The notes under the pieces: generated by a model
What the model was told of the DNA's origin: nothing
The model's input: only the letters and a program-made list of their open reading frames with translations
Database searches by the model: none
Source: Methanoculleus sediminis
GTDB lineage: Archaea; Halobacteriota; Methanomicrobia; Methanomicrobiales; Methanoculleaceae
Reading direction: 5' to 3'
DNA: 55,319 nucleotides
Assembly (NCBI RefSeq): GCF_001017125.1
Contig: NZ_JXOJ01000002.1
Location: 105,597-160,915, forward strand
In this document: one piece after another, positions 1 to 55,319 of the stretch
How the letters are laid out: each line of letters begins with the position of its first letter
How positions within the stretch are numbered: position 1 is the first letter of the stretch
Translations under genes and position numbers: made by a program

Positions 1-145
1 GCGACGTTCCCGCAGGGAAAGGAGTTCGAGCACCGTCAGGTGCGAGTAGCGACGTTCCCGCAGGGAAAGGAGTTCGAGCACCGTCAGGTGCAACCGGCCA
101 TGCGTGCCCCGCCAGGGGCAGGGAACTTGAGAAGCCGTCAGGCGC
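1..145. repeat. Direct repeats of a two-hairpin intergenic module
   Basis: Two nearly identical units start at 1 and 49 with a 48-base period, and a diverged third lies at about 103-145. Each unit has the frame GCGAC, a small hairpin, GGAGTTCGAG, then a second hairpin CACC-gtca-GGTG. In units 1 and 2 the first hairpin is TTCCC-gca-GGGAA. In unit 3 the same slot holds TGCCCC-gcca-GGGGCA, so the stem sequence changed but pairing was kept. The same modules recur at 26930-27480 and 55190-55319. No ORF is supported here. Confidence 0.85.
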
Positions 146-200
146 TGGGGCAGGAGCCTGCCTCAAATCGGCTCAAATAACCCAATTACACAGTTACCAA

Positions 201-980
201 TCAGCCCCGCCGGGCCACGCGCTCTTTCAGGCGCATGCGCTGGTCGTAGACCCGCATCGCCCGCAGAAGGTCGATCTTCCTGAACGCCGGCCAGAAGGGG
301 GCGCAGAAATAGACGGCCGACTCGTGGCCGTTCGCGAGCCAGGGGAGGAAGTTCGAGGTCCGGTAATCGTTGCCGGTACGGATGATCAGGTCGACGGGGG
401 GTATGGGCGCTCCCCGGTTGAGGTGGGCTTCGACGGTCGCGGGGTCGATGGCCCCCGGGTCGATGACACCCTGCCTGACCTCCCCGAGGAGCGACCGGGC
501 GGCGTGCACGATCTCGTTCCGGCCGCCGTAGGCGAGCGCGATGTTGATGAAGTAGTCGCCGTAGTCCCGGGTCGCCTCCTCCGCCGCATCGATGGTCGCG
601 AGAAGGTCCTCGGGGAGGAGGGAACGATCGCCGATCATCTGCACCCGAATGCGATTTCTGCGCACCCGTTCGTCTTTGAGGATCGCGGCGAACTTCTCCC
701 GGAAGAGGAGAAAGAGCGACTCAAGCTCGGCGCTGTCTCTCCGGAAGTTCTCGGTGGAGAAGGTGTAGAGCGTAATGTGCTGCACGCCGAGCTCGCACGC
801 CCAGTCGAGAACCTGCTCCGTCGCATCCGCCCCGAGCCGGTGGCCGATCGCCGTATCGAGCCCCTGCTCCCGGGCATACCGGCGGTTCCCGTCCTGGATC
901 ACCGCGACGTGCCGGGGAATGTGCTTCACCTGCCACTTCAGGTAATGCTCGTAGAGGGGTTCAATTCCCGATCGCAACAT
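201..980 (-). CDS. uppS: Cis-prenyl transferase (UppS/polyprenyl diphosphate synthase family)
   Basis: A 259-residue cytosolic or membrane-associated cis-prenyltransferase, which would extend an allylic diphosphate with isopentenyl diphosphate to make the long polyprenyl lipid carrier for glycosylation. Family motifs are visible: QDGNRRYA with the catalytic Asp at about residue 30, FSTENFRR, and the INIALAYGGRNEI block. The C-terminal block reads IIRTGNDYRTSNFLPW, where bacterial enzymes have RTSGE-xRxSNF, so the Arg/Ser binding frame is kept but the SGE triplet is altered. The start at 980 is preferred over the longer frame because its ATG overlaps the stop of the upstream radical SAM gene (TGATG), a coupled arrangement, and because the extra N-terminus lies inside that gene. 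The family is clear; product chain length cannot be told. Confidence 0.9.
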   Translation of the reverse strand: MLRSGIEPLYEHYLKWQVKHIPRHVAVIQDGNRRYAREQGLDTAIGHRLGADATEQVLDWACELGVQHITLYTFSTENFRRDSAELESLFLLFREKFAAILKDERVRRNRIRVQMIGDRSLLPEDLLATIDAAEEATRDYGDYFINIALAYGGRNEIVHAARSLLGEVRQGVIDPGAIDPATVEAHLNRGAPIPPVDLIIRTGNDYRTSNFLPWLANGHESAVYFCAPFWPAFRKIDLLRAMRVYDQRMRLKERVARRG

Positions 981-2005
981 CAGAGCGGCGTCACCTCGAC
1001 CACCATGCCGCCGTTCGGGTAACGCTCGACGACGTATTTCCTGCCCGGCAGCCCGGCACCGTGCTCGGCAAGCACCCACCACGCCATCTCGATCCGCCCC
1101 TCACAGACTGCATACTCATCTTCATCAAACTCCTCCAGGAACCCTTCGACGGCACCCTCCGGCTCGAGCACCCCGTATACGACGGTTCCGTCATCCGTCA
1201 CCTCCTCGAACGGACGCGCAGTATTGGCAGCGATCCGCTTTAACCGTTCCCGTAACTGGACAGAGTCCTTGAAGACCGACGAACAGAAGTGGACTTTCGG
1301 GTCGCCGGCGAGTTTCTCCGCCCACTGGCGGGCACCCTTCACGGCGTTGTGCATTCCGTCGTCGAGTTCGAACCCGCGTTCGCGCATGGCGGCGGCGCAG
1401 GTCTCGCCCCACTCCAGCTCGTTGATGTTGAGGAAGTCGAGGAGCGGGAGGGCGGCGGCAAGGTCCTCGATTCCCGGGAGCGCCGGCACCTCGATGCCGA
1501 TGAGGAAGCCCATCCGCCGGGCGAGGACGGCTGATTCGGCGAAGTCGGTCTCGGTGATTGAGGGCCAGACCTCATGGGGCGGGTGCAGCCGGAGCTCGTC
1601 GACCAGCCCCTGCAGGCGCCGGAGCACGGCTTCGTCCGGCGCAAGGCCAGTGTAGAGGTGGATCTGGTGATCCGGGCCGAAGTGCTCCTTGAGAGCGCGA
1701 CAGTACTCCACCACCCGGTCGATCTCGAGCAGCGGTTCGCCACCGGTGACGCCGGTCCCGAGAGCGCTCATGCTCTCCGCAACCTCGATGGCTTCGGACG
1801 GCGACGAGACCTGCCGTTCGTTTGCAAACACCACGTCCCGGCCTTTTCGCTCACGCGAGAGCGGGCAGTACCAGCAGGTGCGGCGACACCGGCCGGTCAC
1901 GAAAAGGACCATCTTTGCTCCCTGGTGGCAGAGGACGCATCCCGGAGAGAGGAACGGCCTGCCGGGGGATACTCCCGACTCCTGCGGCATAGCTGTAGTA
2001 TTCAT
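980..2005 (-). CDS. Radical SAM protein, COG2108-like
   Basis: A 341-residue protein with a CxxxCxxC radical SAM cluster motif (C40, C44, C47 in CRRTCWYC) followed by a TGGEPLL glycine motif of the SAM-binding fold. An extra CxxC pair just before it (C23, C26) suggests a further metal site. This layout matches the archaeal COG2108 group, described as related to pyruvate formate-lyase activating enzymes but with no established reaction. The C-terminal ~100 residues carry no motif I recognise. The ATG at 2005 is chosen because the frame upstream lacks family character. The stop overlaps the uppS start (TGATG), so the two are probably one transcript. Any link to polyprenyl or lipid chemistry is inferred from this coupling only. 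Confidence 0.8.
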   Translation of the reverse strand: MNTTAMPQESGVSPGRPFLSPGCVLCHQGAKMVLFVTGRCRRTCWYCPLSRERKGRDVVFANERQVSSPSEAIEVAESMSALGTGVTGGEPLLEIDRVVEYCRALKEHFGPDHQIHLYTGLAPDEAVLRRLQGLVDELRLHPPHEVWPSITETDFAESAVLARRMGFLIGIEVPALPGIEDLAAALPLLDFLNINELEWGETCAAAMRERGFELDDGMHNAVKGARQWAEKLAGDPKVHFCSSVFKDSVQLRERLKRIAANTARPFEEVTDDGTVVYGVLEPEGAVEGFLEEFDEDEYAVCEGRIEMAWWVLAEHGAGLPGRKYVVERYPNGGMVVEVTPL

Positions 2006-2160
2006 GGGATGGCGGAAGTGAAAAGGTTTGACGGTGGCGCCGGGGGGAAGAGGTGCAGATAACTCCCATCGGATCGCTGCGCCCGAATACAGCAGGAAAT
2101 TGGTATCTCGCGAGACGGGGCACGGCGGTAGGAAGAAACAGGGTCGCCCCAAGAGCCTGT

Positions 2161-3321
2161 CTACGCCAGGTCCTGTGGCTCCCTCACCCTTCCTTCATCC
2201 ACCAGTTCCGTGTAGTCGTCGAACCAGTAGGCCTCCGGGTTGCTCTTATAGACCATGAACCGCCCGAGATCCTCCGGATTTGCCGCCTGGTTGTACTTGA
2301 AGTAGGTGTACCTGTCCGTCTTCCCGAGAACCTCGATCTTCCCGGCCTCATGAGATATCACGAACCGGGCCCGCTTCGCAAGCCCCGAGCAGATCGTGCG
2401 GGCCTGCTCGAATATCCGGTAGGACTCCTCCACCGGCACCGCGAACGTCCTGTTGCCGATCGCCGGACGGCACTGGAAGACGTAGTAAGGGTTCGCGCCG
2501 ATGAACGAAAGTTTGTCGAAGAGTGCGGCAAGCACCTCCGGGTCGTCGTTGATGCCGCGGATCAGGGGCGTCTGGTTCATCACGACCGCTCCGGCGTCCT
2601 GCAGGAGAGCAACCGCCCGGCATGCGGCATCGGTCAGTTCCCTCGGGTGGTTGAACTGCGCCATGATGTAGATCCGCTTCTCGTCCATGCTGTAGTCCCG
2701 GATCATGTCGAGCAGCGCAGGATCGTTGATGATCCGGAACGGATTGTATGCAGGCATCTTCGTGCCGATCCGGATGATCTCGACGTGCTCGATCTCCCGG
2801 ATCTGCCGGACGATATCGAGCAGCCGGCCGGTCTCGAGAACCAGGGGATCGCCCCCCGTGAGAAGGACGTTCGTGATCTCCGGGTGATCCCGGATGTAGG
2901 CAAGCCCCGCGGAGATGTCCTTGTTCACCTCGCGCGCTTCCTCGATGAAGAGGCGCTTGCGGAAACAGTAGCGGCAGAGGCCGCCGCAGATGTCGCTCAC
3001 GAGCAGGAGGGCGGTTTCGCGATATTTATGCTGCAGCCCCGGAGCCCGGGTATACCGGTGCTCCGACGACGGGTCGAGATGCCCCCAGGGTTCGAGTTCC
3101 TCGACGGTCGGCACGATCAGCCGACGGATAGGGTCGGCCGGGTCATCCCAGTCGATCAGCGAGAGGTAGTAGTCGTTCGCACGGAACGCGAAGAGATCGG
3201 TCACCTCCGCAAGGCGGGCGCGCTCCTCCGGACCGATGCCGGGAACCGAATCGAGCGATGTGACGTAGATCGGGTTTTTGGCGCTCCCGATCGTGTTTCG
3301 GATATCGTATGTCGTGTTCAT
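2161..3321 (-). CDS. kamA: KamA-family radical SAM protein (lysine 2,3-aminomutase-like)
   Basis: A 386-residue member of the lysine 2,3-aminomutase family. C112, C116 and C119 in CGGLCRYCFRKR are the cluster ligands, followed by LLTGGDPL. A lysine in SHEAGKIEVLG near the C-terminus sits where the family places its PLP-binding lysine, although the classic PGGGGK motif is absent. Known family members migrate the alpha-amino group of lysine to the beta position; methanogens use this for the osmolyte N-epsilon-acetyl-beta-lysine, with an acetyltransferase (AblB). No ablB is adjacent here, and the C-terminus is shorter than in bacterial enzymes, so the substrate is open. The start at 3321 (MNTTYD) is preferred over an upstream in-frame codon. 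Confidence 0.8.
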   Translation of the reverse strand: MNTTYDIRNTIGSAKNPIYVTSLDSVPGIGPEERARLAEVTDLFAFRANDYYLSLIDWDDPADPIRRLIVPTVEELEPWGHLDPSSEHRYTRAPGLQHKYRETALLLVSDICGGLCRYCFRKRLFIEEAREVNKDISAGLAYIRDHPEITNVLLTGGDPLVLETGRLLDIVRQIREIEHVEIIRIGTKMPAYNPFRIINDPALLDMIRDYSMDEKRIYIMAQFNHPRELTDAACRAVALLQDAGAVVMNQTPLIRGINDDPEVLAALFDKLSFIGANPYYVFQCRPAIGNRTFAVPVEESYRIFEQARTICSGLAKRARFVISHEAGKIEVLGKTDRYTYFKYNQAANPEDLGRFMVYKSNPEAYWFDDYTELVDEGRVREPQDLA

Positions 3322-3544
3322 GGAGTACCTCCCGGCCGACACTCTCCAGTGCAGGATACAATCCGCCAACTGTCGGGGACAGGTGCATGAGAGCAGAGAT
3401 CGAGAATGAAATCCGATCTACGCAAAGGGTTCATGAGAGTTTCATGTTCTCATGCAGGAAACCGTCGCTCCGACATGTGTCATTGAGTGTCGGATTACGT
3501 GTTGTACCTCAAAAGGGTTCTTAGGATATTTATATCTTCGGTTG

Positions 3545-3579
3545 GGGGCGCAATGCTGCAAAGGCAGCGCTTGCTCCCC
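3545..3579. terminator. Strong hairpin downstream of arvC
   Basis: A compact stem with paired blocks GGGG/CCCC, GCAA/TTGC and GCTGC/GCAGC around the loop aaag lies 24 bases beyond the arvC stop. On the minus strand it follows a U-rich run (ggttttaat), so it could end arvC transcription. A TATA-like stretch (gatatttatatc, about 3527-3538) lies just to its left, so a small plus-strand RNA is an alternative. Confidence 0.4.
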
Positions 3580-3602
3580 TATTAAAACCAATAGATCTCG
3601 TA

Positions 3603-3980
3603 TCACTTCTTCTTCTTGGCCATGGAGAGGATATCCACAACGTATTTTCCTTCTTTTTCCAGTCCGACGACGACCTCGTCCGACCGGGCCAGTTTCTCGA
3701 TATTCAGTTCGTACGAACCCGGGCCGAGGATACGGATGCTCTCGATACGTTCGAAGACCTCGATCTCCTCTTTTTTCCGTTGACCCTGCTTGACCTCGAG
3801 CACTTCCTCGCCCGTCTCCCGGGCGATCTCGTCGATGCTCTTCTCCTTCAGCACATCGTCGTGCCGTTCGGCCTCACGGATGTAGAGAAACTTCTTCCCG
3901 CCGCAGCTCGGGCATCCTTTCAGTATCTTCGTCGAACCGTCTTCGAACTCTCTGCCGCATTGTGTACACTTGTGAGGCAT
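3603..3980 (-). CDS. arvC: OapC/ArvC-family zinc-ribbon protein
   Basis: A 125-residue protein with an N-terminal zinc ribbon (CTQC at 5-8 and CPSC at about 23-26), a charged helical middle and a C-terminal beta-rich domain ending in AKKKK. This matches the DUF2072 (OapC/ArvC) family. In Haloferax the oapABC genes were named for lying near a replication origin, and the GTPase of the set (ArvA) was later tied to extracellular vesicle formation; the exact job of C is not established. An RBS (GAGGTGAT) lies 3-10 bases before the ATG. The gene is the last of the arvA-arvB-arvC operon, 20 bases after arvB. Confidence 0.85.
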   Translation of the reverse strand: MPHKCTQCGREFEDGSTKILKGCPSCGGKKFLYIREAERHDDVLKEKSIDEIARETGEEVLEVKQGQRKKEEIEVFERIESIRILGPGSYELNIEKLARSDEVVVGLEKEGKYVVDILSMAKKKK

Positions 3981-4000
3981 AAATCACCTCTGATACCCGT

Positions 4001-4375
4001 TCATCTCGACGAGGAGACCCATGCGCTGATGAGATCCTTCTCCTTCTTGAGCGTCTTGAGCTGGTTGGCGGGCCCGATCACGGTCAACCGGGTCTCGGAG
4101 CGTTTCCCCCCGAGAAGTTTCGCCAGGAACCCGTTTCCGGCATCCCTGATCGGATAGGTCTCCATCTCGATCCCGGAGAATCCGTCCGGCGCGATCTCCC
4201 GCATCGTGATCTCGATGAGCTTGCTCTGCTCGTCCGGCGCGAGCCCCTTCTCCAGGATAACGATGTTTCCTTCCATAACGTCATCGAGGATCAGGCGGAT
4301 CTTCTCCATCGCGGTGAGACGATCGAGACGTTCCGCGGAAATCAGGTCGATTTGTACACCCTGTATCATCTCCAT
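4001..4375 (-). CDS. arvB: OapB/ArvB-family protein (DUF2073)
   Basis: A 124-residue protein of the DUF2073 family, always found beside the ArvA GTPase. It begins MEMIQGVQIDLIS, has a conserved block around GNIVILEKGLAPDEQSKLI, and ends with a domain containing GPANQLKTLKKE. No catalytic motif is visible, which suits a GTPase partner or regulator. A much longer open frame runs upstream in this register but lies inside arvA in another frame and is not real. The ATG at 4375 overlaps the arvA stop (TGATG), giving coupled translation; an ATG at 4369 is an alternative start. Confidence 0.85.
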   Translation of the reverse strand: MEMIQGVQIDLISAERLDRLTAMEKIRLILDDVMEGNIVILEKGLAPDEQSKLIEITMREIAPDGFSGIEMETYPIRDAGNGFLAKLLGGKRSETRLTVIGPANQLKTLKKEKDLISAWVSSSR

Positions 4376-5016
4376 CACCCGAAATATGACGTCATCTGCT
4401 CGTACAACTCTTCCACGTTGTTTCCTTCGAGACCCGATATGGCAATCACGGGGTGCTGGGGAAACGCACTCTTGATCCGCGCGGGAGACGCGTCGGGAAG
4501 ATCGTTTTTGTTTGCAACGATCAGGACCGGGAGTTTCCGGCTCTCGATGATCCCGACAAGCATGATGTTCACCTGCTGGAACGGGTCCAGCGTGGAGTCG
4601 AGCATGTAGATGACGCCGTCGATATCCTCGCGGAGCCAGTGCATCGCCTCGGCGACACCCTCGGTCGCCTCCCGTGCCCGCTTGACCGCCTCCTCCTTCT
4701 CGATGCCGAACTCGATGAACTCGTTGTAGTCGATCTTGGTCGTCACGCCCGGCGTATCGACGATATCGATGGTGATCGAACTGCCGTTCTGGCCCGTGAT
4801 GGTGATATCCTCTTTGCGCCGGACACGCCGGGTTTCGTGAGGTACCTCGCTGACCGGGCCGACCGCATCGCCGACCCAATCCCGCACAATCCGGTTCGCA
4901 AGCGTCGTCTTGCCGGCGTTGGGAGGGCCGTATATCCCGATGCGGCAGGTCCGCTTCTTAAAGAGCGCCTTCAATAGCCCCGAGATCTTTCTTTTCGTAC
5001 GAACTAAGAATGTCAT
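4375..5016 (-). CDS. arvA: Era/Der-like small GTPase ArvA (OapA)
   Basis: A 213-residue small GTPase. G1 (GPPNAGKTT, about residues 30-38), G3 (DTPG, about 88) and G4 (NKND, about 172) are all present. A basic N-terminal helix of about 25 residues precedes the G domain and could contact membrane. In Haloferax the homologue drives production of extracellular vesicles together with ArvB and ArvC; that is family knowledge, not shown by this sequence. The start has a good RBS (GAGGGAGC). Two TATA-like stretches lie upstream on the minus strand, at 5044-5053 and 5073-5090. It heads the arvABC operon. Confidence 0.88.
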   Translation of the reverse strand: MTFLVRTKRKISGLLKALFKKRTCRIGIYGPPNAGKTTLANRIVRDWVGDAVGPVSEVPHETRRVRRKEDITITGQNGSSITIDIVDTPGVTTKIDYNEFIEFGIEKEEAVKRAREATEGVAEAMHWLREDIDGVIYMLDSTLDPFQQVNIMLVGIIESRKLPVLIVANKNDLPDASPARIKSAFPQHPVIAISGLEGNNVEELYEQMTSYFG

Positions 5017-5226
5017 TAAGCTCCCTCAGGTAGGCCGATTTGCCTATACTTAAGTGAGTTGTGGCACTCACAAATAAATATAATTATATGTTCCGTCAGG
5101 CGCATTCTCTCCATTTTGAAGACAAACAACATTCCCGGAGTGAGAGAATTCTTTTATACTGTTGAAACCTAGATAGACTTGCACCTGGAGAATTGGCTCT
5201 AATTGCGGCCAGATTAGGAGAATCCC
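5017..5226. promoter_or_regulatory. Divergent promoter region between arvABC and the CBS cluster
   Basis: The 210-base gap serves both directions. For the minus genes an AT-rich TATA-like run lies at 5073-5090. For the plus genes TTTTATAC at about 5150-5158 is a TATA candidate, giving a start near 5182. Just upstream of it, ATTCTCTC (5104-5111) and GAGAGAAT (5142-5149) form a perfect 8-base inverted repeat with a 30-base spacer, which could be an operator or a looped site. The RBS GGAG is at 5217-5220. Confidence 0.5.
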
Positions 5227-5790
5227 ATGATGAATAATAGCGATGCCATCCGCTTCGAGACACGCATACCAGTCAGGGAGGTCATGCAGAGCCATCCGAC
5301 GACCATCGATGTTGGTGAGACTGTCGCCCGGGCGGCGCAGATCATGTGCCGCGATGAAGTCGGCAGTTGCATTGTGCTGCAGAACAACCTGCCCACCGGG
5401 ATCGTCACGGAGGAGGATATCAACTGCAAAGTCGTGGCTAAAGACTTGAAGCCGGGTGATATTCACGTCAGCGAGATCATGAGCACGCCCCTGATCACAA
5501 TCGGTGCCGACAAGCTGGTCGGGGATGCCGCGGCAATGATGGTGAAGCACCGTGTCCGCAGGCTCCCCGTCGTCGAAGACCAGATGGTCATCGGGATCGT
5601 GACTGTTCGGGACATCCTCACCGTCGCGGCCGAAGTGAACGAACTGCTGGCGGACCTCATAGAAATCAACCGCGAAGAGGAGTATGCCATGGGTGTCTGC
5701 GACCGGTGCGGGAACATCTCCGACGACTTATCAAGGGTCGACAACCTTATGCTCTGCCCCGCCTGTCGGGAGGAGGAGCAGTTGCTATGA
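5227..5790 (+). CDS. CBS-domain pair with C-terminal zinc ribbon
   Basis: A 187-residue cytosolic protein: one CBS pair (about residues 15-70 and 80-135, each opening with a VREVM or VSEIM motif and holding GIVTxxD) and a C-terminal zinc ribbon with CDRC at 158-161 and CPAC at 177-180. CBS pairs bind adenosine ligands such as AMP, ATP or SAM; the ribbon suggests contact with nucleic acid or a protein. It is the first of five consecutive CBS genes, and its stop overlaps the next start (ATGA). The ligand and target are unknown. Confidence 0.9.
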   Translation: MMNNSDAIRFETRIPVREVMQSHPTTIDVGETVARAAQIMCRDEVGSCIVLQNNLPTGIVTEEDINCKVVAKDLKPGDIHVSEIMSTPLITIGADKLVGDAAAMMVKHRVRRLPVVEDQMVIGIVTVRDILTVAAEVNELLADLIEINREEEYAMGVCDRCGNISDDLSRVDNLMLCPACREEEQLL

Positions 5791-6542
5791 AGGTTGCCTC
5801 GGACCTGATGGTGGAGATTCCCACCCTGCATTACGACGATTACGTCACAAAAGCACGGAGCATCCTCCGGGACGACGTCTTTCGCGAACTCTACATCGTG
5901 GACGAAAAGAACCGCCTGAGAGGGTATCTCGACATCTCCGACGTCCTGCGAGTCATGGACACCAAATCGAACGTCACGATCAAAGGGTTCGTCCGGGAGG
6001 CGGCCCGGGTCTCCCGGGATACCCCCCTTGCAGAGGTAGGCGTCGCTATAATGAATGCCCGCACAAACAGCGCTGCGGTAGTCAACGAAGACGGTGTATA
6101 CCAGGGAGGGGTGCTCTTCTCCGAACTCTTCCCCGTCCTGATCTCCCGTCGCACCATCCCCGGCAGGGTCGAGGACGCCATGTCGCGAGAGCCCGTCACC
6201 TGCACACCGGACGAACCCATACACCGCATCTACAGCCTGATCATCGCGAGCGGATTTACCGCGTTTCCGGTGGTGCAGAAGAAAGAGACTATCGGCATAG
6301 TCTCCCGCCGGGATCTCCTGCGCGCCGGGAACGTCCGCATATCGGTGAAGAACCAGGCGGACACCACCGTCGAGCGGGTGATGACGACGCCCGTCATCTC
6401 GGTGACGCCGGACGACACGATAGCAGCGGCGAGCCGGCTGATGGTCGAACACGACGTCAGCATGCTCCCGGTAATCGGCGAGAAAAAGCGGCTCGTCGGC
6501 GTTATCGACCGTCATGACGTTCTCAGCGGCCGGTTGCCCTGA
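5787..6542 (+). CDS. Four-CBS-domain protein
   Basis: A 251-residue protein built only of four CBS units at about residues 1-55, 63-115, 125-180 and 190-248. The last two are the most canonical (VEDAMSREPVT, VERVMTTPVIS, each followed by a GIVSRRD or GVIDRHD strand). There is no catalytic, DNA-binding or membrane segment. The ATG at 5787 overlaps the previous stop and has AGGAGG upstream at 5771-5776; a longer frame starting at 5706 lies inside the previous gene. It is probably co-transcribed with its neighbours, perhaps as a hetero-oligomer partner. Confidence 0.9.
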   Translation: MKVASDLMVEIPTLHYDDYVTKARSILRDDVFRELYIVDEKNRLRGYLDISDVLRVMDTKSNVTIKGFVREAARVSRDTPLAEVGVAIMNARTNSAAVVNEDGVYQGGVLFSELFPVLISRRTIPGRVEDAMSREPVTCTPDEPIHRIYSLIIASGFTAFPVVQKKETIGIVSRRDLLRAGNVRISVKNQADTTVERVMTTPVISVTPDDTIAAASRLMVEHDVSMLPVIGEKKRLVGVIDRHDVLSGRLP

Positions 6543-6581
6543 GAGCGGTTCCGGATACTACGATTCCAGAGGAGTGATATC

Positions 6582-7529
6582 ATGCAACCGAACCCCAATA
6601 ACTCGGATAAAAAACCGGCCGACAGGCTCCTGAAGATGCCGGGCAGACGCGAACGCGGGCCGGTCGATTTCAAGACAAAGATCGCCGGGTATGAAGGCGA
6701 GATCATGGCGATCGCCACGAGAGATGTCGTCGTGGCGCAGCAGACGACCACGATCATCCAGGCAGTCGGGATCATGACCCGGGAAGGGTTCCGCAGGCTG
6801 CCGGTCGTCGACGCGGGGACGCGCCATCTCCGGGGGATCGTAACCGTCGGCGACATCATCAACTTCATGGGCGGCGGCGACAAGTTCAACCTCGTTCAGG
6901 TGAAGCACGGAGGGAACTTCCTTGCGGCCATCAACGAGGGGCTCCGCGAGATCATGACCCCGCACCTGGTCACCATGCCCGTAACCGGCGCCATCGCCGA
7001 CGCGGTCGAGATCATCGTCAACAAAAACATCGGCGGCATCCCCATCACCGACACCGACGGGGAACTGAAGGGTATCGTGACCGAGCGCGACGTGATGAAG
7101 GTGCTCACCACCGAGCACTCGGGCCGCAAGGCGGAGGATATTATGAAACCTTCGGTACGCGTCACCAGCCCCGACACCTCGATCGGCAATGTCTGCCGGG
7201 AGATGGTGCGATGCCGGTTCAGGCGCCTTCCGGTCGTTACAGACGACGTTCTCTGCGGGATCGTTACCGCCACCGATATCATGAGTTATCTCGGGAAGGG
7301 CAAGGCTTTCGAGCAACTGACGACTGGGGACTCCGCCGAGGTCATGGGAGCGCCGGTGCGGTCCCTCCTTTCAGGGGAACTTCACACCATCACGCCCGAC
7401 CGGAACATCCACGACATTGCTCTCGAGATGATCCGGCGGCGTGTCGGGGCGCTCCCGGTCATAGAAGACTCGCACCTTGTCGGCCTCGTGACGGAATACG
7501 ACCTTGTGAAAGCATTTTCTGAGGAGTGA
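6582..7529 (+). CDS. Four-CBS-domain protein with basic N-terminal tail
   Basis: A 315-residue protein. A polar, basic N-terminal tail of about 40 residues (NNSDKKPADRLLKMPGRRER) precedes four CBS units at about 42-100, 123-175, 186-240 and 255-313. Typical signatures are REIMTPHLVTMP, AEDIMKPSVRVT and the closing strand GLVTEYDLV. The tail could bind nucleic acid or a partner; this is inference. The RBS GAGGAGTGAT stands 3-12 bases before the ATG. It is the third gene of the CBS run, 39 bases after the second. Confidence 0.9.
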   Translation: MQPNPNNSDKKPADRLLKMPGRRERGPVDFKTKIAGYEGEIMAIATRDVVVAQQTTTIIQAVGIMTREGFRRLPVVDAGTRHLRGIVTVGDIINFMGGGDKFNLVQVKHGGNFLAAINEGLREIMTPHLVTMPVTGAIADAVEIIVNKNIGGIPITDTDGELKGIVTERDVMKVLTTEHSGRKAEDIMKPSVRVTSPDTSIGNVCREMVRCRFRRLPVVTDDVLCGIVTATDIMSYLGKGKAFEQLTTGDSAEVMGAPVRSLLSGELHTITPDRNIHDIALEMIRRRVGALPVIEDSHLVGLVTEYDLVKAFSEE

Positions 7530-7536
7530 TGCGAAG

Positions 7537-8376
7537 ATGCGTGCCATTGACGTGATGGCGTCTCCGGTGTACGTCGTTGCACCGGGGGATAACGTCGCCT
7601 ATGCGCGAAACCTTATGCTCAAACACCGGGTGTCGAGGCTGCCCGTCATGGAAGGAGACGAACTCCGGGGCATCCTCACCAAGAAGGATATCGCTTACCG
7701 GCTCAGGCAGACGGAACCGATGTGGCGGCGGCGCCCGATCGACCGGATTCCGGTCAGCATCCTGATGGCACCGGAGCCGATCACGATCGCGCCGGAGACC
7801 AGCATCCGCGATATCGCGGCCATCATGCTCGATCGGGACATCTCCGGGATTCCCGTGGTCAACGAAGGAAAGGTGAGCGGCATCGTCACCAAACTGGATC
7901 TGATGCGTTCGGCCCATATCCGCGGGCTCACCGCAAAGGTCGACGAGATCATGGAGGATGCAGTCACGGTCAACCGGTATCACTCGCTCGACCACATCAT
8001 CGACACGATAAAGGGAAAAAACGATAAACTTATTGTCGTAAACGACAATGGAAGCCTTGCCGGCATAATTACGGAGAGTAACCTCGCATTTTACGAGTAT
8101 CTGGACGAGCGGATGAACCTGCCCAAAAAGGATGTTACTCACCTCAGAAAAGAGGGGCCGGCGGGGCAGAAACGCTTCAGATACGTCGTCGAGGTATCGG
8201 CAGTTGCGGAAGACATCATGAGCCGCCCGGTCATTACCGTATCCCCCGATGCATCCCTCCAGGATGCCGTCGGGCTGATGCTGGAGCACCAGATCAACAG
8301 CCTCGTCGTCGTGGAGAACGGTGATATCCGCGGTATGCTCAAGAGAGATGATATCATCAAGGAAGTGGCAAAATGA
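7537..8376 (+). CDS. Four-CBS-domain protein
   Basis: A 279-residue protein made of four CBS units at about 1-55, 70-125, 130-180 and 223-278. Between the third and fourth lies a charged segment of about 40 residues (KKDVTHLRKEGPAGQKR) that breaks the tandem. Motifs include AIDVMASPVYVV, VSILMAPEPITI and AEDIMSRPVITV. It starts 7 bases after the previous stop, with GAGGAGTGAT as RBS, and its stop overlaps the next start (ATGA), so the last three genes are tightly coupled. Confidence 0.9.
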   Translation: MRAIDVMASPVYVVAPGDNVAYARNLMLKHRVSRLPVMEGDELRGILTKKDIAYRLRQTEPMWRRRPIDRIPVSILMAPEPITIAPETSIRDIAAIMLDRDISGIPVVNEGKVSGIVTKLDLMRSAHIRGLTAKVDEIMEDAVTVNRYHSLDHIIDTIKGKNDKLIVVNDNGSLAGIITESNLAFYEYLDERMNLPKKDVTHLRKEGPAGQKRFRYVVEVSAVAEDIMSRPVITVSPDASLQDAVGLMLEHQINSLVVVENGDIRGMLKRDDIIKEVAK

Positions 8377-9155
8377 GCGACAGATTTCAAGTACTCGTCA
8401 AAGACGTGATGGCGAAACCGATCACCATCGCGAAGTCCGCCTTTGTCAGCGAAGCGCTCGATAAGATGCTTGGCGAAGGCGTCGATCCGCTTATCGTGAC
8501 CAACAACGGCACGGTCATCGGAACGACGTCTCGCGCGGCAATCGCCGAGACGCTCGGGAGCAGGAAGACCCAGGCGCTGAAGGCCACATCCATTCATGTC
8601 GCGAACACGGTCGAAGAGAACTTCACCTCCGCGTATCCCGACCAGAGCATCGACGTTCTGGTGCCGCTGCTCCAGCACTACAAGCTGGTCGTGGTCTTTG
8701 ATGCCGAGCACCGCCTGATCGGGCAGGTGACGGCGGGCGACCTCTTGAAGGTGCTCCGCCCGGCGGGCGGCATCCTCGACGTCATGGAACCGGCGCACAC
8801 CATCCAGGGCGAGGAACGCGCCGTCCATCTCCGCCGCAGAATGCTCGACCACGAGATCGACCGGTTCATCGTAGAGGACGGGGACGCCGTCCTCGGCATC
8901 GTCACGGAGACCGACGTCGCAAAGGCGCTTCACGCGCTGAAGGATATCGTGGAGGGGACCCACCAGGACTACCGGATCAGAAATCTCCTCGTGCGGGATA
9001 TCATGACCACGCCGCTCATCTCGGTGGACGCGGACACGGACGTCTCCGACGTCATCGACCTGATGCTCAAGAAGAACATCAGTTCCGTCCCGATCCGGCA
9101 GAACAACAGGATCACGGGCGTCGTGACCCGGAACTCACTCGTCCAGGGCCTGTGA
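8373..9155 (+). CDS. Four-CBS-domain protein, last of the cluster
   Basis: A 260-residue protein with four CBS units at about 8-60, 70-125, 133-187 and 205-258. The second is diverged (the SIHVANTVEENFTSAYPDQS stretch has lost the usual ImT motif), while the fourth is canonical (VRDIMTTPLISVD). There is no other domain. The ATG overlaps the previous stop. A T-rich run just after the gene (9177-9183) is a likely transcription end, which makes 5227-9155 a unit containing only CBS genes. Confidence 0.9.
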   Translation: MSDRFQVLVKDVMAKPITIAKSAFVSEALDKMLGEGVDPLIVTNNGTVIGTTSRAAIAETLGSRKTQALKATSIHVANTVEENFTSAYPDQSIDVLVPLLQHYKLVVVFDAEHRLIGQVTAGDLLKVLRPAGGILDVMEPAHTIQGEERAVHLRRRMLDHEIDRFIVEDGDAVLGIVTETDVAKALHALKDIVEGTHQDYRIRNLLVRDIMTTPLISVDADTDVSDVIDLMLKKNISSVPIRQNNRITGVVTRNSLVQGL

Positions 9156-9864
9156 AGCGGCCGGATACTACTACACTTTTTTTGCGGGCGGCGGGACGGC
9201 CGCGGGGATGTTTGATGTGAAGGCATAGACTTGCCGAGGGCTTGTTGGGACCCTGCTGACTGGGTAAGCGTGGTTCGCACCGAGTGAGGTTGGAATCCTC
9301 TTTCGGTCGGACTTATCCTTGCGCGGATTCATGATGAGTACGCTCTGAGCTGCGGGTCAGTTCCCCGTAAAGTGCTACATTCAAACCCCCAACCAAAGAT
9401 TGGAAGTCTTCGCAAACTCTAGACGTCTCACCCCCCACACCCGCCCCCGGCCTCCTCCATTGCCAATGGGCAGGAAGCAGTACCTGGTGATATGCGAGGG
9501 TTTACAGAATCTGAGCAGGAACACCCAAGTGTGACCTGCAACGTTCTGGTAAGAACAGAGCACAATCGATGTCAGACGAATCGCCAAGTGAAATTGGCGA
9601 CCTATACGGAAGGGGTCAAGGCTGGCGATCATCCCTACCCGAAGGCATGTCACAAAAACTTTTTCCGAGGCTGTCTTGAAATACCTCACAAAAGAGCAGG
9701 ATGAGAGACTTCAACAAAAAAAGGCGCTTTCGTGCCCAGTCCAGATGCTAAACTTTCATTCCCACGTGAAAAACCTACCACTTTTGGATCTTCAAGGGAT
9801 CCAATCAGGGTACGTCCCATGGACGGCAGAAGGTATATATGCGCTTACAATAACCGTGGACTTT
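9156..9864. other. Gene-free start of an AT-rich island
   Basis: After the T-run at 9177-9183 I see no supported gene. Open frames here are short and lack family character. The stretch 9421-9496 is C-rich and then contains GCAGTACCTGGTGATATGCG (9477-9496), which resembles 11940-11959 in the same orientation (16 of 20 bases). A strong TATA-like box (GGTATATAT, 9832-9840) lies at the right end and serves the lipoprotein gene. Confidence 0.5.
9832..9840 (+). promoter_or_regulatory. TATA box of the lipoprotein gene
   Basis: GGTATATAT lies about 25-30 bases before the ATG at 9865, so the transcript would begin within a few bases of the start codon. This favours the 9865 start over the longer in-frame reading from 9676. 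Confidence 0.5.
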
Positions 9865-10305
9865 ATGAATAGGAAAAAATACTGCTCATATATCCTGCTT
9901 CTAGTTGCAGTAAGTACTATACTGTCTGCCGGGTGCATATCAGGCCCGAATGAGGCTCAAAACGACACAAATCTCTCTATATTCCCTACAGTAGCTCCAA
10001 CAACTGACGTTATCTTCACAAACCCACCAGACACCATGTATACTCAACCAAAGTTTACTACCGGCAATGTCATTACAGACAACCCCTCAAACACGTGTAT
10101 AGGACTTGTCGTGTTGAAACCGTCTCCGCCACAGGAGGCATACGTTTTGCGGGAGGCAAATAGATGCATGCCGAATAAATCTTCGTGGACATGGACTGGC
10201 GAACCATTCAGCAGATCTTATGCTGAGATCGATAATGCATATGTCGTGATGGACTACATCACTGACACCAGCACCGTCATAGGCCCAACACGGACAATAC
10301 CATAA
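9865..10305 (+). CDS. Small predicted lipoprotein
   Basis: A 146-residue protein with a typical lipoprotein signal: MNRKK, a hydrophobic stretch, and the lipobox LSAGC with the lipid-attachment Cys at about residue 24. The mature part is Thr/Pro-rich at first and then has no domain I recognise. It is probably anchored on the outer face of the membrane. It lies in DNA clearly richer in A and T than its neighbours, which suggests acquisition. The start is set by the signal peptide and by the TATA box just upstream. Function unknown. Confidence 0.65.
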   Translation: MNRKKYCSYILLLVAVSTILSAGCISGPNEAQNDTNLSIFPTVAPTTDVIFTNPPDTMYTQPKFTTGNVITDNPSNTCIGLVVLKPSPPQEAYVLREANRCMPNKSSWTWTGEPFSRSYAEIDNAYVVMDYITDTSTVIGPTRTIP

Positions 10306-10357
10306 TATCTTAATGTACTACGGGTAGTGCGACTCACAATAGTTAAGCCATCCAGAT

Positions 10358-10389
10358 CCACCTGGTTAACATGTTGTGCCAACAGGTGG
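10358..10389. terminator. Hairpin downstream of the lipoprotein gene
   Basis: CCACCTGGTT (10358-10367) pairs with AACAGGTGG (10381-10389) about 50 bases beyond the lipoprotein stop. It could end that transcript. No strong T-run follows, so the role is uncertain. Confidence 0.35.
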
Positions 10390-10523
10390 AACAACATTAT
10401 CTCAGAAGATAAATAGTCTCCCGAAGCCATCTAGAACTTCACACGGATAAAGTTGTACGTCACCCAAATCCAGCATGTGGCCTGTATAGATTGATTAACA
10501 GCACCCTGGGTACCCTAGAGGAT

Positions 10524-10624
10524 GTCCCAAAAAGCCTAGCCTCTATTATGGCCCGGGTAGCAGAAATTTTGTACATAGTGTTTCTGACCGAGGTACAGCA
10601 AAGATTCGTAAATCCTTTTGGGAC
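10524..10624. mobile_element. MITE-like element with inverted ends
   Basis: GTCCCAAAAAG at 10524-10534 faces CTTTTGGGAC at 10615-10624, giving inverted ends about 100 bases apart with no coding capacity between them. Ends of the GTCCCAAAA type occur on some archaeal insertion sequences, so this may be a non-autonomous derivative or a scar. No target duplication is obvious. Confidence 0.4.
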
Positions 10625-11054
10625 GATCACTTAGATGCATCAGACACGATGTGAAAAAGTACGAGTACGTGCTGCCACATTATCAAGTCAATAGGGTATT
10701 CTACAGCGCTAAGAAGAACAAAGAACTTTGCGGACTAAAGCATCTCCTATTCGCGAAGATGGAGATTCACTCTTCGTTGAACTGTCACATAAAGAGGGTT
10801 CAAGGTGAAGAATCCTCAAACAAGGATATTCGCTATAGAAGTTGAAGAAGTTTGGGTATTACCGTGCGGGATCAGGAGAGGATGCCCCAATACTCCTCGA
10901 CCCGAGAGGGGGACACTCCCTCTTGGCAGAGGAATTTTAGGACGACTTCTACACGGAGTCATCAGCAGTAAGGGCAAACTCCAATGTTTGTCATGAAAGA
11001 CCTTTCAGATTCGGTGTCAGAATCAGGCCCTGTTCAAAAAAAAGAAAATATAAT

Positions 11055-11915
11055 TTAAGCCCATTGAGTATCAGCATAAGACTCTGTTATGAGCTCCTGA
11101 TTGTTTGCTCCGCCCCAGTAGTAGTTGATATGAACATATCTCATACCAGGCGTCTGTTGGAAATATTGCCATACCTCACGCGGTTTCTTCCAGTTACCAG
11201 CATCTTCCCGCACCCATTCGTCAATCACCGGGTACGTGAAAGCTTGAAACTGGCAGGCCAACGGTTCGGCACTGTCCAGACGAAATTCGCTCGACCCGCT
11301 TGCCCTTGTAAAGGTATCGCTCGAGTCATTTTGGTCATAATACACATAGTAAGGGAACCACTGCAGAGTATCCATATCTTCAAACGTTATGTAATATCTA
11401 TTGTTAGATATTTCAACATGATACCCATATGCGTGTGGAAATGTCGTTTTTGGAAGAATAAGAACTCCATCTCCCGGATTTTCCCACTCCTCGATCGGTA
11501 TAGGACCTTGTCCGTTGTCATATACTACCGGAAATAGCATGACATTTCCACTCTCATGGTTATCATTGTAGTTAATCACGACTTCGATAACATCCTGACC
11601 GCCATCCAAGTAGTATTCCCTTTCTTGGTATAGATCAAAGTGATCATTGCCGCTTGTAATCCAATAGGGTTGTGGCGTTATCTGACCAATGCAGTAATCA
11701 TACCATTTCCCAGTATTTATCCGTTCAAAATGAGCCCATTCGTAGAACCAAGAACCACTATCGGTCAGGCATGCACTACTCGATTCAGATGGCTCATCGT
11801 TTATCTCCCGGTTCAATATCAGCGAATTCTGTAGTAAAGCATCATTCTCACTGGGAATAATTTCAAACGAGTCATTATCCCGGTGAACGTGAGAGGTAAG
11901 ATCATCAACACCTGT
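11055..11915 (-). pseudogene. 5'-truncated gene, secreted-type protein remnant
   Basis: The reading frame gives a coherent acidic, Tyr/Trp/Asn-rich polypeptide of about 285 residues (WFYEWAHFERINTGKWYDY, YYLDGGQDVIEVVINYND, YVHINYYWGG) ending in a normal TAA. It has no plausible start codon with an RBS at its N-terminal end. The frame instead runs on into GC-rich DNA at about 11915-12130 that is clearly not part of the protein and contains the promoter of the next gene. The 5' part, including any signal peptide, is therefore missing. The composition suggests an extracellular beta-rich protein. I do not recognise the family. Confidence 0.6.
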
Positions 11916-12149
11916 TGCCCCCACCCACGAGGGGCGGGGGCAGTGCCTGGCGATAGCCGGTGAGAAGCCGTGCACGGTTCTTCTCCGGATTCTCCCCGTG
12001 TAGTGGATCGTGGGGGTATCGCCATTTGGAGAGGGGGGCGCCCCCGACCCGCCACAATGACAGCCCCAAAACCTCCATCCGCCCCGCTCCACCGGACCGG
12101 CACCAACCATTAATACGCCACAATCCGAAATGGATAACAGGATATTTCC
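11916..12149. other. Right edge of the island and deoxyhypusine synthase promoter
   Basis: GC-rich DNA abruptly follows the AT-rich gene remnant. It holds a strong palindrome around CCGTGCACGG (about 11964-11988), the stretch GTGGGGGTATCGCC (about 12010-12024) that resembles the ends of the repeat array at 26875 and 27379, and an ATTAATAC TATA-like box at about 12110 for the next gene. Confidence 0.45.
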
Positions 12150-13115
12150 ATGAAACCAACGCAGCCAGTCAAACCGAACAGGGATGTAACGGCCCTCCTT
12201 GAGTCCATGAGCAGGACCGGCTTTCAGGGGAGAAAACTCGGAGAGTCGCTCGGCATCTGGACCAGAATGGTCTCGGATCCGGACTGCACGATATTCATGG
12301 GACTGTCGGGAGCGATGATCCCGGCAGGTATGCAGAACGTGCTCATCGAACTGGTCAAACACCGTTACGTCGACGTCATCGTCTCGACGGGCGCGAACAT
12401 CTTCCACGACACCTGCGAGCACCTCGGCGTCCGGCACTACCTCGGCCACCACCACGCCGACGACGAGGCGCTCTTTGCGGAAGGGATCGACCGGATATAC
12501 GACGTCTTCGCCTACGAAGAGGAGTTCCGGAGCATCGACGCGGAGATCGCCCGGTTTGCCGACACCATAGCGCCGTTCCGGGGTTCGTCACGGGAGTTCA
12601 TCCGGCTCCTCGGGGACTGGCTCCGCGAGCAGAAGCCGGAAGGACGGTCGCTCGTCGCCACCTGCGCCGAGTACGGCGTCCCGATCTTCATCCCCGCCCT
12701 CTGCGACTCGTCGATCGGGATCGGCCTCGTGATGGCCCGCCGGCGCGGGGTCGACGTCGATGTCGACCAGCTCGCCGATACCGACGAGATCACCCGTATG
12801 GTCGAGGACGCGAAGAAGACCGGCGTCATCTACGTCGGCGGCGGCGTCCCGAAGAACTTCATCCAGCAGACCCAGGTCATCGCGTCGATCCACGACCAGA
12901 ACCTCGGCGGGCACGCCTACGCCATCCAGTACACCACCGACGCGCCCCACTGGGGCGGGCTTTCCGGGTGCACGTTTGAAGAGGCGATCAGCTGGGGCAA
13001 GGAAGCGCCCGCGTGCCCGCGCGTCCAGTGCTTCTGCGACGCCACGATCGCGCTTCCCATCGTCGCATCGGGGCTGATCGGGAGCGGTATCGAGCGCGCT
13101 CGCCGGTCACCCTGA
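12150..13115 (+). CDS. dys: Deoxyhypusine synthase
   Basis: A 321-residue enzyme that transfers the aminobutyl group of spermidine (NAD-dependent) to a lysine of archaeal translation factor aIF5A. The family active-site lysine is K235 in GGGVPKNF, and the NAD-site blocks VSTGANIFHD, HHHADDEAL and GGHAYAIQYTTD are present. Length fits the family. It stands alone between the AT-rich island and the tRNA-Ser gene, with its own TATA-like box upstream. No aIF5A gene is in the window. Confidence 0.95.
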   Translation: MKPTQPVKPNRDVTALLESMSRTGFQGRKLGESLGIWTRMVSDPDCTIFMGLSGAMIPAGMQNVLIELVKHRYVDVIVSTGANIFHDTCEHLGVRHYLGHHHADDEALFAEGIDRIYDVFAYEEEFRSIDAEIARFADTIAPFRGSSREFIRLLGDWLREQKPEGRSLVATCAEYGVPIFIPALCDSSIGIGLVMARRRGVDVDVDQLADTDEITRMVEDAKKTGVIYVGGGVPKNFIQQTQVIASIHDQNLGGHAYAIQYTTDAPHWGGLSGCTFEEAISWGKEAPACPRVQCFCDATIALPIVASGLIGSGIERARRSP

Positions 13116-13229
13116 CCACCACAACCATTATTAGGCCATCATACCAAAATTAGTAGGCACAAGTCATAGAATGCTGTGTCTGGAGCAACACATCGCGTGT
13201 TGCGAGTGTCGAAAGATGCGAAGTTCTAT

Positions 13230-13314
13230 GTTGAGGTAGCCAAGCCTGGTATGGCGCAGGTTTGCTAAACCTGTGTCCCCCTGGGACTCGAGGGTTCAAA
13301 TCCCTCCCTCAGCG
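13230..13314 (+). tRNA. tRNA-Ser (GCT)
   Basis: An 85-base class II tRNA: acceptor GTTGAGG/CCTCAGC (one U-G pair), discriminator G, anticodon loop TTGCTAA with anticodon GCT, a long variable arm and the T loop GTTCAAATC. CCA is not encoded. It lies 34 bases before rps13, the same order seen in other methanogens, so it probably heads the ribosomal protein transcript. A TATA-like AAAATTAGTA lies at about 13145. Confidence 0.95.
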
Positions 13315-13348
13315 CTTTCACCGACAACGTCGATGATGAGGCGATCAC

Positions 13349-13798
13349 ATGGATGAAGAAGAGATAAAGTACTTTGTTCGAGTCAGGAACACTGATCTCG
13401 ACGGCACCAAGGCAGTGCACATCGCACTGACCGGGATCAAGGGCATCGGTCCGCACACGTCGCGCACCATCACCGCCCTTGCCGGCGTGGACCCGCATGC
13501 CATCCTCGGCAAACTCGACGACGGCTCGGTCGAGCGGATCGCAAACGCCGTCGACACGTATACCGAACAGGTGCCCGACTGGATGGTCAACCGTCCTAAG
13601 GACGTCTACACCGGAGAAGTCCGCCACCTCCTCGGGACGGACCTCTCCATGATGAACGACGACGACGTCAACCGCATGAGGAAGATGCGGAGTTACCGCG
13701 GCATCAGGCACGAGACCGGGCAGAAGGTTCGCGGCCAGCGCACCAAGTCCACCGGAAGAACCGGCACGACCGTCGGCGTCAAGAGGAAGAAAGACTGA
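13349..13798 (+). CDS. rps13: Ribosomal protein S13 (uS13)
   Basis: A 149-residue small-subunit head protein that contacts the large subunit and P-site tRNA. Recognised by the N-terminal [19 protein letters not shown], the [10 protein letters not shown] helix-hairpin-helix and the basic C-terminal tail with [18 protein letters not shown]. Length is typical for archaea. It is the first protein gene after tRNA-Ser in the S13-S4-S11-RpoD cluster. Confidence 0.97.
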
Positions 13799-13809
13799 AC
13801 GGTGATTGA

Positions 13810-14358
13810 ATGGGATATCCGGGAAAAAACCACAAGCAGTATGCGACGCCCAAGCGGCGGTTCGAGAAGACCAGACTTGAGGACGAAAAGCGGCTCATCA
13901 TCGATTACGGCCTGCGGAACAAGCGCGAACTCTGGAAGGCCCAGAGCGTGCTGCGGAAATACCGCGCCGCCGCCCGTGAACTGGTGGCTCTGCGCTCGGG
14001 CGGGCTCAGCACGGAGGACTACCAGAAGAAGAGAGACCAGCTCGTCAACCACCTGCACCGCTACGGTCTCGTCGGCGAGAACGCCGATGTCGGTGACGTC
14101 CTCGCGCTCAAAGTCGAGCAGCAGCTCGACCGCCGGCTTCAGACGCTGGTCCTCCGCAGAGGGTTCGCACGGTCCCCCAAGCAGGCGCGCCAGTTCATCA
14201 CCCACGGCCACATCGCGATTAAAGGCCGCCGCGTGACCATCCCGGGTTACCGGGTCGAGAGAGCCGAAGAAGCCGAGATCAGTTACTACGGCCCCTCTCC
14301 GCTCACGAACGAGGTTCACCCCGAGAGAAGCCGCATCGCCCGCGCAGGAGTGAGATAA
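13810..14358 (+). CDS. rps4: Ribosomal protein S4 (uS4)
   Basis: A 182-residue primary 16S rRNA-binding protein of the small subunit. The start [11 protein letters not shown] is typical of archaeal S4. The S4 RNA-binding domain is seen from about residue 105 ([20 protein letters not shown], then [20 protein letters not shown]). It lies 11 bases after rps13 and 4 bases before rps11. Confidence 0.97.
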
Positions 14359-14362
14359 AACC

Positions 14363-14752
14363 ATGGCAGAAGAGAAATGGGGCATCGCGCACATCTTTGC
14401 CTCCTTTAACAACACCATCATCACCGTCACCGACCTCTCCGGAGCGGAGACGGTCACCAAGAGCAGCGGCGGAATGGTCGTAAAGCAGGACAGGAACGAG
14501 AGCTCGCCGTACGCTGCCATGCAGATGGCAATCCAGGTCGCGCAGAACGCACGGGACAAAGGGATCACCGGCGTCCACGTGAAAGTCCGCGCACCCGGCC
14601 GGGGCAAACAGCGGAGCCCGGGGCCCGGCGCCCAGGCAGCGATCCGCGCCCTTGCCCGTGCGGGGATGAGGATCGGCCGTATCGAAGACGTCACCCCGGT
14701 GCCTCACGACAGCATCCGCGGCAAGGGCGGCCGGAGAGGAAGGAGAGTGTAA
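14363..14752 (+). CDS. rps11: Ribosomal protein S11 (uS11)
   Basis: A 129-residue protein of the small-subunit platform. Diagnostic segments are [38 protein letters not shown], and the C-terminal [19 protein letters not shown] ending in RRGRRV. The stop overlaps the rpoD start by one base (TAATG), so translation is probably coupled. Confidence 0.97.
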
Positions 14753-15582
14753 TGGAGATAGCGTTTTCTCGACTGGACGAGAGAGTCGCCAAATTCACTC
14801 TGATCGGCGTTTCAACGTCGTTCGCCAATATGCTTCGGCGGGCGATGATCAGCGAAGTGCCGACGCTCGCCATCGAAGATGTCCGCATCTACGACAATAC
14901 AAGCGTTCTCTTCGATGAGATGCTGGCGCATCGCCTGGGGCTCATACCGCTCCGGACCGACCTGAAGCGCTATAAGCCGCGCAGCGAGTGCACCTGCGAA
15001 GACGCGGGATGTCCGGTCTGCACTGCGACCTATACGCTCTCCGTCGAGGGGCCGAAGACCGTCAGATCAAGCGACCTGATTCCGCAGGATCCCGACGCCG
15101 CACCGGCGGAAGAGGGCATCCCCATCATCGAACTCGCGCGGGACCAGAAGGTCGTGCTCGAAGCGCAGGCAATCGTCGGCACCGGAAAAGAGCATGCCAA
15201 GTGGCAGGCGACGACCGCCTGCGGTTACAAGAATTACCCGGTGATCGCCATCGATGAACGGTGCGACGGGTGCGGCATGTGTATCGACGAGTGCCCGAGG
15301 AACGTGCTTGAGACGGCACAGGGAAAAGTCCGGGTCATCGAAGAGCGGCAGGAACTCTGTTCCCTCTGCAGGCTCTGCGAACGGGCATGCCTTGCCGGCG
15401 GCATCGGCACCGAGCCGGCCATTCATATCGGCACCGATGCGGAGAGATTCATCTTCGTGGTGGAAGGCGACGGCTCGATACCCGTCCGCGAGATCATCGA
15501 GAGAGCGCTACAATACATCCAGAAATCATCAGACGACCTGGTAGACGTGATGAACGAGATAACGGGAGAGGGGACTGAATGA
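14752..15582 (+). CDS. rpoD: RNA polymerase subunit D (Rpo3) with two ferredoxin-type clusters
   Basis: A 276-residue assembly subunit of archaeal RNA polymerase, homologous to bacterial alpha and eukaryotic Rpb3. The dimerisation domain is at both ends (TSFANMLRRAMISEVPTLAIE, then RFIFVVEGDGSIPVREIIE). An inserted domain carries two complete 4Fe-4S motifs: C171/C174/C177/C181 and C203/C206/C209/C213. A further set, C80/C82/C87/C90, could bind zinc. Some archaeal D subunits keep one, two or no clusters; all ligands for two are intact here. It pairs with RpoN and RpoL during assembly; rpoN lies downstream in the same run. Confidence 0.97.
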   Translation: MEIAFSRLDERVAKFTLIGVSTSFANMLRRAMISEVPTLAIEDVRIYDNTSVLFDEMLAHRLGLIPLRTDLKRYKPRSECTCEDAGCPVCTATYTLSVEGPKTVRSSDLIPQDPDAAPAEEGIPIIELARDQKVVLEAQAIVGTGKEHAKWQATTACGYKNYPVIAIDERCDGCGMCIDECPRNVLETAQGKVRVIEERQELCSLCRLCERACLAGGIGTEPAIHIGTDAERFIFVVEGDGSIPVREIIERALQYIQKSSDDLVDVMNEITGEGTE

Positions 15583-15947
15583 AGAAAACAACCGAGAACA
15601 AATCGAACCCCCGGCTGACCGCCCTCATCGTGACGCTCAAAGATGCGTCGCGCGTACATGAGGCGAACATCTGGCGCGAGATTGCAAAGAGGCTGGATGC
15701 ACCCCGGAAGAACTACGCCGAGGTGAACCTCAGCAAGATCAACCGGTACGCGAATGAGGACGAGACGATCCTGGTGCCGGGCAAGGTGCTCGGCAGCGGC
15801 GCGCTCAACCTGCCGGTGAAGATCGCCGCACTGGACTTCTCCGAGGCGGCGGTGAGCAAGATCACCGGCGCAAACGGGACGTGCATGACTATCGAGGACC
15901 TCGTTCGGGACAACCCGAAGGGGAGCAGGGTACGGATCCTCAGGTGA
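15579..15947 (+). CDS. rpl18e: Ribosomal protein L18e (eL18)
   Basis: A 122-residue large-subunit protein of the archaeal/eukaryotic L18e type. Visible blocks are [36 protein letters not shown] and the VPGKVLGSG segment. The start overlaps the rpoD stop by four bases (ATGA). Confidence 0.95.
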
Positions 15948-15952
15948 GACGA

Positions 15953-16375
15953 ATGGTTACAGTTATCGACGCAGACGGATTACTGCTCGGAAGGATGGCC
16001 AGCATCGTTGCGCAGCGTGCGCTTGCCGGTGAGGAGATCGCCATCGTGAACGTGGAAAAAGCAATCGTCTCCGGAAACAGGGCGCAGGTGCTCGCGAACT
16101 ACACCACGAAGCGCGAGCGCGGATCCCGCGAGGGCGGCCCGTTCTTCCCGCGCAGGCCCGACCATATCGTCAAGCGCACCATCCGCGGGATGCTCCCGTA
16201 CAAACGCGAGCGCGGTATCGCGGCATTCAAGCGGATCAAGACCTACGTCGGCGTTCCAATGGAGTTCGACGGGATGGAGACGGAGACGCTCGAAGCGGCC
16301 CACGTCGACCGGCTGGGCAGCACGAGATACGTGACGATCGGGGCGATAAGCAACAACCTCGGAGCAAAATACTAA
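15953..16375 (+). CDS. rpl13: Ribosomal protein L13 (uL13)
   Basis: A 140-residue large-subunit protein. It begins [17 protein letters not shown], followed by [19 protein letters not shown] and the [16 protein letters not shown] signature. The ATG at 15953 is chosen because the 24 residues encoded upstream in this frame lie inside rpl18e and are not L13-like. It begins 5 bases after rpl18e. Confidence 0.95.
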
Positions 16376-16388
16376 ATGAGGTGATGAA

Positions 16389-16790
16389 ATGGCAAAGATC
16401 ATCAATTCAAGCGGTAAGAGAAAGACGGCAATCGCCCGCGCGACCTTGAAGCCCGGCAGCGGTCGGGTCCGCATCAATTCCGTCCCCCTGGAGATCTACG
16501 GGACCGAGTTGATCCGCATGAAGATCGCCGAGCCGCTGCTGCTCGTCCCGAACGCGCTCGACGGCGTCGATGCGGCGATCGATGTTTCCGGCGGCGGTAC
16601 GATGGGGCAGGCCGAGGCGGTTCGGACGGCGCTCGCGCGCGGCATCGTGGAGTGGCACAACGACCCCCAGATCAAGGACGCATTCCTTGCATACGACCGG
16701 ACACTGCTCGTAAACGACTCGCGGCAGAAAGAGACCAAGAAACCGCACGGCCCCGGCGCACGGGCGAAGTTCCAGAAGTCCTACCGGTGA
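16389..16790 (+). CDS. rps9: Ribosomal protein S9 (uS9)
   Basis: A 133-residue protein of the small-subunit head. It shows the [16 protein letters not shown] start and the C-terminal [17 protein letters not shown] tail whose last residues reach P-site tRNA. An RBS (GAGGTGAT) precedes the ATG. It follows rpl13 by 13 bases. Confidence 0.97.
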
Positions 16791-16824
16791 GCAAAAGAGA
16801 TATAAGGGATGCTGGACCATTATT

Positions 16825-17013
16825 ATGATACCCGTACGATGTTTTACATGCGGTAAGGTCGTCTCTACAGCCTGGAAGGAGTTCAAGGAGCGGAGGGATG
16901 CAGGCGAGGATCCAAAACGGATCCTCGACGATCTCGGCCTGGAGCGTTACTGTTGCAGGCGGATGCTGCTGACGCACAAGGAAGTAGTGGAGGACCTGAA
17001 TCCGTACCAATGA
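16825..17013 (+). CDS. rpoN: RNA polymerase subunit N (Rpo10)
   Basis: A 62-residue zinc-binding subunit (Rpb10 homologue). The diagnostic ligand pattern is present: CFTCGK near the start and RYCCRRM later, with the short DLNPYQ end. It binds the D-L platform of the polymerase. A TATA-like ATAAGGGAT lies about 25 bases upstream, so an internal promoter is possible. Confidence 0.97.
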
Positions 17014-17087
17014 GGGGTCGTGGGGTAGCCTGGCCATCCTATGGCGTTCGGGATGCTGTGACCTGAGTTCAAATCTCAGCGACCCCA
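17014..17087 (+). tRNA. tRNA-Pro (CGG)
   Basis: A 74-base tRNA that starts at the base after the rpoN stop codon. The acceptor stem is GGGGTCG/CGACCCC with discriminator A; the D-arm segment GTGGGGTAGCCTGGCCATCC is typical of archaeal tRNA-Pro; the anticodon loop TTCGGGA gives CGG; the T loop is GTTCAAATC. The anticodon stem relies on several G-U pairs. CCA is not encoded. The gene sits between rpoN and rpoK inside the operon. Confidence 0.93.
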
Positions 17088-17117
17088 TTTTATCATTAAT
17101 GATTTTGAGGCTGCACG

Positions 17118-17285
17118 ATGGAATCATATACCCGGTATGAACGGGCGCGAATTATAGGGGCTCGTGCTCTCCAGATCTCGATGGGTGCACCTGTTCTGGT
17201 CAAAACACCAAAAACAGAGCCGCTCGAGATCGCACTTGAAGAGTTCGATCGAGACGTGATCCCTATAACGGTGAAGAGAAAGTAG
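17118..17285 (+). CDS. rpoK: RNA polymerase subunit K (Rpo6, omega-like)
   Basis: A 55-residue subunit homologous to Rpb6 and bacterial omega, which helps fold and hold the largest subunit. Read directly from the [23 protein letters not shown], then [11 protein letters not shown] and an acidic stretch ending in PITVKRK. The [15 protein letters not shown] block is the family signature. It lies between tRNA-Pro and enolase, the usual archaeal neighbourhood. Confidence 0.95.
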
Positions 17286-17292
17286 TGATCTG

Positions 17293-18480
17293 ATGACGAC
17301 CATCGAACAGATTATCCTGAGAACGATCCTGGATAGCCGCGGAAACGAGACCGTCGAGGCTGAAATCTACACGGATTGCGGCTTTGGGCGGGCTGCGGCA
17401 CCCAGTGGTGCCAGCACCGGAACCTATGAAGCAAAGGTGCGGCCGCCGCGCGAGGCTGTTGAAGACGCGCGGAAAAACCTGATTCCATCGCTCATCGGTG
17501 AAGACACCCGTGATCAGATCACGTTCGACGCACTGCTCAGAGAGAACGACGGAACACCCGACTTCAGCTCGATCGGCGCAAACGTCGCCGTAGCGCTCTC
17601 GCTTGCATGTGCAAAGGCGGCGGCGGCGTCTCTCGATCTCGAACTCTTCCGCTACCTGGGCGGCACATTTGCCGCCGATACGCCCCTGCCGCTCGGCAAC
17701 GTCATCGGCGGAGGCGCGCACGCCCCCAACGCCACGTCCATCCAGGAATTCCTGGTGGTTCCCACCGGGGCTTGTGGCGCGACGGAAGGCGTCTTCGTGA
17801 ACGCTGCCGTTCACAAGACCGTGAAGAAGATGCTGCAGGAGCAGGGCAAACTCTCCGGGAAAGGAGATGAAGGCGCCTGGGCACCCGCCGTATCAGACAT
17901 TGAGGCGTTCGAGATCATCACCGACGCGATCAACACCGTCTCCGACGAGACGAACGTCGAGGTCAGGATGGGGATCGATGTGGCGGCAAGCGAACTCTGG
18001 AACGGCGAGCAGTACCGCTACAAGGAAGCGGCGCGGAGCCGGGAGGACCAGATCGCCTACATGGCGGATCTCGTCGACCGCTACAACCTCATCTACATCG
18101 AAGACCCCCTCTTCGAGGAGGACTTCGAGGCGTTTGCCGACCTGACCGAACAGGTCGGCGACCGGTGCCTGATCTGCGGCGACGACCTCTTCGTGACCAA
18201 CGTCGAGCGGATCACGAAGGGGACCGAGATGAGCGCGGCAAACTGCGTTCTGATCAAACCTAACCAGATAGGGACCCTCACCGACACCTTCGAGGCGATA
18301 CGCCTCGCTCAGGAGAACGGTATGGAGACCGTCATGAGCCACCGTTCCGGGGAGACGACCGACGCGACGATAGCACACCTTGCAACCGCGTTCGGGTGCA
18401 TCTTCCTCAAGACCGGCGTGGTCGGCGGTGAACGGATAGCCAAACTGAACGAACTGATTCGCATAGAGGAGCTGATCTAA
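17293..18480 (+). CDS. eno: Enolase
   Basis: A 395-residue enolase interconverting 2-phosphoglycerate and phosphoenolpyruvate, used mainly in gluconeogenesis in methanogens. Motifs: [13 protein letters not shown], the flexible loop [11 protein letters not shown], metal-site Asp and Glu in [10 protein letters not shown] and GDDLFVTN, the catalytic Lys in [13 protein letters not shown] and [10 protein letters not shown]. It is slightly shorter than many archaeal enolases (about 410-430) without loss of a visible active-site segment. Placement beside rpoK and rps2 is conserved in archaea. Confidence 0.96.
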
Positions 18481-18481
18481 T

Positions 18482-19090
18482 TTGACAGGAAACGAACTTG
18501 AGATTGAACTGAAAGAACCGCTGCTACCCGTTGAGGAATACCTCGCAGCAGGCGTGCACATCGGCACCCAGCAGAAGAGCAAGGACATGATGAAGTTCAT
18601 CTACCGCGTGCGCGGAGACGGACTCTATATCCTGGACATCCAGGCGACCGACGAACGGATCAAGACTGCTGCGAAGTTCCTCGCACAGTACGAACCTTCG
18701 AAGATCCTGGTCGTCACCTCCCGGCAGTACGGCCAGTACCCGGCAAAGAAGTTCGCCGACGCCGTCGGCGGCATGGCCGTCATCGGCCGCTTCATCCCCG
18801 GGATGCTCACCAACCAGCGGCTGAACAAGTACATCGAGCCCGACGTCGTCGTCGTGACCGATCCCATCGGCGACTCCCAGGCGATCAACGAGGCCGTCCA
18901 GGCGGGCATCCCGATCGTCGCGCTCTGCGACACCAACAACATGACGAAGTACGTCGATGTGGTCATCCCGACGAACAACAAGGGGCGGAAAGCGCTCTCG
19001 GTGATCTACTACCTCCTGACAAAGGAACTGCTCCGCCTGCGCGGCGTGGCCACGTCGCTCACGCCCGAAGACTTTGAGACAGAGTTATAA
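18482..19090 (+). CDS. rps2: Ribosomal protein S2 (uS2)
   Basis: A 202-residue small-subunit protein. Typical segments are [41 protein letters not shown] and [16 protein letters not shown]. It begins with TTG one base after the enolase stop; the choice is supported by GAGGAGCTGA about 7 bases upstream, inside the end of eno. Confidence 0.96.
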
Positions 19091-19117
19091 GATCCGAAGC
19101 ACAAGAGCTCAACCTTG

Positions 19118-19906
19118 ATGGATATGCGCCCATGCAGTGTAGCGGGAATGTTCTATCCTGCCGAGCCCAGGCATCTGGAGCAACTGCTGGAGACATTCTT
19201 CCGGAAGAGGAGCCCGGGGATCCAATCCCGGGGCATCGTCTCCCCCCATGCAGGATACGTATACTCGGGGGAGACCGGAGCCTGTGCATTCTCTACCATA
19301 CCACCTGATTTTGACGGCACGTTTCTGGTCATCGGCCCGAGTCACCGTGGATACATGACCTCTGCCTCTGCCGTACCGTGGGAGACGCCGCTCGGGATCG
19401 TCGATGTCGATACGGAGTTCATCGACGCGATGGACATCGAGATAGACGAAGCATCGCACCAAAACGAGCACTCGATCGAGGTGCAGATGCCGATCATAAA
19501 ATACCGGTTCCCGAGAGCAAGGGCCGCACCCGTTCTCATGGGAGAACAGAGTTACGAGGCGGCGGAAAACCTCGCGGAGCACCTGCTCCGGGCAATCGAG
19601 CACACGAAACGGGACGTGCGGATCGTCGCCTCGAGCGACTTCTCCCATTACGTCCCGGACGAGGTGGCCCGGCGGCAGGACCTCTACGCGATCGACGCGC
19701 TCAAAAACCTGGACATACCCGAGTTTTACCGGCGGCTCCAGGAGACACGCGCCACGGTCTGCGGCTACGGCCCGATCGCGACCATGTGCATCGCATGCCG
19801 GTCGCTCGGTGCGACGAGAGGGGAACTCTTGCGGTATACGACAAGCGGCGATGTGACGGAGGATTACAATCAGGTAGTGGGGTATGCGGCGATAGCGGTG
19901 GTGTGA
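19118..19906 (+). CDS. MEMO/AMMECR1-neighbour family protein
   Basis: A 262-residue protein of the MEMO family, with the fold of non-haem iron extradiol dioxygenases. Visible blocks include SVAGMFYPAEP, GIVSPHAGYVYSG, IGPSHRGY, the NEHSIEVQMP stretch and SSDFSHYV, which carries a conserved His. In many archaea this gene precedes mevalonate kinase; its biochemical role there is not established, and the human relative is a copper/iron-binding protein. Start choices are a TTG at 19115 or ATGs at 19118 and 19124; the first ATG is taken. The stop abuts the mvk start. Confidence 0.88.
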   Translation: MDMRPCSVAGMFYPAEPRHLEQLLETFFRKRSPGIQSRGIVSPHAGYVYSGETGACAFSTIPPDFDGTFLVIGPSHRGYMTSASAVPWETPLGIVDVDTEFIDAMDIEIDEASHQNEHSIEVQMPIIKYRFPRARAAPVLMGEQSYEAAENLAEHLLRAIEHTKRDVRIVASSDFSHYVPDEVARRQDLYAIDALKNLDIPEFYRRLQETRATVCGYGPIATMCIACRSLGATRGELLRYTTSGDVTEDYNQVVGYAAIAVV

Positions 19907-20776
19907 TTGGCAACATGGAGCGCGCCGGGCAAGGTATTCCTGTTCGGCGAGCATGCAGTGGTCTACGGAAAACCGGGGGTCGCGATGGCGATCAAACCCC
20001 GTGTCTTCGTCACGGTGAGGAAAACCCGCAACCCGACCCGCCCGAAGTCGCCCTACATCGACGAGTGTTTCAGGATGATGGGTGTCCGGGGCAGCGTCTA
20101 CGTCCACTCCCAGCTCCAGAGTTCGTCGGGGCTCGGGTCGTCGGCCGCGGTGACGGTGGCGACGCTCTCTGCGATCAACGATGAGTTCAATCTCGGGCAC
20201 GCCCGGGAGTACATCGCCGAGACGGCGTTCGCCATCGAGAAGAAGGTTCAGAAAGGGCGGGCAAGCCCCACCGACACCTACGTCTGTGCGAACGGCGGCA
20301 TGGTGCTCATCACCGGGAACTCCAAGCGGAGACTGCCGCCCGAGAACCTGCAGGTCGTCGTGGGGAACACCCTGGTGCCGCACAGCACCGCGAAGATGGT
20401 GGAACTGGTCGGAGCCCTGCAACGGAAGCACCCCGAAGTCGCGAACCCGATCCTGGACGCCATCGGGGCTCTGACGCTCGCAGCCCTCCATAACATCGGC
20501 AACCCGAAGGAACTCGGGCAGTATATGGACATGAACCACGCCCTCCTGGAAGCGCTCGGCGTGGGGCACCCGGTGAGCAGCAAACTCGTGCTTGCGGCAC
20601 GGGCAAGCGGCGCCTACGGCGCGAAGATCACGGGGGCCGGAGGCGGCGGGTGCATCATCGCCCTCTGCCCGCGGCGTGCGAAAAGTCGGGTTGCCGGGGC
20701 GATCGAGGCCTGCGAAGGACGGGCAATCATCACGTCGATAGATACGGACGGCGCGAGAAAAGAGAAACATGACTGA
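19907..20776 (+). CDS. mvk: Mevalonate kinase
   Basis: A 289-residue GHMP kinase that phosphorylates mevalonate in isoprenoid synthesis. Motifs: FGEHAVVYGKPGVAMAI near the N-terminus, the ATP-binding SSGLGSSAAVTVA, and the C-terminal KITGAGGGGCIIAL. It starts with TTG directly after the MEMO gene stop, and the end overlaps ipk by 8 bases. Together with ipk it points to the archaeal route that decarboxylates before the second phosphorylation. Confidence 0.95.
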   Translation: MATWSAPGKVFLFGEHAVVYGKPGVAMAIKPRVFVTVRKTRNPTRPKSPYIDECFRMMGVRGSVYVHSQLQSSSGLGSSAAVTVATLSAINDEFNLGHAREYIAETAFAIEKKVQKGRASPTDTYVCANGGMVLITGNSKRRLPPENLQVVVGNTLVPHSTAKMVELVGALQRKHPEVANPILDAIGALTLAALHNIGNPKELGQYMDMNHALLEALGVGHPVSSKLVLAARASGAYGAKITGAGGGGCIIALCPRRAKSRVAGAIEACEGRAIITSIDTDGARKEKHD

Positions 20777-21527
20777 GAGAGTGGTACTGAAACTGGGGGG
20801 GAGCGTGATCACCGACAAGTCGGGGGCATGTGCCATCGATCACGCCCGCCTGCGCGATATTGCGGAGGAACTCGCCGCACACCGAGAGACCGCTCTCGTG
20901 CTCGTCCACGGTGCGGGGTCGTGCGGGCATCCCGAGGCACGCCGCTACCGCATCAACGACGGCCTCACGGACGATAACGTCCCCGGGGTCTACGAGACGC
21001 ATACCGCCGTCTCGAGCCTGAACGCGGCGGTCGTCGACGCCCTGCGGGACGCGGGGGTCGAGGCGATCGGCATCCACCCTCTCGACCTCGGCCTTGCCGA
21101 AGACGGACGTCTGGTCTCGTTCGAGACCCGCCACATCGCCGAAATGACGGAACACGGCATTGTGCCCGTGCTGCACGGCGACGTGGTGATGGACCGTCTC
21201 CGGGGCTCCTGCATCGTCTCGGGCGACCAGCTCGTGACCCGCCTTGCCGCCGCTCTCGGGAGCCGGCGCGTGGGCCTTGCAACCGATGTGACCGGGGTGC
21301 TGCAGAACGGCGCGGTCGTCCCGCGCATCGACCGGAGCACGATAGAATCGCTCGATGTCGGCGGATCGGGAAACACCGACGTGACCGGGGGCATGCGGGG
21401 CAAACTTGCAGAACTTCTGGCACTGGCCGATGCCGGCATCGATTCACATATCTTCCATGTCTCGAAGATCGGCCGGTTCCTGGACGACACCGGGCATGGC
21501 GGAACAACAATAACCGCAAAGGAGTAA
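20769..21527 (+). CDS. ipk: Isopentenyl phosphate kinase
   Basis: A 252-residue amino-acid-kinase-fold enzyme that converts isopentenyl phosphate to isopentenyl diphosphate. Evidence: LKLGGSVITDK at the N-terminus, the HGAGSCGHPEA segment with the family histidine that contacts substrate phosphate, a DVVMDRLRGSCIVSGDQL block and the DVTGVLQNG nucleotide region. It overlaps mvk by 8 bases. Known family members work in the archaeal mevalonate pathway. Confidence 0.95.
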   Translation: MTERVVLKLGGSVITDKSGACAIDHARLRDIAEELAAHRETALVLVHGAGSCGHPEARRYRINDGLTDDNVPGVYETHTAVSSLNAAVVDALRDAGVEAIGIHPLDLGLAEDGRLVSFETRHIAEMTEHGIVPVLHGDVVMDRLRGSCIVSGDQLVTRLAAALGSRRVGLATDVTGVLQNGAVVPRIDRSTIESLDVGGSGNTDVTGGMRGKLAELLALADAGIDSHIFHVSKIGRFLDDTGHGGTTITAKE

Positions 21528-21530
21528 ACC

Positions 21531-22583
21531 ATGAAGAAAGAGACCGCCACGTCCTCGAGAAAACGGGATCACCTGCAGATATGCTGCGAACAGCCCGTCG
21601 AGACCGGCGATGCCGGATTTAAGGACGTGCGCCTAGTTCATAACGCCCTTCCCGAGTGCGATATGGACGCGATCGAGACGAAGACGCGGTTCCTCGACAG
21701 AGCGCTTGGCTCTCCCCTCTTCATTGCAGCGATGACCGGAGGACATCCGGATACCCTCGAGGTGAACCGGCGGCTGGCACGTGCCGCCGAACGGTATAAC
21801 CTCGGCATGGGTGTCGGTTCTCAGCGAGCGGCACTGGAAAAGCCCGAACTGGAGGGAAGTTTCACCGTCGTGCGGGAGGAAGCGCCACATGCGTTCCTCT
21901 GCGCGAACCTGGGAATCATCCAGCTCCGCGACCACGGCATCGAGTGGGCGGAGCGGGCTGTCGAGATGATCGATGCACAGGCGATCGCCATCCACGTCAA
22001 TTCGCTTCAGGAAGCGATTCAGCCGGAAGGCGATCACAACGCAGAGGGGTGCATCGAAGCGCTGCGTGACCTCTGCAAAGAGTTCTCCTACCCCGTCATC
22101 GTGAAGGAGACGGGTTCCGGCATATCGGCCGGGACCGCAAGGGTTATCCGGGGCGCGGGAGCAAGCGCCATCGATATCGGCGGCTACGGAGGCACGTCGT
22201 GGGCGAAGATAGAACGCCTGCGGGCGAGCGGCTCCGAACTCGCCGATCTCGGGGAGGTATTCCTCTCGTGGGGCATACCGACGGTGGTGAGCCTCCGTGA
22301 GGTGCGGACGGCAGGAGGCCCGATCATCGCGACGGGCGGACTGCGGTCGGGGATCGATATCGCGAAAGCCGTTGCTCTCGGGGCGGACCTCGGGGGCATG
22401 GCGCTCCCCCTCTTAAAACCGGCCATGGAGAGCGATGATGCGCTCTCTCTGGCCGTCGAGGCGATGCACCGCGAACTTCGCGTGGCGATGTTCCTGACGG
22501 GATCCCGGTCAATAGCGGATCTCCGGCACGCCAGGACGTATATAACCGGCCTGACCCGGCAAATGATTGAAAACAGCGACTAA
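21531..22583 (+). CDS. fni: Type 2 isopentenyl-diphosphate delta-isomerase
   Basis: A 350-residue FMN- and NAD(P)H-dependent isomerase making dimethylallyl diphosphate from IPP. Motifs: AAMTGGHPDT, GMGVGSQRAAL, AIHVNSLQEAIQPEGD, KETGSGISAG and the FMN-phosphate region IDIGGYGGTSWAKIE and ATGGLRSGIDIAKA. It starts 3 bases after ipk, so mvk-ipk-fni is a compact isoprenoid precursor set. Confidence 0.95.
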   Translation: MKKETATSSRKRDHLQICCEQPVETGDAGFKDVRLVHNALPECDMDAIETKTRFLDRALGSPLFIAAMTGGHPDTLEVNRRLARAAERYNLGMGVGSQRAALEKPELEGSFTVVREEAPHAFLCANLGIIQLRDHGIEWAERAVEMIDAQAIAIHVNSLQEAIQPEGDHNAEGCIEALRDLCKEFSYPVIVKETGSGISAGTARVIRGAGASAIDIGGYGGTSWAKIERLRASGSELADLGEVFLSWGIPTVVSLREVRTAGGPIIATGGLRSGIDIAKAVALGADLGGMALPLLKPAMESDDALSLAVEAMHRELRVAMFLTGSRSIADLRHARTYITGLTRQMIENSD

Positions 22584-22615
22584 CAACGGAAAAAACATCT
22601 CTACAAGGAGGCTAC

Positions 22616-23953
22616 ATGGATATTGAGATCATAGCAGTGGGCGGATATAACGAAGTCGGCAGAAATATGACTGCCGTCCGCTGCGGAAAAGAGATTGTCA
22701 TCTTTGATATGGGTCTTAGGCTCGACCAGGTGATGATCCACGAGGATGCTGATATCGAGAATATGCATTCCCTGGACCTGATCGAGATGAAGGCCATTCC
22801 TGATGACACCATCATGAATGCGGTCGAGGGGAGCGTCAAGGCCATCGTCTGTTCGCACGGACACCTTGACCATATCGGCGCGATACCGAAACTGGCGCAC
22901 CGCTACAATGCCCCGATCATCAGCACGCCCTACACCTCGGAACTGATCAGGCAGCAGATTGCGGGCGAACAGAAGTTCGGAGTGAACAACAAGCTCTTCG
23001 CCCTGAAAGCCGGGCAGCGCTACACTATCTCCCCGCACCTGACGCTCGAGTTCGTGCGTGCCCAGCACTCGATCATCGACACCGTCTTTCCGGTCCTGCA
23101 CACGCCGCGTGGCGCGGTCGTCTACGCAAACGACTTCAAACTCGACCGGACGCCGGTGCTCGGTGAGCCGCCGGATTTCGCCCGGCTGCGGCAGATCGGG
23201 AAGGAGGGCGTCATCGCCCTCATCACGGAGAGCGTCAACATCGCCGACAACGGGCGCTGCCCGAGCGAGAAGATCGCACGGGATCTGGTCCGGGACACCA
23301 TCACCAGTTACGAGGACGACAAGAGCGCGCTTTTCGTCTCGACGTTCTCGTCGCACATCTCCCGTGTGAAGACCATCGCCGAGTGCGCCCACGAGATCGG
23401 CAGAAAACCGGTCCTGCTCGGGCGCTCGATGGAGCGCTACAGCTCGGCGGCCGAACAGTTGAAACTGGTCGGGTTCCCCGAGTCCCTCTCGATGTTCGGC
23501 AACCGCCGGACCGTTGACAGGACGCTAAGGCGGATCATGAAGACCGGGAAGGACAAGTTCCTCCCGATCGTCACCGGCCACCAGGGAGAGTCGGGTGCCA
23601 TCCTGACGAGGATCGTGATGGGGGATACCCCTTACAAGCTCGAGAAGGGCGACAAGATCCTCTTCTCGGCGAAGGTGATCCCGAACCCGATGAACTACGG
23701 GCAGCGCTACCTTGTCGAGGCCCGCGCCAAGATGGCGGGCGTGCGGATCTTCGACGAGCTGCACGTCTCCGGCCACGCCTACCGGGAGGACCACTACGAG
23801 TTCCTCCACCTCTTGAACCCCCAGCACGTCATCCCGTCGCACGGCGACATCGGGATGACCGGCGGCTACGCGAAGTTCGCGGAGGAGATCGGGTATACGC
23901 TCGGAAACGATCTCCACGTCATGAGGAACGGGAAGAGTATCCTGATAAAGTAG
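22616..23953 (+). CDS. rnj: Archaeal RNase J (metallo-beta-lactamase ribonuclease)
   Basis: A 445-residue 5'-3' exoribonuclease of the beta-CASP metallo-beta-lactamase group. The zinc motif HGHLDHIGAIPKL is intact (HxHxDH), with further ligand segments at AQHSIIDTVFP, YANDFKLD, the SGHAYREDHYEF motif and VIPSHGDIGM. Length is typical of archaeal RNase J. An RBS (AAGGAGG) lies 6-12 bases before the ATG. The place between fni and the prenyl synthase is a gene order met in other methanogens. Confidence 0.93.
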   Translation: MDIEIIAVGGYNEVGRNMTAVRCGKEIVIFDMGLRLDQVMIHEDADIENMHSLDLIEMKAIPDDTIMNAVEGSVKAIVCSHGHLDHIGAIPKLAHRYNAPIISTPYTSELIRQQIAGEQKFGVNNKLFALKAGQRYTISPHLTLEFVRAQHSIIDTVFPVLHTPRGAVVYANDFKLDRTPVLGEPPDFARLRQIGKEGVIALITESVNIADNGRCPSEKIARDLVRDTITSYEDDKSALFVSTFSSHISRVKTIAECAHEIGRKPVLLGRSMERYSSAAEQLKLVGFPESLSMFGNRRTVDRTLRRIMKTGKDKFLPIVTGHQGESGAILTRIVMGDTPYKLEKGDKILFSAKVIPNPMNYGQRYLVEARAKMAGVRIFDELHVSGHAYREDHYEFLHLLNPQHVIPSHGDIGMTGGYAKFAEEIGYTLGNDLHVMRNGKSILIK

Positions 23954-23963
23954 GAGTAAGTGC

Positions 23964-24929
23964 ATGACGACGCTTGAAGACTACCTGGAGAAGAATGCTG
24001 ACCGGATCGACAAGGCGCTTCACCGTTACTTCGGAGACGTCCACGGCGACCTCTTCCGGGCGAGCGCCCACCTGCTGCTTGCGGGCGGTAAACGCCTCCG
24101 CCCGGCGGTCGTCATCCTCGCTGCGGATGCGGTGAGAAAGGGGAGCTCCGACGACCTGCTCCCGGCAGCCCTTTCGCTCGAACTGACCCACAACTTCACC
24201 CTCATCCACGACGACATCATGGACGGCGACGCCGCACGGCGCGGCGTCCCGACGGTGCATACGGTCTGGGACGAGCCGACGGCGATCCTTGCCGGGGACG
24301 TGCTGTATGCGAAGGCGTTCGAGTTCATCTGCTTCTCGGACGCCGCGGACGCCGCCAAGATCCGGGCGGTGAAGATGCTTGCCCGGACGTGCACCGACAT
24401 CTGCGACGGTCAGAGCATGGATATGGCGTTCGAGAAGCGCGACGACGTCACGGAGGTGGAGTACCTGGAGATGGTCAGCAAGAAGACCGGCGTCCTCTAC
24501 GGGGCATCCGCCGCAATCGGCGGGATCCTTGCCGGGGCGAGTCCCGTCCAGGCCGACGCCCTCTACCAGTACGGGGTGAACAGCGGCATTGCTTTCCAGA
24601 TCCAGGACGATCTCATCGATCTCATTGCGAGCAGTGAAACGAGCGGGAAGGACCGGGCGTCGGATATCCGGGAAGGGAAGCAGACCCTGATCGCTATCCG
24701 GGCACGCGAGAAGGGGATCGATCTCGCCCCGTACCGGAGGCAGCTCTCCGGTGCCGAGATCGACGGCCTGATCTCCAGACTCCAGGATGCGGGCGTCATC
24801 GACGAGGTCAGGGCGGTTGCCGTTGAGCGGGCCGCCGTCGCAAAACAGGCTCTCTCGGTCCTCCCGGACTCGGAGGAGAAGCGGCTTCTTGCGGATATCG
24901 CTGATTTCTTCATCGATCGAGGCAACTGA
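23964..24929 (+). CDS. idsA: Short-chain polyprenyl diphosphate synthase (GGPP synthase type)
   Basis: A 321-residue trans-prenyltransferase joining dimethylallyl or farnesyl diphosphate with IPP to make geranylgeranyl diphosphate, the C20 precursor of archaeal ether lipids. Both aspartate-rich motifs are present: HDDIMDGDAARRG and QDDLIDLI, as is GGKRLRPAVVI. C20 specificity is inferred from the pathway and not from a residue I can prove. It starts 10 bases after rnj and ends 4 bases before gltX. Confidence 0.93.
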   Translation: MTTLEDYLEKNADRIDKALHRYFGDVHGDLFRASAHLLLAGGKRLRPAVVILAADAVRKGSSDDLLPAALSLELTHNFTLIHDDIMDGDAARRGVPTVHTVWDEPTAILAGDVLYAKAFEFICFSDAADAAKIRAVKMLARTCTDICDGQSMDMAFEKRDDVTEVEYLEMVSKKTGVLYGASAAIGGILAGASPVQADALYQYGVNSGIAFQIQDDLIDLIASSETSGKDRASDIREGKQTLIAIRAREKGIDLAPYRRQLSGAEIDGLISRLQDAGVIDEVRAVAVERAAVAKQALSVLPDSEEKRLLADIADFFIDRGN

Positions 24930-24933
24930 TACC

Positions 24934-26619
24934 ATGGACGCCGATATCGAGCACCTGCTCTTTATCTACGCTCTGCAGAACGCGGTGAAGCACGATAGCG
25001 CCCCGAAAAGCGGGACGGTCATCGGCACGGTGCTCGGCAAGCATCCCGAATTCCGGAGCCGTGCACGGGAGATCGGGCCGCTCGCGGGAAAGGCGGTCGC
25101 GGAGGTGGCGAAGATGAGCACGGCGGAGAGGAAAAGTCGGCTCGAAGAACTCGCGCCCGAACTTCTCACGGAACTCGCCGAGACGCACGAACACGTCCGG
25201 GAACTCCCCGCTCTCGAGGATGCGGAGAACGGCGTGGTGATGCGGTTCGCGCCGAACCCGAGCGGACCGCTGCACCTCGGGCATGCCCGCGCCTCCATCT
25301 TAAACGACTACTACGTCAAACGCTACGGCGGGCGGTACGTCCTCCGCGTCGAGGATACCGACCCGAAACGGGTCGATCCCGATGCATACGCGATGGTGCT
25401 CGAGGACGTCGAGTGGCTGGGGCTCGGAATCACCGATATCGTCTACCAGAGCGACCGCCTCGATATCTACTACGATCTCTGCAGGAAACTGATCGAACTC
25501 GGCGGCGCCTACGTCTGCGTCTGCGACTCCGAACGGTTCCGCGAACTCAAACTCAAGGGGAAGGCATGCCCCTGCCGGGAGCTGGAGGTGGAGGAGAACC
25601 TGGAACTCTGGCAGCAGATGCTCAACGGAGAGTTCTACGAGGGAGACGCGACAGTCCGGGTGAAGACGGATCTCGCCCACCCCGACCCGGCGATGCGGGA
25701 CTACTCCGCGATGCGGATCGTGAACGCACCGCTCCACCCGCGGGTGGACGCCACGGTCTTTCCGCTGATGAACTTCTCGGTCGCGGTGGACGACCACCTG
25801 CTCGGGATCACCCACGTCATCCGCGGCAAGGACCATATCGCGAACACGCGACGCCAGCGCTACATCTTCGACTACTTCGGCTGGAAGCCGCCGGTCTACC
25901 GCCACTACGGGCGGATGGGGATATCGGGCGTCGTCCTCTCGACGTCGGGGATGCGCGAGGGGATTAAGAGCGGTCTCTACACCGGCTGGGACGACATCCA
26001 CCTCGGGACGATGCGGGCGATCGCGCGCCGGGGCATCGAGCCGGAGGCCGTCCGGAACGCCATGGTCGATATCGGGATCGGGGAGACCGACATATCGTTC
26101 TCGTGGGAGAACCTCTATTCCCGGAACAAGGAGCTTGTCGACCCGAAGGCGAACCGCTACTTCTTCGTGCCCGACCCGATCGAAGTCGTCGTGGAGGGCG
26201 CCCCGCGGCACGAGGCTCACGCGGCCCTGCACCCGAACGACCCGTCCCGGGGTGTCCGCACCCTCGTCACCGCCGGAAGGGTGCTCCTCCCCCGGGCGGA
26301 CATCGAAGGGAAGAGCATGGTCCGCTTAAAAGACCTCTACAACGTGAAGATCGCGTGGGACGGCGATACGCCGCGGGTATCCTACGCCGGCGACTCGCTC
26401 GAGGAGGCACGGAACGAGAAGGCGCCGATCATCCAGTGGCTGCCGGCGGACGCGAAACTTCCCTGCACGCTTCTGCGGCAGGACGGGAGCCTCGAAGGGT
26501 TCTGCGAGCCGCCGGTCGTGGGAGAGGCAGACCGCGTCGTCCAGTTCGAGCGGATCGGGTTTGCCCGGATCGACTCGGTGGAAGGCGGCCGGGTAAGCGC
26601 GTATTTTGCGCACCGGTGA
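24934..26619 (+). CDS. gltX: Glutamyl-tRNA synthetase (archaeal, GlxRS)
   Basis: A 561-residue class I synthetase of the archaeal type. The HIGH motif reads PNPSGPLHLGHAR, the KMSKS-equivalent loop is LSTSGMREGI, and the C-terminal half is the beta-barrel anticodon domain shared with GlnRS. In archaea it charges both tRNA-Glu and tRNA-Gln. The ATG at 24934 is chosen; the longer frame from 24787 lies inside idsA. It is the last gene of the long run, followed by a hairpin and T-run. Confidence 0.95.
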   Translation: MDADIEHLLFIYALQNAVKHDSAPKSGTVIGTVLGKHPEFRSRAREIGPLAGKAVAEVAKMSTAERKSRLEELAPELLTELAETHEHVRELPALEDAENGVVMRFAPNPSGPLHLGHARASILNDYYVKRYGGRYVLRVEDTDPKRVDPDAYAMVLEDVEWLGLGITDIVYQSDRLDIYYDLCRKLIELGGAYVCVCDSERFRELKLKGKACPCRELEVEENLELWQQMLNGEFYEGDATVRVKTDLAHPDPAMRDYSAMRIVNAPLHPRVDATVFPLMNFSVAVDDHLLGITHVIRGKDHIANTRRQRYIFDYFGWKPPVYRHYGRMGISGVVLSTSGMREGIKSGLYTGWDDIHLGTMRAIARRGIEPEAVRNAMVDIGIGETDISFSWENLYSRNKELVDPKANRYFFVPDPIEVVVEGAPRHEAHAALHPNDPSRGVRTLVTAGRVLLPRADIEGKSMVRLKDLYNVKIAWDGDTPRVSYAGDSLEEARNEKAPIIQWLPADAKLPCTLLRQDGSLEGFCEPPVVGEADRVVQFERIGFARIDSVEGGRVSAYFAHR

Positions 26620-26634
26620 AGCGGGTTCGCCGAA

Positions 26635-26685
26635 GCCGAGGGAGGAGGCAGGCAGGCCTCCCCTTCACGTGATCTTTTTTGGGAC
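26635..26685 (+). terminator. Terminator after gltX
   Basis: A GC-rich stem (GGGAGG paired with CCTCCC, about 26640-26662) is followed by the T-run TCTTTTTT at about 26673-26680, shortly after the gltX stop. It probably ends the operon that begins at tRNA-Ser. Confidence 0.5.
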
Positions 26686-26874
26686 GGCCTGTGAAGGCCG
26701 ACTCCGTAGCCCTTCTGCCTTGTTGGAACCCTTCTCTGGATAGTAGTCCCTGGAACAGGCCCGCACTTCAGATCGACCCTTGTCACGATTGCAATGAATC
26801 TATAGGGTGCGAGTGCTGACTGGCCGGGAGGGAAGCGCTCGGCATGGACGAGGAAAAAGCCCAGTACAGTGGAC

Positions 26875-27480
26875 CATGGGGATATCGCAACGGGGGGTGG
26901 GAACAGGGGAGTGCGAGCGCAGCGAGCATGAGAAACTCGAAGAGTTTCTCAAGCTCCGTTCCTGTCGGAACGTCGCACCTCGCACCTGACGGTGGTCGAG
27001 CTCCGGTTCTTCGCACCTTCGGTGCTCACGCTCCGGTTCTAACGAACCGTCGCGCTTCGAACCATCGCACCTCGCACCTAACGGTGCTCACGCTCACTGC
27101 GTTCGCGCCTCGCACCTAACGGTGCTCACGCTCACTGCGTTCGCGCCTCGCACCTTCGGTGCTCACGCTCACTGCGTTCGCGCCTCGCACCTTCGGTGCT
27201 CACGCTCACTGCGTTCGCGCCTCGCACCTTCGGTGCTCACGCTCACTGCGTTCGCACCTCGCACCTAACGGTGCTCACGCTCACTGCGTTCGCGTCTCGC
27301 ACCTAACGGTGGTCGAACTCCTGCCGTCCCGGCAGTCGCACTCCGGAGCGTCGTTCCCCCAATGCCGATATCCCCACGAAATCCGAGCCAGGTGTGACCG
27401 GAGGTCATTGCCGGACGCAAAGGTTCGGGAGTGTACGTTATCAGCACAGGGGGGAGCTTGAGCACCGTCAGGTGCGAAAT
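26875..27480. repeat. Large array of hairpin modules bounded by inverted repeats
   Basis: Six tandem units of 37-38 bases run from 27070 to 27294, each a CACC-(taac or ttc)-GGTG hairpin plus GCTCACGCTCACTGCGTTCG. On both sides lie looser modules with other hairpins in the same frame: GTTCC-tgtc-GGAAC (26958-26971), CGGTTC-taac-GAACCG (27034-27049) and CTGCCG-tcc-CGGCAG (27321-27335). The block is bracketed by an imperfect inverted repeat (26875-26903 and 27353-27379, core TGGGGATATCG). A reverse-oriented module follows at about 27447-27478. The unrelated reading frames through it are repeat translations, not genes. Confidence 0.85.
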
Positions 27481-27542
27481 GCCGTTCACCGGGGTAACCC
27501 ATTAATAACAAAATGTTCAAGATCGTATACAAAGGCAGCAGT

Positions 27543-28043
27543 ATGAAGCGAAACACGTTCTATCTTCTGGCCGGGATCGTTGCGCTCGCCGAAGTCGGCA
27601 TCTTCTGGCTCGCGGTGCAGGTCGAGAGGCCGATCCTGATCCAGGTTGCGTTCGTCCTCGGCATCCTCCTGCTCTATCTCGCGCGGCGGAGGGTGGACGA
27701 GACGATAGAGGATGAACGGACGGCGATGATCACCCAGAAGGCAGCGCTCCGGACGCTGGAGGTCTCCTGGGTGGTTTTCTTCGTGATCAGCCTGGGGGGC
27801 GCGGTTGCTGCGTTCTCAAGGCCGCTCGGGCTGCGCCCGCCCCATCCGCCGGACCCGAACGTCACGCACATGGTGGTGATACGGCTGCAGGATCATCCCG
27901 ACTTCCTTTCCTTCGACCTCTTCGGCAGATTTGCCATCGGCCAACTGGTACTCCTCTGCCTGATGATCTTCTTGTACGTCGGGTTCAGGATGTATTACGC
28001 CCGCAAGTACGGAGAATGGGATACCGATGAAGAACAGGATTAA
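27543..28043 (+). CDS. DUF2178-type membrane protein
   Basis: A 166-residue integral membrane protein with four hydrophobic segments (about residues 6-25, 29-46, 73-95 and 128-150). After the second segment comes RRRVDETIEDERTAMITQKA, the conserved cytoplasmic loop of the DUF2178 family. Function unknown; such proteins are commonly encoded with a small HTH regulator, as here, where the next gene overlaps by 17 bases. The ATG at 27543 is chosen over 27513 because a TATA-like ATTAATAAC at about 27501-27509 would place the transcript start between them. Confidence 0.75.
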   Translation: MKRNTFYLLAGIVALAEVGIFWLAVQVERPILIQVAFVLGILLLYLARRRVDETIEDERTAMITQKAALRTLEVSWVVFFVISLGGAVAAFSRPLGLRPPHPPDPNVTHMVVIRLQDHPDFLSFDLFGRFAIGQLVLLCLMIFLYVGFRMYYARKYGEWDTDEEQD

Positions 28044-28236
28044 GGTCTACCGGGCGATGCACGACCTGACCCAGGAAGGGCTCGCAAACGAGCTCGGGGT
28101 CACCCGGCAGACCATCCTCGCCATCGAGAAGGGGAAGTACGATCCGTCGCTCGAACTCGCCTTCAAGATCGCCGGGTTCTTCGGCGTCACGATCGAGGAC
28201 ATCTTCCTCTACGGCGATGCGGCAGAGCGGAAGTAA
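28027..28236 (+). CDS. XRE-family HTH transcriptional regulator
   Basis: A 69-residue protein that is one helix-turn-helix domain: MKNRIKVYRAMHDLTQEGLA, then ELGVTRQTILAIEKGKYDPS with recognition helix TRQTILAIEKG. It belongs to the short archaeal/bacterial YozG-like class paired with small membrane proteins. It probably represses its own operon. It overlaps the DUF2178 gene by 17 bases. Confidence 0.9.
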   Translation: MKNRIKVYRAMHDLTQEGLANELGVTRQTILAIEKGKYDPSLELAFKIAGFFGVTIEDIFLYGDAAERK

Positions 28237-28689
28237 TCCCAACCGGGGCCGCTGCCGCAGGCGTTTCCGGCCTCAGCTTCGACTCGCCATACCCCATAAA
28301 ACGTCCTGCCGCCCGCCCATCACCTTCACTCTTCTATCCAGTATTTCGTGCGTCGTTTGATCGCTGATCCTGCATGGCCCACCATGCCGGTGCACGATCC
28401 GCGGGCACCGGTGGTCCGCGAGACGTACCCGTAGGCCGGAATCCTTTCACGGCAGATGTCCAGTCAACCCACCATTTTGTTCAAAAATTACGCCAATTAG
28501 TAAGAAATAAATAACAATATGTAAAATCTACCTTACATTGTCGCATAGCCCTTCCCGCAGTTTCCGGGGAGGGCGCGACATCAGAGCAGCAGAACCAGAG
28601 CGAAGTGAAAAGATCATGGAAACTGCCAGAACACTACCGGAACAGCACCGATGCCATGGAGGAGCCTCCATGCGACGGAGGCAGAGACG
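28237..28689. promoter_or_regulatory. Intergenic region with promoter and operator candidate
   Basis: The 450-base gap has no supported gene. A TATA-like AGAAATAAATAAC lies at about 28503-28514, followed at once by a perfect inverted repeat ATGTAA-aatctacc-TTACAT (28519-28538), placed where a repressor would block initiation. A GC-rich inverted segment (CCTTCCCGC/GGGAGGG) is at about 28552-28572, which could be part of the leader. Confidence 0.45.
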
Positions 28690-29943
28690 ATGATGAAACA
28701 CAACCTTTGCATCGTGCTTCTCCTCCTGTCGGCAATCGTGGGTGCCGCCGCCGCGGCCAATACGTCGTTAGAGGAACAGATTGCGGTCACCGGGGTCACC
28801 GTCAATCCCGACGCGCTCATGCGCGGAGATACGGGCACGGTGACGGTCGAGATCAAGAACACCGGGGAGACGGGCGTCGCCATCAGCAGGGCCGAACTTT
28901 ATCCCAACGGCATCTCCGTCGTCAACGACAAGACCTACGATTCGGTGGGCACCATCGGCCCCGGGAACACCATGTCGTTCACGTTCACCGTGCGGGCCGA
29001 TGCCTCGGACGGCATCTACTACCCGATCTTCTACCTGGACCTCAGGGACAGCGGGAGCATCCGCTACTCCGTCCCGGTGACGGTCGAAAGTACCGAGATC
29101 CAGGTCAATATCGTCGACGCCCCGAAAACCTTCCCGGCAAACAGCGAAGACACCATCGTTCTTTCCGTCGGTAACCCCCGCGGGAACAGCGTGAACGGCG
29201 TAACGGTCACCCCGACCGGCGAGGGCGTCGCAAGCACCCAGACAGCCGTCTTCCTTGGAGCCCTCTCGCCGGACGAGGAGAAGAACGCCTCGTTTCGGAT
29301 CCAGGCATCGCAGTCGACCAAACTCACCTTCGACGTCTCCTACAGGAACGGTCTCAACGAACACCACGCCTCCCTGACCATCCCCGTCGAGATCGGCGAG
29401 CGGGCGGTCGAACCGGAAATGGTGGTCAACAACATCGAAGTCGCCCGGAGCGGCAGTACGGTCACGCTGACCGGCGACGTGACCAACGCCGGTCTGAAAG
29501 ATGCCTACTCCGTCAAGGTCACCGTCGACGACCCCGCGACCCCGACCGACCCCTACCCGGTCTACGTCGTCGGCGGACTGGAGTCCGATGACTTCTCGAG
29601 TTTCGAGATCACGTGCCTCGCCCAGGGCGCATCTTCGATCCCGCTTCTTGTCCAGTACAAAGACGAGGACGGTGAAACCCACAGCGAGACCGTGACCGTC
29701 TCCCTATCCTCCACAGAGCAGACAGGTGCGGGCAACCAGGTCCAGACCGGCGGCTCGGGAGTGATTACACGGAGCGGCCCCCAGACAGTGACCAGGTCCG
29801 GGGGCATGGGCATGTCGTTCGGCGGCGGGTTTGCGCAGGTCCCGCTCCTTGAGATCGGCCTCGTGGCCGTCGGGGGCGTGGCCGTCGCCGTCGCGTGGCG
29901 GAAGGGTTACTTCGGGAAGATCCGTGACCGGATCCGGAAGTAA
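28690..29943 (+). CDS. Secreted, C-terminally anchored COG1361-type protein
   Basis: A 417-residue surface protein. It has a signal peptide (about 1-22, ending VGAAAAA), three beta-sandwich repeats of the CARDB/NEW3 type (about 30-130, 135-230, 240-340; for example TVTVEIKNTGETG and TVTLTGDVTNAGLKDAYSV), a Gly/Ser/Gln-rich linker and one transmembrane helix near the end followed by a basic tail. Proteins of this group are often encoded with MacB-like exporters and may serve as the external adaptor. An RBS GGAGG precedes the ATG. The ATP-binding gene starts 17 bases on. Confidence 0.8.
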   Translation: MMKHNLCIVLLLLSAIVGAAAAANTSLEEQIAVTGVTVNPDALMRGDTGTVTVEIKNTGETGVAISRAELYPNGISVVNDKTYDSVGTIGPGNTMSFTFTVRADASDGIYYPIFYLDLRDSGSIRYSVPVTVESTEIQVNIVDAPKTFPANSEDTIVLSVGNPRGNSVNGVTVTPTGEGVASTQTAVFLGALSPDEEKNASFRIQASQSTKLTFDVSYRNGLNEHHASLTIPVEIGERAVEPEMVVNNIEVARSGSTVTLTGDVTNAGLKDAYSVKVTVDDPATPTDPYPVYVVGGLESDDFSSFEITCLAQGASSIPLLVQYKDEDGETHSETVTVSLSSTEQTGAGNQVQTGGSGVITRSGPQTVTRSGGMGMSFGGGFAQVPLLEIGLVAVGGVAVAVAWRKGYFGKIRDRIRK

Positions 29944-29960
29944 CCCCGGGAGGACGATGC

Positions 29961-30632
29961 ATGAGCATACCGGTTATCGAACTCGACGACGTCACGAAGG
30001 TCTATCCCCTCCCTGCAGGCGACGTCACGGCCCTCTCCGGGATATCTATCAGGATCGACGAGGGGGAGTTCGTCGCCATCATGGGGCCGTCGGGGTCGGG
30101 AAAATCAACCCTCCTCAACCAGATCGGGTGCCTCGACCGCCCCACCTCGGGCGACCTCTTCCTCGCAGGGAAGAACACCCGGGAGATGGACGACCGGGAG
30201 CTGACCAGTCTCCGGCTCTCGTCCATCGGCTACATCTTCCAGAAGTTCAACCTCATCCCGCTCCTCTCCGCCTACGAGAACGTCGAATACCCCTACATCA
30301 TGAAGCACCGCAAAAACGACGACACCGGGAGGGTGCGGGACCTTCTCGCCCTGGTCGGAATCGACGAAAGCCTCTCGACCCATAAGCCGAACGAACTCTC
30401 CGGCGGTCAGCAGCAGCGCGTTGCAATCGCCCGGGCGCTCGTGAACGACCCGGCGATCCTCCTCTGCGACGAGCCGACCGGAAACCTGGACTCGCAGACC
30501 GGCACCCAGATCATGGAGGCGCTCTCGGAACTCCACAAAAAAGGCCGGACGATCGTCATGGTGACCCATGAATCCGAGATCGCGGCATATGCAGAACGGA
30601 CGATCGTCATCCGGGACGGGAGGGTGGCATGA
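29961..30632 (+). CDS. ABC transporter ATP-binding protein (MacB/LolD type)
   Basis: A 223-residue ATPase. Walker A GPSGSGKST, Q-loop in YIFQKFNL, signature LSGGQQQR, Walker B LLCDEPTG and the switch His in VMVTHESE are all intact. The family powers MacB/LolCDE-like mechanotransmission permeases. Its end overlaps the permease gene by 4 bases. With the anchored surface protein upstream it forms a three-gene system; the substrate is unknown. Confidence 0.93.
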   Translation: MSIPVIELDDVTKVYPLPAGDVTALSGISIRIDEGEFVAIMGPSGSGKSTLLNQIGCLDRPTSGDLFLAGKNTREMDDRELTSLRLSSIGYIFQKFNLIPLLSAYENVEYPYIMKHRKNDDTGRVRDLLALVGIDESLSTHKPNELSGGQQQRVAIARALVNDPAILLCDEPTGNLDSQTGTQIMEALSELHKKGRTIVMVTHESEIAAYAERTIVIRDGRVA

Positions 30633-31867
30633 TCGGAAACGACATCATCCTCGCACTCTCGGTAAGAAGCGTCCGGCTTCACTTCCTGCGATCGGTCCTC
30701 GCCGCCCTCGGCATCGTCATCGGCGTCGTCGCCATCGCCTCGATCGGGATGATGGGAGCGAACATGACGCTCTCGGTCACGGAGCAGCTCTCTGATATGG
30801 CAAACAAACTCACCGTCACCCCGTATACCGGGGGCGGGGGCGGCATGATGATGGGCGGGGGAGGAGGCGGCAGGGTCGTCATCAGTAGCGGCTCCTCTTC
30901 TGATGACGACGACGTGATCACCGAAAAACAGTTCAAGACGATTCAGCGCATCGTCGCGAAGTACGGAACCGCCTACACCGTCCGATCGGAATCCGATCGG
31001 ATCGAGGTCGGGTCGGATACTGGGAGAGCGACCATCTACGGCCTCGATCCCGAGATCATGCGCGAGATCCTCACCGTCGAGGAAGGCGAGTACCCGAAGA
31101 GCACGACCTCGGTAGCGGTCGGGCCGACGCTTGCAGAAAGGCTCAACCTCAAGATCGGGAGCAAACTCAAGATCGGCGACCCCGACGAGGGGTCTACCAC
31201 GACCGTCCGGGTCGTCGGCATCCTCGAGGAACGCGGCATGTCGATGGACCTCTCCACGGACATGGCGATTGTCGGGAGCGATAAACTCTTTGTCGGCATC
31301 TACGGCGGCGAGGGAGAGTACGACCAGGTCAACGTCGTCGTGAACGACATCAACAACGCTGATGTGGTCAAGACGGCGATCGAAGACGAACTCAACAGGA
31401 AGGAGGACACCGTCACCGTCCAGGACAGCAGCCGCATGATGGAGAGCATCACCTCGTCGCTCTCCACGATGACGACGTTCGTGATGGCGATTGCCGCGAT
31501 CTCGCTCCTGGTTGCCGCGGTCTCGATCTTCAACGTGATGATGATGTCGGTGAACGAACGGGTGCGGGAGATCGGGATCCTCCGCTCCATCGGAACGCAG
31601 CGAACCGAGATCCTGCGAATGTTCATCTACGAAGCGGGGATCCTCGGGCTCGTCGGGGCGATCATCGGTGCCGTTATGAGCATCATCATCGGCTACATCG
31701 TCGTGGTCGGCATGGTCGGGACCGCCGAGTACTTCTTCGCGGCCGGGAGCATCAGCTACGTCCCGATGGCCATGGCCGTCGGCGCCGCGATATGCATCGT
31801 CACCGGGGTCTACCCGGCGTGGCGGGCCTCGAACCTCGACCCGATCGAGGCGTTGAGGGCGGAGTAG
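30629..31867 (+). CDS. MacB/FtsX-type ABC permease with Gly/Asp-rich insert
   Basis: A 412-residue permease with the MacB topology: one N-terminal transmembrane helix (AALGIVIGVVAIASIGMM), a large extracellular domain (about 60-275) and three C-terminal helices including the MMMSVNERVREIGILRSIG segment typical of FtsX domains. The periplasmic-type domain begins with a low-complexity insert of glycine and methionine (about 68-85) followed by SSGSSSDDDD. The ending PAWRASNLDPIEALRAE is the family C-terminus. Probably exports or remodels a lipid, peptide or surface substrate together with its neighbours. Confidence 0.92.
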   Translation: MIGNDIILALSVRSVRLHFLRSVLAALGIVIGVVAIASIGMMGANMTLSVTEQLSDMANKLTVTPYTGGGGGMMMGGGGGGRVVISSGSSSDDDDVITEKQFKTIQRIVAKYGTAYTVRSESDRIEVGSDTGRATIYGLDPEIMREILTVEEGEYPKSTTSVAVGPTLAERLNLKIGSKLKIGDPDEGSTTTVRVVGILEERGMSMDLSTDMAIVGSDKLFVGIYGGEGEYDQVNVVVNDINNADVVKTAIEDELNRKEDTVTVQDSSRMMESITSSLSTMTTFVMAIAAISLLVAAVSIFNVMMMSVNERVREIGILRSIGTQRTEILRMFIYEAGILGLVGAIIGAVMSIIIGYIVVVGMVGTAEYFFAAGSISYVPMAMAVGAAICIVTGVYPAWRASNLDPIEALRAE

Positions 31868-31928
31868 GAACAGGAAGAAGGATGGTTTCCATCCATCTCC
31901 CCAACCGGGCAGCACGTGGGGTGTACGA

Positions 31929-32570
31929 TCACGGCCTCTGAACCACCGCCCTCTCCGCCCGCCCGACCAGTTCCCGGAGCACCGCCCGGGCGAGCCCGGC
32001 GTTGCCGTAGTCCCGCTCCCGGGCGACGTCCCGGATGCAGGCCGGCACTTCGATGGCCCGCTCGGCCTCCCGGATCTCGGACGCGAGCGCCGTGAGCTCA
32101 CTCCTCTCCCGCATCCGGTTCCGGTGCCAGGCCGCGGACACCCGTTCCGGGTCGATTGCGAGGATTGCCTCGTAACAGTCCGCCGCCTCATCGTAGCGGC
32201 ACATGGCCCCGAGCACCCAGCCCCGGCTCTGCCAGGCGAGGATATGCTCCGGATCCAGCATGAGCGCCCGGTCACAGCAGGCGACGGCGCTATCGTGCTC
32301 CCCGAGGTGCGCGAGAACGTAGCCCTTTCTCTGCCAGGCCGTCGCATCGTCGGGGTCGAGTGCGAGCGCCCGGTCAAAAGAGGCGGCCGCCTCCTCGTAG
32401 CGGCCGGCCCTGATAAGAGCAAACCCCTTCCGCCTCCAGTAGAGGGGATCGTCGGGAGAGAGTTCAAGGGCCTTATCGTAACAGGCGATCGCTTTGCTGT
32501 AGTCCCCGGTACTGCAGAGGCCCTGGCCCCTGTGGTACCATACCTCGGCACTCTCTTCTCTTGTCGCCAT
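31929..32570 (-). CDS. TPR-repeat protein
   Basis: A 213-residue protein with four tandem tetratricopeptide repeats (about 7-40, 41-74, 75-108, 109-142), each with the W/Y-G-A-P pattern (for example AIACYDKALELSPDDPLYWR). A helical charged C-terminal region of 70 residues follows. TPRs mediate protein binding; partner unknown. The start at 32570 (MATREES) is chosen; the long frame continuing upstream is the complement of the flavodoxin gene. It is convergent with the permease gene and divergent from the flavodoxin. Confidence 0.85.
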   Translation of the reverse strand: MATREESAEVWYHRGQGLCSTGDYSKAIACYDKALELSPDDPLYWRRKGFALIRAGRYEEAAASFDRALALDPDDATAWQRKGYVLAHLGEHDSAVACCDRALMLDPEHILAWQSRGWVLGAMCRYDEAADCYEAILAIDPERVSAAWHRNRMRERSELTALASEIREAERAIEVPACIRDVARERDYGNAGLARAVLRELVGRAERAVVQRP

Positions 32571-32657
32571 CGGACCTGAAAAGGAGACCAATCCATAAGA
32601 ACCTAACCCGCTACCCCCGATAACGTTTAAGACCGGTCGAACAAGAAGTAACTGCTT

Positions 32658-33164
32658 ATGGCAGATAGAATTCTTGTTGCCTACGCCACCCGCTACGGTT
32701 CGACGGCAGAAGTGGCGGAGGCGATCGGCGAAGAACTCCGCAAAGCGGGCGTTGAGGTCGATGTCACGCCGGTGGACGAAGTCCGGGATCTCTCCCCGTA
32801 CCGGGCCGCCGTCATAGGAAGCCCGATATACATGGGGAAATGGCTTCCGGAACCGCAGGTCTTCATCGAGAAAAACCAGCAGCGCCTGCGCACCATCCCG
32901 GTCGCCTACTTCTCCGTGGGGCTCACGGTCACGGACAGAAGCCCCGAGATCCTCAGAAAAGCGGAAGCATCGATGGACGCGGTCAGGATGCTCGTTAATC
33001 CGGTGGAAGTCGGGATCTTTCCGGGCAAACTGGAGAGCAGCGGCCTGTCCTTCACCGACCGCACCATCGTTAAGATGATCCGGGCCAAGACGGGAGACTT
33101 CCGCGACTGGGAGATCGTACGTTCCTGGGCGCAGGCAGTACACAGGAAGCTCACAGCGGCGTGA
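32658..33164 (+). CDS. Flavodoxin-domain protein
   Basis: A 168-residue flavodoxin-fold protein. The FMN-phosphate loop is YATRYGSTAEVAEAIG at the N-terminus, followed by AAVIGSPIYMGKWLPE, typical of the HemG/protoporphyrinogen-oxidase-like flavodoxin branch. It probably carries electrons in the cytosol; the partner is unknown, and menaquinone-linked HemG activity is unlikely to apply in a methanogen. Confidence 0.85.
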   Translation: MADRILVAYATRYGSTAEVAEAIGEELRKAGVEVDVTPVDEVRDLSPYRAAVIGSPIYMGKWLPEPQVFIEKNQQRLRTIPVAYFSVGLTVTDRSPEILRKAEASMDAVRMLVNPVEVGIFPGKLESSGLSFTDRTIVKMIRAKTGDFRDWEIVRSWAQAVHRKLTAA

Positions 33165-33287
33165 CCGGCCGCGACGTAACGGTGTGCAGACACAGGAACC
33201 GCCTCATTTCTCGTTCAGGCTGCCGCAACGCACGAAAAAGTGCTTATAGGACGGCCGCGCACCTATAAAAATCACAAGGTGAACCGG

Positions 33288-34805
33288 GTGAACAAATACT
33301 CTTTCGTAGCCAGAATGCCCGACAAACCGGGCGCGCTGCACCGCGCGGCCGAGATCGTCAAGTCATATTCGGGCAACATCATCCGCATCCAGTATGACCG
33401 CCGGATCGATCCCGCCACGGTCTTTTTCGAGGTGGCCGCAGTACCGGAAAGTTACTCCCGGATGAAGGAAGACCTTCACGCGATCGGCTACCTCCAGGAG
33501 TCGCTGCCCACGCTCGGGTTTCTCAAATTCTCCGTATACCTCCCTCACAAACCCGGATCCCTCTTCGAACTCCTCACCTACATCACCGGGGCGGGGGCGA
33601 ACATCGCCTACATCGACTTCGATGACCGGCGGCACGATCCTGGCAGGGTCACCATCAGCCTGAATGTCGAGGAGACCGCGATCGTCGAGAGCCTGCTCGA
33701 CCGGCTGAAGTCCCGCTACCGGCTCGAGATTCTCGAGTACGACACCACCGGCGAGAAGCTCGACGACACCGTCTTCTACGTCAGGTTCGCCCAGGCGGTG
33801 CGCGGGCTGATCGGGACGGCCGAGGACGAGTTCCTGCTCTCGCTCCTGCAGGACGTCAACCATATCGTCCAGGAACTCAACAGCCTCGGCCAGGACCCGA
33901 GAGAGGTCTTCGAGTCCATCCTGCTCACGGGCCGGACGCTCCGGGACACCACCGGTGACCGGTTTTACGCGGACGTCCAGCGCATCAGCCTCGCCGACGA
34001 CGTCGAGGTCTTCTGCTTCCAGATGCCGGGCGGTGGGAACATCTTCCTGCTCCGGGCCCCGGGCGAGACCGTGATGATCGATACCGGATACGGGATATAC
34101 CACGAGGACGCCGTGCGGATGTTCCGGCACTACGGGCTCGGGGATCCCGGGAATATCCGGAGGATCTACATCACCCATGCCGATGCCGACCACTGCGGGG
34201 CGGGCGGGCTTTTCGAGGCGAAAGCGTATACGCACACCGGGTCGCTCGAGATCATCCGCCGGGCGAACCGGGCATACGGATCGCGCAGCGAGTCCTCGAT
34301 CCTCGAAGAGGTCTACACGACCGTCATCAACCTCTTCTCGCACTTCACCCCGCCCGGGGACCTCGAGGTCTTTCCGGCGGGGCGGATCGGCATGCGCTCG
34401 ATCTTTCCTGTCCTCGCGCGCTTTACGGTCCACGACCTCGAGTTCGAGGTGCTGGAATCTCTCGGCGGGCACATGCACGGCCAGATCTACTTCTTCTGCC
34501 CCACGCACGGGATCATCTTCACCGCCGATACGCTGATCAACTTCGGGAGCCTCGATGAAGAGCGGAAACGCTACAATTCGCTCGCCGACTTCCTGGTGAC
34601 CTCGGTCAACGTCGACAGCGACTGCGCCAGAAGAGAGAGGAAGGCGCTGCTCGAACTGATCCGAAACCTGGACGAGGAACTCGCCCCTTCCGGCCGCCGG
34701 TGCCTGGTCGCGTGCGGTCACGGCGCCATATCCGTCCTCTCGGACGGAAAACTGGAAGCGGTCGGGCGGATCGAACGCTACCGGGCAAAAGAGGGGCAGG
34801 ATTAG
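33288..34805 (+). CDS. Double-ACT domain metallo-beta-lactamase protein
   Basis: A 505-residue fusion. Two ACT domains come first (about 3-75, with MPDKPGALHRAAE; about 80-150, with LPHKPGSLFELLT), then a linker of about 70 residues and a metallo-beta-lactamase domain (about 235-490). The metal motif is H297-x-D299-x-D301-H302; further ligands are a His in GGHMHGQ followed 19 residues later by the Asp of FTAD, and a His in ACGHGA. This spacing resembles flavodiiron proteins, but there is no flavodoxin domain. ACT domains usually bind amino acids, so the enzyme may be amino-acid-regulated. GTG at 33288 is chosen for its AAGGTG RBS; an earlier GTG at 33240 is possible. The 3' end overlaps the convergent permease by 4 bases. 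Confidence 0.8.
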   Translation: MNKYSFVARMPDKPGALHRAAEIVKSYSGNIIRIQYDRRIDPATVFFEVAAVPESYSRMKEDLHAIGYLQESLPTLGFLKFSVYLPHKPGSLFELLTYITGAGANIAYIDFDDRRHDPGRVTISLNVEETAIVESLLDRLKSRYRLEILEYDTTGEKLDDTVFYVRFAQAVRGLIGTAEDEFLLSLLQDVNHIVQELNSLGQDPREVFESILLTGRTLRDTTGDRFYADVQRISLADDVEVFCFQMPGGGNIFLLRAPGETVMIDTGYGIYHEDAVRMFRHYGLGDPGNIRRIYITHADADHCGAGGLFEAKAYTHTGSLEIIRRANRAYGSRSESSILEEVYTTVINLFSHFTPPGDLEVFPAGRIGMRSIFPVLARFTVHDLEFEVLESLGGHMHGQIYFFCPTHGIIFTADTLINFGSLDEERKRYNSLADFLVTSVNVDSDCARRERKALLELIRNLDEELAPSGRRCLVACGHGAISVLSDGKLEAVGRIERYRAKEGQD

Positions 34806-36118
34806 GCGGCGGCCGGTTGCCACGTTCCGACCAGGGCAATCGCCGCACCGATAACGACCACGGCCCCGCCGATCAGCAGCACCAGGGGTTCCAGCTGGGC
34901 GAGGAGAAGGAGGGTCGAGGCGATGCCGACGGCCGGGATGACCGGGAACCTGCCGATGCTGCCCGGTATCCGGAACGGCCGGGCTGCATCCGGAGCACGG
35001 TAGCGGAGCAGGATCACGGCTGCGTTGATGACGACGAACGTCACGAAGAGCGTGAAGTTCGTGACGTTCGCGACGAAGTCGATCTCGCCGGCAAAGAGGA
35101 ACGCGATGGAGGCGAGCAGAACGGCGACGATGGCCGTCCACGGCGTCCGTGTCCGGGGGTGCACCCGGGCGAGGATGGGCGGGAGCGAGAAGGAGGAGGC
35201 CATCCCGTAGATGATCCGGGACGACGCCATCATCATCAGGAGGGCGGTGTTTGCCGTGGCGAAGAGGGCGATGACGGAGATGAGGGTGAACGCCGCAGGG
35301 CCGAGAGCGACGGACGCGACGTCGGCGAAGGGCGCCCGGGACGAGGCGAGCTGCTCCCACCCGACGACCGACACGGCGGCGAGGGAGACCACAATGTAGA
35401 GGAGGACGGAGATGGCAAGCGCGATAATCAGGGCTATGGGGATGGTGCGCTCCGGGTTTCTGGTCTCCTCCGAGAGTTTCACCATCTCCTCGAATCCCAT
35501 ATAGGCAAAGAAGACGAGCGCGGACGCCTGCAGGAGGCCCGGAACTCCGAGAGGCATATCGAAATAGTCCACCCGCCCGAGGTGCGGAAGGCCGATCACG
35601 ATGACCATGACGATCCCTCCTACCTCGATGAGGGTCATGGCGATGGCGGCCCGGGCGGTCTCCTTGATGCCGTAGAAAAGGATCCCGGCAAGGACGAGGA
35701 GGATCAGGACGGCGGAGGGAATGCGCGGGAAGCCGACGAGATCCGAGAAGTAGCCGGCAAACCCGAGCGAGACGGTTGCGGCCCCGAGGATGCCGGAGAA
35801 GATGATCAGCCACCCGACGACGAACGCAAGCCTCCTCCCGAAGGCGTTTCTGACGTACTCGAACTCGGCGCTCGCGCGGGGGAACATCGACGAGAGTTCG
35901 GCGTAGCCGAGTGCGCTGAACGCAGCGATGGCGGCGGCGACGGCGAACGTCAGCCAGACGGCGTTGCCGGCCATGCCGGCCGCTTCCCCGAGCAGGGCAT
36001 AGATCCCGGCCCCGAGGATGATCCCGACGCCCGAGAGGGTGACCGCGGGCAGGCCGAGTTCGCGCCGGAGTTTCGTTCCGGGAGTCGGGGCGTCCCGATC
36101 CTCGTTTGGCATGTACAA
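34802..36118 (-). CDS. APC-family amino acid permease
   Basis: A 438-residue membrane transporter of the amino acid-polyamine-organocation superfamily with about twelve hydrophobic segments. The first helix carries GIILGAGIYALLGE, the unwound glycine motif for substrate binding, and SALVFFAYMGFEEMVKLSEE matches helix 6 and its loop. Substrate unknown; cationic or branched amino acids are common in the group. The tail-to-tail 4-base overlap with the ACT-MBL gene is suggestive only. A second ATG six bases in is an alternative start. Confidence 0.9.
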   Translation of the reverse strand: MYMPNEDRDAPTPGTKLRRELGLPAVTLSGVGIILGAGIYALLGEAAGMAGNAVWLTFAVAAAIAAFSALGYAELSSMFPRASAEFEYVRNAFGRRLAFVVGWLIIFSGILGAATVSLGFAGYFSDLVGFPRIPSAVLILLVLAGILFYGIKETARAAIAMTLIEVGGIVMVIVIGLPHLGRVDYFDMPLGVPGLLQASALVFFAYMGFEEMVKLSEETRNPERTIPIALIIALAISVLLYIVVSLAAVSVVGWEQLASSRAPFADVASVALGPAAFTLISVIALFATANTALLMMMASSRIIYGMASSFSLPPILARVHPRTRTPWTAIVAVLLASIAFLFAGEIDFVANVTNFTLFVTFVVINAAVILLRYRAPDAARPFRIPGSIGRFPVIPAVGIASTLLLLAQLEPLVLLIGGAVVVIGAAIALVGTWQPAAA

Positions 36119-36245
36119 TCCTATGTGTCTGCAGCATTTATGGATATCCGGCGGCTGCTATCGGGCACCGGCACGATACGCCATACATCCGGATGCATTG
36201 TTGCCGGGGAGCAAGGAGAGGGCACGGGGCGGGGCTCCGCATAAC

Positions 36246-36256
36246 GTATATATACC
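36246..36256 (+). promoter_or_regulatory. TATA box of the hemerythrin gene
   Basis: CGTATATATAC at 36245-36255 is an excellent archaeal TATA box; a transcript would start near 36278, leaving a leader of about 27 bases that holds the GGGGGAAGTGA ribosome site. Confidence 0.6.
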
Positions 36257-36304
36257 TGACTTGCCCCTCATGGCTTCCCTGCAAGAGTGGGGGGAAGTGA
36301 ATCG

Positions 36305-36754
36305 ATGGCACAGAGCGTTATCGATATACTGAAGCAGGAGCACGAGATGGTGCTCTCGCAGCTCTCGGAACTCTCGAGCACCGGCACGAGCAACCGGGAA
36401 CAGAAGTACAACTCCTTGAAAGAGAACCTCATACCGCACATGATCGGGGAGGAGCAGGCCGTATATCCGAAACTCATGGATTCGGGGATGAAGGAGATAG
36501 CACTCGAGTCGATCGAGGAGCACAACGCGGTCAAATCGCTCTTATCCCAGCTCGACAGCGCGTCCACGTCGGAAGAGGACGTCTGGGTGGCGAAGATAAA
36601 GGTGATCAAGGAGAACGTGCAGCACCACGTCAGCGAGGAGGAAGAAGAGATCTTCCCCGAGATGCAGCAGAAGATGAGCAGCGACGAACTCTCGAGTCTC
36701 GGCAGCAGTTACGAAGAGGCAAAGAAGAGCGCGATGCCGATGGCGGCACGCTGA
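36305..36754 (+). CDS. Hemerythrin-like (HHE) protein
   Basis: A 149-residue four-helix-bundle protein with hemerythrin cation-binding motifs: KQEHEMVLSQL, HMIGEEQAVYPKL, EEHNAVKSLL and HHVSEEEEEIFPEM. These supply His and Glu for a di-iron site. Relatives bind or sense oxygen or store iron. The ATG at 36305 is preferred over 36287 because GGGGGAAGTGA precedes it. A second such gene follows, so the pair may be a paralogous oxygen or iron defence set. Confidence 0.9.
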   Translation: MAQSVIDILKQEHEMVLSQLSELSSTGTSNREQKYNSLKENLIPHMIGEEQAVYPKLMDSGMKEIALESIEEHNAVKSLLSQLDSASTSEEDVWVAKIKVIKENVQHHVSEEEEEIFPEMQQKMSSDELSSLGSSYEEAKKSAMPMAAR

Positions 36755-36858
36755 GCGATCGGGCGAAGGTCCCGACGCTCCTCATTTTTTGACAGAGATC
36801 GCCCGGGCGAAATCGTTAAGTTCCTCATTCCCTATTCTCCCCCGGATGGAGGACGTGT

Positions 36859-37296
36859 ATGCCGCAGATTCTTGAATTGATCCGGGAGGATCACGATCTT
36901 ATCAGGGCTCTTTTCGACGAACTCGAGAGCAATCCGGAGACACGGGACGTCCGGTGCATCACGCTTCGCCGGGAACTGCCGGGGCACATGTACGCAGAGG
37001 AGGTTACACTGTATGCGCACCTCCGGGACAGAGTTCCGGAGGAGATCCGGCGGTCGCTCGACGAACACACCGAGGTCAGGGAGACGCTCGTACGTTTCGA
37101 GAGAATCCCCCAGAGAGATGACGCCTGGATGCCGGCGCTCGCCGATCTCCGGGAGCGGGTCGAGGCTCACTTCGCCTCGGAAGAGAGCGAGGTCTTCGCC
37201 CGGGCGGAGGAGCACCTCGGCAGGAATGACCTGTTCGCGCTCAGTGAAACGTTTGAGCGGGAGAAGGTGGCAGCGGCGCGATACATTGCGGTGTGA
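36859..37296 (+). CDS. Hemerythrin-like (HHE) protein, second copy
   Basis: A 145-residue hemerythrin-domain protein, only distantly similar to the preceding one. Candidate ligands lie in REDHDLIRALFDEL, PGHMYAEEVTLYAHL, DEHTEVRETL and HFASEESEVFARAEEHL. The separate spacing (104 bases, with a T-run at about 36784) suggests it has its own transcript. The two genes diverged long ago or came separately. Confidence 0.9.
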   Translation: MPQILELIREDHDLIRALFDELESNPETRDVRCITLRRELPGHMYAEEVTLYAHLRDRVPEEIRRSLDEHTEVRETLVRFERIPQRDDAWMPALADLRERVEAHFASEESEVFARAEEHLGRNDLFALSETFEREKVAAARYIAV

Positions 37297-37450
37297 TGGG
37301 CTCCCGGGCATCTTCCGCATTACCGGGGTACCCGGCACCGCTTTTGTTCCCGTAAATGCCACCCACCAGGTAAAATAACACCCTTAATTTTACCCAATTG
37401 TAAATGGCTAACCATAAACATTATCGATGCGGAAGTCAGATTGACCTCCA

Positions 37451-39214
37451 ATGAACGTTCTCATCACGAGCGGGAGGACAATCGCCCAGGGCAGGAAACT
37501 CTACTACAAAGACATGCCCGAATATTCCGACGAAACGGCACGCTGTTTCGTCAACCCGTTCGATCTCCTGGAACTCGGGGCCGCGCCGGGAGACTACCTC
37601 CTTCTCTCGACAGGGACGGGAAAAGAGGTGTTTGTCGCCACGCCCTGCGACGATCTCGTCTCCGGAACCGTGTTCATCCCCTGCGGACCGCACGCGAACG
37701 CAATCCTGCACGCGACAACGCGGGGAACCGGTGCTCCGGACTACAAATGGCTGGAAGGAACGGTGACGCGAACCGAGCTGCCCCCGAGATCGGGGTGGGA
37801 TATCCTCGTCGAGGAAGGCGGCGCCGCATGCCCCCCGGTGCCGGTGCCCTCCGGGAAAGACGGCGGCGGTCCCGCAACCATCCGGGACGTTGCCTGCCCG
37901 CTCTGCGGGTGTCTCTGCGACGATCTTGTCGTGAGGGTCGAGGGCGGGGCCGTCAGGTCGGTCGATAACGCATGCTCGCTCGGCTCGGAAAAGTTCCTGT
38001 CGCAGAGCCGTCTCACGCTCCCGATCTCGAACGATAGAGGGGCCTGGAAAACCATCGGATTTGCGGAGGCCATCCGGTATGCTGCAGAGGTGCTCGCCGA
38101 CGCCGAACGGCCGCTCCTCTTCGGGTGGAGCGGGACGTCCGCGGAAGCGCAGTGCATCGGCATCCAGATCGCCGAAACGATCGGGGGCGTGATCGACAAC
38201 TGTTCGTCGATCTGTCACGGGCCCTCGATCATGGGCATCCAGGAGGCGGGCCATCCGGGATGCACGCTCGGCGCGGTGAAGAACCGGGCCGACGTCGTGA
38301 TCTACTGGGGTTCGAACCCCATAGAGTCGCACCCGCGCCACCTCTCCCGGTATACGACGTTCGTCAACGGAAAGTACCGGGATAACGGGCACCACGACCG
38401 GACTCTCGTCGTCGTGGATATCAGAGAGACCGATACCGCGAAGATTGCCGATGAATTCATACGGATCAAGCCCGGTGGCGATTACGCCGCCTTTTCAGCC
38501 CTGCGGGCAATTATCAGGGGGCACGCGGATGCCCTTCCTGCAACCGTCGCAGGCGTCCCGCGGGAGAGGTTGATCTGGCTGGCGGACCTTTGCAGAAACG
38601 CCCGGTTCGGTGCGCTCTTCACGGGGATAGGCCTGACACAGTCTCGGGGCAGGTACAAAAACGTCAGGAACGCCATCCAGCTCGTCGACGAACTCAACCG
38701 GCATACGAAGTTCACCCTGACGCCCATGCGCGGGCACTGGAACGTCAACGGCACCAACCAGACGTTTTCGTTCCTCACGGGCTACCCATACGGCGTCGAT
38801 TTCTCGCGCGGCACTCCGTATTACAACCCCGGCGAGACCACAGCGGTCGATCTGCTCCGCCGGGGCGAGGCCGATGCATGCCTCATCATCGGTGCCGACC
38901 CCGGGGCGCATCTGCCGAGGAGGTGCAACGAACACCTCGCGACGATCCCCACGATCGTCATCGATCCGTTTGTCTCGCTCAGCACCTCCTTTGCGGATCT
39001 CCATATCCCGGTCGCATGCGTGGGCATCGACTGCGAAGGAACGGGCTACAGGATGGATTCCGTCCCGATCCGGATGAAGAAGGTTCTCGACCTGGGCCTC
39101 CCGACCGACGAGGAAGTGCTGTCGCAGGTACTGCACCGGATACGGGAAGGACGCCAGCCTTACGGTGTGAACGTCCCGGAGACACTACCCCCGGAGGCAC
39201 CGCCGGTATCATGA
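37451..39214 (+). CDS. fmdB: Formylmethanofuran dehydrogenase FmdD-FmdB fusion
   Basis: A 587-residue protein. Residues 1 to about 125 are the molybdopterin-dinucleotide-binding subunit D (MNVLITSGRTIAQGRK, VNPFDLLELG, GDYLLLSTG). After a linker, about 146-587 is subunit B, the catalytic Mo/W subunit that reduces CO2 at the start of methanogenesis. C149, C152, C156 and C175 fit the 4Fe-4S site, and C255 in SSICHGPS is the metal ligand position that is selenocysteine in some species. Subunits A, C, F and G are absent nearby, so it must join partners encoded elsewhere. A TATA-like CATAAACATTA at 37413-37423 lies close to the start and no RBS is evident, suggesting a leaderless message. Confidence 0.92.
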   Translation: MNVLITSGRTIAQGRKLYYKDMPEYSDETARCFVNPFDLLELGAAPGDYLLLSTGTGKEVFVATPCDDLVSGTVFIPCGPHANAILHATTRGTGAPDYKWLEGTVTRTELPPRSGWDILVEEGGAACPPVPVPSGKDGGGPATIRDVACPLCGCLCDDLVVRVEGGAVRSVDNACSLGSEKFLSQSRLTLPISNDRGAWKTIGFAEAIRYAAEVLADAERPLLFGWSGTSAEAQCIGIQIAETIGGVIDNCSSICHGPSIMGIQEAGHPGCTLGAVKNRADVVIYWGSNPIESHPRHLSRYTTFVNGKYRDNGHHDRTLVVVDIRETDTAKIADEFIRIKPGGDYAAFSALRAIIRGHADALPATVAGVPRERLIWLADLCRNARFGALFTGIGLTQSRGRYKNVRNAIQLVDELNRHTKFTLTPMRGHWNVNGTNQTFSFLTGYPYGVDFSRGTPYYNPGETTAVDLLRRGEADACLIIGADPGAHLPRRCNEHLATIPTIVIDPFVSLSTSFADLHIPVACVGIDCEGTGYRMDSVPIRMKKVLDLGLPTDEEVLSQVLHRIREGRQPYGVNVPETLPPEAPPVS

Positions 39215-39622
39215 GAGGCATGCGGCCCGCAGAGTAAATGAGATTTGTTCGACCAGAAACAAAAGTTAAATAAACGATATCCTCCACAGATAGAATGGTG
39301 CCACCGCAACGGCGGCGCATCATTGAGATCCAATCTTTAAAGCCTCAATTCCATCAACCTAAAACCGCGGAACACCCGCAACTCCAGGAACGGGGAGGAG
39401 CCGAACCGGGCGTCGTGCCGGATGTCCCGGGAAGCGCTGCAAGCGAGTTTTAGCGGGGAGACAGAGATCGCTCCCCCTTCCCCAATCCGGTTCCGTGGCA
39501 CTGAGGTTATTTTCTGGATAGTATTGATGTAAAGACGTGCGCTACGAAGAAGAAGGGACAATCGACAAAAACTACCGTTCGCACAGTAAAACACGATAAG
39601 AACAGTTTTCAGAGTAAAGGAA
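39215..39622. other. Intergenic region after fmdB and 5S rRNA
   Basis: The 400-base gap receives transcripts from both sides. A TATA-like TTAAATAAACG lies near 39266. The 85-codon minus-strand frame at 39337-39594 shows no family features and is not accepted. I see no RNA gene. Confidence 0.4.
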
Positions 39623-39623
39623 G

Positions 39624-39748
39624 GTAATAGCAGCGAGCCGTGCTTCCCGAGGGCTCGCGCACCTCAGTACCACATGGCACGTGAGAGGGCTTAACTGCTG
39701 GGTTCGGAATGGGTCCAGGTGTTTCCCCTCTGCTATGGCCGCTATTAC
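39624..39748 (-). rRNA. 5S ribosomal RNA
   Basis: About 125 bases. The ends GGTAATAGC and GCTATTACC pair to form helix I (39623-39631 with 39741-39749), and on the minus strand the conserved segment CCCATTCCGAACCCAG is present. It is the last gene of the rRNA operon, after tRNA-Cys. Confidence 0.93.
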
Positions 39749-39784
39749 CAGTTACGACCGGGTGTGATGCGTTTGGATGGAGTC

Positions 39785-39804
39785 GAAAATCCTTACGGAT
39801 TTTC
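39785..39804 (-). other. Hairpin between tRNA-Cys and 5S rRNA
   Basis: GAAAATCC-ttac-GGATTTTC is a perfect 8-base-pair stem between the tRNA-Cys 3' end and the 5S 5' end. It could be a processing signal or a partial attenuator of the tRNA-Cys-5S transcript. Confidence 0.45.
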
Positions 39805-39835
39805 TCCCCGCCCAGCCGCTTCGCGCCCGGTCGGA

Positions 39836-39907
39836 AGCCAAGGCCCGGACTTGAACCGGGGTGTAGTTGATCTGCAGTCAACCGCGTGGCCGCTCCGCCA
39901 CCTTGGC
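39836..39907 (-). tRNA. tRNA-Cys (GCA)
   Basis: A 72-base tRNA with acceptor GCCAAGG/CCTTGGC, anticodon loop CTGCAGA (GCA) and the T loop GTTCAAGTC. The discriminator is U73, the identity base of tRNA-Cys. CCA is not encoded. It lies between 23S and 5S rRNA, not after 5S as in many euryarchaea. Confidence 0.95.
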
Positions 39908-39919
39908 AAGCTGTGTTGC

Positions 39920-39955
39920 CTTACTATGTTGTCGCCCAACCTATTTAAGGGTTAC
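39920..39955 (-). promoter_or_regulatory. Internal promoter for tRNA-Cys and 5S rRNA
   Basis: On the minus strand a TATA-like CTTAAATAGG (39943-39952) is followed about 22 bases later by CAACATAGTAAGGC (minus strand). The same 14-base initiator stretch stands downstream of one rRNA promoter near 45357-45370. A start near 39923 would give a leader of about 15 bases before tRNA-Cys. Confidence 0.6.
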
Positions 39956-39988
39956 ACCCTTACCAGATTCGGCCGTAAGGCGTTTTTC

Positions 39989-40022
39989 GGTGCGTACTCC
40001 GGATTTCGTCTGAGTTCAGCGG
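39989..40022 (-). other. 23S rRNA processing stem, 3' half
   Basis: GTGCGTACTCCGG and TGAGTTCAGCGG here pair with the matching segments at 42941-42976 on the other side of 23S. This is the long bulge-containing helix cut by the archaeal splicing endonuclease during rRNA release. Confidence 0.75.
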
Positions 40023-40027
40023 AAGGC

Positions 40028-42940
<2,913 letters not shown>

Positions 42941-42976
42941 AACTCATTTAACGTCCAGAGTACGCACCTATACACA
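42941..42976 (-). other. 23S rRNA processing stem, 5' half
   Basis: The complement of GTGCGTACTCTGG and TGAGTTCAGCGG lies here, matching 39989-40022 with a few differences, so the two arms pair around 23S rRNA. Confidence 0.75.
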
Positions 42977-43065
42977 GCTTCGTCAGGTCATAGACCTTCA
43001 GCCCTTCCCCGGTGATTCACATCTCCGGGTGCATTGTCGGGCAGGACTGTGACAGCCCTGCCGAG

Positions 43066-43138
43066 TGGACTCAGGGGGATTTGAACCCCCGGCCTCCGCC
43101 TCGCAAAGGCGGCGCTCTTCCAACTGAGCTATGAGCCC
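43066..43138 (-). tRNA. tRNA-Ala (TGC)
   Basis: A 73-base tRNA in the 16S-23S spacer, the usual euryarchaeal place. Acceptor GGGCTCA pairs with TGAGTCC (one G-U pair), the anticodon loop has TGC, the T loop is GTTCAAATC and the discriminator is A. Confidence 0.96.
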
Positions 43139-43150
43139 GGATTAATCCGT

Positions 43151-43198
43151 TGACATCGGCAATTTTACGTTTTGTTCAGCAACCGCTTGACCCAAGTA
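43151..43198 (-). other. 16S rRNA processing stem, 3' half
   Basis: Blocks GTTGACATCGGCAAT, TTTGTTCAGCAACCGCT and CCCAAG here are complementary to the 44698-44750 leader, forming the processing helix around 16S rRNA. Confidence 0.75.
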
Positions 43199-43206
43199 AT
43201 TTCATT

Positions 43207-44673
<1,467 letters not shown>

Positions 44674-44697
44674 TTGGAAGTAATGCACACTACTAAA

Positions 44698-44750
44698 CTT
44701 GGGAGGAATTAGCGGTTACTGAACAAATTTCCGCATTGCCAATGCCAACG
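44698..44750 (-). other. 16S rRNA processing stem, 5' half
   Basis: CTTGGG, AGCGGTTACTGAACAAA, ATTGCC and ATGCCAAC pair in order with the 43151-43198 segment downstream of 16S. Confidence 0.75.
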
Positions 44751-44819
44751 TCAGAACCAACCCGCGTCACGGCGCGGTCGCGTTGATTCCCCATCAACAG
44801 GAAAACAATGTTTGTTTTA

Positions 44820-45540
44820 CAAGTATTTAAACATGTGTTTCCTGCATCGGATTCGAGAATGGATCTCGAATCTTCATACCCTCTTGAATACAGGGAAACT
44901 TGACCCGAGACGGGTCGAGAACTTCACCTGCGCAGGAATTAACGTTTGTGCTTCAACACATATAAACGTTTTCATCCTGGCCCAGGATCCGTCCCGGAGA
45001 TTCCGAAAGAATCTCCGGCCCAATCAAGGGATTCGCCCGGAATTACACGTTCCGGGTTCCCCGATATTTCACCTGTGCAGGAACTTATGTTTGTGATTTA
45101 TCACATATAAACATTTGTTCCCGCCCAGGTTTCGAGCCGGAAACCAAACGCATATTCCCGACCCGATCGCCCCGAGCCATCCGCATCGCGGACGTTTAAG
45201 GGCGCCTTGTGAGAATATACGTTGAATCTCCAGGCATATAAACATTGTCACCCTGCATCAGACCCGAACGGATGCTCGGGCCCTCACAGCGGTTGAGGGG
45301 ACACGGAATCAGACCACCCCTGAAGGGCTGCACGATCCGACGTCCTGACAACACAGCCTTACTATGTTGCCACCAATGCCATATAAACATTTCCCTGCTT
45401 CGTCGGATCCAAGCACACGGCTTTGACCCCCATAAACGTTGAGATCTCCGGACATTCTGCACGCATCGTGCAGAATTCACGCGGAATTTGCTCCCAACTT
45501 GACTATTACATGTTGATGCCGGAGGTATTTAAACATTTAC
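44820..45540 (-). promoter_or_regulatory. Six tandem rRNA promoter-like repeats
   Basis: On the minus strand the motif AAATGTTTATA or AAATGTTTAAATA (BRE plus TATA) recurs, with plus-strand AAAC anchors at about 44829, 44964, 45109, 45240, 45385 and 45531. Spacings are 135, 145, 131, 145 and 146 bases. A weaker copy lies at 45431. About 20-25 bases downstream of each TATA lies a CAAACATAA-like or CAACATAGTAAGG initiator. Two consecutive units also share a longer match (TTCACCTG-GCAGGAA, starting at 44923 and 45068). The repeats stand between scpA and 16S rRNA and point toward the rRNA operon. Confidence 0.8.
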
Positions 45541-45713
45541 CCCGGACCGGTTCAAAAAAGCGGAATTGCGTTGTGAAATTACCCGGTTTTATCGCAAAAA
45601 GACTTCATCGGATGTCCGGAGCGCAGGCAAAATTCCATGCGCGCAGCGCCACCGATCGCAAATCACGCAGAATTTTCACGGGAACAAAACAATCGGCCCC
45701 ATTTAGTCGAGGA

Positions 45714-46466
45714 TTATCCATCCTCGCCGACCTCTTCGGGATCATTCTCGGGGATCTGCTCCCCGACATAGATCTCGCCGAAAAACTCGTCCTGCCAGAG
45801 CGCGAGTTCCCCCTCGAGCATCAGGAAGAGGAGCGGGATGTAGACCTCGCGGCGACTCCGTCCCATGGCGTCGGACAGGTCGCCGAGCGTCAGGATATCA
45901 CCGTTCTGGGCGGCGCGCCGGAATTCCTTCATGACGACCGCGACCGCACCCTGGTATCCTTCATCGTGCGCCACCGCCACCACGTCCCCGGCGCTGAGGT
46001 TGAGGTCCGGTTCCCTGGGCACGGGGACCCGTTTTCGCTGCCTGCGACGCTGCTCCTTCTCCGCCGTTTTGAGCTGCTTGATGAGTTCGTAGAGCGTGAC
46101 CGGCGGGCGTTTCCGCAGATTCTTTCGTCCCAGCCGACGCTGGATCTCCCGCTCCAGGCGCCCCATCGGCTCGACCTCTCCGGCCGACTCGAAGTCGAAC
46201 CCGAGATCCTCAAACGACTCGTCCTCATCGTCGGCAAACGAATCTTCGTCCTCTTCGTCACCCCAGCCATCGAGATAATCCGACTTCAGGCGCAGCAGGC
46301 ACGCGGCATAAAAGAGCGTCCGTCCCGAGACGCGCAGGTCGAGCTCCTTCCTCCGATCGAGTTCGGCAAGGAACCGGTCGGTCACGTCCACGATATCGAT
46401 GTTCCAGGGATCGACCTCTCCCCGCTCGGCCATGCCGACCAGGATCTCGACAGGCTCCTCATCCAT
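45714..46466 (-). CDS. scpA: Segregation and condensation protein ScpA (kleisin)
   Basis: A 250-residue kleisin that bridges the SMC heads. The N-terminal EILVGMAERGEVDPWNIDIV is the ScpA signature; a highly acidic middle (about 80-115) and a C-terminal winged-helix region ending near GELALWQDEFFGEIYV follow. The ATG at 46466 lies inside the end of smc (8-base overlap), so translation is coupled. ScpB is not adjacent. Confidence 0.93.
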   Translation of the reverse strand: MDEEPVEILVGMAERGEVDPWNIDIVDVTDRFLAELDRRKELDLRVSGRTLFYAACLLRLKSDYLDGWGDEEDEDSFADDEDESFEDLGFDFESAGEVEPMGRLEREIQRRLGRKNLRKRPPVTLYELIKQLKTAEKEQRRRQRKRVPVPREPDLNLSAGDVVAVAHDEGYQGAVAVVMKEFRRAAQNGDILTLGDLSDAMGRSRREVYIPLLFLMLEGELALWQDEFFGEIYVGEQIPENDPEEVGEDG

Positions 46467-49400
46467 TGTTCTGCACACCGGTCACGTAGGTGCTCTTGTC
46501 CGGGCGGATCGTCACGCCCACGATGCGATCGGCGCGCTCGATCATCGGCTTTCGTAACGAGACGATGATCGACTGCGCGTTCCCCGAGAGCTCGCTCATC
46601 ATGGCGGCGATGCGGCCGACGTTGTTCCCGTCGAGGAACATATCCACTTCGTCGAGCGCGTAGAACGGCGCGGGCATGAACTGCTGGATGGAGAAGATGA
46701 ACGCGAGCGTGGTGAGCGACTTCTCGCCCCCGGAGAGCGAAGAGAGGAGGTGAACCTTCTTGTCGCGCGGCTGAACCGCGAACGTCATGCCGCCGGAGAA
46801 AGGATCCTCTTCGTTGTCGAGGACGAGCCTCCCGCTCCCGTCGGTCAGGCGCGCGAAGATGTCGCGGAAGTTCTCGTCGATCGCGGTGAAAGCGGTCATG
46901 AAGGCGTCGTACTTCATCTTCTCGTACTTCTCGATCCGCTCGAGCAGCAGCATCCGCTCCCGCGAGAGCACCTCTTTCTTCTCCGTCCGCTCCTCGACAC
47001 GGGCAGCGACCCGGTCGCACTCCTCGATCGCGAGCATGTTCACCGCGCCGATCTTCTTTAACGCCCGCTCGGCCTCCGCGATCCCGGTGTCGATGGCGCC
47101 GATATCGAGATCCGTCTCCACGTCGCCGGCCTGCTCCCGGAGCACCGCGAGTTCCGCGAGGAGCGACCGTTCCCGCTCCTCAAGGGCGCTGATCTGCATC
47201 CGGATGCGCTCCATCGCACCCGAGAGTTCGAGAGCCCGCTGGTCGAGCACCCGGATCTCCTCGAGGATCCGGTCGCGCCTCTCGTGCAGGCCCGCAAGTT
47301 CGTCGGAGAACTCCTTCTGGCGTGCCTCGAGTTGCACGATCAGGCGGCGCTGATCCCCGATCTGCTCCTCTGTAGCCGTGATCTCACCGTCGATCTCCTG
47401 GTTCTTCGTCTCCAGGCGGCTCCGTTCCGCGGCAAGTTCCTCGATACGGTTTGCGAAGTGCTGCCGTTCGCGTTTGGCGTCGGTGATGTCGGCGTCCTTG
47501 TTCCGGAGCCGCCGCTCGATATCCTCCACCATCTTGCGGATGCTCTCGTACCGCTCGGTGAGCACGGGAATCTCGGTGTCGTCGAGTTTCTTCTTGAGGT
47601 CGTCGACCTCCGCCGATACCTGCGCGATCTCACCGGTTATCCGCTCGAGATCCGCCTCGAGCCGCGCAAGTTCCTCGCCGCCGGTCTTCGCGGCATCGAG
47701 CATCTCGCGCAGGCTCTCTTCGAGCGTCCGTTTCTCGCCGGAAAGGACCTCGATCCGCTTCTGGAACTCGTCCACCAGCATGCGGTAGCGCGCAACCTGC
47801 TCGTCGATCGAACTCCGCTCCGCCCGCTTTGCCTCCGCGGCCACGGCAAAGCGACCGATGGATGCTTCGATCTCGCCCGCCTCCGCTTCGAGTTCGGCGA
47901 GCTTCGCGCGGACCCGCGCGACCTCGTCGTCGACCGCCACCCCGAACCCGCGAACCTTCTTCCCCTGTGAACCGCCGGTCATGGCGCCGCTCTTCTCGAC
48001 GAAGTCACCCTCCAGGGTGACCATCTTGTAGCGGCCCATCAGCCGCCGCGCCCGCTCGAGGGTATCCACCACCACCGTCGCGCCGAAGACGACACGGAAC
48101 GCGCGGTCGAACGCCGGGTCGAACTCCAGGAGATCGACCGCGTAGCCGACGATGCCCGGATCGGCCTCGAGCGGCGAGAGGATCGATGGCCGGAGCTTGT
48201 TGAGCGGCAGGAACGTGACCCGCCCGAGCCGGTTCTCCTTCAGGTAACGGATCGCATCGGACGCAACCGCGTCGGTATCGACGATGGCCCACCTGAGCCG
48301 GCCCATCGCCGCCACGTCGAGCGCGGTCGCGTACTCCGGCGGCGCCCGCCCGAGCTGCGCAACGGTGCCGTGGACACCCTCCATGCCGAGAACGACGTCC
48401 ATCGCCTTCCCGCCGGCATCGCCGTGCGCCTGCTGCTGCGCCTCCAGGCGCATCAGGGTCTGCTCGTTCTCCCGGATCTCTTTCTTCAACCGATCAAGCG
48501 CCGACCGCCGCGCAAAGAGCGTGCTCTCCGCCTCGGAGAGATCCCGCTCGATCTGCCGCTTTTGTGCCTCGCAGTCGGCCATGCAGGAAGAGTACTCCGC
48601 GACCTGCTCCTGCTTGTTCGTGAGTTCCTCCTCGATCTGGGCGATACGCGCGTCCAGACGTTCCCGCTCCGACGTCCGCATCCGGCTCTTCTCGATGAAG
48701 ATGTCCTGCTCGCGGAGAATCTTCGACCGGAGCTCCTTTTTGCTCTCGAGATCCTGCATCCGCTCGAAGAGCTGGTCTTTTACCCCTTCGACCTCCTTGC
48801 TCTCGCTTGCGATACGCTCCTCGACCGTCTTCATCTCGTCGCGTTGCGTCGCGAGTTCCATGGCAAGATTCGCCCGGTCGATCGAGAGGTTGCGGATCTG
48901 CGCGGCGCACTCCTCGACTTTCGCCTCGGCGCGTTTGCTGTCGAGGAAGACTCGCTGGACGGCCTCGGCATTCTCTTCCCGATTGACCTTCAGCCGCTCG
49001 ATGGTCTTCTCGCCGAGCTTGATCGTGCTTCGCGCCTCTTCGAGCCGGCCGACGAGTTCGAGATACTCGGGACCGCTTTTGTGGTTTATCTCCTCTTCGA
49101 CGGCATGCTGGCGTTCGCGCGCCTCCTCGATCTCTTTTTTGACGGCCTCGATCTCACCCTCGGTGCGTGCGATCGCCGCCTGCTGGTCGTGCGCGAGATC
49201 GTGAAGGGTGCCGATCTCCTGCTCTTTCTGCCGGACGAGCGCCGCTCCCCGGCACTGCCCGAGGTGCTCGAGCTCCTCCTGCCACCGCCGGTACTCCACT
49301 GCCTGCTCGCGCTCGTGCTGGAGCGCATCCAGCCGCGCCACGAGCTCGTTCAAGAGGAGTTCCTCGCGCTCGAGCCGCTCCCGCACCACCTCGAGCTCCG

Positions 49401-49902
49401 AGAACGCCTGTCCGCGCTTGTGGTCGAACTCGGCGACACCCGCAATCTCGTCGATGATCTTTCGCCGCTCGCCGTCGGTCATCTCCATGATCCGGGTGAT
49501 GTCACCCTGCATCACGACGTTGTAGCCCTCCGGCTTGATCCCGATCTTTGCGAGGAACTCGATGACGTCGCCCTGTTTGCAGAGACGGTTGTTAAGGTAG
49601 TTGTAACTGTAGTAACCCGTCGGCGTCCGCTTGATCCGGCGGCGGATCGTCGTGCCATCCGAGAACGTGGCCGTCACCTCGGCGGTGTTCTTCCCGGAAT
49701 TGACGTTGATGAGATCGGTCAGCTTCTCCGCCCGCAGCCCCCGCGCACCCGAGAGGGCCAGAACGAAGAGGATGCTGTCGATGATATTGCTCTTTCCGGA
49801 GCCGTTCGGGCCTGATACGACGGTAAATCCTTCGAAAAAAGGAATTTTTGTCTTTCTGGCGAAAGACTTGAAGTTGTCGATCTCAAGCTGCGTGATGTAC
49901 AA
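46459..49902 (-). CDS. smc: Chromosome segregation protein SMC
   Basis: A 1147-residue SMC ATPase for chromosome compaction and segregation. Head: Walker A GPNGSGKSN at about 32-40; C-terminal signature LSGGEKS and Walker B FYALDEVDMFLD. Long coiled coils (about 170-480 and 680-1000) flank a hinge (about 505-670) with GVHGTVAQLGR and GATVVVDTLERARR. Length is normal for archaea. It stands 18 bases after the coiled-coil gene and overlaps scpA. Confidence 0.96.
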   Translation of the reverse strand: MYITQLEIDNFKSFARKTKIPFFEGFTVVSGPNGSGKSNIIDSILFVLALSGARGLRAEKLTDLINVNSGKNTAEVTATFSDGTTIRRRIKRTPTGYYSYNYLNNRLCKQGDVIEFLAKIGIKPEGYNVVMQGDITRIMEMTDGERRKIIDEIAGVAEFDHKRGQAFSELEVVRERLEREELLLNELVARLDALQHEREQAVEYRRWQEELEHLGQCRGAALVRQKEQEIGTLHDLAHDQQAAIARTEGEIEAVKKEIEEARERQHAVEEEINHKSGPEYLELVGRLEEARSTIKLGEKTIERLKVNREENAEAVQRVFLDSKRAEAKVEECAAQIRNLSIDRANLAMELATQRDEMKTVEERIASESKEVEGVKDQLFERMQDLESKKELRSKILREQDIFIEKSRMRTSERERLDARIAQIEEELTNKQEQVAEYSSCMADCEAQKRQIERDLSEAESTLFARRSALDRLKKEIRENEQTLMRLEAQQQAHGDAGGKAMDVVLGMEGVHGTVAQLGRAPPEYATALDVAAMGRLRWAIVDTDAVASDAIRYLKENRLGRVTFLPLNKLRPSILSPLEADPGIVGYAVDLLEFDPAFDRAFRVVFGATVVVDTLERARRLMGRYKMVTLEGDFVEKSGAMTGGSQGKKVRGFGVAVDDEVARVRAKLAELEAEAGEIEASIGRFAVAAEAKRAERSSIDEQVARYRMLVDEFQKRIEVLSGEKRTLEESLREMLDAAKTGGEELARLEADLERITGEIAQVSAEVDDLKKKLDDTEIPVLTERYESIRKMVEDIERRLRNKDADITDAKRERQHFANRIEELAAERSRLETKNQEIDGEITATEEQIGDQRRLIVQLEARQKEFSDELAGLHERRDRILEEIRVLDQRALELSGAMERIRMQISALEERERSLLAELAVLREQAGDVETDLDIGAIDTGIAEAERALKKIGAVNMLAIEECDRVAARVEERTEKKEVLSRERMLLLERIEKYEKMKYDAFMTAFTAIDENFRDIFARLTDGSGRLVLDNEEDPFSGGMTFAVQPRDKKVHLLSSLSGGEKSLTTLAFIFSIQQFMPAPFYALDEVDMFLDGNNVGRIAAMMSELSGNAQSIIVSLRKPMIERADRIVGVTIRPDKSTYVTGVQNNG

Positions 49903-49920
49903 GGACGGGGCTCCCTTTAC

Positions 49921-50556
49921 CTATCGATCGAGGTCGACGGTGTCGTCCTCTTCGGCCTGGATGACATCATCAATCGGACGTTTCTTCTGCTCGACGAAGA
50001 GCTTGCGTTCGGCCGGTTTGCCGCCTTTTCCCCGGCCCTTTGCCGGGACGGCCCGGGAACCGGTGCTGGCGACGATGTACTCGGAGGATCTCCTCGGCTC
50101 CGGTTTCAGCGTCCCGTCGTTCTGCATGATAAGCTCGAGATCCCTGTCGTCGTCCGGAGCTGGCGCGGGCTGCCGCTGCTCCACCTGGCGCGCGGGAGGC
50201 CGCGTCCGCTCCGCGGCACGCACGGGCCGGGGTTTGGCCGCGGCGCGCGGTTCCGCCTGGAGCGTAGCCCCGACCTTCTTCTCCTCGGCCGGCGCCGGCG
50301 CCGGCGCCGGGGCTTTCCGGCGCTCGTCCACGTCCCGGGAGAGTTTCATCGCCACGGACTTGACGTCCAGGATCTCTTCCGTCAGGCCTTTCACCACGGC
50401 CTCAAGCTCCCGCACTTTCCGCTCGAGGTCACGCAGGCGCTCGTCTCCCGCCTCTGATACCGGCGGCTGTTCTCGCTCTCTCATTGTCTCCATCTCCTTC
50501 TCGCGCTCCGCAAGTTCACGCTCAAGAAATCGTATCCTCGCATCTTTCTGCGCCAT
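49921..50556 (-). CDS. Coiled-coil, Pro/Ala-rich protein upstream of SMC
   Basis: A 211-residue protein I cannot assign to a family. Residues 1-85 form a coiled coil (LERELAEREKEMETMRERE and LRDLERKVRELEAVVKGLTE); then come a Pro/Ala repeat (APAPAPAPAEE), an Arg/Pro-rich disordered stretch and a C-terminal part with RKLFVEQKKRPIDDVIQ and an acidic end EEDDTVDLDR. The ATG at 50556 is chosen for its GAGGGA RBS; a TTG at 50568 is possible. Immediate proximity to smc-scpA suggests a role in the same process, perhaps as a loader or partner; this is inference. Confidence 0.75.
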   Translation of the reverse strand: MAQKDARIRFLERELAEREKEMETMREREQPPVSEAGDERLRDLERKVRELEAVVKGLTEEILDVKSVAMKLSRDVDERRKAPAPAPAPAEEKKVGATLQAEPRAAAKPRPVRAAERTRPPARQVEQRQPAPAPDDDRDLELIMQNDGTLKPEPRRSSEYIVASTGSRAVPAKGRGKGGKPAERKLFVEQKKRPIDDVIQAEEDDTVDLDR

Positions 50557-50767
50557 TATCTCCCTCAAACTAATCCTTGATAATAATTACGTAATAATAT
50601 TACTATAGATTCCCCGAATGAAGAAGTATTACATTTAATCCGGGGTGCAGTAGGGGAAATTCCGGCAGCCATCGCGGATGGCGCTGCAACCAACCTCCCG
50701 CCCGGGGGCACGCCCGCGTCTCCAGAGGCCGTACAAAGAACGCCTCCCGGGCAGTCGTAAACAGTCC

Positions 50768-50778
50768 CGTATAAAAGA
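50768..50778 (+). promoter_or_regulatory. TATA box of the glyA operon
   Basis: CGTATAAAAGA lies about 45 bases before the glyA ATG; initiation would be near 50800. AT-rich DNA at 50580-50610 probably serves the divergent coiled-coil-smc-scpA transcript. Confidence 0.5.
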
Positions 50779-50814
50779 AAGCATATTACCTCAACGGGGC
50801 AACCCTTTTTCTGC

Positions 50815-52086
50815 ATGTCTAGTCTGGCAAACTTCGATCCCGAAGTCGCAGGCCTCATCGAGAAAGAGCGCCTGCGTCAGATCAACGGGTTGGAATTGAT
50901 CGCCTCCGAAAATGTCGTGAGCAAGGCAGTCCTCGAGGCGATGGGTTCCATCATGACCAATAAATATGCCGAGGGCTACCCCGGCAAGCGCTATTACGGC
51001 GGCTGCGAATTCCACGATGTCGTAGAGAACCTGGCGCGCGACCGCCTCTGCAAACTCTTCGGGGCCGAGCACGCGAACGTCCAGCCCCACTCGGGGAGCC
51101 AGGCGAACCAGGCGGTCTACTTCGCCTACCTCGGCTACAAGGACAGGATCATGAGCCAGAGCCTCACCCAGGGCGGCCACCTCTCCCACGGCTCGCCGGT
51201 CAACATCACCGGGCGCTGGTACTCCATCTTCCACTACGGTGTCGATCACGAGTCCGAGACGCTCGATTACGCGGCAATCGAGGACCTGGCACGGACGGTG
51301 AAACCGCAGATGATCGTCTGCGGCGCGAGCGCCTACCCGCGCGAGATCGATTTCAAGGCCTTCCAGGAAGTTGCCGATGCCGTCGGCGCGAGGTGCATGG
51401 CCGATATCGCCCATATCGCCGGCCTCTGCGCGACCGGACACCACAACTCCCCGGTCGGGGTCGTCGACATCGTGACGACGACGACGCACAAGACCCTGCG
51501 CGGCCCCCGCGGCGGCGCCATCATGTGCGGTAAGGAGGATGCCCAGGCGATCGACAAATCCATCTTCCCGGGGATGCAGGGCGGCCCGCTGATGCACACG
51601 ATTGCGGCGAAGGCGGTCTGCTTCAAGGAAGCCCTGACCCCCGCGTACAAAGACTACTGCGGTCAGGTCGTCAAGAACGCAAAGACGCTGGCCGACGTCC
51701 TCGCGAGCGAAGGGCTCGACCTCGTCTCCGGCGGCACCGACAACCATCTCATCCTGCTCGACCTGACCGGGGTCTCCACGAACGGCGAGCACCTCACGGG
51801 TCTTGCGGCCGAGACCGCGCTCGGCGAGGCGGGGATCACCGTGAACAAGAACACCATCCCCCGCGAACAGCTCAGCCCCTTCGTGACGAGCGGTCTTAGG
51901 ATCGGCACGCCTGCCGTCACCTCGCGCGGCATGAAAGAGGAGGAGATGAAGCAGATCGCCCACTGGATCGCCCGGGTCGTCAAGGACATCGCGAAGGATA
52001 AGACCTCCAAGAAGGCGATCACTGAAGTGAGAGAAGAGGTTATTGCCCTCGCGAGCAAGTATCCCCTTTACCCTGACGTAGCATGA
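50815..52086 (+). CDS. glyA: Serine hydroxymethyltransferase
   Basis: A 423-residue PLP enzyme interconverting serine and glycine with a pterin one-carbon carrier. Motifs: [40 protein letters not shown] and the PLP lysine in [14 protein letters not shown]. The carrier could be tetrahydrofolate or tetrahydromethanopterin; the neighbouring folD favours folate. The stop overlaps folD (ATGA). Confidence 0.97.
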
Positions 52087-52931
52087 TACTCGACGGCAAA
52101 GCGGTCTCGGAGAAGAGGCTCGAGATCCTCAAGGAGGAGATAGAAGAGTCCGGGCTCTACCCGCGCCTCGCGACCGTCATCGTGGGCGAAGATCCCGCCT
52201 CGCAGATGTACGTCCGGATGAAGCACCGGGCGTGCGAGCGCGTCGGGATCGGGTCGGTCGGGATCGAACTCCCGGCGGACGCCACGACGGAGCGGGTGCT
52301 CGAGGCGGTCGTGCGCCTCAACAACGACCCGGACATCAACGGTATCCTGGTCCAGCTGCCGCTCCCGGACGGGGTGGACACCACCCGCGTCATCGACGCG
52401 GTCGCACCCGAAAAGGACGTGGACGGGTTCCATCCCTGCAGCCTCGGCAGGCTGCTTGCCGGAACCCCGGTCTTTGCGCCCTGCACTCCGCAGGGGATCA
52501 TGACGATCCTCGATGAATACAATATCCCGATCCGCGGCAGGCGGGCGGTCGTCGTCGGCCGGAGCATCGACGTGGGGAGGCCCATGGCCGTCCTGCTCCT
52601 GAACGCCGACGCGACCGTCACCATATGCCACTCGAAGACCGAGAACCTTGAAGAGGAGATGCGGAGAGCCGATATACTGGTCAGCGCGGTCGGAAAAGCG
52701 AAGTTTGTCGGACCGGAGATGGTCAAGGAGGGCGCGACGGTCATCGACGTCGGGATCAACCAGGACGAGCAGGGCAAACTCTGCGGCGACGTCGATTTCG
52801 AGGCGGTAAAAGACCGGGCGGGGGCGATAACCCCGGTTCCCGGAGGCGTCGGCCCCATGACCATCGCGACGCTGATGGAGAACACGTTCAGGGCGGCCAA
52901 GTTGAGGACATGCGACAACACTGTACGGTAA
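52083..52931 (+). CDS. folD: Methylene-THF dehydrogenase/cyclohydrolase FolD
   Basis: A 282-residue bifunctional enzyme converting methylene-tetrahydrofolate to formyl-tetrahydrofolate. Motifs: [14 protein letters not shown] with the active-site lysine, [25 protein letters not shown] and the nucleotide-binding [13 protein letters not shown]. FolD is not universal in methanogens and usually marks use of folate beside methanopterin. It overlaps both neighbours. Confidence 0.96.
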
Positions 52932-53722
52932 ACCGTCTCCGGATCGGCGGCGACGCCCCTGTCCGCCTGATGGGCGTCATCAACTGCAGCCCCGAGTCGT
53001 TCTACCGGGGCTCCTACATCCCGGCCGGAAAGGTATACGACCGCGCCCTCGCCATGACGGCGGCGGGCGCCGATATGATCGATCTCGGGGCGCGGAGCAC
53101 GGCCCCGGGCTCTTCTCCCATCACTGTAGCCGAAGAGGCGGCGCGGGTGGACGCGGCCCTCTCGGAACTCGACGGAACCGGGATCACCCTCTCGGTGGAC
53201 ACCCGGCACCCGGAGGTGCTCGATGTCAGCCTCCGCCACGACGTCCATGCAGTGAACGACATCTCCGGGCTTGCCGACGGGCGCTACGCGCGGGCGGTCG
53301 CCGACTCCGGGCTCCCGGTCTTCGCGATGGCAAGTCTCCGGGAGCCCGGCGACGCTGCCGGGCTTGCCGCCACGCGGGATGCCCTCGAAGCGGTCGTGAA
53401 GAGGTGCGCGCTTCTCGGGATCGAGGAGTACGTCCTCGATCCCGCCGTCGGGCGATGGGTTCCCGAACGGACGAGCGAAGACGACTGGGAACTCTGCCGG
53501 AATTTCTCCTCGTTCCTGGAGTTCGGCCGCCCGGTGCTTGCCGCGGTCTCGAGGAAGACGTTCATCGGCGACCTGCTCGGCCGCCAGCCCGAGGACCGGC
53601 TCGCCGGCACCCTCGCGGTCACGACGATGCTCGTCGACGCCGGCGCGGCCGTCGTGCGGAGCCACGACGTCGCCGAGACCGCCGACCTCCTGCAGGTCCA
53701 TGCAAAGATGAGGCAGATATGA
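52910..53722 (+). CDS. Dihydropteroate synthase-like protein
   Basis: A 270-residue TIM-barrel protein with full DHPS motifs: [13 protein letters not shown] (MGILNVTPDSF in bacteria), [38 protein letters not shown] and [10 protein letters not shown]. Bacterial homologues condense pterin diphosphate with p-aminobenzoate. In methanogens the methanopterin pathway uses a different aromatic partner, so the exact substrate is open. It overlaps folD by 22 bases and cofE by 4. Confidence 0.88.
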
Positions 53723-54525
53723 CGACACCTTCATTCTCGGTATACGGTCTTGCGACCCCCCTGCTCCGCCCCGGCGACGACGTCGCGGCGCACCTTCTTG
53801 CGTCCGTCGAACGTTCGGCCGCCCGGAAGTTCGAGGCGGGCGACGTCGTGGTCGTGGCGGAGTCAGCTCTCGCCACCGCCGAAGGCCGGGTCGTGCAGCT
53901 CGCCGATGTCGAGCCGTCGGCGGAGGCCCTCCGGCTCGCCGACGAATACCATATGGATCCCCGGCACGCCGAGGTTGTGCTCAGGGAGAGCGACCGGGTC
54001 GTCGGGGGTATCCCGGGGTTCCTGCTCTGCATGAAGAACGGGACGCTTCTCCCGAACGCCGGGATAGACGCCTCGAACGCCCCGGCGGGCTCGCTCGTCC
54101 TCCTCCCCCTCGATCCGGACGCGTCCGCGGCGCGGATACGTGCCGCGATCGCGGAACGGTCGAGTGCGGACGTCGGTGTCATCGTCGTCGATTCCCGGAC
54201 GCACGCGATGCGCCTCGGGTGTTCCGGGGTCGCGATCGGGTGTTCGGGCATCCCCTCGGTGATCGACGAGCGCGGAAAAAAAGATCTCTTCGGCCGCGAG
54301 CTCGAGGTCACGAAGCGGGCGGTGGCGGACTGCATCGCGTCCGCCGCAGAACTCGTGATGGGAGAGGCGGGCGAGTGCGTCCCCGCGGCCGTGGTGCGGG
54401 GGGTCGGGCTTCCCGTCGGCGATTACGCCGGGGTCGACACCATCGACGCTTCAGAGTGCCTCTTCATGGGGGTCGCGCTGCACGCCGACCCGTCCCTTCT
54501 CGTCAAGGACGATAGAGAATCCTGA
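53719..54525 (+). CDS. cofE: Coenzyme F420-0:L-glutamate ligase
   Basis: A 268-residue enzyme adding glutamates to F420-0 with GTP. The N-terminal VYGLATPLLRPGDDVAAHLL, GDVVVVAESALATAEG, MKNGTLLPNAGIDASNAP and RLGCSGVAIGCSGIPSV segments are typical. The ATG at 53719 overlaps the DHPS-like stop; the longer frame upstream is not real. Its last 75 bases overlap the convergent cofC gene. Confidence 0.93.
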   Translation: MTTPSFSVYGLATPLLRPGDDVAAHLLASVERSAARKFEAGDVVVVAESALATAEGRVVQLADVEPSAEALRLADEYHMDPRHAEVVLRESDRVVGGIPGFLLCMKNGTLLPNAGIDASNAPAGSLVLLPLDPDASAARIRAAIAERSSADVGVIVVDSRTHAMRLGCSGVAIGCSGIPSVIDERGKKDLFGRELEVTKRAVADCIASAAELVMGEAGECVPAAVVRGVGLPVGDYAGVDTIDASECLFMGVALHADPSLLVKDDRES

Positions 54526-55098
54526 GCTCTCCAGGTATTCCCTGCTCTTTCTCCCTTTTCCGTGGATGAGGATCTCGACCAGGTCCTCCTTCTCGTCGAT
54601 ATCGGTCGACATCCGGAACGAGTCGATCACCTCGACGGAGAAGCCGCACTCCTCCGCAATCCGCATGTGGTCGAGGAAACTCGCGCCGTAGTAGTCGGCG
54701 CGGAAGCACCGCGGCTTTTTGAGAAATATGATATTCGTCCCGCCGCCCCGGCCCGGCACGATGGACATGTCCTTCTCGGTCCGGATCAGCCGCTGGATAT
54801 CCCCGGCCGTCACCAGGGGGATATCGGCCATGATGATGAGCGCCGGGCAGTGGAACTGGCCGAGCGCCCAGTTGATGGCGTCGTTCAATGGCTCCGTCCG
54901 GACGGCGACGAGAGCGTTCTCGTGTTTGAAGGAATGGGTGCAGAGGAGGGTGGCGCTGCACCCGGACTTCTGCACGGCGGCGATCACGTCTTCAAGCATC
55001 GCCCGGGCGAACGCTTCCCGCTCCTCCTGGGTGAGGATACAGGAGAGGCGCGTCTTGGGGTTCACCGGCTTGAAGGGGATGAGCGCGTGGAAGTACAT
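54451..55098 (-). CDS. cofC: 2-phospho-L-lactate guanylyltransferase
   Basis: A 215-residue nucleotidyltransferase that activates 2-phospholactate (or phosphoenolpyruvate) with GTP for F420 synthesis. Evidence: HALIPFKPVNPKTRLS at the start, PLNDAINWALGQF, ALIIMADIPLVTAGDI and the GRGGGTNIIFLKKP loop. It is convergent with cofE and overlaps it by 75 bases. If the frame ended earlier the C-terminal SREYLESSGF would be lost, so the overlap looks real. Confidence 0.93.
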   Translation of the reverse strand: MYFHALIPFKPVNPKTRLSCILTQEEREAFARAMLEDVIAAVQKSGCSATLLCTHSFKHENALVAVRTEPLNDAINWALGQFHCPALIIMADIPLVTAGDIQRLIRTEKDMSIVPGRGGGTNIIFLKKPRCFRADYYGASFLDHMRIAEECGFSVEVIDSFRMSTDIDEKEDLVEILIHGKGRKSREYLESSGFSIVLDEKGRVGVQRDPHEEAL

Positions 55099-55189
55099 CG
55101 AGAAACGGTTGTCGGGGCTGCATCAAAAAGGCATCGTTTCCAGTGCGGCGGAGACAGGCCGGCCGGGGTTAAATCGAAAACTCTGTTTA

Positions 55190-55319
55190 TACCTACCGGT
55201 GCTCACGCTCCTGTCCTTCGGCCCATCGCACCCTACAGACAGTCGCACCCTTCGGAACGTCGCCCTTCACACCTCGCACACTCGGTGCTCAAACTCCTTC
55301 CCCTTCGGGGAAGTCGCCC
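55190..55319. repeat. Hairpin-module repeats at the right edge
   Basis: The same modules as at 1-145, in the opposite orientation: CCGGTGCTCACGCTCC, several TCGCACC stretches, and the closing GGTGCTCAAACTCC followed by TTCCCC-ttc-GGGGAA and GTCGC. The array is cut by the window end. Confidence 0.75.

What the first reader, a model, noticed from the sequence alone, without database searches (positions are those of the whole stretch)
5227..9155. Five adjacent CBS-only genes with 18 CBS units
One two-CBS protein with a zinc ribbon and four four-CBS proteins are encoded head to tail with ATGA overlaps, with no enzyme, channel or transporter among them. CBS units normally regulate an attached domain. 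A transcript made only of them suggests a hetero-oligomeric adenosine-ligand sensor, with the zinc-ribbon member as a possible output to DNA, RNA or a protein.
Basis: partly seen in the sequence, partly recalled or inferred. Interest (0 to 1): 0.65.

Follow-up and report, generated by a model that had tools for sequence, protein, structure and literature searches.

The report
Archaeal ribosome-hibernation (Sri) gene cluster
Four of these five adjacent genes are the methanogen versions of proteins already solved sitting on archaeal ribosomes, so the cluster is most likely a switch that parks ribosomes when energy is low; the fifth, a zinc-ribbon protein that is always the first gene when present, is an unexplained partner worth testing.

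Summary
In detail: five CBS-only genes (2+4+4+4+4 = 18 CBS units, one zinc ribbon) lie head to tail at 5227-9155. Only two of the four junctions are ATGA overlaps. The genes are ancient paralogues (about 20-32% identical), not recent duplicates. Their order is never broken in 140 relative loci, reaching Methanobacteriaceae and Hydrothermarchaeota.

The identity is largely known. Genes 2-5 fall in four separate clades, each holding a chain solved on a ribosome: PDB 9ZNF, 9ZNG and 9ZNI, Methanosarcina acetivorans 70S with "SriA and SriB", "SriD", "SriC and SriD". They match the published CM-5/4/1/2 CBS-module cluster of proposed hibernation factors (PMC13324472). The CBS module is itself the effector: it occupies the ribosome.

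Not described in the text I could read: (i) gene 1 (two CBS plus zinc ribbon) is always first when present and adjoins gene 3 in 103 of 103 Halobacteriota genomes holding both; its acidic ribbon argues against nucleic-acid binding; (ii) outside Methanomicrobiales a Pab1020-type RNA ligase lies downstream on the same strand in 64 of 64 genomes holding both. These two are the novel, testable part.

The parts
5144..5161 (+). Promoter-like block GAGAATTCTTTTATACTG (archaeal TATA-type) upstream of g1
   Evidence: Conserved, with few substitutions, in 20 of the 21 aligned sequences of the genus (in L011 that stretch is missing); no expression data
5227..5790 (+). g1: two CBS domains plus C-terminal zinc ribbon; first gene of the cluster; predicted regulator or partner of the Sri proteins
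   Evidence: Pfam; always first when present; adjoins g3 in 103/103 Halobacteriota genomes with both; AlphaFold2 model mean pLDDT 86
5698..5766 (+). Zinc ribbon of g1, C158/C161/C177/C180, acidic surroundings
   Evidence: Four Cys invariant in the alignment; net charge never positive in 100 orthologues
5787..6542 (+). g2: four-CBS module, CM-5 family; orthologue of chain 4 of 9ZNF (SriA or SriB) and related to the N-terminal module of Dri
   Evidence: Profile E 8e-52 to 9znf_4; clade 100/100 with 9znf_4 and Dri-N; model matches 9znf_4 at Z 26.8, rmsd 3.1 over 250 residues
6582..7529 (+). g3: four-CBS module, CM-4 family; orthologue of chain 5 of 9ZNF (SriA or SriB) and of MJ1225; all four ribose-binding motifs kept
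   Evidence: E 4e-68 to 9znf_5 and 1e-56 to MJ1225; clade 100/100; motif count
7537..8376 (+). g4: four-CBS module, CM-1 family; orthologue of chain 6 of 9ZNI (SriC) and related to the C-terminal module of Dri
   Evidence: E 7e-60 to 9zni_6; clade 99/95 with 9zni_6 and Dri-C
8092..8205 (+). 38-residue insert between CBS3 and CBS4 of g4, with the basic motif LRK..G.K..RY shared with SriC and Dri
   Evidence: Alignment to 9zni_6 and Dri; median linker 38 aa in g4 orthologues against 18-23 in g2, g3 and g5
8373..9155 (+). g5: four-CBS module, CM-2 family; orthologue of chain 7 of 9ZNG and 9ZNI (SriD)
   Evidence: E 1e-39 to 9zni_7; clade support 87/73
4375..5016 (-). Divergently transcribed Era-like GTPase, first of a conserved GTPase-OapB-OapC neighbour set (context, not part of the cluster)
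   Evidence: Pfam; same divergent arrangement in Methanomicrobiales, Methanocellales and Mnemosynella loci

Best explanation
The cluster encodes the orthologues of the archaeal ribosome-bound CBS-module proteins SriA-SriD (families CM-5, CM-4, CM-1, CM-2) plus a dedicated two-CBS zinc-ribbon protein. Most likely mechanism: in starved or stationary cells the four-CBS discs bind the 70S ribosome as two pairs, g2+g3 and g4+g5. They occupy functional sites there (the peptidyl-transferase centre and mRNA channel, by analogy with the related Dri) and so silence and protect the ribosome. Adenine nucleotides bound in the CBS clefts, chiefly of g3 and g1, report the energy state. g1, which keeps both ribose-site motifs and a conserved acidic zinc ribbon, is proposed to regulate loading or release through protein contacts. 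Shown by databases: orthologues of all four four-CBS proteins sit on a methanogen ribosome, and the cluster order is conserved. Inferred: that the same happens in this organism, that the purpose is hibernation, the nucleotide control, and everything about g1.
For: PDB chains 9znf_4, 9znf_5, 9zni_6 and 9zni_7 are the best matches of g2, g3, g4 and g5. The three entries hold ribosomal protein uS13 and are titled M. acetivorans 70S with SriA and SriB, SriD, SriC and SriD. A tree of 121 modules puts each window gene in its own clade with the matching ribosome-bound chain; Dri-N joins g2 and Dri-C joins g4 (both Dri rows are long branches). PMC13324472 describes a CM-5/4/1/2 gene cluster and proposes CM-1/2/4/5 as hibernation factors that rarely co-occur with HibA; no HPF/RaiA match passes the cut-off in this genome. 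g4 carries the CBS3-CBS4 loop seen in Dri and SriC. In Methanolobus the cluster is split into g2-g3 and g1-g4-g5, matching the two PDB pairs, and Methanococcoides vulcani has a fused g3-g4 protein. Units with the ribose-site motif kept in 80% or more of orthologues: g1 2/2, g3 4/4, g4 2/4, g2 and g5 1/4.
Against: No experiment exists in this organism. The paper behind the Sri structures was not in the library, so its functional data were not seen. g5's clade is less supported (87/73). In HibA, AMP and ATP bind but did not clearly change ribosome binding, so nucleotide gating is unproven. g1 has not been seen on a ribosome, and in some Halobacteriota (family f10) it stands alone without the other genes.
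Confidence: 0.85

Rival explanations
1. The five proteins form one soluble hetero-oligomeric adenosine-ligand sensor whose output is the zinc-ribbon protein acting on DNA, RNA or a protein.
For: Strict co-linearity of all five genes; nucleotide-site motifs kept in g1 and g3; invariant zinc ligands.
Against: Orthologues of g2-g5 are solved on the ribosome, and no g1 orthologue is among the PDB chains. The zinc ribbon is never net positive, unlike a typical nucleic-acid binder. g3 and g5 persist without g1 in gut methanogens.
Confidence: 0.08
2. The four-CBS proteins are AMPK-gamma-like energy sensors that regulate metabolic enzymes, as MJ1225 was first viewed; ribosome binding is secondary.
For: g3 is close to MJ1225 (E 1e-56); the g2 model also matches AMPK gamma (Z about 20-21); g3 keeps all four ribose-site motifs.
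Against: No kinase or metabolic enzyme is encoded in the cluster; the g3 orthologue is itself on the ribosome in 9ZNF; a distinct family, CM-6, is the one reported to cluster with AMPK gamma.
Confidence: 0.05
3. g1 is functionally unrelated to hibernation (for example a redox or metal sensor like the Ta0289 CBS-rubredoxin-like protein) and its place in the cluster is only shared expression. This concerns g1 alone and can hold together with the best explanation for g2-g5.
For: Ta0289 is a solved CBS plus metal-ribbon protein and the g1 CBS pair fits it at Z 17.4, rmsd 2.1 over 126 residues; g1 is alone in some genomes.
Against: g1 adjoins g3 in 103 of 103 Halobacteriota genomes with both, is always the first gene when present, and is missing together with g2 and g4 from gut Methanobrevibacter loci, with no full-length g1 elsewhere in those genomes.
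Confidence: 0.3

Closest known systems
SriA, SriB, SriC and SriD of Methanosarcina acetivorans (PDB 9ZNF, 9ZNG, 9ZNI)
   Same: Four-CBS stand-alone modules, one-to-one clades with g2-g5; Methanosarcina relatives have the same gene order; bound to the 70S ribosome in two pairs
   Different: Another order of methanogens; no g1 orthologue is found among the PDB chains; binding not tested for the window proteins
CM-5/4/1/2 CBS-module cluster of PMC13324472 (proposed hibernation factors; clustering in about 10% of archaeal genomes)
   Same: Same four families in the same order
   Different: The readable main text does not mention zinc or an RNA ligase; figures and supplements could not be checked
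Dri of Pyrobaculum calidifontis (PDB 9E6Q, 9E7F)
   Same: N-terminal module groups with g2, C-terminal module with g4, including the CBS3-CBS4 loop
   Different: One fused eight-CBS protein instead of separate proteins
HibA (CBS module plus HPF/RaiA domain)
   Same: Four-CBS disc on the ribosome; binds AMP (Kd about 12 uM)
   Different: Window proteins have no HPF/RaiA domain
MJ1225 of Methanocaldococcus jannaschii (PDB 3KH5, 3LFZ)
   Same: Same clade as g3; gamma-AMPK-like fold
   Different: In the Methanocaldococcus loci read here it stands without the other cluster genes beside it
Ta0289 CBS plus rubredoxin-like protein (PDB 1PVM, 2QH1)
   Same: Two CBS domains plus a C-terminal metal ribbon, like g1
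   Different: Structural alignment supports only the CBS part; orthology not shown

Membership tests
Sri/Dri-type stand-alone CBS-module ribosome factors (CM-5, CM-4, CM-1, CM-2) | Four tandem CBS domains with no other domain | tested here: met
   Pfam for g2-g5; predicted fold of g2
Sri/Dri-type stand-alone CBS-module ribosome factors (CM-5, CM-4, CM-1, CM-2) | Each protein falls in the clade of a ribosome-bound member | tested here: met
   Tree: g2 100/100, g3 100/100, g4 99/95, g5 87/73
Sri/Dri-type stand-alone CBS-module ribosome factors (CM-5, CM-4, CM-1, CM-2) | Gene order CM-5/4/1/2 | tested here: met
   g2-g3-g4-g5; order never violated in 140 loci
Sri/Dri-type stand-alone CBS-module ribosome factors (CM-5, CM-4, CM-1, CM-2) | Long CBS3-CBS4 loop in the CM-1 member | tested here: met
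   38-residue insert in g4 aligned to 9zni_6 and Dri
Sri/Dri-type stand-alone CBS-module ribosome factors (CM-5, CM-4, CM-1, CM-2) | Rare co-occurrence with HibA or HPF/RaiA proteins | tested here: inconclusive
   No significant PF02482 match in the genome, but the Pfam model may miss distant archaeal HPF domains
Sri/Dri-type stand-alone CBS-module ribosome factors (CM-5, CM-4, CM-1, CM-2) | Physical binding to the ribosome | not testable with these tools
   Known only for the M. acetivorans orthologues (PDB titles)
HibA | HPF/RaiA domain fused to the CBS module | tested here: not met
   No such domain in g1-g5
AMPK-gamma-like sensors (MJ1225) | Adenine-nucleotide site residues kept | tested here: met
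   g3 keeps [ST]xxD in all four CBS units, 81-100% of orthologues
AMPK-gamma-like sensors (MJ1225) | Acts through a kinase partner | not tested
   No kinase encoded in the cluster
Ta0289-type CBS plus metal-ribbon proteins (for g1) | Two CBS domains followed by a four-cysteine ribbon | tested here: met
Ta0289-type CBS plus metal-ribbon proteins (for g1) | Common descent of the whole protein, ribbon included | tested here: inconclusive
   Structural alignment covers residues 12-137 only; the Foldseek match over the full length has rmsd above 20 A

The most novel reading that the evidence does not exclude
The archaeal ribosome-dormancy locus is larger than described: besides the four ribosome-bound CBS modules it includes a dedicated zinc-ribbon CBS regulator (g1) and, outside Methanomicrobiales, a Pab1020-type RNA ligase, making it a ribosome preservation and RNA-repair (or RNA-circularisation) operon controlled by adenine nucleotides.
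Probability: 0.35. Interest if true: 0.75.

Novelty: new member of a known kind. Interest (0 to 1): 0.5.

Why it matters
Genes 2-5 turn from unexplained CBS-only genes into members of a ribosome-dormancy system whose structures were released in January 2026, here in another methanogen order. The unexplained parts are directly testable. Gene 1 has near-perfect linkage yet no known role. The Pab1020-type RNA ligase, whose cellular role is still unsettled to my knowledge, is linked to the same cluster in every sampled Halobacteriota genome that has both, which points to RNA maintenance in dormant ribosomes.

Tried and rejected
Recent tandem duplication: rejected by about 20-32% identity and by clades older than the spread of the cluster over several lineages. 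A regulatory RNA in or near the cluster: no Rfam match in 3000-12200. HPF/RaiA-type hibernation factor in this genome: no match over the cut-off. RNA ligase in this genome: none. Zinc ribbon as nucleic-acid binder: not favoured because it is never net positive, though charge alone is not proof. g3 in the seven genus-g68 genomes searched: no match at E 1e-40; of these, two were read and show g1-g4-g5 (L091, L118). By contrast four named Methanolobus genomes have g2-g3 at one locus and g5 on another contig, with g1-g4-g5 together in three of them and g1-g3-g4-g5 in the fourth. Ligase genes in seven genomes without the cluster: none lies beside a CBS gene of these families. The Sri publication was not found and a paper on Pab1020 substrates that I tried is not held. 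In the fold search for g1 the CBS part fills the list, so the ribbon's fold was not tested on its own.

Full report
CHECK OF THE OBSERVATION. The window holds five ORFs on the + strand: g1 5227-5790, g2 5787-6542, g3 6582-7529, g4 7537-8376 and g5 8373-9155. Pfam finds CBS domains in all of them, with no enzyme, channel or transporter domain. Seventeen of the genome's 47 significant CBS matches lie here, and the predicted fold of g2 supplies the missing unit, so the count of 18 is right. The statement about ATGA overlaps is half right: g1/g2 and g4/g5 overlap, while g2/g3 are 39 nt and g3/g4 7 nt apart. The paralogues share only about 20-32% identity in long alignments.

CONSERVATION. g1 is found in 58 of 61 near relatives and g4 in 144 of 199 genomes of the class at E 1e-20. 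Across 20 fetched Methanomicrobiales loci the order is always g1-g2-g3-g4-g5, with g2 and/or g4 missing in some. The same order recurs in other classes of the phylum and, in named genomes, in Methanosarcina, Methanothrix, Methanoperedens, Methanocellales, Mnemosynella, Methanobacteriaceae and Hydrothermarchaeum. In 140 loci scored together no rearrangement occurs; 66 have all five genes and the rest are ordered subsets, apart from one locus in which the last gene was labelled g3 by a narrow margin and which the tree puts with g5. In 157 Halobacteriota genomes at least 90% complete, g1 and g3 adjoin in 103 of 103 genomes with both (from the places). Family f9 of the phylum and Methanothermococcus loci keep only g1-g3; gut Methanobrevibacter loci keep only g3-g5, and a genome-wide search finds no full-length g1 there.

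IDENTITY. Searches of PDB sequences give each four-CBS gene its own best chain: g2 to 9znf_4, g3 to 9znf_5, g4 to 9zni_6, g5 to 9zni_7. The three entries also contain uS13. Titles shown by the structural aligner read M. acetivorans 70S ribosome in complex with SriA and SriB (9ZNF), SriD (9ZNG), and SriC and SriD (9ZNI). From the chain sets, g5 corresponds to SriD and g4 to SriC; g2 and g3 are SriA and SriB in an order I could not read. A maximum-likelihood tree of 121 modules places every window gene in a separate clade with its ribosome-bound counterpart, Dri-N with g2, Dri-C with g4 and MJ1225 with g3 (the two Dri rows are long branches, so their places are less sure). PMC13324472 names six CBS-module families and a CM-5/4/1/2 cluster, and proposes CM-1/2/4/5 as hibernation factors alternative to HibA. 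The order here matches. The match of g2-g5 to CM-5/4/1/2 rests on Dri (CM-5 and CM-1), the published order and the clades; the paper's own profiles were not available.

MECHANISM. What is shown for relatives: the modules occupy the ribosome. What the sequence here adds: g4 has the 38-residue basic loop between CBS3 and CBS4 that SriC and Dri share. The ribose-site motif [ST]xxD is kept in 2/2 CBS units of g1 and 4/4 of g3, but in only some units of g2, g4 and g5. Two natural arrangements support the pairs seen in the PDB entries: Methanolobus splits the cluster into g2-g3 and g1-g4-g5, and Methanococcoides vulcani has a g3-g4 fusion beside an intact cluster elsewhere in its genome; the fusion joins members of different pairs, so it speaks for association of the modules in general. 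I infer nucleotide-tuned ribosome parking; HibA binds AMP but no clear effect of nucleotides on its ribosome binding was reported, so the tuning step is a hypothesis.

GENE 1. It has two CBS domains and a ribbon with four invariant cysteines, an AlphaFold2 model of mean pLDDT 86, and no orthologue among PDB chains. Its ribbon is never net positive in 100 orthologues, which argues against direct DNA or RNA contact. Its linkage, and its absence together with g2 and g4 in gut Methanobrevibacter, suggest a regulatory protein of the same system; in some Methanomicrobiales, however, g1 stays when g2 and g4 are gone. This is an inference.

RNA LIGASE. Outside Methanomicrobiales a ligase with the Pab1020 C-terminal domain (PF18330 plus PF09414) often follows the cluster: 64 of 64 Halobacteriota genomes that have the ligase and g1 or g3 carry it downstream on the same strand within 8.5 kb, and 46 of 100 loci with room have it within 60 nt of the last CBS gene. 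Thirty genomes outside the order have the cluster and no ligase, and eight have the ligase and no cluster. The window's own genome lacks it. The main text of PMC13324472 does not contain the word ligase. Which RNAs it acts on in these cells was not established here.

VERDICT. A real, ancient and largely explained cluster: a new member of a known kind. Interest 0.5, carried mostly by g1 and the ligase link.

Noticed in passing
L094, L099, L140, L164 and 60 further loci, downstream of the CBS cluster: A Pab1020-type RNA ligase gene follows the cluster on the same strand in every sampled Halobacteriota genome that has both; absent from the window's genome.
   Followed up: yes
window 3603-5016, - strand: Era-like GTPase, OapB and OapC genes lie divergently next to g1, an arrangement kept across Methanomicrobiales and in Methanocellales and Mnemosynella loci.
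   Followed up: partly
L174:5812-7692: Methanococcoides vulcani has a 627-aa fusion of g3 and g4, a Dri-like eight-CBS protein, in a second copy of the cluster.
   Followed up: partly
L116:5900-7165 and L117:6206-7468: In two genomes close to Methanosarcina g1 is duplicated and fused to itself (CBS-CBS-ribbon twice).
   Followed up: no
L206:1967-2824 (G000 contig C9): Another stand-alone CBS-module protein (286 aa) elsewhere in the genome scores about equally with g4, g2 and g3; perhaps of the CM-3 (HhpR) kind.
   Followed up: no
L102, L115, L120: In one family of the phylum (f10) g1 stands alone between a predicted phosphoglycerate-mutase-like gene and a RadA-like gene (names from recall of the N-termini, not tested).
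   Followed up: no

Follow-up and report, generated by a model that had tools for sequence, protein, structure and literature searches.

Hydrolases of the metallo-beta-lactamase (MBL) fold, such as TTHA1429 (2zo4), BcII, LACTB2, glyoxalase II and the lactonases, share with the protein described here their fold, the positions of their ligands, a GH...X18...D arrangement and a GHG signature, but they carry a second histidine in an HxHxDH motif where the present family has aspartate, and they lack the ACT pair and helical linker that stand in front of its catalytic domain. The C-terminal MBL domain of ComEC has the motif II aspartate (D299 here), and an excerpt of the ComEC study attributes to the motif II aspartate pair the binding of Mn(II), not Zn(II), and a Mn-dependent phosphodiesterase activity (PMC8579336); the present protein differs in having histidine rather than asparagine at motif III, in being soluble and in its ACT domains. 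Flavodiiron or ODP proteins likewise adopt the MBL fold, have a carboxylate as third residue of motif 2 and show a His-X18-Asp spacing that is not specific to them, but the carboxylate is glutamate rather than aspartate, the gap from motif 2 to the next histidine is 61 rather than 91-109 residues (about 30 fewer), a flavodoxin domain is fused to the protein, and the signatures LHWPD and APSHG, as read in the same genome, are unlike the GGHxxG and GHG of the present family. ACT-regulated enzymes of amino-acid metabolism (homoserine dehydrogenase, threonine deaminase, the AHAS regulatory subunit and phosphoglycerate dehydrogenase) share the ACT fold and its glycine turn, but their catalytic parts bear no relation to MBL. 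We found no publication on a double-ACT and MBL fusion and no published function for the architecture, in agreement with the initial annotation, which knew of no characterized enzyme of this plan. The sole literature match for ACT with MBL names two unrelated proteins in the part retrieved (PMC7285479), and the sole paper found for HXDXDH is, by its excerpt, a quorum-quenching study naming Y2-AiiA (PMC6146095).

Results

The window, a stretch of 55,319 nucleotides from Methanoculleus sediminis, contains at 33288-34805 (+) a genuine open reading frame with a 505-residue product. Its GTG start at 33288 is supported by an AAGGTGA ribosome-binding site directly upstream (33276-33282) and by the shared start residue of its relatives, several of which use ATG. 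The features to which we refer below are as follows.

33230..33282 (+), promoter-like block and ribosome-binding site: A-rich stretch, TATA-like CTTATAG at 33243-33249, AAGGTGA at 33276-33282
33288..34805 (+), ACT-ACT-linker-MBL gene: 505 residues, GTG start; Pfam and AlphaFold2
33291..33506 (+), ACT domain 1, residues 2-73: AlphaFold2 secondary structure and a sub-threshold Thr_dehydrat_C match
33516..33743 (+), ACT domain 2, residues 77-152: Pfam ACT above cut-off and structure model
33768..33947 (+), helical linker, residues 161-220: structure model; kept in most ACT-less relatives
33963..34787 (+), MBL fold domain, residues 226-500: Pfam Lactamase_B and structure comparison
34176..34193 (+), HADADH motif (H297, D299, D301, H302): all four invariant in 123/123 distinct sequences
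34470..34472 (+), H395, predicted metal ligand: invariant, 123/123
34527..34529 (+), D414, predicted bridging ligand: invariant, 123/123, as is H395-X18-D414
34719..34721 (+), H478, predicted metal ligand: invariant in the 122/122 rows that reach it

The protein had been described from its letters as two ACT domains fused to an MBL domain, and this plan is borne out. The Pfam ACT model scores 35.2 bits (cut-off 27) and reports two stretches, the better at residues 82-142, and Lactamase_B scores 43.8 bits (3.5e-11; curated cut-off 22.7) and matches 23 of the 23 family members tested at E <= 0.01. Modeling of the fold with AlphaFold2, as the initial annotation had suggested, gave two ACT-type units (residues 2-73 and 77-152), each running strand-helix-strand-strand-helix-strand, then helices at residues 161-220 and an MBL fold. 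Confidence in the whole protein was moderate (mean pLDDT 77.3, pTM 0.64) and was higher for the ACT pair modeled alone (86.8); the first ACT domain, which by itself has no Pfam match above cut-off in this protein, is supported by the model and by matches below threshold. Comparison of the ACT pair with the PDB returned ACT proteins, headed by homoserine dehydrogenase 6dzs (Z 11.7, rmsd 1.6, 74 residues aligned), and comparison of the whole model (VIA) matched TTHA1429 2zo4 (Z 17.6, rmsd 2.8, 205 residues aligned), level with BcII and other MBLs. No flavodoxin match was obtained within the protein with Pfam, as had been stated.

The catalytic pattern first read as HxDxDH, His-X18-Asp and Asp-X63-His is exact (HADADH at residues 297-302, H395-X18-D414 and D414-X63-H478), and aspartate does occupy the HxE position; HxDxDH is found in every one of 123 distinct family sequences. 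H297, D299, D301, H302, H395 and D414 do not vary among these sequences, and H478 is kept in all 122 that are long enough, the remaining row ending at a contig edge; invariance of all seven predicted ligands across distinct sequences argues that the motif is not due to chance. The gap from H302 to H395 is X92 here and X91-X109 across the family, and that from D414 to H478 ranges from X52 to X64. H316, which could be mistaken for a ligand, varies (H in 95, N in 22, S in 6). The same 123 sequences have G249, D265 and G394 invariant and N441, R451, Y268, R328 and Q245 nearly so, and the ACT-typical turns G15/L17 and G90/L92 are kept in nearly all ACT-bearing rows. Two genomes (L037 and L038; 8001-9700) have about 60 additional residues within ACT domain 2.

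The question of family spread, also raised by the initial annotation, has a clear answer within the order, where a family-profile search of 135 genomes at least 90% complete found the gene in 128 of them and in every one of the 28 genera. Across 294 genomes sampled from the phylum, 64 carried it (11 from Methanoculleus, 44 from the order and 9 from a further family, f8), and in family f8 the gene is present in 36/111 genomes and 5/14 genera. Outside the phylum, the sole copy seen is carried by a Methanosphaera sp. ISO3-F5 plasmid present as two versions; a contig scan used a single query, missed even 59%-identical copies of family f8 and was thus not exhaustive. The plasmid copy (pNP174, L108, 7989-9410) has the full length of an ACT-MBL gene, is divergent (24.8% identity) and groups in one clade with copies of genus g15 and one f8 copy. 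The gene had no match in phage sequences and was not found in viral contigs. One genome of the order has a 52-residue remnant (G026:C6:58810-58965), and one f8 genome has a copy with five stops (G365:C80:52455-53969).

The flavodoxin gene upstream (32658-33164; Flavodoxin_5, 111.1 bits in Pfam) had been proposed as an electron donor, but the case for such a partnership is weak, as the two genes adjoin only in Methanoculleus. In 22 of the 23 Methanoculleus genomes that carry the ACT-MBL gene, a flavodoxin orthologue shares its contig at a distance of 102-1896 bases (within 322 bases in 16 and at 504-1896 bases in 6), whereas in 13 of 13 other genomes of the order that have the two genes, they are separated by at least 116 kb or are on different contigs. 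One Methanoculleus genome (G004) has the ACT-MBL gene and no flavodoxin match, and two or three (G008, G010 and G409) seemingly have neither gene. The absence in G008 is probably an assembly gap, because the permease that follows the gene sits at a contig edge, and G010 and G409 lack the permease orthologue as well, so that in them the entire block is either absent or not assembled; joint absence in these genomes is no evidence of functional linkage. In M. chikugoensis (L022), an open reading frame of 441 residues (6564-7889) lies between the two genes. Its sequence is repeat-like and signal-like, and gaps of similar size occur in two more genomes. Of 12 upstream regions aligned from Methanoculleus, 8 have an identical GTGCTTATAGG, and in two of these another gene intervenes between flavodoxin and the ACT-MBL gene. 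Judging from the sequence, the block at 33230..33282 may act as a promoter, and because it stays with the ACT-MBL gene despite an intervening gene, the two genes probably have separate promoters.

At its other end the gene is overlapped by a convergent amino-acid permease gene (34802-36118, -; PF13520, 155.1 bits), beyond which lie tandem hemerythrin-domain genes (36287-36754 and 36859-37296, +; PF01814, 60 and 55.3 bits). A search for partners found no neighbor common to all groups and none outside the genus that names a pathway. By names read from sequence, a SIS-domain protein, an aminotransferase and an M42-type peptidase lie 3′ in several Methanoregula/Methanospirillum-type loci, and in family f8 an ADP-ribosylglycohydrolase-like gene and another gene lie 5′.

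Discussion

By a modest balance of probability, the ACT-MBL protein is an MBL-fold dinuclear metallohydrolase under allosteric amino-acid control. Hydrolysis rather than redox chemistry is predicted because the nearest profiles are those of hydrolases: Lactamase_B is the best-scoring MBL family for the protein, the family profile matched TTHA1429, LACTB2, glyoxalase-II type proteins, RNase J, lactonases and BcII, no flavodiiron entry was among the 27 PDB sequences matched at E <= 0.01, and the GGHxxG and GHG signatures resemble those of the aligned hydrolases (GH..., GHG). Amino-acid control is suggested by the presence of the ACT pair. By analogy with known MBL sites, H297, D299 and H395 would hold one metal and D301, H302 and H478 the second, with D414 as the bridge. 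The motif 2 aspartate may move the site from Zn(II) toward Mn(II) or Fe(II), and a metal-bridging hydroxide would attack an ester, thioester, lactone or phosphodiester, while an amino acid bound to the ACT pair would alter activity through the linker. The metal is probably Mn(II) or Fe(II), since Mn(II) rather than Zn(II) is the metal of ComEC, which shares this aspartate, and since MBL enzymes of the iron type also have more acidic sites; the review excerpt that bears on the latter describes the ligand sets of Fe-type MBL oxidoreductases as more acidic than those of Zn hydrolases (PMC7785958). By the same token, the extra aspartate would also fit a di-iron redox site, and superfamily similarity does not firmly separate hydrolases from redox enzymes. 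The flavodoxin and the two hemerythrin-domain genes that neighbor the gene in the window also speak against hydrolysis.

The ACT domains raise the question of whether they regulate the enzyme at all. ACT domains can act as dimer interfaces, and the pair could instead form a dimer or bind substrate in a metallohydrolase whose activity it does not regulate, a reading we regard as unlikely. It draws on g15, a genus with small genomes, in which 22 of 25 genomes have 1 to 4 family copies each and the main copies are without ACT domains, showing that the domains are dispensable there. In a tree of 82 rows (FastTree, midpoint root), in which one row counted as ACT-less (L046) is merely cut by its contig, the ACT-less g15 copies occupy two separate, well supported positions, one of them adjoining an ACT-bearing g15 copy (L198), and the domains were therefore lost at least twice. 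Against a purely structural role, nearly all ACT-bearing members preserve the glycine turn in each of the two domains. The ACT-less paralogues (including L128, L129 and L130) retain every ligand, which points to a regulatory function of the ACT pair where it is present.

We think it improbable that the protein is instead a di-iron redox enzyme or an oxygen or NO sensor of the flavodiiron or ODP kind, gated by amino acids and fed by flavodoxin. Its ligand spacing had been called close to that of flavodiiron proteins, a link that is not supported: His-X18-Asp is generic for MBL proteins and cannot mark a flavodiiron protein, because 4 of 5 non-flavodiiron PDB chains share it, and the gap from HxDxDH to the next histidine, 91-109 in the family, is 61 in both flavodiiron proteins of the same genome. 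Those two proteins (motifs HAEQDH and HIEMDH; spacings X61, X18 and X56/X60) are above the Pfam ODP cut-off and match ODP (5.7e-25 and 3.5e-18) better than Lactamase_B (3.2e-13 and 1.1e-11). The window protein reverses this order, Lactamase_B beating ODP (PF19583), which reaches 17.7 bits (0.0033) against a cut-off of 27.2. In favor of a link, the ODP model is matched at E <= 0.01 by 12 of 23 family members (best 1.7e-05), and the first rows of a Foldseek comparison include ODP chains of T. maritima (6qrq, E 2.0e-07), tied with many hydrolases. With the same ODP model, an ordinary protein of this genome with the motif HAHYDH reaches 20.7 bits, again below cut-off. Flavodiiron chains were absent from the 50 PDB entries listed by VIA for the whole model, which alone excludes nothing. 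Ranked by the family profile among 14 other MBL proteins of the genome (L148, a repeat of L063, was not counted, and a 16th match without a locus was not scored), the flavodiiron pair comes only 8th and 10th. The motif, the gap, the lack of a flavodoxin domain and the score below the Pfam cut-off thus led us to reject membership in the flavodiiron family. A redox function would still be consistent with the acidic residue at the flavodiiron glutamate position, with the acid-rich ligands that the review excerpt ascribes to Fe-type MBL enzymes (PMC7785958), with the flavodoxin neighbor in Methanoculleus and with the two hemerythrin-domain genes nearby in the window, but the flavodoxin is not adjacent in the 13 other genomes of the order with both genes, and the genome already has two flavodiiron proteins.

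Quite doubtful is a Mn-dependent nuclease or phosphodiesterase like ComEC, a Mn-binding nuclease in the excerpt cited, whose motif II aspartate is the same (PMC8579336) but whose motif III has asparagine in place of the H395 found in 123/123 sequences here, and we found no competence, membrane or nucleic-acid-binding domain. Most improbable of all is a di-iron (or Mn/Fe) enzyme, gated by amino acids, whose reaction partner is O2 or NO and whose electrons come from the separate flavodoxin; if true, methanogens of the order would couple oxygen defense to amino-acid status through an MBL enzyme that is not a flavodiiron protein.

The architecture first proposed for this gene stands, and its flavodiiron assignment does not. 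The gene represents a conserved, uncharacterized family of methanogen enzymes and a new domain combination of known parts. Read as a regulated metallohydrolase, the protein would provide a case of an MBL enzyme that amino acids control directly. The family also offers a natural test of how the motif 2 aspartate affects metal choice, and the ACT-less paralogues of one genus are natural controls for what the ACT pair does. Because nearly every genome of this methanogen order retains the gene, it probably serves a basic, so far unassigned step.
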